IMG/VR virus record: IMGVR_UViG_3300035232_001084
Coordinates: 1 to 30,293 of that record
Reading direction: 5' to 3' (one strand)
DNA: 30,293 bases
Origin: a virus
Shown: positions 1 to 30,293 of the stretch, one piece after another
How positions within the stretch are numbered: the stretch's first letter is position 1
Layout: each line of letters opens with the position of its first letter
Notes under the pieces: generated by a model
What the model was told of the DNA's origin: nothing
Database searches by the model: none
Seen by the model: the letters and a program-made list of their open reading frames with translations, nothing else
Translations under genes and position numbers: made by a program

Positions 1-2
1 AT

Positions 3-1037
3 ACTGCTGCCGATAAAGGCCTAAGTGAATATACGCCCTTTAGAGTTGATTGGTGGGATGTACCAGGTAGAGACGATGCATGGATGAAGCAAGAAGTTGC
101 CAACCTAGGTAGTGATGAGGCATTTAATAGACAATATGGAAATCAGTTTATAGCAGGATCGTCATTGCTATTAGGCGCTGATAGCCTTAAAAAATTAACA
201 ACGAATCAAATAGATTTTGTACATAGAGAAGTAATTGAATTTGATGATGAGGATGTAGACTATTCTGGTTTACTATGGGATCCTGAATTTAATTTGGATG
301 AAGCTGAAGAAGATGAAAATTACTGGGTATTCTCTGTAGATATTGCAGAAGGTACTGGTGGTGACTATTCTATTATAAATATTTTTAAAGTAGAAATCAT
401 GGAAGAAGTGGACTGGAAAAAGGTAACTTCTCCAGGTAGCTTTATTGATTTTTATAGAATTAGACAAGTTGGAAGATTTAGAAGTAACAATCATACAATT
501 GAAGAATTTGCAAAATCTCTTTATATTTTAGCTTATGATGTTTTTTACTCTGAAAATGTAAAACTAATTATAGAATGGAATTTATTTGGTGGTGAGTTAA
601 TAAAAAGAATGGAAACAGTTTTTCCACAAAGAAATGATTTTGATGAAGAATCAGTTGTTAAGTTTAAACATAGAATAGATGCTAAAACGAAACAATTTGG
701 ATTAAAAGTTAAAAAAGATAATAAACCTATATTTTGTCAAAACTTTAAAAAATATATTACACAAAATAAAATTATAATAAAAGATAAGCAAACCGTTTAT
801 GAAGCAGCAACATTTGGTAAATTACCGAATGGAACTTATGCTGGTCAATTAGGTCATGATGATTTAATAATGACATGTATAAATAGTTCTGAAATCTTTT
901 TTACTTTAGACTTCTCTGATTTTGCTGAAGAGCTTCATGATGTTGCTGAACAAGCTATTCAAGATAAAATTGATGTCATCTTAGATAAGGATGCAAAAGG
1001 AGGTCAACTTAATTTTGATATCTACGACCTGGTATAA
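3..1037 (+). CDS. 17: Terminase large subunit, C-terminal part (gp17-like), cut by window start
   Basis: DNA-packaging motor nuclease. The reading frame is open from base 3, so the gene starts upstream of the window and the internal ATG at 84 is not its start. The visible 345 codons hold the end of the ATPase region (WWDVPGRDDAWMKQE, typical of the gp17 linker) and the RNase H-fold nuclease domain. Likely metal-binding acids lie in FSVDIAEGTGGDYS (first Asp), in LIIEWNLFGG (Glu) and in LGHDDLIMTC (last Asp pair), the same order as in T4 gp17. The N-terminal Walker motifs are outside the window. The tail sheath follows after 54 nt, as in T4 (17-18-19). In the family this enzyme cuts concatemeric DNA and pumps it into the prohead through the portal. 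The family assignment is firm; precise catalytic residue numbers cannot be given without the N-terminus. Confidence 0.93.
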   Translation, partial: TAADKGLSEYTPFRVDWWDVPGRDDAWMKQEVANLGSDEAFNRQYGNQFIAGSSLLLGADSLKKLTTNQIDFVHREVIEFDDEDVDYSGLLWDPEFNLDEAEEDENYWVFSVDIAEGTGGDYSIINIFKVEIMEEVDWKKVTSPGSFIDFYRIRQVGRFRSNNHTIEEFAKSLYILAYDVFYSENVKLIIEWNLFGGELIKRMETVFPQRNDFDEESVVKFKHRIDAKTKQFGLKVKKDNKPIFCQNFKKYITQNKIIIKDKQTVYEAATFGKLPNGTYAGQLGHDDLIMTCINSSEIFFTLDFSDFAEELHDVAEQAIQDKIDVILDKDAKGGQLNFDIYDLV

Positions 1038-1056
1038 AAAGTTATAGGTTAGTGGA

Positions 1057-1068
1057 TATATAAAAAAA
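1057..1068 (+). promoter_or_regulatory. TATATAAAAAAA motif before tail sheath gene
   Basis: TATATAAAAAAA lies 23 nt before the sheath ATG. Near-identical motifs sit shortly before the starts at 4371, 12911, 16178, 17292 and 23307. It resembles the T4 late promoter TATAAATA, so it may be a phage late promoter. It could instead be an A-rich translation enhancer of the kind used in Bacteroidetes. Confidence 0.35.
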
Positions 1069-1091
1069 GCAAATAAAAAAAATAATATAAG

Positions 1092-4000
1092 ATGGCACTA
1101 GATCCGAAAATCGCTTCGATTAAAGCTGCAGGAACATACAGATTTGAATTTGACAAATCACAAGTAGTTAGTATTCCTGCTAATCAGACAAGATTAATTG
1201 TTGGTTTCTCCAAAACGGGACCTTTCAATACTCCGGTATTTGTACCTGACACCGCATTCTTTAAACAAGTTTATGGTGACATTGACAGAAACCTAGAAAG
1301 AAAGGATTCATTTTTCCACAGAAGCTGTTTAGCAGCATTGGAAAGAGGACCGATTCTTGCACTTAATCTATTAAACTTAACTGCTGCCGATAAGGTAGAG
1401 TATATTAAATTTGGTACGGCTGCTACCCCTGACATTCAGGATAATGCCGGCGCCTTAGGAGAATATCAAAAAATGTACAACCGAGATAAATTCTTTTATC
1501 CTGACACAGATGCATTCTTAGACAATGTAAATGCAAATAAACTTGATTTTAATTCAGGTACTACAAATGATTTATTAGATTTTACCAATTTAGGTCAAAA
1601 TCCAGTTTCAGTTATTGTAAGAAAAGCATCTTCTGCTAATTCAACAGGTTTTAATGTAACTGCTGAAGAATGGTATGGTGCTGCAAATGTACCAGGATTT
1701 TTAGATAAAGATAGTTTAGTATCCGACTTTTTAGTAGATGTATTTTTAATAGAAGGTAACTTTGGTGGAGACTTTGGTTCTGCAACACCGTATGAAAGGT
1801 TTGTAGCAGATCCAATTTACCAACAATATTTTGATAAAGTACAAGGATTAAAAAGAAGAGTTTTTGATTCAGATTCATCTGATACAAAAATTGCACAATT
1901 CTTTAATGAATCAGAAGTTAATGTCGTTGCAACTTATACTGCATCATTGCTTCCTAATTTTACAGACCTATTAGGTAATAACCTTTTTATTGAAAAAGTT
2001 ATTAATGCTGATACGGCAAGCACTGGTATATTCGTCGCGGTAAATGAAGATTTATTTGACGGTGATACATTAATTGATGGTGTTGCTGGTGGAATTGATA
2101 TGATAGGTCATAACCTTGAATATACTCAAGCTAATTCATTCCAGGAAGATGTTAATTTCTTATCTTACAGTGGAGCTGTTGTTTCAGATGTAAGTTATGC
2201 TGGTACAGGAACAACTCCTAATACAGTATCCGCAACAACTGAAGCTATTAATGTAACACAGTTAACAAGTGGAGATATACAAATACAAGTAGTAGGTTCT
2301 GCTGGTGATCCATTATGGGATGCGTTTTCAGGATTTACTAAAAACTCTGCAAGTGCTGTAGGAACTTACATATTAGCAAATACAGGTGCAGGAGATAAAT
2401 ATGTTCCGGTAATATCAGTACAGATTGTAGGAAATACAATTACCTTATTATTATCAAGTGTTGGTAGTATTATACCTGCTGATTTTAGTAATGTAACTGG
2501 AGCATCATATACTTATATTAACGAAAGTGACTTTGGGTTTGTAACTGATGAGGCTATATTAGCTGATAATGCAAATGCAAATATTATAGGTGGATATGGT
2601 TCAACATTATATAGCCAATTCTCAAACGGTACTCTTACTGATGGAGATGAAGCGGTATATGAAAATACAATTGGTGGAATTACTACACAGGATACTTCAT
2701 ATTTAGTATTTAATGCTGTAGATTATCCTGCGATTCATACACAGAGTCCGACAACGGCTTTAACAACAGTTCCAATTTCAGATCCGGCTTATTACTTGCC
2801 ATCTGTTCAGGTAACTCCTTATGAAGAAGATGGATTTAATAATTTAACACCACATGATCAATTTACTTTAGATCCTGCTAATGGAGGTTTCTTTTTAGAT
2901 ACTGACGCTGCCCCTTATGCTGCAGGTACATTAGGAATACAAACACTAAAAGGTGCAAATAATGTTTCTATAGATATTATTTCAAATTCAGTTACTGAAA
3001 CTGGCCTAAAGCCTAACCAAGTATTGATAGCATCTGATAATCCTGATGCTGCTGCTGTAGTTGTAGGAAACTATTTAGTACATTCTGAAGGTGATCCTAA
3101 CGGTGTAGCACATTCAAGGTTAACAAGAATAAATGTTGTACAAGGCGGATTAACAAATGCTGAGTTTAGTACTATCCCTGCAAATAAATCTGCATTGTTA
3201 GTAACATGTCAAAGCGAAATATCAACAACAACCGCTGCAGGTATTGTTAAAGTAGAATTATATTACCCAATAGATAAGTGGATTGATTATTTAAATATCT
3301 TTACATTGGATGGATTTAAGTTAACTTCAACTCATGTACCTAACGGAACTAATGAAAGACAGAATGAAATCTTAAATGGTACTTTAAATGGAACTAATTT
3401 ATTTAAGGCATTAACTGATAGAGATGTAATTAACTTTAGATATATTGTAGATACATTCGGAAACGGTATTGAAAGTGGATCTAAAGCGATCTATACAATA
3501 TTAGCTTCTACTAGAAAGAATGCATTCGCAATATTAAATGCTCCATCTGCTAAGGACTTTAAAAACAATACAGATCCTTCGTTTAAAGATCTAACTGGAA
3601 GCTTATCATCTAGATTTATTTCTACTGGTGGTGATCTTGCATTAAATCCTACAGTAAGATACTCATTACCATCTCAAACACAAGGTGCGAGTTGGGGAGC
3701 ATTCTATTATCCTTTTATTACTATTAGGGATTTAGGTAGAAATATAAATGTTGTACCAGCTGCATACGTTTCAAATAACTTTATTGCAAAATATGAAAAC
3801 GCTTTACCGTGGTCATTAGTTGCCGGAGTTCGTCGAGGTGTTGTAGGTGGAACTGGAGTTGTAGGATTAGAAATTAATCTTGGAAAAGAAGACAGAGAAT
3901 ACTTAGAACCATTTGGATTGAATCCGATTGTATTCCAAAGTGGAACTGGTCCAACAATCTTTGCAAATAAAACTGCACAGCAGACTACAAAATCTGCATT

Positions 4001-4328
4001 AAGTTCTATTAACTGTAGAGAGGTTGTAATTTATATCCAAGACGGTATTGAAGCAATCCTTAGAAACTATCTATTTGAATTCAATACAGCTCAAACAAGA
4101 TTAGAGATTAAAACACTTGCTGATAACTTTTTATCAACAGTCCAAAATGATGATGGTGTTTATGACTTTAAGAATGTAATGGATGAAACTAATAATACTC
4201 CAGAAGTTATTGATCAAAATGTAGGTATCCTAGATACATATATTGAGCCAGTAAGAGGAATGGAAATTCTTGTACAAAGAACAACTATTTTGAAAACAGG
4301 AGCTATTAGTTCAGGAAACTTCCAATAA
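1092..4328 (+). CDS. 18: Contractile tail sheath protein (gp18-like), unusually long
   Basis: Subunit of the contractile sheath that surrounds the tail tube. At 1078 residues it is far longer than T4 gp18 (659). The ends are recognisable. The N-terminal ~110 residues (SIPANQTRLIVGFSKTGPF; QVYGDIDRNLERKDSFFH) resemble gp18-family starts. The last ~200 residues hold the conserved contractile core, with EDREYLEPFGLNPIVFQSG, SINCREVVIYIQDGIEAIL and IEPVRGMEILVQRTT. The extra length is in the middle, roughly residues 120-800. That part is rich in Gly, Thr, Asn and Ala and looks like one or more beta-rich surface insertions. The gene lies between terminase and tail tube as in T4. The sheath call is secure; the function of the insertions is unknown. 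Confidence 0.93.
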   Translation: MALDPKIASIKAAGTYRFEFDKSQVVSIPANQTRLIVGFSKTGPFNTPVFVPDTAFFKQVYGDIDRNLERKDSFFHRSCLAALERGPILALNLLNLTAADKVEYIKFGTAATPDIQDNAGALGEYQKMYNRDKFFYPDTDAFLDNVNANKLDFNSGTTNDLLDFTNLGQNPVSVIVRKASSANSTGFNVTAEEWYGAANVPGFLDKDSLVSDFLVDVFLIEGNFGGDFGSATPYERFVADPIYQQYFDKVQGLKRRVFDSDSSDTKIAQFFNESEVNVVATYTASLLPNFTDLLGNNLFIEKVINADTASTGIFVAVNEDLFDGDTLIDGVAGGIDMIGHNLEYTQANSFQEDVNFLSYSGAVVSDVSYAGTGTTPNTVSATTEAINVTQLTSGDIQIQVVGSAGDPLWDAFSGFTKNSASAVGTYILANTGAGDKYVPVISVQIVGNTITLLLSSVGSIIPADFSNVTGASYTYINESDFGFVTDEAILADNANANIIGGYGSTLYSQFSNGTLTDGDEAVYENTIGGITTQDTSYLVFNAVDYPAIHTQSPTTALTTVPISDPAYYLPSVQVTPYEEDGFNNLTPHDQFTLDPANGGFFLDTDAAPYAAGTLGIQTLKGANNVSIDIISNSVTETGLKPNQVLIASDNPDAAAVVVGNYLVHSEGDPNGVAHSRLTRINVVQGGLTNAEFSTIPANKSALLVTCQSEISTTTAAGIVKVELYYPIDKWIDYLNIFTLDGFKLTSTHVPNGTNERQNEILNGTLNGTNLFKALTDRDVINFRYIVDTFGNGIESGSKAIYTILASTRKNAFAILNAPSAKDFKNNTDPSFKDLTGSLSSRFISTGGDLALNPTVRYSLPSQTQGASWGAFYYPFITIRDLGRNINVVPAAYVSNNFIAKYENALPWSLVAGVRRGVVGGTGVVGLEINLGKEDREYLEPFGLNPIVFQSGTGPTIFANKTAQQTTKSALSSINCREVVIYIQDGIEAILRNYLFEFNTAQTRLEIKTLADNFLSTVQNDDGVYDFKNVMDETNNTPEVIDQNVGILDTYIEPVRGMEILVQRTTILKTGAISSGNFQ

Positions 4329-4346
4329 GAGGAAACTAAATAAGAA

Positions 4347-4359
4347 TATATAAAAAAAA
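4347..4359 (+). promoter_or_regulatory. TATATAAAAAAAA motif before tail tube gene
   Basis: The same TATATAAAA-type element as before the sheath gene, 11 nt before the tail tube ATG. It is either a late promoter candidate (compare T4 TATAAATA) or an A-rich ribosome-loading leader. No Shine-Dalgarno sequence is visible here. Confidence 0.33.
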
Positions 4360-4370
4360 TAAAATAAACT

Positions 4371-4928
4371 ATGCCACTACCACATTATACCCAATCAAGG
4401 GCCAGTAGCCAAAGGTACGAACCAGTTCAGCCTAACCTATTCGAGGTGACGGTATTTTCACCGCTAGGGGATGATACGGGTTTAATCTTGGAGCAAGTTA
4501 AAACTATCGGAGGTTTAAATAACTTAAACCCAGCTGTAGATGCAATCGGACAGAAATACAAATTTGCTGATCGTTCATTTGCAAGTATGCCAGGTCAAAC
4601 ATTTATGGATCTGACTGTTAACTTTAGTCTTAACTTAAACGAAGCTAATGAAAATTACATTTACAATACATTCCGTAATTGGTACAAATTAATCTATGAT
4701 CCATTGACTGGTGAAATGGGATTAAAGAAAGACTATGTAGGAAGTATGATCATTGTACAATATAACAGAGCAGGTGATATCTTTAGAAAGATTACTTGTA
4801 AAGATGTATTCCCTACAGGTCAACCTGATTTTGTAGATGAATTAAGTTATGAAACTCCGGACGCAGTTGATTTAACAATGACTTATCGTTGTGATCACTG
4901 GGTTGAAGAAAATGTTGGAGCTGCATAA
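4371..4928 (+). CDS. 19: Tail tube protein (gp19-like)
   Basis: Stacks in hexameric rings to form the inner tail tube inside the sheath. It has 185 residues, slightly longer than T4 gp19 (163). Family-like features are the N-terminal YEPVQPNLFEV stretch, a beta-strand-rich body and a C-terminal strand ending in VDLTMTYRCDHW, typical of T4-type tube proteins. It lies 42 nt after the sheath gene and is followed by a strong terminator, so 18 and 19 probably end one late transcript. In T4 the next gene is the portal (20); here a GIY-YIG gene and then a gp26-like gene follow. The call rests on position and on the resemblance of both ends. Confidence 0.9.
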   Translation: MPLPHYTQSRASSQRYEPVQPNLFEVTVFSPLGDDTGLILEQVKTIGGLNNLNPAVDAIGQKYKFADRSFASMPGQTFMDLTVNFSLNLNEANENYIYNTFRNWYKLIYDPLTGEMGLKKDYVGSMIIVQYNRAGDIFRKITCKDVFPTGQPDFVDELSYETPDAVDLTMTYRCDHWVEENVGAA

Positions 4929-4952
4929 TAGCTTTTTAAATATTTTAAATAG

Positions 4953-4979
4953 AAAACTGGCTCTAGGGCCAGTTTTTTT
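4953..4979 (+). terminator. Intrinsic terminator after tail tube gene
   Basis: A 9-bp perfect stem (AAAACTGGC at 4953-4961 with GCCAGTTTT at 4968-4976), a 6-nt loop and a T run to 4979. It lies 24 nt after the tail tube stop codon and separates the sheath/tube unit from the homing-type gene downstream. Confidence 0.9.
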
Positions 4980-5022
4980 ATCTTCACTCTGATATATATT
5001 ATAAATTATATAATCTAAACAT

Positions 5023-5493
5023 ATGACAATCTTTAAAGTAATTAATGAAACTGATGGAAAAGTTTATGTAGGTTATTCGATTAATGATAACCCTAACAAT
5101 TTAGGGGCAGGTAAATATATTAAAAGAGCAGTTAAAGATTTTGGAACAAGATCTTTTCAAAAAACTATTCTTGAAGAATTTGAATCTGAAGAATCATTAA
5201 GTCATATAATGGAAAGGCTAGAATTTTGGATAAAAAATTATAAAGCCGATAATCCTAAATATGGATATAACGAAAGCGTACAAGAATTAATTCCACAAAA
5301 AAAGAGACTTACTAAAAAACTACAAGTTCTCTTAACACCAGAAGATGAAGATAATTTAAATTCAATCATCATCGAAAAATCAATGGAAAATAAAACAAAA
5401 CCGTTGCCAGTATCCAAATATGTAAGACAGTTAATAGTTGAACATATAGTAGAGGAAACTGCGCCTGAAAAACAATTAATAAAAACTAAATAA
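5023..5493 (+). CDS. GIY-YIG endonuclease-like protein with ribbon-helix-helix-like C-terminus
   Basis: Probably a freestanding homing-type endonuclease. Residues 1-90 match the GIY-YIG fold. IFKVINETDGKVYVGYS covers the two motif strands, with IF in place of the usual IY and YVG for YIG. GAGKYIKRAVKDFG and FQKTILEEF are typical of phage members, and the Glu region is MERLEFWIKNY, then YGYNES. Residues 93-145 look like a ribbon-helix-helix DNA-binding unit: a strand at KKLQVLLTPEDEDNL, then a helix at VSKYVRQLIVEHI. The gene follows a terminator, has AT-rich upstream DNA, and ends 2 nt before the gp26-like gene. It sits where T4 has the portal gene, which suits a mobile insertion. The first motif is atypical, so activity is uncertain. 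It could be a domesticated regulator. Confidence 0.72.
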   Translation: MTIFKVINETDGKVYVGYSINDNPNNLGAGKYIKRAVKDFGTRSFQKTILEEFESEESLSHIMERLEFWIKNYKADNPKYGYNESVQELIPQKKRLTKKLQVLLTPEDEDNLNSIIIEKSMENKTKPLPVSKYVRQLIVEHIVEETAPEKQLIKTK

Positions 5494-5495
5494 TT

Positions 5496-6500
5496 ATGAG
5501 TAGTCACGAAGACAATATTAAAAAAGAATTTGAGGCGGCCGAAGGTATAGTAGATACTAAAGCCGAGGTAAAAACAAATGAAGATGGTAAAATTACACAA
5601 TTAGGAACTGTAGATACAAGTAGAGGTTCTGGTGTAACATCCATTGATGATCCAGAAATACAAAGAATACAAGCATTAACTGGTTATGTTAAATTAGACT
5701 TAGTAAACTTTCCTTCCGCTGGACAATTTTATAGAGAAGATTTTGAAATTCATATTAGAGCCGCAAGGGTTGGTGAGATTAGAGAATTTTCTACATTAGA
5801 TGAAGAAAATATTTTAGATGTAGATGAAAAGCTAAACTCACTTCTAGTGAACTGTACAAAAATCATGTATGGTAACCAAAGGGGATCATATAGAGATGTC
5901 TTAGAAGAGGATAGAATATACCTGATCTTATCTATTAGAGAGTTAACATTTAAAGAAGGTGAAAATAAACTGATGATGCCAGTTGGAAAAAAGAATTGTA
6001 AAACAGGAACTTGTAAATCTCAAGAATCTATGGAGCTAAGAACAGGTAATCTTCAATTTAATGATAAAGATGATTTATTAGAAAAGTATTATGATTATGA
6101 AAATAAATGTTTTACTGTTGCAACTAAAAGTCACGGGTCATTAACTATTGCACCACCAACAATTGGTGTTATGAGATCCATTACTGATTGGATACGAAAA
6201 AGAGAAGAAGAAAATTTACCTTGGGATAAATCATCCTTAGCTATCTTACCTTACATTCAAAGAGAATGGAGAGGATTTAATGATAAAGAAATATTTTCAG
6301 CCATTACAAATTTTCAAGGTTGGGATGCTAGCAAATACTCAATTATTTATAGATTGGTAGAGAAAGCAAAAATAGGAGTAAAGCCGGAATTCGCATTTCC
6401 GTGTGATAGCTGTGGTGAGGAGGTCGCAGTTCCGCTCACGTTTCCCGGCGGGATCAAAGCTCTCTTTATTATTCAAGATATCTCTTCTGAACTTTTATAA
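5496..6500 (+). CDS. 26: Baseplate hub assembly / tape-measure chaperone protein (gp26-like)
   Basis: Resembles the T4 gp26/gp51 baseplate protein family, which acts in assembly of the central baseplate hub and tape measure. The 334 residues exceed T4 gp26 (208). Family-type features are FPSAGQFYREDFEIHIRAAR followed by VGEIREFSTLDEENILDVDEK near residues 71-115, and a C-terminal Cys pair in CDSCGEEVAVPLTFP. A second Cys pair occurs in KKNCKTGTCKS, so a zinc-binding element is possible. The first ~55 residues are charged and look disordered. The gene starts 2 nt after the GIY-YIG stop. Its last ~40 codons are overlapped in the +1 frame by an open frame that runs on to 6750, and the tape measure gene follows, so a frameshifted longer product is possible. 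The family call is moderately firm. Confidence 0.75.
   Translation: MSSHEDNIKKEFEAAEGIVDTKAEVKTNEDGKITQLGTVDTSRGSGVTSIDDPEIQRIQALTGYVKLDLVNFPSAGQFYREDFEIHIRAARVGEIREFSTLDEENILDVDEKLNSLLVNCTKIMYGNQRGSYRDVLEEDRIYLILSIRELTFKEGENKLMMPVGKKNCKTGTCKSQESMELRTGNLQFNDKDDLLEKYYDYENKCFTVATKSHGSLTIAPPTIGVMRSITDWIRKREEENLPWDKSSLAILPYIQREWRGFNDKEIFSAITNFQGWDASKYSIIYRLVEKAKIGVKPEFAFPCDSCGEEVAVPLTFPGGIKALFIIQDISSELL
6492..6500 (+). other. Candidate +1 frameshift site (CTT TTA TAA)
   Basis: The zero frame ends GAA CTT TTA TAA. If the Leu tRNA on CTT (6492-6494) slips to TTT (6493-6495), reading continues with TAT AAA GTA and stays open to 6750. This resembles the CTT-T slip of bacterial prfB, but no TGA follows and no well-placed upstream Shine-Dalgarno sequence is seen. 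A 6-bp hairpin (TCCAGC 6533-6538 with GCTGGA 6546-6551) lies downstream. Other shift points within 6376-6500 cannot be excluded. Confidence 0.4.
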
Positions 6501-6750
6501 AGTACGAGTACTATTATTAGAAAAGTTGCATCTCCAGCCTTCAGAGCTGGATTTGCTTCCTTTTTATGAGTATGAATATACTTTAGAAATGTTTAATGAG
6601 ATTCTCAAGGATCGTAATGACGAGGATAAACAGAATACTCAATCCTATTCGGATAAATATAATACGGACAGCATGTCTAAGTCTATGAACAAGCAGATGA
6701 GTTCATTTAAAACTCCATCTATGCCAAAGATTAGTATGCCAAAGTTCTGA
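6493..6750 (+). CDS. Probable +1-frame extension of the gp26-like gene (tape-measure chaperone tail)
   Basis: The frame is open from 6376 and ends at 6750. An ATG exists at 6403, but there the overlapping zero frame is clearly the coding one (CDSCGEEVAVPL). Past the zero-frame stop the +1 frame looks like real protein: YKVRVLLLEKLHLQ, SELDLLPFYEYEYTLEMFNE, ILKDRNDED, then a Ser/Met/Lys-rich tail. Joined to the gp26-like C-terminus it would form a continuous helical region. A stand-alone start would have to be TTG at 6526 or ATG at 6589, each without an obvious ribosome site. The position, right before the tape measure gene, matches the frameshifted chaperone genes (lambda G/GT type) of many tailed phages. 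A plain one-base indel in the four-T run is the alternative. Confidence 0.5.
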   Translation, partial: FYKVRVLLLEKLHLQPSELDLLPFYEYEYTLEMFNEILKDRNDEDKQNTQSYSDKYNTDSMSKSMNKQMSSFKTPSMPKISMPKF

Positions 6751-6766
6751 TAAATAAATAGATTGA

Positions 6767-9700
6767 ATGGCTGCTGTAACTCTTAAAGATTTAATGGACC
6801 CTCTATCAAAAATAGAGGCCGCTGCACAGAGCACTAATGAAAAATTAGATGCTCTTATTGCAGTTTCTACCGGTGGTGGCGGTGGTGGTGATTTTACAAA
6901 GGAAGTTGTTAATCAGTTAGAAAAACAAACTGACCTACTTAGGGTAATAGCAAATTCTGGAAGTAATTCATCTAATTCAAATCAAGTAGGTTTATTATTA
7001 GATCAAGGTTATGCACACACAGACTTATTGACCGCTATTGAAGCAAATACATCCAGAAATCCGTTAGGAGGAATGTTTAGTAAAAAAGGTGGTAAGGCTA
7101 AGAAAAGTAATGCCGGTGCTACATTAGAAGATTTAGGTCTTGGTGCAAAGTTAACAGCCAAAGCAATGATGCTATGGTTATTAGTACCAAAGAAAGCTTT
7201 AGGTAAATTTAAAGGTTTTGTAACTTCTACACTAGAATCTTTTGAAAGCGTAAAACCTAAAAGAGTAGAAGCTGGGGCAAAGGCAGTGTCTTTAGTATCA
7301 GCAGCAGCAATGATATCGGCAAAAGCAATGATGAAGTGGCTGTTTGTACCTGAAAAGGCTGTTGATAAATTTACAAATTACATAGTTAAGTTAGATAAAG
7401 CTTTATCTAAAACTCAACCAAAGAATGCAAAGAAAGGCGCGGAAGCCTTAGGTGCAATGGGAGATTCCATAATGAAATTCTCAAAAGCATTAGCTCTATC
7501 AGCAGTATTACTTATACCTGGTATGTTAGCAATACCATTCTTAATATTATCTATGACGGTTGTAGGTGGGGCAGTTGCATTATTAGGAGGTAAGAAACTT
7601 TCTCAAAGAATTAGTAGAGGAGCAAGAACTTTAGATAAAGTAGGTGATGCATTAAAATCATTTGCAATAGGTATAGGTTTATTTGCATTATCTACAATGT
7701 TTATTATATTAGCTCCTGCTATTCTAATAGGTATGGTAGCTTCACTAGTATTAATACCTGGAGCTATTTCTTTGATAGGTAGTAAGAAAAGGTCTAAAAA
7801 AATTAGAAGAGGAGCATTAAGCTTAACTCTTACAGGTTTAGCTTTAATTCCTTTTGCTATAGGATTAATATACTTCTCCGCTGCAACTAAAGGTATGGGA
7901 ATAGGTGATGTTCTTATTCAAGGTGCTGTAATATTAGCAATCGGTGGAGCAGCGGCCTTAGTAGGTAAGTTTGGAATGTCTAATATTTTAATGGGTGCAT
8001 TGGCGATGGCTGTTAATGGTTTAGGATTAATGGTATTTAGTTTAGGATATACTCCATTTGCAGAAGCTACTAAAGGACTGGGCCTAGGTGATGTATTAGT
8101 ACAGTCTGGAATATTAATTGCAATAGGTGGAATTATGGCATTAGCAGGATTAGCTGTTGGTGCAACTGCAGGTGCTGCTCTCTTAGGGCCTGTTTTATAT
8201 GGTGCTGCCGGTTTAGCATTACAAGAATTGGCACCAGGTTTACTTGCAATGAAAAAGGTAGACTATTCGAAAAAAGATGCCGAAGACTTATCATTTACAT
8301 TAGGTGCTGTTGCAGCTGCATTTTCAGGAGTTGATCCTGAGGCAGGTTTCTTATCCAATATTGGTAATGTATTTAGTAGAGTTGTACAAAGTGGTGCAGG
8401 TGTAGCCGCTGCTGCTATGTATGGTGCTGCTGGTTTAGCATTACAAGAATTATCTAAAGGTCTTACTAAATTTAAGGCAGTAGGATTTGACGAGCAGGAT
8501 TCTAAAGAACTTGCAATTGCATTAGGTTCTGTTAGTGGAGCATTCGCACAAGCTGGTGGAGAACCTGCAAGCCCTGGTGGATTATTCGGTGCAGTGTTTG
8601 GAAATACATTTAGCCCTAATGCTACCGAGAGAGGTATTGATTCTGTAATGGATTCTGGTAAAGCTCTTAGTGAAATTACAAAAGGGTTGGCTGCTTTCTT
8701 AGATCTTAAAAAGAAATATAAATTAGATGCATCTGCATTCCAAGAAGGTGGATTCTTAGCAGTATCAATTGCAGATACTTTAGGATTCTTAAGTAAAGCG
8801 TTTGCTACAATTGGCGGTATGGAAGAAGAGGATGGTTGGGGTCCATTTAGCTGGGATGAGAATAAAGTTGAAAAAGGTATTGATGCTGTTAAAGGTTCAG
8901 GTAGAGCTCTATCAGATATTACAAGTGGATTAAAGGCGTTCTTAGATTTACAAAAAGAATATGGATTAACTACTGAATCTTTTCAAGAAGGTGGATACTT
9001 ACAAGTAGCAGTGGCTGATAGTTTAGGATTTGTTAGTAAAGCTTTTGGTACTATTGGTGGAGATAAGTATGAAGAATCAGATAGCTGGGGACCATTTAGC
9101 TGGGATGAGAATAAAGTTGAAAAAGGTGTTGACGCAGTTAAAGGTGCTGGTAAAGAACTTACTAATATTGCATCAGGATTAAAAACATTCCAAGAATTAG
9201 TAGAAAAACAAATTGACTTTAGTCCAGGAGGTAAGCTTGGAAAGGCTGTTAGTAATTCACTATCTTTTGTATCAACCGCATTTAGTGCGATTGGGGAGAA
9301 GGAAAAAACTGATGGATGGTTTATATTTACATGGGATGAAAACACTGTAGAGAAAGGTATTCAGGCCGTAAAGGGTGCTGGTGGAGAACTTAACAATATT
9401 GCAAATGGATTAAAAACATTTGCGGATATGTCCGACACTGTTGATTTTGGTAAAAAAGGTAAACTTGCAAAAGCAGTTACAAATGCACTATCATTTGTAG
9501 GTAGTGCCTTTATGAGAATTGGAGGAATGGAAGAGACCGATGGTAATTGGCTTTTTTCATGGGATGAGAATAAAGTTCAAAAAGGTATTGAAAATGTAGA
9601 TGGTGCTGGTGCTGCATTAACAGATATAGCCGCAGGTTTACAATCATTTGCAGATTTAGAAAATCCTGGAGCCATAGCACAAGGTATTGAATCTATGTTT

Positions 9701-10186
9701 ACTTCTATAGGTGATACTTTTGCTAAGTATTATAAAGACCCTGTATTCCGAACTGACTTAGATCATATGCAAGGATTTATTACAGAATTATCCACTTATG
9801 CACAAGACGGTTCATTAGCCAAAGCTGCAACTGATATACAATCAATATCCAATGCTGTAAATTCTATTGATTCCATGAAAGCTGATTCTTTTGCAAAACT
9901 ATTTAAAGGTGCAGGTGAATTAAGCTCTAATGCAAAAGCATATCAACAATTAGCAGATGCCGTTGAAGAGATAAAAGATATCATGAGTAGTCAAGGTGAA
10001 AGTTTTGGAGATTCAGTTGGTAGAAGTATATCAGATGTATTCGGTGGTGGAGGCGGTGAGAAGAAAGAATCTGGCGGTATGGGTAAAACACTCGCAAGAA
10101 TGAACTCTACTTTAGGAAGACTTAATTCAACTATGGGTCAATTACCTGCATCTATTCAATCAATAAAAATCGTAGTAGAAGATTAA
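6767..10186 (+). CDS. Tail tape measure protein with internal tandem repeats
   Basis: Probable length-setting ruler of the tail (the T4 gp29 role), 1139 residues. It begins with an amphipathic segment and a six-Gly run near residue 40. Three long hydrophobic Gly/Ala/Leu/Ile blocks follow at roughly residues 240-280, 295-340 and 355-480, typical of tape measures that insert in the host membrane on DNA delivery. Five repeats of 76-83 residues then run from about residue 620 to 960, each with G-[IV]-x-x-V near its start; four are preceded by a WDEN motif. The C-terminus is Gly/Ser-rich and ends LNSTMGQLPASIQS. It starts 16 nt after the chaperone extension, the usual arrangement. At about 1.5 angstrom per residue this would give a tail near 170 nm. 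The role is inferred from length, composition and position. Confidence 0.82.
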   Translation: MAAVTLKDLMDPLSKIEAAAQSTNEKLDALIAVSTGGGGGGDFTKEVVNQLEKQTDLLRVIANSGSNSSNSNQVGLLLDQGYAHTDLLTAIEANTSRNPLGGMFSKKGGKAKKSNAGATLEDLGLGAKLTAKAMMLWLLVPKKALGKFKGFVTSTLESFESVKPKRVEAGAKAVSLVSAAAMISAKAMMKWLFVPEKAVDKFTNYIVKLDKALSKTQPKNAKKGAEALGAMGDSIMKFSKALALSAVLLIPGMLAIPFLILSMTVVGGAVALLGGKKLSQRISRGARTLDKVGDALKSFAIGIGLFALSTMFIILAPAILIGMVASLVLIPGAISLIGSKKRSKKIRRGALSLTLTGLALIPFAIGLIYFSAATKGMGIGDVLIQGAVILAIGGAAALVGKFGMSNILMGALAMAVNGLGLMVFSLGYTPFAEATKGLGLGDVLVQSGILIAIGGIMALAGLAVGATAGAALLGPVLYGAAGLALQELAPGLLAMKKVDYSKKDAEDLSFTLGAVAAAFSGVDPEAGFLSNIGNVFSRVVQSGAGVAAAAMYGAAGLALQELSKGLTKFKAVGFDEQDSKELAIALGSVSGAFAQAGGEPASPGGLFGAVFGNTFSPNATERGIDSVMDSGKALSEITKGLAAFLDLKKKYKLDASAFQEGGFLAVSIADTLGFLSKAFATIGGMEEEDGWGPFSWDENKVEKGIDAVKGSGRALSDITSGLKAFLDLQKEYGLTTESFQEGGYLQVAVADSLGFVSKAFGTIGGDKYEESDSWGPFSWDENKVEKGVDAVKGAGKELTNIASGLKTFQELVEKQIDFSPGGKLGKAVSNSLSFVSTAFSAIGEKEKTDGWFIFTWDENTVEKGIQAVKGAGGELNNIANGLKTFADMSDTVDFGKKGKLAKAVTNALSFVGSAFMRIGGMEETDGNWLFSWDENKVQKGIENVDGAGAALTDIAAGLQSFADLENPGAIAQGIESMFTSIGDTFAKYYKDPVFRTDLDHMQGFITELSTYAQDGSLAKAATDIQSISNAVNSIDSMKADSFAKLFKGAGELSSNAKAYQQLADAVEEIKDIMSSQGESFGDSVGRSISDVFGGGGGEKKESGGMGKTLARMNSTLGRLNSTMGQLPASIQSIKIVVED
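8600..9660 (+). repeat. Five tandem ~76-83 residue repeats in the tape measure gene
   Basis: Copies of a unit with G-[IV]-[DQE]-x-V begin with their Gly codon at 8633, 8876, 9125, 9356 and 9584, giving spacings of 243, 249, 231 and 228 nt, all whole codons. Bases 8843-8878 and 9092-9127 are an exact 36-nt repeat coding PFSWDENKVEKG, which points to recent duplication of units two and three. Unit one lacks the preceding WDENK. Confidence 0.85.
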
Positions 10187-10200
10187 TTTCTAAAATCTTA

Positions 10201-10230
10201 AAACCTTTTTACATTTTAGCTATATAAAAT
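10201..10230 (+). promoter_or_regulatory. AAACCTTTT ... TATATAAAAT element before exonuclease gene
   Basis: AAACCTTTT (10201-10209) is followed by TATATAAAAT (10221-10230). The same two-part pattern with the same spacing precedes the topoisomerase large subunit (12870) and the small gene at 16178 (16138). This copy is 43 nt before the ATG, further than the other two. A promoter class is likely but untested. Confidence 0.4.
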
Positions 10231-10273
10231 TTAACAGAGAGAGTCTGGAAATAGTATAGTTTAAAAGTATAAT

Positions 10274-11071
10274 ATGGAAAATGTAAAAAACATAGTTTGG
10301 TTTGACTTAGAAACCACAGGAGTAAACACAAGTAGCGATAGAATTATTGAGATCGCAATGATAAAAACCGATTCTGAAGGAAATGAAATAGATTCTTTTC
10401 AGTCATTAGTTAATCCCGGCCCAGATGCAGTTATGAGAGAAGAAGCTCAGGACAAGCATGGCATATCACCAGAACAATTAAAAGATGCACCACAATTTGA
10501 TTTAATAGCAAAAGAAGTTTTAGACTTTATTGATGATAGTGACTTAGGTGGATATAACGCACTTTACTTTGATGTACCAATGCTCGTAGAGGAATTTATG
10601 AGAAGCGGTATTGCATTCTCGCATCGCCAAAGAGCTGTAGTAGATCCTTTTTTAATTTATTCAAAATATGAACGTAGAGATTTAAGTACTGCATATAAAA
10701 AATATACAGGAAAAGATTTAGAAGGTGCTCATAGAGCCGATGTTGATATCCGTGCAACCATGGAAATATTTCAAAAGCAAAAAGAACTTTATGATATGCC
10801 TACAACAGCAAAAGAAATTGATGATGTTGTAAATGAATCAAGAAAAGATCAAGTAGACCTTAGTGGTAAATATAAATTTGCTGAAATAAACGGTAAACGA
10901 GAAATTGTATTTAACTTTGGTAAAAACAAAGGAAAACCGTTTAAAGAAGTTTATGAAACGGATGCAAGGTATATTCAATGGATTATTGATAAGGGTGAAT
11001 TCTCAAAAGAGGTAAAAATCATATCTCGTAAACTCTTAGAAAAAATGAGAGCTGAAAACCCTGTTATTTAA
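10274..11071 (+). CDS. DnaQ-like 3'-5' exonuclease (DEDDh), DexA/ExoX type
   Basis: A single-strand 3'-5' DNA exonuclease, probably for replication, repair or host DNA breakdown. Residues 1-170 form the DEDD fold, with Asp11 and Glu13 in WFDLETTG, Asp100 in LYFDVPML, and His153 and Asp158 in AHRADVDIR; the H-x4-D spacing marks the DEDDh subtype. The C-terminal ~70 residues (IVFNFGKNKGKPFKEVY, then YIQWIID) match the small C-terminal domain of ExoX-type exonucleases. It has 265 residues against 227 for T4 DexA. It is the first metabolic gene after the tail block, separated from it by a gap with a two-part promoter-like element. All catalytic residues are present. Confidence 0.9.
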   Translation: MENVKNIVWFDLETTGVNTSSDRIIEIAMIKTDSEGNEIDSFQSLVNPGPDAVMREEAQDKHGISPEQLKDAPQFDLIAKEVLDFIDDSDLGGYNALYFDVPMLVEEFMRSGIAFSHRQRAVVDPFLIYSKYERRDLSTAYKKYTGKDLEGAHRADVDIRATMEIFQKQKELYDMPTTAKEIDDVVNESRKDQVDLSGKYKFAEINGKREIVFNFGKNKGKPFKEVYETDARYIQWIIDKGEFSKEVKIISRKLLEKMRAENPVI

Positions 11072-11085
11072 ATTGTTAATAACTT

Positions 11086-11147
11086 TTAGAAAAAAGATCT
11101 CATTTTATTTTCAATTCCCAATTAAATTGATTATATTTATAATATAA
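11086..11147 (+). promoter_or_regulatory. Strong promoter, copy 1 (Bacteroidetes-type -7 box)
   Basis: Aligned without gaps to 20607-20668, about 52 of 62 bases agree. Shared blocks are TTAGAAAAAAG, ATTTTCA, TTCCCAA and ATTATATTT. The -7 box is TATATTTA at 11132-11139, one base off the Bacteroidetes consensus TAnnTTTG. It would drive the run of small genes from 11163. Conservation of the upstream box TTTTCArTTCCCAA suggests a phage-specific or strong host-sigma promoter. Confidence 0.75.
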
Positions 11148-11162
11148 TTAAACAAACGGAAT

Positions 11163-11459
11163 ATGTCTAAATATCAAGAACTACTACAAAATCCTCCACG
11201 GTTAACCGTAAAGAAAGAAGCAAGAGAGGTAATTATTAAGACGGTAAGTTGTATGTGTGATAACGTACATTACCTTAAACTTAAGAAAAATTCAGAAGGT
11301 GATTTTAAAATGTCTGGTAACGGATTTGCTTTATCTAATTGGCAAATGAAACATACACCACATGATATTGAATGGATCGCTGATGAAGGTAAGTGGAACC
11401 AAGTATTTAGAATGATTAATACCGGGACAGAAAAAATTGAATCTTTAAAAAGTAGATAA
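11163..11459 (+). CDS. Hypothetical protein, first gene after promoter copy 1
   Basis: I do not recognise this 98-residue protein. It starts PRLTVKKEAREVII and is mixed alpha/beta with many Lys and Trp residues. There is a lone C-M-C at residues 30-32, with no second Cys pair, so a zinc site is unlikely. No signal peptide or membrane segment is seen. The ATG is 23 nt after the -7 box of the promoter at 11086-11147, so this is probably an early or middle gene. Its stop TAA overlaps the next ATG by one base (TAATG), so the next gene is translationally coupled. Position next to exonuclease and topoisomerase suggests a replication-period role, but nothing in the sequence fixes it. Confidence 0.8.
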   Translation: MSKYQELLQNPPRLTVKKEAREVIIKTVSCMCDNVHYLKLKKNSEGDFKMSGNGFALSNWQMKHTPHDIEWIADEGKWNQVFRMINTGTEKIESLKSR

Positions 11460-11692
11460 TGGCAATAACAACAAAACCAATGCCTGGATCTGAAAGAATC
11501 CATGTAGACTTAAGCGGACCAGACGGTAATGCATTTTCATTAATCGGCCTGGCTCAAAAATTAGCAAAACAACTTCACTATCAACCAGATGAAAGAGGTG
11601 AACTCACAACTGAAATGATGGGTGGAGACTACGATAACCTGTTAGAAATATTCGATAAACACTTCGGAGAATTTGTAACATTACATAAATAA
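11459..11692 (+). CDS. Hypothetical small protein (77 aa)
   Basis: Unrecognised. The protein reads IHVDLSGPDGNAFSLIGLAQ near the start, then a helix (QKLAKQLHYQ), and ends in a second helix (NLLEIFDKHFGEFVTLHK). It is soluble, acidic to neutral and without Cys. The start overlaps the previous stop by one base, and the gap to the next gene is 1 nt, so it belongs to a tightly coupled run of five small genes behind the promoter at 11086-11147. The D-L-S-G-x-x-G-N stretch recalls small conserved proteins of T4-like phages, but no function is known to me. Confidence 0.8.
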   Translation: MAITTKPMPGSERIHVDLSGPDGNAFSLIGLAQKLAKQLHYQPDERGELTTEMMGGDYDNLLEIFDKHFGEFVTLHK

Positions 11693-11693
11693 T

Positions 11694-11879
11694 ATGAAAG
11701 AACCGACACCATACCGAATGATCACCGAAGAAGAACACATTGAAGAAATTCTAACAGAAGCATCTGCGTTTGGCTTAAGAGCCGAGGTAAAGCAGTATGC
11801 AGAAAACCTATTAGATGAATCTCCAGAGATGGATCCAATTGATGCCTATACACATGGGTTTGAAGAGTGGATTAAATAA
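11694..11879 (+). CDS. Hypothetical small acidic protein (61 aa)
   Basis: An acidic, mostly helical protein rich in Glu (EEEHIEEILTEASAFGLRAEV, shown in part), ending HGFEEWIK. No domain, Cys or membrane segment is seen. It starts one base after the previous stop codon and ends 3 nt before the next ATG, so it is translated as part of the same operon. Function unknown. The reading frame is supported by its packing and by normal codon use. Confidence 0.72.
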   Translation: MKEPTPYRMITEEEHIEEILTEASAFGLRAEVKQYAENLLDESPEMDPIDAYTHGFEEWIK

Positions 11880-11882
11880 ACT

Positions 11883-12026
11883 ATGGAAAAAGACAACGAA
11901 GGTAAAAAACTAAAAGAAGTTAAGTTAACTCAACAAGAATGGTTTGATGCTCTTCGTGTACCAACGCCTATAAGAAACAAAAAGAAATATAGAAGAAAGA
12001 AAAAACATAAAGGAAAAGAAGAATGA
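11883..12026 (+). CDS. Hypothetical very small basic protein (47 aa)
   Basis: ATG at 11883, stop TGA at 12024-12026. The N-terminal half is mixed (KLTQQEWFDALRVPTP) and the last 17 residues are almost all Lys/Arg (NKKKYRRKKKHKGKEE), so nucleic-acid or nucleoid binding is possible. It starts 3 nt after the previous stop, and its TGA overlaps the next gene's ATG (ATGA), the classic coupled arrangement, which is the main support for a gene this short. Function unknown. Confidence 0.68.
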   Translation: MEKDNEGKKLKEVKLTQQEWFDALRVPTPIRNKKKYRRKKKHKGKEE

Positions 12027-12589
12027 TCTATTGGTTTAAAAGAAAATATAGACAAGTTAAAAGAGTCTTAGATTACTTACCAATTATTTGGAAAGGTTAT
12101 GATTTTGACTATAGATATGCTACTGAATTATTCGCGCATCAGTTAGGCAGGATTGCAGATTTCTTAGAATCAGATAAAGCACATACACTGTCCTCCGGTG
12201 ATAATGCTAAAAGAATCAGAACCACATTAAAGTTAATGAAACTTGTAGGTGATGAAGAATATGCAATGGAATATTTTGATTATGAAGTTGTTGAAAATTA
12301 CTTTGTACAATGTGAAGATGATAAAGGTTATTCTACTATGGAAACAGATTACATATCAGAAACATATGATGAGTTCTTTAAAAAATACCCACTAATCTAT
12401 AAAAGAGTATTAGACGGAGAAGGTCCTTTTAAAGTATATACAAATACCGTAAATGTTTTATTGGAAGGTAAAACAACATTCGAAGACAAAAGAAGAATTG
12501 CGATGAATGTTGCTCATCTTAATCAAGAAAGAGCAAGAAAGGCATTATATAAAATGATAGAAAGAAATATACAATCATGGTGGGATTAG
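12023..12589 (+). CDS. Hypothetical conserved phage protein (188 aa)
   Basis: A soluble, mostly helical protein. It starts with a basic/aromatic stretch (MIYWFKRKYRQVKRV), then IIWKGYDFDYRYATELFAHQ, a long helix with LGRIADFLESD, a KRIRTTLKLMKLV helix and a C-terminal AHLNQERARKALYKMIE helix ending in QSWWD. Proteins with a similar W-x-G-Y-D-F-D start and helical body recur in many large phages without assigned function; this resemblance is from memory. The start overlaps the previous stop by four bases. There is no transmembrane segment or catalytic motif. Confidence 0.78.
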   Translation: MIYWFKRKYRQVKRVLDYLPIIWKGYDFDYRYATELFAHQLGRIADFLESDKAHTLSSGDNAKRIRTTLKLMKLVGDEEYAMEYFDYEVVENYFVQCEDDKGYSTMETDYISETYDEFFKKYPLIYKRVLDGEGPFKVYTNTVNVLLEGKTTFEDKRRIAMNVAHLNQERARKALYKMIERNIQSWWD

Positions 12590-12603
12590 TAAAAATATAA
12601 AAT

Positions 12604-12867
12604 ATGATTAATAGCGGTAAAGAATGGGCTTGGATGGATAACAATCAAAAGTTAAAACAATCAATGTTAGAAGAAAGAAGAGATGAGATGAAATGGGTAG
12701 AAAAAGTTATAACTCATAAAGATAATAAAAGTATACATTATCCGGCACTCAAACAGCTTATTAATCTTTATCATAACAAATGGGTAAACAAAACTAAAGG
12801 GTCGGCACTTATAGATATTTACCGCCAATATCTCAAGTCAATTTTAAGGAGTGAATTTGGTAGGTAA
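12604..12867 (+). CDS. Hypothetical helical protein (87 aa)
   Basis: A basic, helical protein with many Lys and Trp residues (WAWMDNNQKLKQSMLEERRD; ALKQLINLYHNKWVNK). No recognised domain. It lies 14 nt after the previous gene and is the last gene before the promoter-like element at 12870 that precedes the topoisomerase genes. Lys/Trp composition would fit nucleic-acid binding, but this is a guess. Confidence 0.72.
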   Translation: MINSGKEWAWMDNNQKLKQSMLEERRDEMKWVEKVITHKDNKSIHYPALKQLINLYHNKWVNKTKGSALIDIYRQYLKSILRSEFGR

Positions 12868-12869
12868 TT

Positions 12870-12900
12870 AAACCTTTTAAAATTTTTCAATATAAAAATA
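12870..12900 (+). promoter_or_regulatory. AAACCTTTT ... TATAAAAATA element before topoisomerase genes
   Basis: AAACCTTTT at 12870-12878 and TATAAAAATA at 12891-12900, 10 nt before the ATG at 12911. It aligns without gaps with the elements at 10201 and 16138; with the latter it shares CAATATAAAAATAAA. Likely a phage promoter class; the -10-like box lies so close to the start codon that the leader would be very short. Confidence 0.45.
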
Positions 12901-12910
12901 AATCTAAAGA

Positions 12911-14788
12911 ATGGCAGTAAGCATTGAAAAGAAATATCAGAAACTTACAGATACAGAACATGTATTACTTAGACCAGGTATGTACATTGGTTCTGTTAAA
13001 CCTCATACTGAAGAAGTTTATCTTTTAGATAGAAGGAGTTGGAAATTGGTACCTAAAGAACTTACCTATAATCCAGGTTTCTTAAAACTCTTTGATGAGA
13101 TCGTATCTAATTCAGTTGATGAACATAAAAGAAATCCTAAGCTTAATCAAGTAAAAGTTAACATTGATATTAAAACTAATAAGATATCAATCTGGGATAA
13201 CGGTGGTATTCCTGTAGAAATTCATAAAGAGTATAATGAGTGGGTACCTGAAATGATTTTCAGTAACCTAAAGACAGGTAGTAATTTTGATGATACCGAA
13301 GAAAGAACTGTTGTAGGAACTAACGGTGTAGGTAGTACATTAACAAATATATTCAGTAAAGAATTTACAATTGATACTTGTGATAAGAAGAAAAGATTTA
13401 CACAAACCTTTTCAAATAATATGGCAAAGAAAACTAAACCTGCCATAAAACCACAAAAGAAAGGATTTACTGAAATTTCATACATTGCAGATTTTAAAAG
13501 ATTTGGTATGAGTAAGATTGATAAGGCTTCAATTCAAATGATTGAAAAAAGACTTTATGATATTGCTGCATGTAATCCTAAATTAAAAATATGGTTAAAT
13601 GAAGATCCTATTACTTTTAAATCTTTTAAAGAATACTCTGAATTATATACCACACCAGTATTTTATGAGCAATCAGAAAATTGGCAAATAGGTATAGGTC
13701 ATTCTACTTCAGGATTTAAAGCAATCTCATTTGTAAATTCTGTTGAAACAAAAGATGGCGGTAAGCATGTAGATAACATTACTTGGCAAATTACACAATT
13801 CCTTAGGGATAAGATTAAAAGAAAGCATAGAGTTGATGTAAAACCATCAGAACTAAAAAATCACTTATACCTTTTTATTAATAGTACAATTATTAACCCA
13901 GCCTTCTCATCCCAAACAAAAGAGAAGCTTATTACTGAACCTAAAGACTTCGGTAGTATTCATGTACTTTCTGATAAGACATTAAGACAAGTTTTAAATT
14001 CAGAAATAATTCAATCAGTATTAGATTGGATTAAACAAAAGCAAGCCGCTGATGAAAGATCTAAGCTTAGAAAATTAAATAAAGGTTTAGATAAGAAAAA
14101 GGTTGTAAAATTAATTGATGCAAAAAAGAGAGGCGATAGAAGCAACTGTACTCTTGCAATCTTTGAAGGTGATTCTGCATCATCTGCATTTAGGCAATAT
14201 AGAAATCCTAATATGCAAGGTGCATTTCCACTTAGGGGTAAATTTGTAAATGTAAGAGAATCTATTCCTTCTAAGGTTGTACAAAACAAAGAAGTACAAT
14301 CTCTTATGGCTGCGCTAGGTTTAAAGATAGGTCATGAACCTAAAGATTTAAGATACGGTAAAATATTATTGTATACTGATGCTGATGTAGATGGTAATTC
14401 TATTTCTGCTTTGTTAATTAATTTCTTAGGTAAATATTGGCCAGAATTATTTGAACAAGGTAGAGTCTTAAAGGTAGAAACTCCTCTTATGGTTGCTAAG
14501 AAAGGTAAAGAGACATTAAGTTTTTATTCCGATGATGATTATAAAGAATGGGAATCTAAACAAAGATCATTATCATCATGGTCGATTGAATATAAGAAAG
14601 GTCTTGCTGCCTTGGAGAATGAAGAGTACCAAGAAATTATTAGTAATCCTAAAACCTTTACTTTAACTAAAGACAAAGATTTTGATAATACATTAGATAC
14701 ATGGTTCTCCAAAGATTCTGAACCAAGAAAGAAAAAGATTCTAGGAGAAGAATTAATTTATAAGACAAGTGATAAATCATTATTTTAA
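12911..14788 (+). CDS. 39: DNA topoisomerase II large subunit (gp39/gp60-like, one gene)
   Basis: ATPase and TOPRIM subunit of a T4-type type II topoisomerase, which relieves supercoils and supports replication initiation. The GHKL ATPase motifs are FDEIVSNSVDEHKR (residues 61-74), WDNGGIP (Asp96) and GTNGVGSTLTN (136-146). The TOPRIM motifs are FEGDSASSAF (Glu419) and YTDADVDGNSIS (Asp490, Asp492, Asp494). A GyrB/gp60-like C-terminal piece has KGLAALENEEYQ. T4 splits this protein into genes 39 and 60, with a 50-nt bypass in 60; here it is one uninterrupted 625-residue ORF. The medium subunit follows after 2 nt. All key residues are present. Confidence 0.95.
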   Translation: MAVSIEKKYQKLTDTEHVLLRPGMYIGSVKPHTEEVYLLDRRSWKLVPKELTYNPGFLKLFDEIVSNSVDEHKRNPKLNQVKVNIDIKTNKISIWDNGGIPVEIHKEYNEWVPEMIFSNLKTGSNFDDTEERTVVGTNGVGSTLTNIFSKEFTIDTCDKKKRFTQTFSNNMAKKTKPAIKPQKKGFTEISYIADFKRFGMSKIDKASIQMIEKRLYDIAACNPKLKIWLNEDPITFKSFKEYSELYTTPVFYEQSENWQIGIGHSTSGFKAISFVNSVETKDGGKHVDNITWQITQFLRDKIKRKHRVDVKPSELKNHLYLFINSTIINPAFSSQTKEKLITEPKDFGSIHVLSDKTLRQVLNSEIIQSVLDWIKQKQAADERSKLRKLNKGLDKKKVVKLIDAKKRGDRSNCTLAIFEGDSASSAFRQYRNPNMQGAFPLRGKFVNVRESIPSKVVQNKEVQSLMAALGLKIGHEPKDLRYGKILLYTDADVDGNSISALLINFLGKYWPELFEQGRVLKVETPLMVAKKGKETLSFYSDDDYKEWESKQRSLSSWSIEYKKGLAALENEEYQEIISNPKTFTLTKDKDFDNTLDTWFSKDSEPRKKKILGEELIYKTSDKSLF

Positions 14789-14790
14789 CT

Positions 14791-16134
14791 ATGAGTAAAA
14801 GAACAGTAACAGATTTTTTTGATAAGGAGTATCTTGAGTATGCTAAGTATGTTGTTGAGAATAGAGCTATACCTAGTTGCATAGATGGATTAAAACCTAC
14901 ACAAAGAAAGGTAGTTTATATTGCAAACAAAATTTGGAAAAGTGGTAATGAAAAACCTATGAAACTTTTTCAACTTGCAGGTAGAGTAGCAGCTGAGGCA
15001 TATTACCACCACGGTAATACATCCTTGGAATCTTCTATGGTAGGTATGGCACAAGGGTTCAAAAACTCTTTACCTCTTTTAGATGGGATAGGACAATTCG
15101 GTTCTTTAAGATCTCCATCCGCAGGTGCACCTCGTTATATTAGTGGAAAGTTACATCCTAATTTTAGGTTACTTTATAAAGACTTTGAATTATTAGAAAA
15201 TAAAATAGAAGAAGGTGAAAAGATTGAACCTGAATACTTCTTACCTATTATCCCAACTGTAATTTTAAATGGTTCATCCGGTATTGCCGTAGGTTTTGCT
15301 ACAAATATTTTAAATAGAAATCCTAAAGATGTTGTTAATGCATGCATCGCTGTTCTTAAGGGTAAAAAGATGCCAGTCTTAGCACCTTGGTTAAAAGAGT
15401 TTAGCGGCACTTTTACCAGAGATACAGTTAATCCAAAAACATGGAAGATAAGTGGGTTGTATGAGGTGCTAAACACAACAACAGTTAAAGTAACTGAAAT
15501 TCCTCCAGGTTTTACATATGAAAGATATGAAGAACATTTAAATAATTTAACCGAGAAAAGAATCATATCAGGGTATGATGATAATTCATCAGGGCAAGTA
15601 GAATATGTACTTAAGTTCCAAAGAGCCATTCTTAAAGATTATGTAAGTAGAAATAAATTAGAAGCTTTATTAAAAATTAATACACAAGAAACTGAAAACC
15701 TTACAACTATAGATGAAAACGGTAAACTTAAAATTTTCAATAAAGTTGAAGAAATAGTTAATCACTTTGTAGAAGTAAGATTAAAATGGTATGATACTAG
15801 AAAGGCTTATCTGATTGCAAAGTTAGTGAGAGAATTACTTATTATTTCAAATAAGGCAAGGTTCATAAAAGATATTATTGATGGTAAACTTACTGTAAAC
15901 AATGCACCTAAGAAATCTATTATACTTTATTTAGAAGCAAATAAGTTTGATAAGGTTGATGGTTCATATAACTATCTTTTAAATATGCCTATCTATTCTT
16001 TAACGAAAGAAAGATTTGATGAGTTATTAAAACAAGAAGCTGATAAGAAAGCTGAAAAGAAAATCATAGAAGGTACTAATCCTAAAGATATGTATCTTTC
16101 TGATTTAGAAACTTTAAAGAAAGCTATAAAATAA
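14791..16134 (+). CDS. 52: DNA topoisomerase II medium subunit (gp52-like)
   Basis: DNA breakage-reunion subunit (GyrA/ParC-like), partner of the product of 12911-14788. It has 447 residues, close to T4 gp52. The winged-helix motif DGLKPTQRKVVY is at residues 32-43, with GNTSLESSMVGMAQ at 75-88. The catalytic tyrosine is Tyr116 in GAPRYISGK, preceded by GQFGSLRSPSAG. The tower domain holds ILNGSSGIAVGFATNI. A C-terminal coiled region ends the protein; the DNA-wrapping beta-propeller of GyrA is absent, as in T4. It starts 2 nt after the large subunit stop, so the two are co-expressed. Confidence 0.95.
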   Translation: MSKRTVTDFFDKEYLEYAKYVVENRAIPSCIDGLKPTQRKVVYIANKIWKSGNEKPMKLFQLAGRVAAEAYYHHGNTSLESSMVGMAQGFKNSLPLLDGIGQFGSLRSPSAGAPRYISGKLHPNFRLLYKDFELLENKIEEGEKIEPEYFLPIIPTVILNGSSGIAVGFATNILNRNPKDVVNACIAVLKGKKMPVLAPWLKEFSGTFTRDTVNPKTWKISGLYEVLNTTTVKVTEIPPGFTYERYEEHLNNLTEKRIISGYDDNSSGQVEYVLKFQRAILKDYVSRNKLEALLKINTQETENLTTIDENGKLKIFNKVEEIVNHFVEVRLKWYDTRKAYLIAKLVRELLIISNKARFIKDIIDGKLTVNNAPKKSIILYLEANKFDKVDGSYNYLLNMPIYSLTKERFDELLKQEADKKAEKKIIEGTNPKDMYLSDLETLKKAIK

Positions 16135-16137
16135 AGT

Positions 16138-16168
16138 AAACCTTTTAAGAAAAAGCAATATAAAAATA
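16138..16168 (+). promoter_or_regulatory. AAACCTTTT ... TATAAAAATA element before nucleotide gene cluster
   Basis: AAACCTTTT at 16138-16146 and TATAAAAATA at 16159-16168, 9 nt before the ATG at 16178. It nearly duplicates the element at 12870. It begins right after the topoisomerase stop and would drive the nucleotide-metabolism genes. Confidence 0.45.
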
Positions 16169-16177
16169 AACAGTATT

Positions 16178-16333
16178 ATGGCGAGATTTAAATTCACAAC
16201 AAAAAACGGAACACATGTATCCGCGTGCGAAACTGATGATGAGAGCAAAGCATGGAAATGGATTGCACAAACTAAACAGTTAACAATAAAGCAAGCAATA
16301 GATCTTTATAATATTATAAAATTAGAAAAATGA
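16178..16333 (+). CDS. Hypothetical small protein (51 aa)
   Basis: ATG at 16178, stop TGA at 16331-16333. A small basic protein: MARFKFTTKNGTHVSA, then DESKAWKWIAQTKQ and a helix ending YNIIKLEK. The short strand-strand-helix layout would suit a tiny alpha/beta fold. It is preceded by the two-part promoter-like element, and its TGA overlaps the next ATG by four bases (ATGA), which supports it as a real gene. Function unknown. Confidence 0.7.
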   Translation: MARFKFTTKNGTHVSACETDDESKAWKWIAQTKQLTIKQAIDLYNIIKLEK

Positions 16334-16557
16334 TGATAGAACAAAACTCCTCAGTAGACTCTTCAATGATAAATAGAGTTATTTACAATTTCCCTAACAA
16401 GTCTTTAAAGATTGAATTTAATTCAGGTGCACTTTATGAATACAATAATGTAGAACCTGATGTTTATGACAATCTATGTAAAGCAGAATCTCAAGGTAAA
16501 TTCTTTAACGAACAAATAAAAAATAATTACGATCACACTCAACTTTTAATAAATTAA
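16330..16557 (+). CDS. KTSC-domain small protein (75 aa)
   Basis: Matches the KTSC domain pattern. There is a Ser-rich start (VDSSMINRVIYNF), then a strand pair LKIEFNSGALYEYNNV followed by the helix DVYDNLCKAESQG and KFFNEQIKN. KTSC domains are found alone or fused to Lys-tRNA synthetases and in many phages; their role is unknown, with nucleic-acid binding suggested. It starts inside the stop of the previous gene, and a 3-nt gap leads to the next. Confidence 0.78.
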   Translation: MMIEQNSSVDSSMINRVIYNFPNKSLKIEFNSGALYEYNNVEPDVYDNLCKAESQGKFFNEQIKNNYDHTQLLIN

Positions 16558-16560
16558 ATT

Positions 16561-16794
16561 ATGGCAAGTACAAATTCAAACGCGCTCTATGAAGCGCTTA
16601 AGGCTCAATTCGTAGCACAAAAAACAAAAGCAATCGCAACATTAACTGTATACTTAACTAACCCAGTTGGTATTGGAGAACATCCACAGATTATTGATGA
16701 AATGGTTGAACAAACAAAATCTTTAGCAGAGGCAGAAGATTGTTTAGAAAGATTAGAAACTACCTTTGAAACTCAAAAAGAAGATTCTAAATAA
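16561..16794 (+). CDS. Hypothetical conserved T4-like phage protein (77 aa)
   Basis: Helical and soluble. The central VYLTNPVGIGEHPQIIDEM is a motif I associate with a small protein common in T4-like phages of marine hosts, with no assigned function. The C-terminal half is an acidic coiled-coil-like helix (AEAEDCLERLETTFETQ). Its stop overlaps the kinase ATG by one base (TAATG), so it is translationally coupled to the nucleotide kinase gene downstream. Confidence 0.75.
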   Translation: MASTNSNALYEALKAQFVAQKTKAIATLTVYLTNPVGIGEHPQIIDEMVEQTKSLAEAEDCLERLETTFETQKEDSK

Positions 16795-17273
16795 TGAATA
16801 AAGTTATCCTAGTAGGAAAGGCTGCTGCTGGAAAAGATCACATGAGAAAGATCCTTAGCGGTCGAGGTTTTCAATATGGAATTTCATATACTACTCGACC
16901 GCCTAGAGAAGGTGAAATTGATGGTAAAGATTATTTCTTTTTAACTGATGAAAGTTTTAAGAGAAAAATCAATCAAGGTTACTGGTATGAATGGATTGAA
17001 TTTAATGGTTGGTACTACGGTACTAGTCAAAGACAATTTACCACAAGCTGTAACCTATTTATTATGACACCTAAAGGTATAGGTCACATTGATCCTGTTG
17101 ATAGAAAAGAATGTACTATCATATACTTAAATGTTGATGAAAAGATCCGAAGAAAACGGTTAGAAGCCAGAGAAATGCCTGGTGATTCCATTGACCGTAG
17201 AATGGATGCAGACAACAAAGACTTTGAAAATTTTACTGATTTTGATTTAGAAATAAACAATTCTAACTTTTAA
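16794..17273 (+). CDS. Guanylate kinase-like (d)NMP kinase
   Basis: Phosphorylates GMP/dGMP, or possibly another dNMP, with ATP. P-loop GKAAAGKD at residues 8-15. The GMP-binding signature is SYTTRPPREGEIDGKDYFF, followed by WYEWIEFNGWYYGTS, both hallmarks of guanylate kinases. At 159 residues it is shorter than the cellular enzyme (about 200), mainly at the C-terminus, though the RxxxR-type lid (RRKRLEAREMPGDSIDRR) is present. The P-loop has Asp where Ser/Thr is usual, as in T4 gp1. It sits with a thymidylate-kinase-like gene and a TS-family gene, which together would feed dNTP synthesis. Confidence 0.86.
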   Translation: MNKVILVGKAAAGKDHMRKILSGRGFQYGISYTTRPPREGEIDGKDYFFLTDESFKRKINQGYWYEWIEFNGWYYGTSQRQFTTSCNLFIMTPKGIGHIDPVDRKECTIIYLNVDEKIRRKRLEAREMPGDSIDRRMDADNKDFENFTDFDLEINNSNF

Positions 17274-17274
17274 C

Positions 17275-17286
17275 TATATAAAAATA
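17275..17286 (+). promoter_or_regulatory. TATATAAAAATA motif before thymidylate kinase-like gene
   Basis: TATATAAAAATA begins 2 nt after the guanylate kinase stop and ends 5 nt before the ATG at 17292. It belongs to the recurring TATATAAAA family in this window. The distance is short for a promoter, so an A-rich translation leader is as likely. Confidence 0.3.
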
Positions 17287-17291
17287 AAACA

Positions 17292-17885
17292 ATGAGTAAA
17301 TTCATTATCATAGAGGGTACCGATAATACAGGTAAAGACACTCAACAAAATCTTATCATTAAAAAAGTAAATGATTTAGTATTTCAAAAATTACATTATT
17401 CTTCTTTACCTTTTAAAGATGATAAAGAAAAACATATTACATATTCACAGAAGCTGTATGATGATATGTTTAAGCTTATGATCCTTTCTAAAGATAAAGA
17501 TATTAATATTATCTTTAACAGATCTCATTTAGGTGAAAGTGTTTATTCTCCTCTTTACCGAGAATATTCAGGAGATTATGTTTTTGATATTGAAAAGCAA
17601 TATGTTCATTCTTTACGAGAAGAACTTTATCTTATAACATTAACTAATGATCCTCATACTATTTTAAAGAGAGATGATGGTTTATCATTTTATGGTAATG
17701 AAGAAGAAGTAAAAGCAGAAGTTGATGGTTTTAATAGAGCTCATCGTTTAAGTAAAATTAAAAATAAATTAAAAATACATCTAGGTACAATGAGTGCTGA
17801 TGAAGTATCTAATATTATCATAGATTTTTTAAAGCATGAAAATACTATCACAGGATCACCTAAACAATTAAATTTATTTGAATAA
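17292..17885 (+). CDS. Thymidylate kinase-like deoxynucleoside monophosphate kinase
   Basis: Resembles dTMP kinases. P-loop EGTDNTGKDTQQ at residues 8-19; an Arg-containing motif in IIFNRSHLGESVYSPLYREY corresponds to the D-R-(F/Y/H) substrate-binding motif of the family, with Asn replacing Asp; the lid region is around LKRDDGLSFYG. It has 197 residues, the normal length. The last residues (SPKQLNLFE) resemble a short terminal motif. In this cluster, next to a TS-family enzyme with a dCMP hydroxymethylase signature, its substrate could be dTMP or a modified dCMP (T4 gp1 phosphorylates dTMP, dGMP and hmdCMP). The stop overlaps the next ATG by one base. Confidence 0.82.
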   Translation: MSKFIIIEGTDNTGKDTQQNLIIKKVNDLVFQKLHYSSLPFKDDKEKHITYSQKLYDDMFKLMILSKDKDINIIFNRSHLGESVYSPLYREYSGDYVFDIEKQYVHSLREELYLITLTNDPHTILKRDDGLSFYGNEEEVKAEVDGFNRAHRLSKIKNKLKIHLGTMSADEVSNIIIDFLKHENTITGSPKQLNLFE

Positions 17886-18061
17886 TGTCAGCAGAAGATA
17901 TACTTTACCAAGCACACTACGAAGGTATTAAGGATTTAGTTTTTATAGAATCTAAAAGATTAAGAACAGATAATCCTAAGAAATGGAAATATGCAGATTA
18001 CGGAGACGTGATTGATCAGGCATATAAAAATGTAAAAGAAAAACTAAATAAAAATAAATGA
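17885..18061 (+). CDS. Hypothetical small protein (58 aa)
   Basis: ATG at 17885, stop TGA at 18059-18061. The protein is MSAEDILYQAHYEGIKDL, then KRLRTDNPKKWKYADYGDVI and a Lys-rich helix end. It overlaps the previous stop by one base (TAATG) and the next start by four bases (ATGA), so it bridges the kinase and the TS-family gene and is translated with them. No domain recognised. Its position suggests a partner or small regulator of dNTP synthesis, which is inference only. Confidence 0.72.
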   Translation: MSAEDILYQAHYEGIKDLVFIESKRLRTDNPKKWKYADYGDVIDQAYKNVKEKLNKNK

Positions 18062-18966
18062 GAGTTTATAACGGAGAAACATTTGCCGATGCTTATGAAT
18101 TAGCATTAAACGATATATTGTATAACCCACAATATCAATCCTCACCTAGAGGTATGAAGATATTTGAAGTATCTGATGCAGCACTAGTTATCGAAGATCC
18201 TAGGTATTGTTTATATGAGAATTCTCGTAGGAGTAGTCAATTTAAATATATTGCAGCAGAGTTAGTATGGTATTTTACCGGTCGTAAAGATGCTGACTTT
18301 ATTACACCTTATGCAAAATTCTGGGATCAAATTAAAAATAAAGATGGCTCAGTTAATTCTGCTTATGGTAATCTTATCTTTACTGAAGAATTAGAAGATG
18401 GTAGGAATCAATACCAATGGGCATTAGATTCTTTAATTCAAGATAAAGACTCAAGACAGGCAATTATACATTTTAATAAACCTTCTCATCAGTGGAATGG
18501 TAATAAAGATTTTGTATGTACTCTTAATGGAGTTTTTCAAATAAGAGATAATAAATTAAACTTTACATTAGATATGAGGTCTAATGATTTAATTCTAGGT
18601 ATGCCTACTGATGTTGCATTCTTTTGTTTATTACAAATTCAAATGTTAGAGCATCTAAGAAAATACTACCCAGAATTAGAATTAGGTACTTATACTCATA
18701 TCGCACATTCATTACATTTATATGAAAGGCATTTTAATCTTGTAGGTGAAATGTTAGAAAAATCATTTAATCCTCAGTCATTCCCAGATATGAGAGAATT
18801 CTTAATTGATCCTAATGGTAAAGCATTAAATGGTTTAAACCAATTAGAAGAAGAAGTTCTCCAAATGAATGATTTAGTATTTAATGGTAATGCAAGTTGT
18901 ACTGTAGATAAACATGATGATCTTTTACATCAATGGATATCTGATGCAATCTTCGGAAATATATAA
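18058..18966 (+). CDS. Thymidylate synthase-family enzyme, probable dCMP hydroxymethylase
   Basis: A folate-dependent pyrimidine C5-transferase of 302 residues (E. coli TS 264; T4 gp42 246). The fold motifs are clear: catalytic Cys154 in DFVCTLNGVFQ, Arg174-Ser-Asn-Asp177 in MRSNDLILGMP, and His220-x-Tyr222 in SLHLYERH. Position +31 from the catalytic Cys is Asp185 (GMPTDVAFF). In E. coli TS this position is Asn177 (Cys146+31), which selects dUMP. In T4 dCMP hydroxymethylase it is Asp179 (Cys148+31), which selects dCMP. The ungapped spacing is seen directly; dCMP specificity is inferred. The His after the catalytic Cys of TS is Thr here, and one Arg of the phosphate-binding pair is Gln134. 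It is coupled to the small gene upstream. A plain thymidylate synthase remains possible. Confidence 0.85.
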   Translation: MRVYNGETFADAYELALNDILYNPQYQSSPRGMKIFEVSDAALVIEDPRYCLYENSRRSSQFKYIAAELVWYFTGRKDADFITPYAKFWDQIKNKDGSVNSAYGNLIFTEELEDGRNQYQWALDSLIQDKDSRQAIIHFNKPSHQWNGNKDFVCTLNGVFQIRDNKLNFTLDMRSNDLILGMPTDVAFFCLLQIQMLEHLRKYYPELELGTYTHIAHSLHLYERHFNLVGEMLEKSFNPQSFPDMREFLIDPNGKALNGLNQLEEEVLQMNDLVFNGNASCTVDKHDDLLHQWISDAIFGNI

Positions 18967-18983
18967 ACAAAATAAAATTTGTT

Positions 18984-20606
18984 TTGAAGTACTTAAAATT
19001 ATTTGAACAGTTCATAAATGAAAAGAAACCAGCAGGAGCTCCTGATTGGCATGACTCTGATGCACCTGATGCAAACGGTAGGTTTAAAGATCTTTCTATA
19101 AAAGATTTGGCTGCATGGTTAATTAAAACCAGAAATAAAGATGTTAAAAAAATTAGCGGTTCTTTAACTCAGCAAGTAGTTTTTAATAGAAAGAGTGATC
19201 CTAAGTATGCTGAAAAGATGGAGAAAACCAGAAAAGAAGTATATAAACAATTAGGTAGAGAAGATTTATTAAAAGAAGCTTTACTTGAGAAAGGTTATAA
19301 CATGGATGATATTCATGATTTAATAGCATTCCATAGATTCAATAAAGACTTTAGAAAGTTATCTGCTAAAGATAAAGAATGGGTAGAGAATGATGCTAAA
19401 GAAAGAGGCTTTAATGAATCAGCTGATATTACTATAGGTGGTAAAGAATATAAGCTTATTCAAAAAGGAAGTAAAATTACTCTAACTAATACTAAGTTAT
19501 CAGCTGATAAGTTTATATTTAGAAATGAAAAAGAATTTAAAGCATGGGCTGATGACCAAGTAGAACCAATTGGTGGAACTCAATCATCTCATTTTGGTAT
19601 TAGTGAATCAGTTAATAATGAAGACTATCTTAAGAAGGTTAATTTTATATTAGCAGGAGAAAAGATAGAAGGTCTTACTGGTAAAAACAATAAAAGAATT
19701 TATGGTAAAATAAACGACGTATGTTTAGACAACCTATTTAATTCATTTTATGCAAAGGGTGATTATAAAAAAGACCTTGATGTTGATCCGAAGCTACCTC
19801 TTATTTATTATGGTGGAAATTCAAAAGAAGGTTTAGATTTTCTAAAGAGATACAATGTATCAGAGGATGTTATGTATAACTTACCAGAAGCAATGAAGGT
19901 TAGTGGTAATAAGAGTGATTTTTATAAAATGTTTAAAGATACTGATTTTATTCCAAAGGCAGTTTATAAAAAGGAAGATGCAAAAGATTTAGAATTTCCT
20001 ATTATTGCAAAACCTGATGACGGTCATTCTGGTTTAGGTATTGAGATTTTTGATACTTATGAAGACTTAGAAAAAAGTAAAGGTAAATTTGAAAACTATT
20101 CTGAGGCAAAAGATCTTGATAGAGAATTTAGAGTTTTACTAATGAATGAAGATCCTGTGTTAGTTCATGAGAGAGTTTCTTTAAATGAAAATGAAATTAA
20201 AGATAAAGAAGCCGATGAACAAACCGAATTTACTTATGTAGATCAAGATATGAGTAAATTAGATTTTATGGATAAAGTAAATGATATCTGTAAAAAGGTT
20301 AGAGAAAAATTAAAACTTGGTCTTTGGTCAATCGATTTAATGATTGATAAGAGTGGAGATTGTTGGGTTGCCGAAATTAACTCAGCATCTGGTATGGCAG
20401 CAGATAAAATGGCAAGAGTATATGTTAAAGTGTATGAAGATTTCTATGATGAGAAATTACCACAAGAATTTAAGACTCATTTAAATGAAGAATACATTAA
20501 GCCTATTTATAAAATTAATCTTAAAGAAAATGCGGATCAAATTAAAAGATCTAAGTGCTGCGTTAATTATCAGGATATTATTGATGGAAAAGAAACTATT
20601 CTTTAA
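18984..20606 (+). CDS. ATP-grasp ligase-like protein with capsid-targeting N-terminus
   Basis: A 540-residue protein starting with TTG at 18984, chosen because the targeting motif begins there. Residues 4-13 (LKLFEQFINE) match the T4 internal-protein capsid-targeting pattern K-x-[YF]-x-x-F-I-x-E, cut after Glu by the prohead protease. Residues 31-92 are a helical module (DLSIKDLAAWLIKTR; SGSLTQQVVFNRKSDPKYAE). Residues 145-200 look like a small beta domain. Residues ~265-490 are an ATP-grasp fold: Lys343 in PIIAKPDDGHSGLGI, Asp451 in LWSIDLMID, and Glu464/Asn466 in VAEINSASGMA, as in RimK/D-Ala-D-Ala ligase-like enzymes. Such enzymes join a carboxylate to an amine or thiol. Packaging in the head and delivery with DNA is inferred from the N-terminus. 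The substrate is unknown. Confidence 0.8.
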   Translation: MKYLKLFEQFINEKKPAGAPDWHDSDAPDANGRFKDLSIKDLAAWLIKTRNKDVKKISGSLTQQVVFNRKSDPKYAEKMEKTRKEVYKQLGREDLLKEALLEKGYNMDDIHDLIAFHRFNKDFRKLSAKDKEWVENDAKERGFNESADITIGGKEYKLIQKGSKITLTNTKLSADKFIFRNEKEFKAWADDQVEPIGGTQSSHFGISESVNNEDYLKKVNFILAGEKIEGLTGKNNKRIYGKINDVCLDNLFNSFYAKGDYKKDLDVDPKLPLIYYGGNSKEGLDFLKRYNVSEDVMYNLPEAMKVSGNKSDFYKMFKDTDFIPKAVYKKEDAKDLEFPIIAKPDDGHSGLGIEIFDTYEDLEKSKGKFENYSEAKDLDREFRVLLMNEDPVLVHERVSLNENEIKDKEADEQTEFTYVDQDMSKLDFMDKVNDICKKVREKLKLGLWSIDLMIDKSGDCWVAEINSASGMAADKMARVYVKVYEDFYDEKLPQEFKTHLNEEYIKPIYKINLKENADQIKRSKCCVNYQDIIDGKETIL

Positions 20607-20668
20607 TTAGAAAAAAGTTCTTATATAATTTTCAGTTCCCAACTAATTTTATTATATTTGTATTATAA
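20607..20668 (+). promoter_or_regulatory. Strong promoter, copy 2 (Bacteroidetes-type -7 box)
   Basis: The -7 box TATATTTG at 20653-20660 is a perfect fit to the Bacteroidetes sigma consensus TAnnTTTG. An upstream block TTTTCAGTTCCCAA is shared with copy 1 at 11086-11147 (about 52 of 62 bases identical, no gaps). It begins immediately after the stop of the ATP-grasp gene and drives the gene at 20693 and the sigma factor behind it. Confidence 0.8.
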
Positions 20669-20692
20669 CAGTTAATCTGTAAACAAAAACTT

Positions 20693-21226
20693 ATGCAAAA
20701 AGATTTAAAAAGCCTTAATGATTTTTATATAACATCTGATACCTGGTTCGGTAGACCACAAATACTTCAGATTGCTAATAGAAAATTTAATGATGTAGAT
20801 GAAATGAATGCTGCACTTATTAAAAATTGGAATAAGGCAGTAAAGAAAAATGATATTGTTTTTCATCTAGGAAATTTTGCATGGGATCCACAAACCGCAA
20901 GAGCTGTTCTAAAAAGACTCAATGGTCAAATCTATTTTATGATAGGTAGTGCTGATGAGGCCTTTTTAGATATTCAACATGAATTTGAAAATGTATCTAT
21001 TTTAGAAGATCAGATTGTAGAATTACCTCAATTTGATTCTATAATTTGCCACTATCCATTAGATGTATGGAATGGTAAAGATTCAGGTACCCTTCACTTT
21101 CACGGTCATACAATATTTTCTCATAAGACTGACTTGTCTAAAATGAATAGAATAAACGTATGTACAGATTTTTGGAATTATACACCAGTAAATTATTTAA
21201 CCATTAAAGATTTTATAAATGAGTAA
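20693..21226 (+). CDS. Degenerate metallophosphoesterase-like protein
   Basis: A 177-residue protein with the overall layout of small phage calcineurin-like phosphoesterases (FITSDTHFGH...HLGDF...RGNHD...SHYPL...HGH). Several metal ligands are replaced. The first motif is TSDTWFG (His to Trp), the second is HLGNFAW (Asp to Asn) and the third is IGSADE in place of GNHD. The later motifs CHYPLDVW and FHGHTIF keep their His residues. The fold is thus probably kept while the usual two-metal site is broken, so it may be a binding protein or have changed chemistry. It is the first gene behind promoter copy 2 and overlaps the sigma gene by 8 nt. The ATG is 32 nt after the -7 box. Confidence 0.78.
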   Translation: MQKDLKSLNDFYITSDTWFGRPQILQIANRKFNDVDEMNAALIKNWNKAVKKNDIVFHLGNFAWDPQTARAVLKRLNGQIYFMIGSADEAFLDIQHEFENVSILEDQIVELPQFDSIICHYPLDVWNGKDSGTLHFHGHTIFSHKTDLSKMNRINVCTDFWNYTPVNYLTIKDFINE

Positions 21227-21857
21227 AACAAAAAAGAAAACCTACAAGGAACTAGCAACAGAGTTCAAAAAGACAAGAAATGAAAAAGTATATAATGAGC
21301 TTTATCATAAGATGAGACCAGGTCTATGGAACTATGTCAATAATATTATTAAAGATCCTTTAATTTCTGATGATATAGTATCTCATACATTAACAACCGT
21401 ATATTTAAAAATTGATCAATACAACGAGGATTACCAAATTACTACATGGGCATATCGTATTGCATATAATGAATGTATAGGTTGGATTAGATTTAGAAAT
21501 AAGAAAGTAAGTATGAATGTATTTACTGATGCTGGTGTTGAACCGCCAATGGAACCTTCTATTACTCTAAGACATGATTCATATCTTCCTAAAACTGATA
21601 GTGATTGGGAAAATGAACAAACAACTTTAGATGAACAGGTTAGATTAACCCATGAGGCTATTAATGCGTTGCCTCCGATGTACAAGCGATATATGATAGA
21701 AAGATTTTTAAATCATAGATCATATCAAGATATTTTAGATATTATGATAGAGTCCGAAAAGGGTATAAATTTACAAACAGTTAAGAACAGAATATTTAGG
21801 GGTAGGAAAATAGTTAAAAAACAGCTCGAAGGGATGAAACTATTTGCTGATGCCTAA
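21219..21857 (+). CDS. Sigma-70 family (ECF-like) RNA polymerase sigma factor
   Basis: Directs host RNA polymerase to phage promoters. Residues ~20-95 match region 2 (ISDDIVSHTLTTVYLKID; then the -10-binding face with YQITTWAYRIAYNECIGWIR). Residues ~140-205 match region 4 (EAINALPPMYKRYMIERFLN, then a helix-turn-helix SYQDILDIM and TVKNRIFRGRKIVKKQL). The linker between them is acidic. With 212 residues it has an ECF layout, not the shorter T4 gp55 one. It is co-transcribed with the degenerate phosphoesterase from promoter copy 2, so it is probably made early and used for later genes. Its likely targets are the TATATAAAA-type motifs in this window, which is inference. Confidence 0.88.
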   Translation: MSKTKKKTYKELATEFKKTRNEKVYNELYHKMRPGLWNYVNNIIKDPLISDDIVSHTLTTVYLKIDQYNEDYQITTWAYRIAYNECIGWIRFRNKKVSMNVFTDAGVEPPMEPSITLRHDSYLPKTDSDWENEQTTLDEQVRLTHEAINALPPMYKRYMIERFLNHRSYQDILDIMIESEKGINLQTVKNRIFRGRKIVKKQLEGMKLFADA

Positions 21858-21878
21858 ATACATAATAAACAAACCGAT

Positions 21879-22331
21879 ATGTATATAATTAAAGTTTACA
21901 AAGAACTCAAGATTTGGTGGCAAATAAGAAAGGTTGCCAAGACTGAGGAAGTTGCCTTAAAAGAAAAAGGCTTTAGGGTAGATTGGATTGGAAGAATCTA
22001 CACCGTGATTAATTTACCGGAAGAGGTTGCAACAGCACCAATTTCACAAGAAGGTTATGTCTTGATGAAACTAAGAGAACATGATAAATTTTTATTAGAA
22101 TTAGGTATTGCAGATTATGTATCACCTGAATTTGAAAAAATTAACAATACAGATTCTTTTCTTTTAGTGCTATCACCAGATAGAGAATATTTTAAATTAT
22201 GGCCATTCTTAGTATCAGCGTTTAAGACTGCTGGTTTAATTTTATTACTAAGACTCCTATATCTTCTATTTAGCCATAACCAGGAAAAAATTATAGAACT
22301 ATGGAACAAACTGATGATCCTAATATTTTAA
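21879..22331 (+). CDS. Hypothetical protein with C-terminal membrane segment (150 aa)
   Basis: Unrecognised. Residues 1-90 are soluble and mixed (VDWIGRIYTVINLPEEVATA; EGYVLMKLREHDKFLLELG). Around residues 90-105 is a strand-like stretch (SFLLVLSPDREYFKLW), and residues ~107-131 are a hydrophobic helix (AFKTAGLILLLRLLYLLF), so it is probably a tail-anchored membrane protein with the N-terminus in the cytoplasm. It starts 21 nt after the sigma gene, with no promoter seen, and overlaps the next gene by 31 nt. The role is unknown; a membrane-linked host takeover function is possible. Confidence 0.75.
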   Translation: MYIIKVYKELKIWWQIRKVAKTEEVALKEKGFRVDWIGRIYTVINLPEEVATAPISQEGYVLMKLREHDKFLLELGIADYVSPEFEKINNTDSFLLVLSPDREYFKLWPFLVSAFKTAGLILLLRLLYLLFSHNQEKIIELWNKLMILIF

Positions 22332-22537
22332 GAAAACAGGTTGATAAAATAGAGAAGGAAGTTAACCATCTCGAAAAAGTAAAAGAAGAAATACAAAACG
22401 AATGTAAGCACAAAGGCGAAACCTTTGTACAATTTGATAAATCAAACTCTATGAAAAAATATTGCTCTGAATGTAAAAGAGAACTAGGTTATCCTACGAA
22501 AGCAGAGCAAGAAACATTTCTAGGTAAAAAACAATAA
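22301..22537 (+). CDS. Small coiled-coil / zinc-ribbon-like protein (78 aa)
   Basis: The N-terminal half is a charged coiled coil (DKIEKEVNHLEKVKEEI). The C-terminal half has Cys34 and His36 (ECKHKG) and Cys55-x-x-Cys58 (KYCSECKRELGYPT), a plausible one-zinc ribbon. It overlaps the previous gene by 31 nt and ends 1 nt before the exonuclease gene, so it is translationally coupled with it. It might be a DNA- or protein-binding partner of that nuclease, but nothing proves it. Confidence 0.78.
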   Translation: MEQTDDPNILRKQVDKIEKEVNHLEKVKEEIQNECKHKGETFVQFDKSNSMKKYCSECKRELGYPTKAEQETFLGKKQ

Positions 22538-22538
22538 T

Positions 22539-23288
22539 ATGGCAACAGCTGAATCCTTAGCAACAACAGAAACTATAAATGGCAAAAGATACTATAACTT
22601 AGGTAAAGGTATTAAGTATCCATCGGTAACTACTATCTTAGGGGCAATGACTGATAAATCAGGAATTGATAAATGGAGAAAACGTGTAGGTGATAAAGAA
22701 GCAGACAGAATTTCTAAGTTCTCCGCAAACCGAGGAACTGTAATGCATCAGTTTTGTGAATACTTTTTAGGTTCAGAAAAAGAAACTGTTAGAGAAAGGT
22801 TAATGGAAGCACAAACCCTTATAGGACCATTTGTTAAAGAAAATGGTTTTACCGAGGAAGAAACTAATGTAGGTAGAAAACTCTTCTTTAATTTTTATAA
22901 TAATGAATGTTTTGACAGGATAGCTAAAGTAGTATCCATAGAAGATACATTACATTCACCTCAGATGGGTGGTTATGCAGGTAGAGTTGATATTATTTAT
23001 GAGAATAAAAAAGCTCATCTAGTCGTCTTAGATTTTAAATCTTCAAAGAAACCTAAAAGAGAAGGTTGGATTGAAAATTATAAAATGCAAATTGCTGCAT
23101 ATTCTTTAGCTTATTGGGAAATGCATGGTGTTAAACCAGAAGGTGGTGAGATTTGGATTAGTAATGAATCTGACGCATTTCCGCAAGTATTTGAAATGAC
23201 ATTTGATGATATATCATTTTATGGAAAGAAATTCCTTTCTTTAGTAAAGGAGTTTCATGAAAAGTATCCATTAAACGAGAATATATAA
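22539..23288 (+). CDS. PD-(D/E)XK exonuclease (RecB/MGME1-like)
   Basis: A DNA exonuclease of the RecB-like nuclease fold, 249 residues. Motifs are His70 in GTVMHQFCEYF, Asp151 in AGRVDIIYE, Asp165-x-Lys167 in VLDFKSSKK, and Gln184-x-x-x-Tyr188 in YKMQIAAYSLA, the full active site in the usual order. The N-terminal YPSVTTILGAM is a shared feature of phage and mitochondrial MGME1-type members. It may act in host DNA breakdown, recombination or end processing. It follows the coiled-coil/zinc gene by 1 nt. No helicase domain is present. Confidence 0.88.
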   Translation: MATAESLATTETINGKRYYNLGKGIKYPSVTTILGAMTDKSGIDKWRKRVGDKEADRISKFSANRGTVMHQFCEYFLGSEKETVRERLMEAQTLIGPFVKENGFTEEETNVGRKLFFNFYNNECFDRIAKVVSIEDTLHSPQMGGYAGRVDIIYENKKAHLVVLDFKSSKKPKREGWIENYKMQIAAYSLAYWEMHGVKPEGGEIWISNESDAFPQVFEMTFDDISFYGKKFLSLVKEFHEKYPLNENI

Positions 23289-23293
23289 AAAAA
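23282..23293 (+). promoter_or_regulatory. TATATAAAAAAA motif before capsid-targeted small protein
   Basis: TATATAAAAAAA overlaps the stop codon of the exonuclease gene and lies 13 nt before the ATG at 23307. It is identical to the motif at 1057-1068 in front of the tail sheath, which would fit late expression of a head-packaged protein. Confidence 0.35.
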
Positions 23294-23306
23294 GATTAAA
23301 AACTAA

Positions 23307-23594
23307 ATGGCAATTAAATCATTTAAGGATTTTATTAATGAAGAACTCGATCATGTAAGACATAAAAAGGTTAAACATGTAGAGGATCATGATCCAGAAG
23401 ATTCTGCAAATAAAGAAGCCGAGGCTAATGCTGAGGAGTATTTACAAAAAGTAGAAGAAGAATGCCCTAGATGTGGAGAACATTCTGATGATTGTCAATG
23501 TGAAGAAGATGATCCTTGGTCTACTCAAAATTATCATAGAGTACCTAAAGGTTCAGAACATACAGCAAAACCAAAACAAGAATTTAAAAAATAA
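23307..23594 (+). CDS. Small charged protein with capsid-targeting N-terminus (putative internal head protein)
   Basis: Residues 4-12 (KSFKDFINE) match the T4 internal-protein targeting pattern K-x-[YF]-x-x-F-I-x-E, cut by the prohead protease after I-x-E. The remaining ~83 residues are very polar: a His/Lys-rich stretch (VRHKKVKHVEDHD), an acidic helix (EAEANAEEYLQKVEEE), a Cys cluster CPRCGEHSDDCQC that could bind zinc, and a Lys-rich end. Size and composition resemble T4 internal proteins IPI-IPIII, some of which are injected and block host defences. It is preceded by a TATATAAAAAAA motif. The targeting peptide is seen; packaging and function are inferred. Confidence 0.78.
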   Translation: MAIKSFKDFINEELDHVRHKKVKHVEDHDPEDSANKEAEANAEEYLQKVEEECPRCGEHSDDCQCEEDDPWSTQNYHRVPKGSEHTAKPKQEFKK

Positions 23595-23598
23595 AACA

Positions 23599-23886
23599 AT
23601 GAGTAAATTTAACAAATTTTTTGCAGATCATGGAATTAAAATAGTTTTAGCATTAATGTTGCTAACTTATTTTAAATCATGTAGTATTGATTCAGAAGTA
23701 GAAAGAATCAAAAAAGAACAACGAATTTTAACTACAGAGATTGATACATTATCATCTCAACTAGTAAATGAGGAGGAAATGATATATCTTATCAAAACCG
23801 TTCCTGCTTGGAAAACTCTAAGAATTGAAGAAATTTCTGATAAAGAAAGAATCTCTATCAATGCATTAGAAGAAAAAGAAGACTAA
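23599..23886 (+). CDS. Small membrane protein with coiled coil (95 aa)
   Basis: An earlier in-frame ATG at 23473 would overlap the previous gene deeply. The start at 23599 follows that gene's stop by 4 nt and gives a sensible protein. Residues ~13-28 are hydrophobic (GIKIVLALMLLTYF), and a charged coiled coil follows (SEVERIKKEQRILTTEIDTL, then SSQLVNEEE). The N-terminus is basic, so N-in/C-out topology is likely. The layout resembles an inner-membrane spanin of phage lysis cassettes, and an endolysin lies 2 kb downstream, but many phage membrane proteins look alike. Function is uncertain. Confidence 0.72.
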   Translation: MSKFNKFFADHGIKIVLALMLLTYFKSCSIDSEVERIKKEQRILTTEIDTLSSQLVNEEEMIYLIKTVPAWKTLRIEEISDKERISINALEEKED

Positions 23887-23888
23887 AT

Positions 23889-24491
23889 GTGGCTAGTAGA
23901 GTACCTATAATTCCAGGAGTTCCTACTCCAAGTGATCCTCAATGTTCGTTAACCTATTGCGGTAGAATAATTGCACAGGTAGATTGTATTAAGTATATAA
24001 TGCAAGGTACTACTGCATGCATAGACATACAGTTATTTGGATCAAATGATTTACCTCTTAACTTAGATAATTTTTGTGATATACAAATTCAGCTAACGAA
24101 TGAATTGGAATGTGTAGTTGCAAATTTTTGGTGGCCTTCTATCCCATCAGGTTCAAAAGGATTCCTTATAGATATTTTACAGTTTACTGATACTTCAGGT
24201 GTCATACACAATGAAGGTTTAATTAGAATATGTTTATCAGCAGCATGTACAAAGGCTACTGGCCCAGGAGCAATTTCAGCAGAAATATTATTAACTGAAT
24301 GTCCAGGTGGTCATTATCCTGAAACAGGAACACCAACAGGTGTAGGTCCTACTGGAGCTTTCCCAACAGGGTTTGAAGAAGTATACGGTATACCTTGTCT
24401 GTGGGTTGCAACAATACTTGAATCTAAAATCGCAAAAAATGGTGGCGATTCTGGATGTGGATCAGGTGGATTTGTAACAGGTGTAATATAA
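23889..24491 (+). CDS. Cys-rich hypothetical protein, possible virion component (200 aa)
   Basis: Starts with GTG at 23889 (GTG GCT AGT), 2 nt after the previous stop. The ATG at 23887 is in another frame. It has 11 Cys residues, an unusually high count for this phage. The body is beta-rich (CIDIQLFGSND; CDIQIQLTNELECVV). A Gly/Pro/Thr linker (GTPTGVGPTGAFPTG) is reminiscent of short collagen-like stretches in phage structural proteins, and the C-terminus is Gly-rich. No signal peptide or membrane segment. I do not recognise the family. A head or tail decoration role is a guess. Confidence 0.72.
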   Translation: MASRVPIIPGVPTPSDPQCSLTYCGRIIAQVDCIKYIMQGTTACIDIQLFGSNDLPLNLDNFCDIQIQLTNELECVVANFWWPSIPSGSKGFLIDILQFTDTSGVIHNEGLIRICLSAACTKATGPGAISAEILLTECPGGHYPETGTPTGVGPTGAFPTGFEEVYGIPCLWVATILESKIAKNGGDSGCGSGGFVTGVI

Positions 24492-24499
24492 AATAATAT

Positions 24500-25267
24500 A
24501 TGAAAACTTTAAAAGAAAAATTAGTACACTTATCTATAATAGGAATATTTGTTAGCTTATATTTTTTAGTAGCTACAATTTCTATGATTAATTCTGTAGC
24601 CTTTTTTGATTTAGCACATGACGGTTTAATGAACTGGGCTTTAGCTATTGGCTTTGAATTAGGTGCGGCGGCTTCTCTTGCTGCAATTGTAATATTAGAT
24701 AAAACAAACAAGACAATGGTATGGAGTTTATTTTTACTTCTTACTGGATTCCAAATGATGGCTAACTCGTTTCATGCTTTTATTAATTTAGAAAATTATA
24801 TGGGTTGGATTGAATTATTTGGATTAGAAGAAGCTGAACCTATTTACCAAAAAAGAGTACTATCCATTGTAAGTGGAGCTATACTTCCATTAGTTGCATT
24901 AGGTTTTATTAAATCTCTTACTGATTATATAAAGCCTGAAGAAACTGTTACTGAAGAAGTACTCACTGAATTACCTAAAAAAGAAATTTCGGAAAATACT
25001 GCCGAAGAGATCAATGATCAACCCAAGGAAATAATAGAAGAGGTTATCGAGGAATCATCCAATATACCTAAGGAAACTGAAGATGATGTAATGCTTATTA
25101 AACCTGCTGTAGAAAAAAAAACTGAACTAGAAGCACAGCAGCTAAGTAGAACAAGTAAGACGAAAGTCCGTCATGTTGAAAAAGTACTTAAGGAAAACAA
25201 TGAATCTCTCAATACGAAGCTAGACAATTCCATTGCGATTAAGAAAAAGTATATACCAAAACCTTAA
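24500..25267 (+). CDS. Four-helix membrane protein with long charged cytoplasmic tail (255 aa)
   Basis: Four hydrophobic helices are visible at roughly residues 9-33 (SIIGIFVSLYFLVATI), 46-66 (WALAIGFELGAAASLAAIV), 72-94 (MVWSLFLLLTGFQMMA) and 120-142 (VLSIVSGAILPLVALGF). About 110 polar residues follow: first acidic and Glu-rich, then basic (KTKVRHVEKVLKEN), ending IKKKYIPKP. An even number of helices places both ends on the same side, probably the cytoplasm. The tail may bind a partner. It lies between a Cys-rich unknown gene and phoH. I do not recognise the family; holin-like or host-envelope functions are possible but not shown. Confidence 0.78.
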   Translation: MKTLKEKLVHLSIIGIFVSLYFLVATISMINSVAFFDLAHDGLMNWALAIGFELGAAASLAAIVILDKTNKTMVWSLFLLLTGFQMMANSFHAFINLENYMGWIELFGLEEAEPIYQKRVLSIVSGAILPLVALGFIKSLTDYIKPEETVTEEVLTELPKKEISENTAEEINDQPKEIIEEVIEESSNIPKETEDDVMLIKPAVEKKTELEAQQLSRTSKTKVRHVEKVLKENNESLNTKLDNSIAIKKKYIPKP

Positions 25268-25303
25268 GAAACTAAACTCTTAAAGTAAAAAAAATATTCG
25301 CAA

Positions 25304-26008
25304 ATGCCAGCTAGAACATACGACGACGAAGTCTTTCGTCAAAAACGAATCGTGAAAAATCCTATAAAATTTAACATATCTTTAAATGAAGAACAGAAAC
25401 TTGCAAAAGAACAAATTCTAAATAACACAGTAACAGTATTAGCCGGTAAAGCAGGTAGTGGTAAAACTCTATTAGCTTGCCAAGTAGCATTAGATGGTCT
25501 TTTTAGAAGACACTATGAAAAAATCATAATCACAAGACCAACCGTATCAAAAGAAGAGATCGGCTTTTTGCCTGGAGATCTTCATCAAAAGATGGATCCA
25601 TGGGTTCAGCCTATTTACCAAAACATGTACCTATTATATGGTAAAGAAAAAATTGATCCGTATATAAAAGAAGGTAAAATAGAAATTGTACCAGTTGCAT
25701 TTATGAGAGGTAGAACATTTTTAGATAGCTGTGTTATTGTAGATGAAGCACAAAATGTTACTATGACTCAAATGGAAATGATTGCCACAAGAATAGGACT
25801 AAGATCCAAAATGATTGTATGTGGTGATGATGGGCAAGTAGATTTAAAAAATAGAAGAGATTCAGGATTTAAGTTTTTATATAATCAAGGTAAAAAAGTA
25901 AAGAACGTTGTTTCTATAACTCTATTTGAAAACCATAGAGATCCAGTAGTAGATGACTTAATTGAGGTTTATGAAGAATACTATGAAAAGAGAGGAAAGA
26001 ATAAATAA
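25304..26008 (+). CDS. phoH: PhoH-like ATPase
   Basis: P-loop ATPase of the PhoH family, common in marine and T4-like phages, linked to RNA metabolism or phosphate stress but not settled. Walker A is GKAGSGKTLLAC (residues ~48-59). ITRPTVSKEEIGFLPGDL is the PhoH signature stretch. Walker B is VIVDEAQNVTMTQM, and VCGDDGQVDL is the sensor region. It has 234 residues, the length of the core ATPase domain, with no PIN or KH domain. It lies 36 nt after the membrane protein gene. An A-rich leader without Shine-Dalgarno precedes the ATG. Confidence 0.94.
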   Translation: MPARTYDDEVFRQKRIVKNPIKFNISLNEEQKLAKEQILNNTVTVLAGKAGSGKTLLACQVALDGLFRRHYEKIIITRPTVSKEEIGFLPGDLHQKMDPWVQPIYQNMYLLYGKEKIDPYIKEGKIEIVPVAFMRGRTFLDSCVIVDEAQNVTMTQMEMIATRIGLRSKMIVCGDDGQVDLKNRRDSGFKFLYNQGKKVKNVVSITLFENHRDPVVDDLIEVYEEYYEKRGKNK

Positions 26009-26026
26009 AACAAATTAATTAAAGTT

Positions 26027-26902
26027 ATGGTACTAAAAATTGGTTCTTGTGGAAAAGAAGTTAAAGAAATACAAAAATTCTTAAGAATAGTTATTGATGG
26101 TAAATTCGGTAAAAAAACTCATAACGCAGTATGTGTATGGCAAAAAGAAAATGACCTGGTGGTTGATGGCATTGTTGGTCCTGCCACTTGGAACGCTATG
26201 GGTATTGCTAGTACTGATAATTCAGAACTTGTTGAAGAAGCAGGGGATGGATTAATTATTCATTCTCATTACTTACCATCTGATGAATATATGACAGGTA
26301 GTAAACCTGAATATATTTTCCTTCACCATACAGCCGGTTGGAATAATCCTTTTAGAACAATAAATCATTGGGCTAATGACAAAAGAGGAAAGGTTGCTAC
26401 TGAGTTTGTATTAGGAGGACAATCAATTAAAGGTAATGATAATCAATATGATGGTGAATTAGTTCAATGTATGCCGCAAGGTGGTTGGGGCTGGCACTTA
26501 GGTACAGGTAGAAGTTTTATGCATAAAAATTCAGTAGGTATTGAAGTTAATAATTTTGGCTGGATTAAAAATGGAAAAACTTATGCAGGTACAATTGCTG
26601 ATCCTAATCAAATCGTAACATTAGCAAAACCTTTTAGAGGCCATAAAACATGGCATCGTTATTCTGATAAACAAATTGAGGTACTAAGAGATTGGATACT
26701 TTGGGTTGGTGAAAGAGATAACATAGACGTGAGAGCTGGATTACCTGCTCTTATTAAAGTAAAAGGTGCTGATGCATTTGAATTTAATCAAGATGTATTA
26801 GATGGAAAACATAAAGGATTATGGACACATAGTAATGTTCGTAAAACTAAATCTGATATGTTTCCTCAGCCTGAACTAATGGATATGTTAGTTTCTTTAT
26901 AA
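26027..26902 (+). CDS. Endolysin: peptidoglycan-binding domain + N-acetylmuramoyl-L-alanine amidase
   Basis: Lyses the host cell wall at the end of infection by cutting the bond between muramic acid and L-Ala. Residues 3-60 are a PG_binding_1 domain (GSCGKEVKEIQKFL; DGKFGKKTHNAVCVWQ; DGIVGPATWNAMG). Residues ~90-280 are an Amidase_2 domain: zinc-ligand region FLHHTAGWNN (His100/His101), GWGWHLGTGRSFMHKNSVG, and the distal ligands His268 and Asp277 in LWTHSNVRKTKSDMFP. No signal peptide is seen, so export would need a holin. It follows phoH by 18 nt and ends the transcription unit at the terminator 26958-26995. Confidence 0.92.
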   Translation: MVLKIGSCGKEVKEIQKFLRIVIDGKFGKKTHNAVCVWQKENDLVVDGIVGPATWNAMGIASTDNSELVEEAGDGLIIHSHYLPSDEYMTGSKPEYIFLHHTAGWNNPFRTINHWANDKRGKVATEFVLGGQSIKGNDNQYDGELVQCMPQGGWGWHLGTGRSFMHKNSVGIEVNNFGWIKNGKTYAGTIADPNQIVTLAKPFRGHKTWHRYSDKQIEVLRDWILWVGERDNIDVRAGLPALIKVKGADAFEFNQDVLDGKHKGLWTHSNVRKTKSDMFPQPELMDMLVSL

Positions 26903-26912
26903 ACTCTTATCT

Positions 26913-26925
26913 TGACACAATGTCA
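26913..26925 (+). repeat. Small inverted repeat TGACA-CAA-TGTCA
   Basis: TGACA (26913-26917), CAA, TGTCA (26921-26925), about 30 nt upstream of the terminator stem. TTGAC/GTCAA form a second overlapping pair (26912-26916 and 26928-26932). It could be an operator or chance. Nothing else supports it. Confidence 0.2.
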
Positions 26926-26957
26926 TAGTCAAACATAGAAAGATGACAATATTTCCG

Positions 26958-26995
26958 AAAAACCGTGCTATTTCACTTATGGCACGGTTTTTTCA
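26958..26995 (+). terminator. Intrinsic terminator after endolysin gene
   Basis: Stem AAAAACCGTGC (26958-26968) with GCACGGTTTTT (26982-26992), all pairs matched, extended by T-G and A-T pairs inside, with a ~9-nt loop and T run to 26993. It closes the unit that ends with the endolysin and is the main feature of the 149-nt gap before the Hsp20 gene. Confidence 0.92.
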
Positions 26996-27051
26996 GTATA
27001 TTAATTAATAAGGAACTAATCCTTGTTATAACTAAAAATTAATTAAAAATT

Positions 27052-27411
27052 ATGTTTGCATTTAAATCAAATTTTGATGAGATCCTAAAGGACCATCCGT
27101 TTTGGGGAGAATTAGATAAAATTAAAAATCCCTTTAAAGAATACCATTTTGATAAAGAAGATGGTAAATACATTTTAGAAATGCCAGTTCCTGGTTTTGA
27201 TAAAGAAGATATTAAAATTAAACTTATTAAGAACGACCTAAGTGTTGTAATTGAAAGTGAAGATAACCAGTGGACTCCACCTTTAAATAAAAGGTTTGGT
27301 TTGCCTGATGATTTTGATAGAAAGAAAATTAAAGCCAAGGTAGATAAAGGTATACTATATGTTACAATACCAACCAAAAAAGATTTAGAAAATGATATTG
27401 AAATATTGTGA
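27052..27411 (+). CDS. Small heat-shock protein (Hsp20/alpha-crystallin)
   Basis: ATP-independent holdase chaperone of 119 residues, as found in many T4-like marine phages. The alpha-crystallin domain is seen in KYILEMPVPGFDKEDIKIKL, DLSVVIESEDNQ, FGLPDDFDRKKIKAKVDKG and the conserved closing motif DKGILYVTIPTKK. The I-x-I/V tail is DIEIL. The N-terminal arm is short (about 28 residues). It probably protects structural proteins or host factors during infection. It starts after the terminator with its own AT-rich upstream DNA; no clear promoter box is visible. Confidence 0.92.
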   Translation: MFAFKSNFDEILKDHPFWGELDKIKNPFKEYHFDKEDGKYILEMPVPGFDKEDIKIKLIKNDLSVVIESEDNQWTPPLNKRFGLPDDFDRKKIKAKVDKGILYVTIPTKKDLENDIEIL

Positions 27412-27457
27412 AACTAAATTATTTTTAGGTATATAATAATAAACAAATTTATAAATT

Positions 27458-27715
27458 ATGTCAAAAGAAACTACACAAAACCAAGAAGCTACCTCTGCAG
27501 AGTTAACTCATGGGCAAGCTGTTAATGTTCTTATTCAAGCTGCGCGAATTGCACAGACGAAAGGAGCATTTACATTAGAAGATGCTGAAATGGTATCTAA
27601 AGCAATTAGAGTATTTGTACCACCAACAACAGAAGGTGAAAACACAGATGCTGTAATGAATGAAGAAACTGAAGAAGCTGAAGCAGTTGAACCTGTTGTT
27701 ATGAAAGTAAAGTAA
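27458..27715 (+). CDS. Hypothetical conserved phage protein (85 aa)
   Basis: The central part (LTHGQAVNVLIQAARIAQTK, then GAFTLEDAEMVSKAIRVFV) is a helical motif I associate with a small protein of unknown function common in T4-like phages of marine bacteria. The C-terminal 25 residues are acidic and probably disordered (TEEAEAVEPVV). No Cys or membrane segment. It lies 46 nt after the Hsp20 gene and ends 23 nt before a strong terminator, so it closes that unit. Confidence 0.78.
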   Translation: MSKETTQNQEATSAELTHGQAVNVLIQAARIAQTKGAFTLEDAEMVSKAIRVFVPPTTEGENTDAVMNEETEEAEAVEPVVMKVK

Positions 27716-27738
27716 ATCTTACTTCTTATTAGTTTTAG

Positions 27739-27766
27739 AAAAGGGAGGAGAGATCCTCTCTTTTTT
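27739..27766 (+). terminator. Intrinsic terminator before glycosyltransferase cluster
   Basis: Stem AAAAGGGAGGA (27739-27749) with TCCTCTCTTTT (27754-27764), eleven pairs with one G-U, loop GAGA, then T run to 27766. It separates the Hsp20 unit from the glycosyltransferase genes. Confidence 0.92.
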
Positions 27767-27797
27767 AGTATGAATAAATAAAAAAACAAAACACAGG

Positions 27798-28556
27798 ATG
27801 CCTAGACGCAGAATACCAAAGGTGTTTATTAAACCTAAAAATAGTAGAGATACAATTGAATCTACTACCGTTAATAAAATAAATAGGCAAGCATCAGTGG
27901 TCAACCCAGATAAGAATACTCAAAATGTACATGGTGAATTTTTTAGTGAAAGTTCACATATGATGAAGGATATTGTTTTTGTTGCTTATTATACATTTAA
28001 TACTCCGTATGAAACTGAAGCCGCAAAACTCAAAGCATCCTTAAAGAAACTAAATTTATTACATGATATTGTACCTATAGCAAGCGTAGGTAATTGGCAA
28101 GATAATACTAGATTTAAAGCAAAGTTTTTACAGCAGATGTTAGTAAAGCATAAAGATAAAAATTTAGTATACATCGATGTTGATGCTATTGTTCATTCCA
28201 TACCTATTCATTTTAAAGATTACACATGTGATGTTGGTTTACGATACCAAGACTTTAGGTGGAGAAAAAACGAATGTTTAAGTGGTACTATATTTTTAGC
28301 TAATAATGATAGGGTTATGAAATTATGCGAAACTTGGGAAAAGATTAATGTAAAAGAAAGGGCTAATAGAAATAATTTAGAACAATGGAATTTAGGTAGT
28401 GCAATTACATCTATGAAATCTGAATTAAATCTTAATGTAAAAAACCTTCCACCTGAATATACATTTATATTTGATAGTATGAAAGTTATGTATCCTAGTG
28501 TAAAACCGGTTATTGAACATTTTCAAGCAAGCAGACAAAACAGAGGAAACGCGTAA
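27798..28556 (+). CDS. Glycosyltransferase-like protein (DxD type) with N-terminal basic module
   Basis: Probable sugar transferase of the GT-A fold, 252 residues. The body starts at about residue 57 (KDIVFVAYYTFNTPYETEA). The nucleotide-sugar/metal motif is YIDVDAIVHS, and further family-like parts are SGTIFLANNDRVMKLCETW and EQWNLGSAI. The first ~55 residues form a separate basic module (MPRRRIPKVFIKPKN, ending NVHGEFF) that reappears at the start of the gene at 29304. That shared start supports the ATG at 27798 over the ATG at 27960. The next gene overlaps by one base. Targets may be virion proteins, host surface sugars or modified DNA; none can be chosen from the sequence. Confidence 0.8.
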   Translation: MPRRRIPKVFIKPKNSRDTIESTTVNKINRQASVVNPDKNTQNVHGEFFSESSHMMKDIVFVAYYTFNTPYETEAAKLKASLKKLNLLHDIVPIASVGNWQDNTRFKAKFLQQMLVKHKDKNLVYIDVDAIVHSIPIHFKDYTCDVGLRYQDFRWRKNECLSGTIFLANNDRVMKLCETWEKINVKERANRNNLEQWNLGSAITSMKSELNLNVKNLPPEYTFIFDSMKVMYPSVKPVIEHFQASRQNRGNA

Positions 28557-29311
28557 TGAATGAATTAGTAGTTGTAATAGTAAATAGAAATTGTTTGAGA
28601 TATACAAAATCTCTTATGAAAGACTTAAGCCTTCAGAGTAATAGAAACTTTGATTTGGTATTAATTGATAATGCATCAACTGAACCAGGCACAGATGAAT
28701 TTATTCAGAGTTTGTTACAAAAGACTCCTCATACTATAATTAAAAATCCTGATAATGAATCTCTTAATAAAATATGGAATAGGTATGCTAATGATCCTAG
28801 GTATAAATATGCATCCTTTTTAAATAATGATATAGAAATTCCTACTAATTTTATAGATGATACCTTGACTATATTTAAGAGAGAAGGTAATGTATCTTGC
28901 GTTATACATGCAACTAATCATAATGAATATCAAACAGTAAAATCTAAATTAGATTATAAAGTATTACCTACAACTCTTCATGTAAGACAAGGCTGGGATT
29001 TAACTATTAAGACTGAAACATGGGAGCCTATTCCTGAAACTTTAAAATTTTATTGTGGAGATGATTTTATTTATGAAATGATGAGAAGGAAAAATTTATA
29101 CGTGGCAGTTGCCTTAAGCTCTCCGGTAATACATTATCAAGGAATGACCAGAAAAAACAGCTCGCCTGAAGTTGATAATAAAATTAGACACCAGGCATTA
29201 GCTGATATTGCAGAATATAAGAGATTAGGATACCCTCATATATGGACTCAGTTATCACCCTATTCAATTATGCACCCAACATATAAAACATTTAATTACG
29301 AAAATGGCTAG
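28556..29311 (+). CDS. Family 2 glycosyltransferase (GT-A)
   Basis: Transfers a sugar from a nucleotide-sugar donor; 251 residues. The N-terminal nucleotide-binding half is typical: LVVVIVNRNCLRYTKSLMKD, LVLIDNASTEPGTDEF and SFLNNDIEIP (the DxD region reads NDIE). The C-terminal half has FYCGDDFIYEMMRRK, corresponding to the ED/catalytic acid region, and ALSSPVIHYQG. No membrane segment, so a soluble enzyme. It starts within the stop of the previous gene (TAATG) and overlaps the next gene by 8 nt, so three glycosyltransferase genes are translated together. It lacks the basic N-terminal module of its two neighbours. Confidence 0.88.
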   Translation: MNELVVVIVNRNCLRYTKSLMKDLSLQSNRNFDLVLIDNASTEPGTDEFIQSLLQKTPHTIIKNPDNESLNKIWNRYANDPRYKYASFLNNDIEIPTNFIDDTLTIFKREGNVSCVIHATNHNEYQTVKSKLDYKVLPTTLHVRQGWDLTIKTETWEPIPETLKFYCGDDFIYEMMRRKNLYVAVALSSPVIHYQGMTRKNSSPEVDNKIRHQALADIAEYKRLGYPHIWTQLSPYSIMHPTYKTFNYENG

Positions 29312-30293
29312 AAGAAAAATAAGAAAGGTTGTAATAACGCCTAAAAATCAATCTATAGTAAAAAGACCTACCCGAATACTTCGGCCCGTGTCTCCTACTG
29401 ATACAACCAAGGTAAAGAAAGTACCAGTAGCAAAGGCTGCTAATCCTGAGATAAGAAAAACTCAGGTAATGCATGAAATGTTTTTAAATAACATTAAATA
29501 CACCGAAAAGATTAAAGGTGATATTGTAATTTTAGGATCCGGATTACATAACCTTCCACATTTTAAATGTAACTTCAGAAAAACTATATATGCCAGTAAT
29601 ATTGATCAAGTAACATCTGATAAAATATCATTTGTGTATATTGATGTTAATGCTAATGATAGAGAAGCTCATTTAAAAATAAGAGATAAACTAAAACCTT
29701 TAATGTCTTGGGGATCTATTTTCTTTTTTAAGAAGCATGAAGGGTATCAGGCAAAAATTAAATCACAGCCTGGTAAAGTATCATTAACAAAAGCCGCTAA
29801 GGTATGGGATGATTTTGTTAAAGATAATTATCTATACACATACGGTTCTAAACAAAGACCATTAATTCCAACATGGAAGGATATATATGAGGATTATTTT
29901 GCTATTAAGTATTATCCTAATCCACCTGCTATTAAAAAATCTAATAGGAATTTAAAAATAGCAACAGTATTCAGATCAGGTGGTACATACACACAAGCAC
30001 ATGTTGATAACATATATAATTCGTGTAAAAAATACATTAAGGCAGATTTTGAGTTTTATTGCTTAACTGATATGCCTAATGAATTTACAAATAAAAACAT
30101 AAACAAGGTAACACTGCAACATAATTGGCCAATATATTGGTCTAAGATGGAATTATTTAAACCTGGTGTGTTTCCTATTGATAGTAATATATTCTATATA
30201 GATTTAGATACCTTAATAACAAATGACATTACTGATATAGCAACCTATGACACTAACTTTCTTGGGATGAGAGATTTTAATACTCTTAATCTT
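29304..30293 (+). CDS. Glycosyltransferase with N-terminal basic module, cut by window end
   Basis: ATG at 29304, open to the last base (330 codons seen). Residues 1-15 (MARRKIRKVVITPKN) and roughly 45-65 (NPEIRKTQVMHEMF) resemble the first ~55 residues of the gene at 27798. A domain of about 140 residues follows with a Rossmann-like start (GDIVILGSGLHNLPHF), perhaps a methyltransferase-like or NAD-type fold without clear motifs. A glycosyltransferase domain then begins near residue 213 (LKIATVFRSGGTYTQAHV; FYCLTDMPN), with the DxD motif in FYIDLDTLITND. It overlaps the previous gene by 8 nt. The C-terminus lies beyond the window. Confidence 0.78.
   Translation, partial: MARRKIRKVVITPKNQSIVKRPTRILRPVSPTDTTKVKKVPVAKAANPEIRKTQVMHEMFLNNIKYTEKIKGDIVILGSGLHNLPHFKCNFRKTIYASNIDQVTSDKISFVYIDVNANDREAHLKIRDKLKPLMSWGSIFFFKKHEGYQAKIKSQPGKVSLTKAAKVWDDFVKDNYLYTYGSKQRPLIPTWKDIYEDYFAIKYYPNPPAIKKSNRNLKIATVFRSGGTYTQAHVDNIYNSCKKYIKADFEFYCLTDMPNEFTNKNINKVTLQHNWPIYWSKMELFKPGVFPIDSNIFYIDLDTLITNDITDIATYDTNFLGMRDFNTLNL

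What the first reader, a model, noticed from the sequence alone, without database searches (positions are those of the whole stretch)
18984..20606. ATP-grasp ligase that appears to be packaged in the phage head and injected
Seen: a TTG-started ORF whose first 13 residues contain KLFEQFINE, matching K-x-[YF]-x-x-F-I-x-E. Known: T4 internal proteins begin MKTYQEFIAE, a capsid-targeting peptide removed by the gp21 protease after I-x-E or L-x-E. Seen: the rest carries a complete-looking ATP-grasp site (Lys343, Asp451, Glu464/Asn466) plus two extra N-terminal domains. Inference: a carboxylate-amine/thiol ligase is delivered with the DNA, so it could modify a host protein, peptide or metabolite before any phage gene is expressed. 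I know of no described injected ATP-grasp effector in T4-like phages.
Basis: partly seen in the sequence, partly recalled or inferred. Interest (0 to 1): 0.82.

Follow-up and report, generated by a model that had tools for sequence, protein, structure and literature searches.

The report
Head-packaged phage ligase with targeting tag
A phage enzyme of the ATP-grasp (peptide-bond-making) class carries at its front end the short address tag with which T4-type phages load proteins into their heads, so it is very probably packaged in the virus particle and delivered with the DNA; the tag turns out to be a reusable module that could let one read a phage's injected proteins from sequence.

Summary
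ORF 18984-20606 starts with KLFEQFINE and carries an intact ATP-grasp site. The packaging inference is strongly supported by sequence; delivery and the host target are not tested. (1) In 12 related records the motif [FY]xx[FY][ILVM]xE sits in the first residues of 72 proteins from 36 families (3.1 expected). (2) Of 51 distinct ATP-grasp ORFs, some only about 30% identical, 45 keep it; F10 and E13 are nearly as conserved as the catalytic residues. (3) Relatives encode a T4 gp21-type protease fused to a scaffold-like half made of 14-residue repeats of the same motif, and tagged small proteins occupy the T4 gp67/68 slot. (4) A late-type box (RATATATAA) precedes this gene and the sheath, tube, portal and protease genes. 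(5) The tag is portable: N-terminal domain and ATP-grasp are separate genes elsewhere, each with its own tag; when fused, every junction I examined has an [ILVMF]xE site. The protein thus looks like a prohead-protease-processed polyprotein of internal head proteins. The enzyme has the ExR/ExN signature of peptide-bond ligases but fits no Ddl, RimK or R2K model. New variant of T4-type internal proteins; function in the host is inference.

The parts
18958..18966 (+). late-type promoter box AATATATAA
   Evidence: One of only four RATATATAA in the window; the others precede tail sheath, tail tube and the second tagged gene. 20 of 45 ATP-grasp ORFs vs 24 of 579 other genes have it. Overlaps the stop codon of the upstream thymidylate synthase ORF.
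18984..20606 (+). whole ORF, 540 aa, TTG start: tag + N-domain + two small modules + ATP-grasp
18984..19022 (+). capsid-targeting peptide, residues 1-13 MKYLKLFEQFINE, predicted cleavage after Glu13
   Evidence: T4 IPII/IPIII tag MKTYQEFIAE read from the T4 record
19023..19268 (+). N-terminal helical domain, residues 14-95; a separate tagged gene in other phages; no known fold
19269..19277 (+). junction site LKE98|A
19278..19409 (+). short helical module, residues 99-142 (low model confidence)
19410..19418 (+). junction site FNE145|S
19419..19598 (+). small beta module, residues 146-205; present or absent between relatives
19599..19607 (+). junction site ISE208|S in a low-confidence linker (194-209)
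19608..20603 (+). ATP-grasp ligase, residues 209-540; K310, K343, E381/R383, R397, D451, E464/N466 invariant
23280..23288 (+). late-type box of the second tagged gene
23307..23594 (+). second tagged protein, MAIKSFKDFINE|E..., 95 aa, conserved family
1092..4928 (+). tail sheath-like (1092-4328, by position; not profile-checked) and tail tube (4371-4928; PHROG tail tube) genes that share the late-type box

Best explanation
The ORF encodes cargo for the phage head. Late in infection it is made together with head and tail proteins. Its 13-residue N-terminal peptide resembles one repeat of the scaffold half of the protease-scaffold protein and docks it into the prohead core. The gp21-type prohead protease then cuts after Glu13 and probably after Glu98, Glu145 and Glu208, leaving a small helical protein, one or two small modules and a free ATP-grasp ligase inside the head. 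These are ejected with the DNA, and the ligase attaches an amino acid or peptide to a host molecule, by class most likely a protein or peptide. Shown by sequence: tag, its family-wide use, the protease-scaffold repeats, the shared late-type box, the intact active site, the junction sites. Inferred: docking by repeat mimicry, cleavage, ejection, and the host target.
For: N-terminal enrichment 72 vs 3.1 expected, 36 families. 45 of 51 distinct ATP-grasp ORFs keep the tag, and M1/F10/E13 are at least 90% conserved across 42 sequences. The ATP-grasp and the N-domain occur as separate ORFs, each with its own tag. Peptidase_S77 in 9 related records, matched to T4 gp21 5JBL; its second half has tandem 14-residue repeats [YFH]xx[YFH][ILV]xE and twice the [ILVM]xE sites expected from composition. 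Portal, protease and Gp23 lie together, with tagged small proteins between portal and protease in two records. The window is collinear with G001 52255-74382, whose protease lies about 11 kb upstream of that stretch. Late-type box. Standalone versus fused module pairs align with the cleavage site at the join. ExR and ExN motifs invariant; the ExR assemblage is almost entirely peptide-like-bond ligases (PMC4431377). The T4 tag packages foreign proteins and is removed by gp21 (PMC5694885; PMC3012670).
Against: No virion proteomics or cleavage data exist for this lineage. The window is a 30-kb fragment without its own protease gene. Six of 51 ATP-grasp ORFs miss the motif as searched: one has a two-residue insert (FLHLTE), the rest keep the KLFEEF-like start but lose the cleavage residue. 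The box count in the window is no higher than in shuffled sequence; only its placement is informative. Junction boundaries were drawn by hand and the 20 cases are not independent. No substrate evidence.
Confidence: 0.72

Rival explanations
1. The protein is packaged, but its job is inside the head: the ligase modifies scaffold, core or capsid proteins during assembly, and delivery to the host is incidental.
For: Tagged proteins include ones in the head gene cluster that are probably core proteins; the gene has the late-type box.
Against: The gene lies outside the head cluster, next to thymidylate synthase; domain make-up and ATP-grasp subtype vary much between close relatives, typical of accessory cargo rather than of an assembly factor.
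Confidence: 0.15
2. The enzyme works in the late infected cell (for example on the ribosome or cell wall); the tag is a docking or turnover signal and little or none is ejected.
For: Many phages carry ATP-grasp genes without any known tag.
Against: The tag ends in the protease cleavage pattern and matches the scaffold repeat.
Confidence: 0.09
3. The N-terminal motif is a coincidence or a general amphipathic helix with no packaging role.
For: The motif is short and uses common residues.
Against: 23-fold N-terminal enrichment in 36 families, conservation on a par with catalytic residues, and repeats of the motif in the protease-scaffold protein.
Confidence: 0.04

Closest known systems
T4 internal head proteins IPI, IPII, IPIII and Alt (capsid-targeting sequence, gp21 cleavage)
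   Same: Short N-terminal peptide of the pattern [FY]xxF[IL]xE, T4-type protease and head genes in relatives, diverse cargo sharing only the tag; Alt is also a protein-modifying enzyme delivered from the head.
   Different: Cargo is an ATP-grasp ligase; it comes fused to other modules with internal cleavage-like sites; protease and scaffold are one protein here; the tag resembles a scaffold repeat.
ATP-grasp peptide ligases (D-Ala-D-Ala ligase, RimK, LysX/ArgX; PHROG 2599)
   Same: Fold and all catalytic residues; ExR and ExN motifs.
   Different: Far below the curated cut-offs of Ddl and RimK; no close cellular relative found.
YerA41_066 of Yersinia phage YerA41
   Same: An ATP-grasp-like protein annotated as a structural protein in a phage whose particle proteome was measured.
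   Different: About 25% identity, no N-terminal tag. I did not see its row in the paper's proteomics table.
Polyvalent proteins of phages and plasmids (PMC5512222)
   Same: Several unrelated domains in one polypeptide, thought to be injected and processed.
   Different: None of the polyvalent domains was recognised; processing here would be by the prohead protease at tag-like sites.

Membership tests
T4-type internal head protein (capsid-targeting sequence) | N-terminal peptide of 10-20 residues ending in [IL]xE | tested here: met
   MKYLKLFEQFINE; compared with IPII/IPIII from the T4 record
T4-type internal head protein (capsid-targeting sequence) | same peptide on otherwise unrelated proteins of the phage | tested here: met
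   72 proteins, 36 families, 3.1 expected
T4-type internal head protein (capsid-targeting sequence) | gp21-type prohead protease encoded by the phage | tested here: met
   In syntenic relatives, not in the window, which is a fragment
T4-type internal head protein (capsid-targeting sequence) | promoter element shared with head and tail genes | tested here: met
   RATATATAA, sequence level only
T4-type internal head protein (capsid-targeting sequence) | present in purified virions, cleaved after the tag | not testable with these tools
   no proteomics
T4-type internal head protein (capsid-targeting sequence) | ejected into the host | not testable with these tools
   no infection data
ATP-grasp superfamily, peptide-ligase (ExR/ExN) assemblage | ATP-grasp fold with conserved Lys, Asp, ExN and ExR | tested here: met
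   criterion from PMC4431377
D-alanine-D-alanine ligase | curated model TIGR01205 cut-off 245.65 bits | tested here: not met
   26.5 bits; the Pfam C-terminal domain PF07478 at 27.7 bits does pass its cut-off of 24
RimK family | TIGR00768 cut-off 143.4 bits | tested here: not met
   16.3 bits
R2K ATP-grasp family of jumbo phages | match to an R2K Pfam model | tested here: not met
   no R2K/DUF4343 model among matches up to E=1; the pre-ATP-grasp lysine that R2K lacks is probably present here as invariant K310
Polyvalent proteins | known polyvalent domains in one chain | tested here: inconclusive
   Pfam and PHROGs recognise only the ATP-grasp part

The most novel reading that the evidence does not exclude
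In this phage lineage the prohead protease doubles as the maturation protease of effector polyproteins: several delivered proteins are made as one chain, loaded by one scaffold-mimicking tag, and cut apart inside the head at tag-like sites. The tag is a readable loading code that lists the phage's injected arsenal from sequence, including peptide ligases and putative ADP-ribosyltransferases.
Probability: 0.5. Interest if true: 0.87.

Novelty: new variant of a known kind. Interest (0 to 1): 0.74.

Why it matters
Which proteins a phage injects is usually found one by one by proteomics. Here a short N-terminal code, shared with the scaffold and conserved over many metagenomic phages, predicts dozens of packaged proteins of unknown function. 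An ATP-grasp ligase as delivered cargo would add peptide or amino-acid ligation to ADP-ribosylation as a chemistry that acts on the host before any phage gene is read. The fused forms suggest effector polyproteins matured inside the capsid.

Tried and rejected
PF03420 on the window alone: no match, uninformative because the window is a 30-kb fragment. Pfam on the N-domain, the small modules and the other fused modules: nothing significant. Fold search of the N-domain: no match better than E 5.6. T4 late box TATAAATA: not enriched before tagged genes (2 of 72 vs 45 of 1393); the lineage's own box RATATATAA is. Box count alone: 4 observed, 4.35 expected in shuffles, so only its placement is used. 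Cellular origin of the ATP-grasp: only four weak hits in 84,980 genomes. Defence-system library: no match. A putative tagged ADP-ribosyltransferase (G035 104466-104864) has only a weak KptA match (E 0.023) and no PDB match, so it is kept as a lead only. Idea that the motif is merely a general amphipathic helix: not favoured because of the scaffold repeats.

Full report
WHAT IS THERE. The ORF at 18984-20606 starts with TTG and encodes 540 residues beginning MKYLKLFEQFINE. Relatives begin at the aligned residue with TTG or ATG, and the next in-frame ATG is codon 79, inside a very conserved domain, so the start is right. Pfam and PHROGs see an ATP-grasp enzyme (Dala_Dala_lig_C E 2.2e-6; PHROG 2599 E 3e-13). 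The model has high confidence over most of the ATP-grasp (about 215-540) and low confidence at 22-31, 113-126, 137-145 and 194-209; its best solved neighbours are DdlB, LysX/ArgX and, further down, RimK. K310, K343, E381, R383, R397, D451, E464 and N466 are invariant in 38 sequences.

IS THE TAG REAL. I joined the fetched stretches of 11 related IMG/VR records and, with the window, called 1471 genes with a simple dynamic-programming caller. The motif [FY]xx[FY][ILVM]xE starts within the first ten residues of 72 genes, 23 times the internal rate (3.1 expected once the repeat-bearing protease is set aside), and these proteins fall into 36 families by BLAST of the part behind the tag. The records are partly near-copies, so the 36 families are the fairer number. 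In a second, overlapping set of loci the enrichment was 32-fold. T4 IPII and IPIII, read from the T4 record, start MKTYQEFIAE|A; distant ATP-grasp relatives start MKDYRHFLFE|A and MKNYRHFLNE|D.

IS IT TIED TO THIS ENZYME. A profile search found 80 loci of the ATP-grasp; 45 of 51 distinct ORFs carry the motif at the start of the protein, at identities to the window enzyme down to about 30%. Across 42 sequences M1, F10 and E13 are at least 90% conserved, like the catalytic residues. The exceptions keep the KLFEEF-like start but lose the cleavage residue, or have a two-residue insert. In L006-L012, L015 and L016 the enzyme is a separate ORF with its own tag, and in L008-L012 the N-domain is another separate ORF with its own tag. 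In L159 the two are adjacent tagged genes. Fused forms need at least three changes on the enzyme tree.

IS THERE A T4-TYPE HEAD MACHINE. Peptidase_S77 was found in 9 of 37 related records, with T4 gp21 (5JBL) as the only significant solved match, next to Portal_T4 and Gp23. Tagged proteins of 86-114 residues lie between portal and protease in G027 and G035, the place of gp67/gp68 in T4 (established knowledge of T4), and another follows the capsid gene in G001, G013, G020 and G024. The window is collinear with G001 52255-74382, mostly at 80-99% protein identity; the G001 protease lies at 39254-41059. The second half of the protease ORF is a row of 14-residue repeats of the form YSEYIAENVDKSI, that is [YFH]xx[YFH][ILV]xE in exact 14-residue steps, and the protein has 36-41 [ILVM]xE sites where composition predicts 15-18. 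The tag is thus the same pattern as the presumed scaffold repeat. That it docks by imitating a repeat is inference.

IS IT LATE. RATATATAA occurs four times in the window, always on the coding strand 17-28 bases before a gene: tail sheath, tail tube, the ATP-grasp, and the second tagged gene 23307-23594. In G001 it also precedes portal, protease and the tagged head-cluster gene. Over distinct ATP-grasp loci it is found in 20 of 45 upstream regions against 24 of 579 other genes, P 9e-14 without correction for relatedness. The number of boxes in the window is what chance gives, and two of them overlap the stop codon of the upstream gene, so only placement counts.

POLYPROTEIN. Between modules the window protein has LKE98|A, FNE145|S and ISE208|S. 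In relatives the same modules are joined in other orders, and at all 20 junctions I listed an [ILVMF]xE lies at the join (17% of random stretches of like length have one; boundaries hand-drawn, cases not independent). Direct pairs are the best evidence: L041 ..KHIKLFEQYITE|ARDSDYEMI inside a chain versus MKTIKLYEQFINE|ASSSDYKML as a separate protein, and L037 ..MKYIKPLHE|AKRGAIHKA versus MKKVKLFESFIAE|ANKGKVHKT. Internal cleavage is a prediction.

WHAT THE ENZYME DOES. The ExR motif (E381, R383) together with ExN places it among ATP-grasp enzymes that almost all make peptide-like bonds (criterion from PMC4431377). It scores far below curated Ddl and RimK cut-offs and matches no R2K model, the ATP-grasp family discussed for jumbo phages in PMC7824862. 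Substrate unknown; I favour a host protein or peptide, by analogy with T4 Alt.

NOVELTY. Delivered internal proteins with a common tag are known from T4 (PMC5694885, PMC3012670), and injected multidomain proteins are discussed in PMC5512222. In the held library I found no description of a tagged ATP-grasp cargo, of a tag that matches scaffold repeats, or of prohead-protease-cut effector chains. YerA41_066 is a loose precedent for an ATP-grasp-like protein in a virion.

STEPS. Shown by sequence: tag, spread, conservation, protease-scaffold repeats, shared box, active site, junction sites. Inferred: docking, cutting, ejection, host target.

Noticed in passing
window 23307-23594 (+): Second tagged protein MAIKSFKDFINE|EL..., 95 aa, with cysteine pairs and its own late-type box; a family of five in the census, also in further loci.
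   Followed up: partly
L063 1254-3059 (G001 39254-41059) and homologs: Prohead protease fused to a scaffold-like half of exact 14-residue repeats; also in uncultured huge phages such as LR756500 (40.6% over 93% of the query), with the protease part in Lak phages.
   Followed up: partly
window 21219-21857 (+): Sigma-70-type factor (regions 2 and 4), a candidate for reading the RATATATAA late-type box.
   Followed up: no
G035 104466-104864 and 105797-106765 (L107): Tagged proteins starting ..FYHAT.. and ..VYHFTS.., reminiscent of ADP-ribosyltransferases like T4 Alt; library support is weak.
   Followed up: partly
L151 2751-4708: Two different tagged ATP-grasp genes side by side.
   Followed up: no
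L037 4894-7089 and L038 9986-12337: 731- and 783-residue chains of several tag-separated modules, including an unnamed ~110-aa domain (YPAAAK...GWARAxQLA...AWLIWGGDEGVDWA) shared by three phages.
   Followed up: partly
LR756500.1 254766-255722 (L085): 462-kb huge phage with the same ATP-grasp; its start MKFIKPYEEFKIND keeps the tag shape but not the cleavage site.
   Followed up: partly
G010, G024, G027, G030, G035 and other census records: About 30 further tagged families, nearly all without a Pfam or PHROG name where scanned: a ready list of candidate injected proteins.
   Followed up: no
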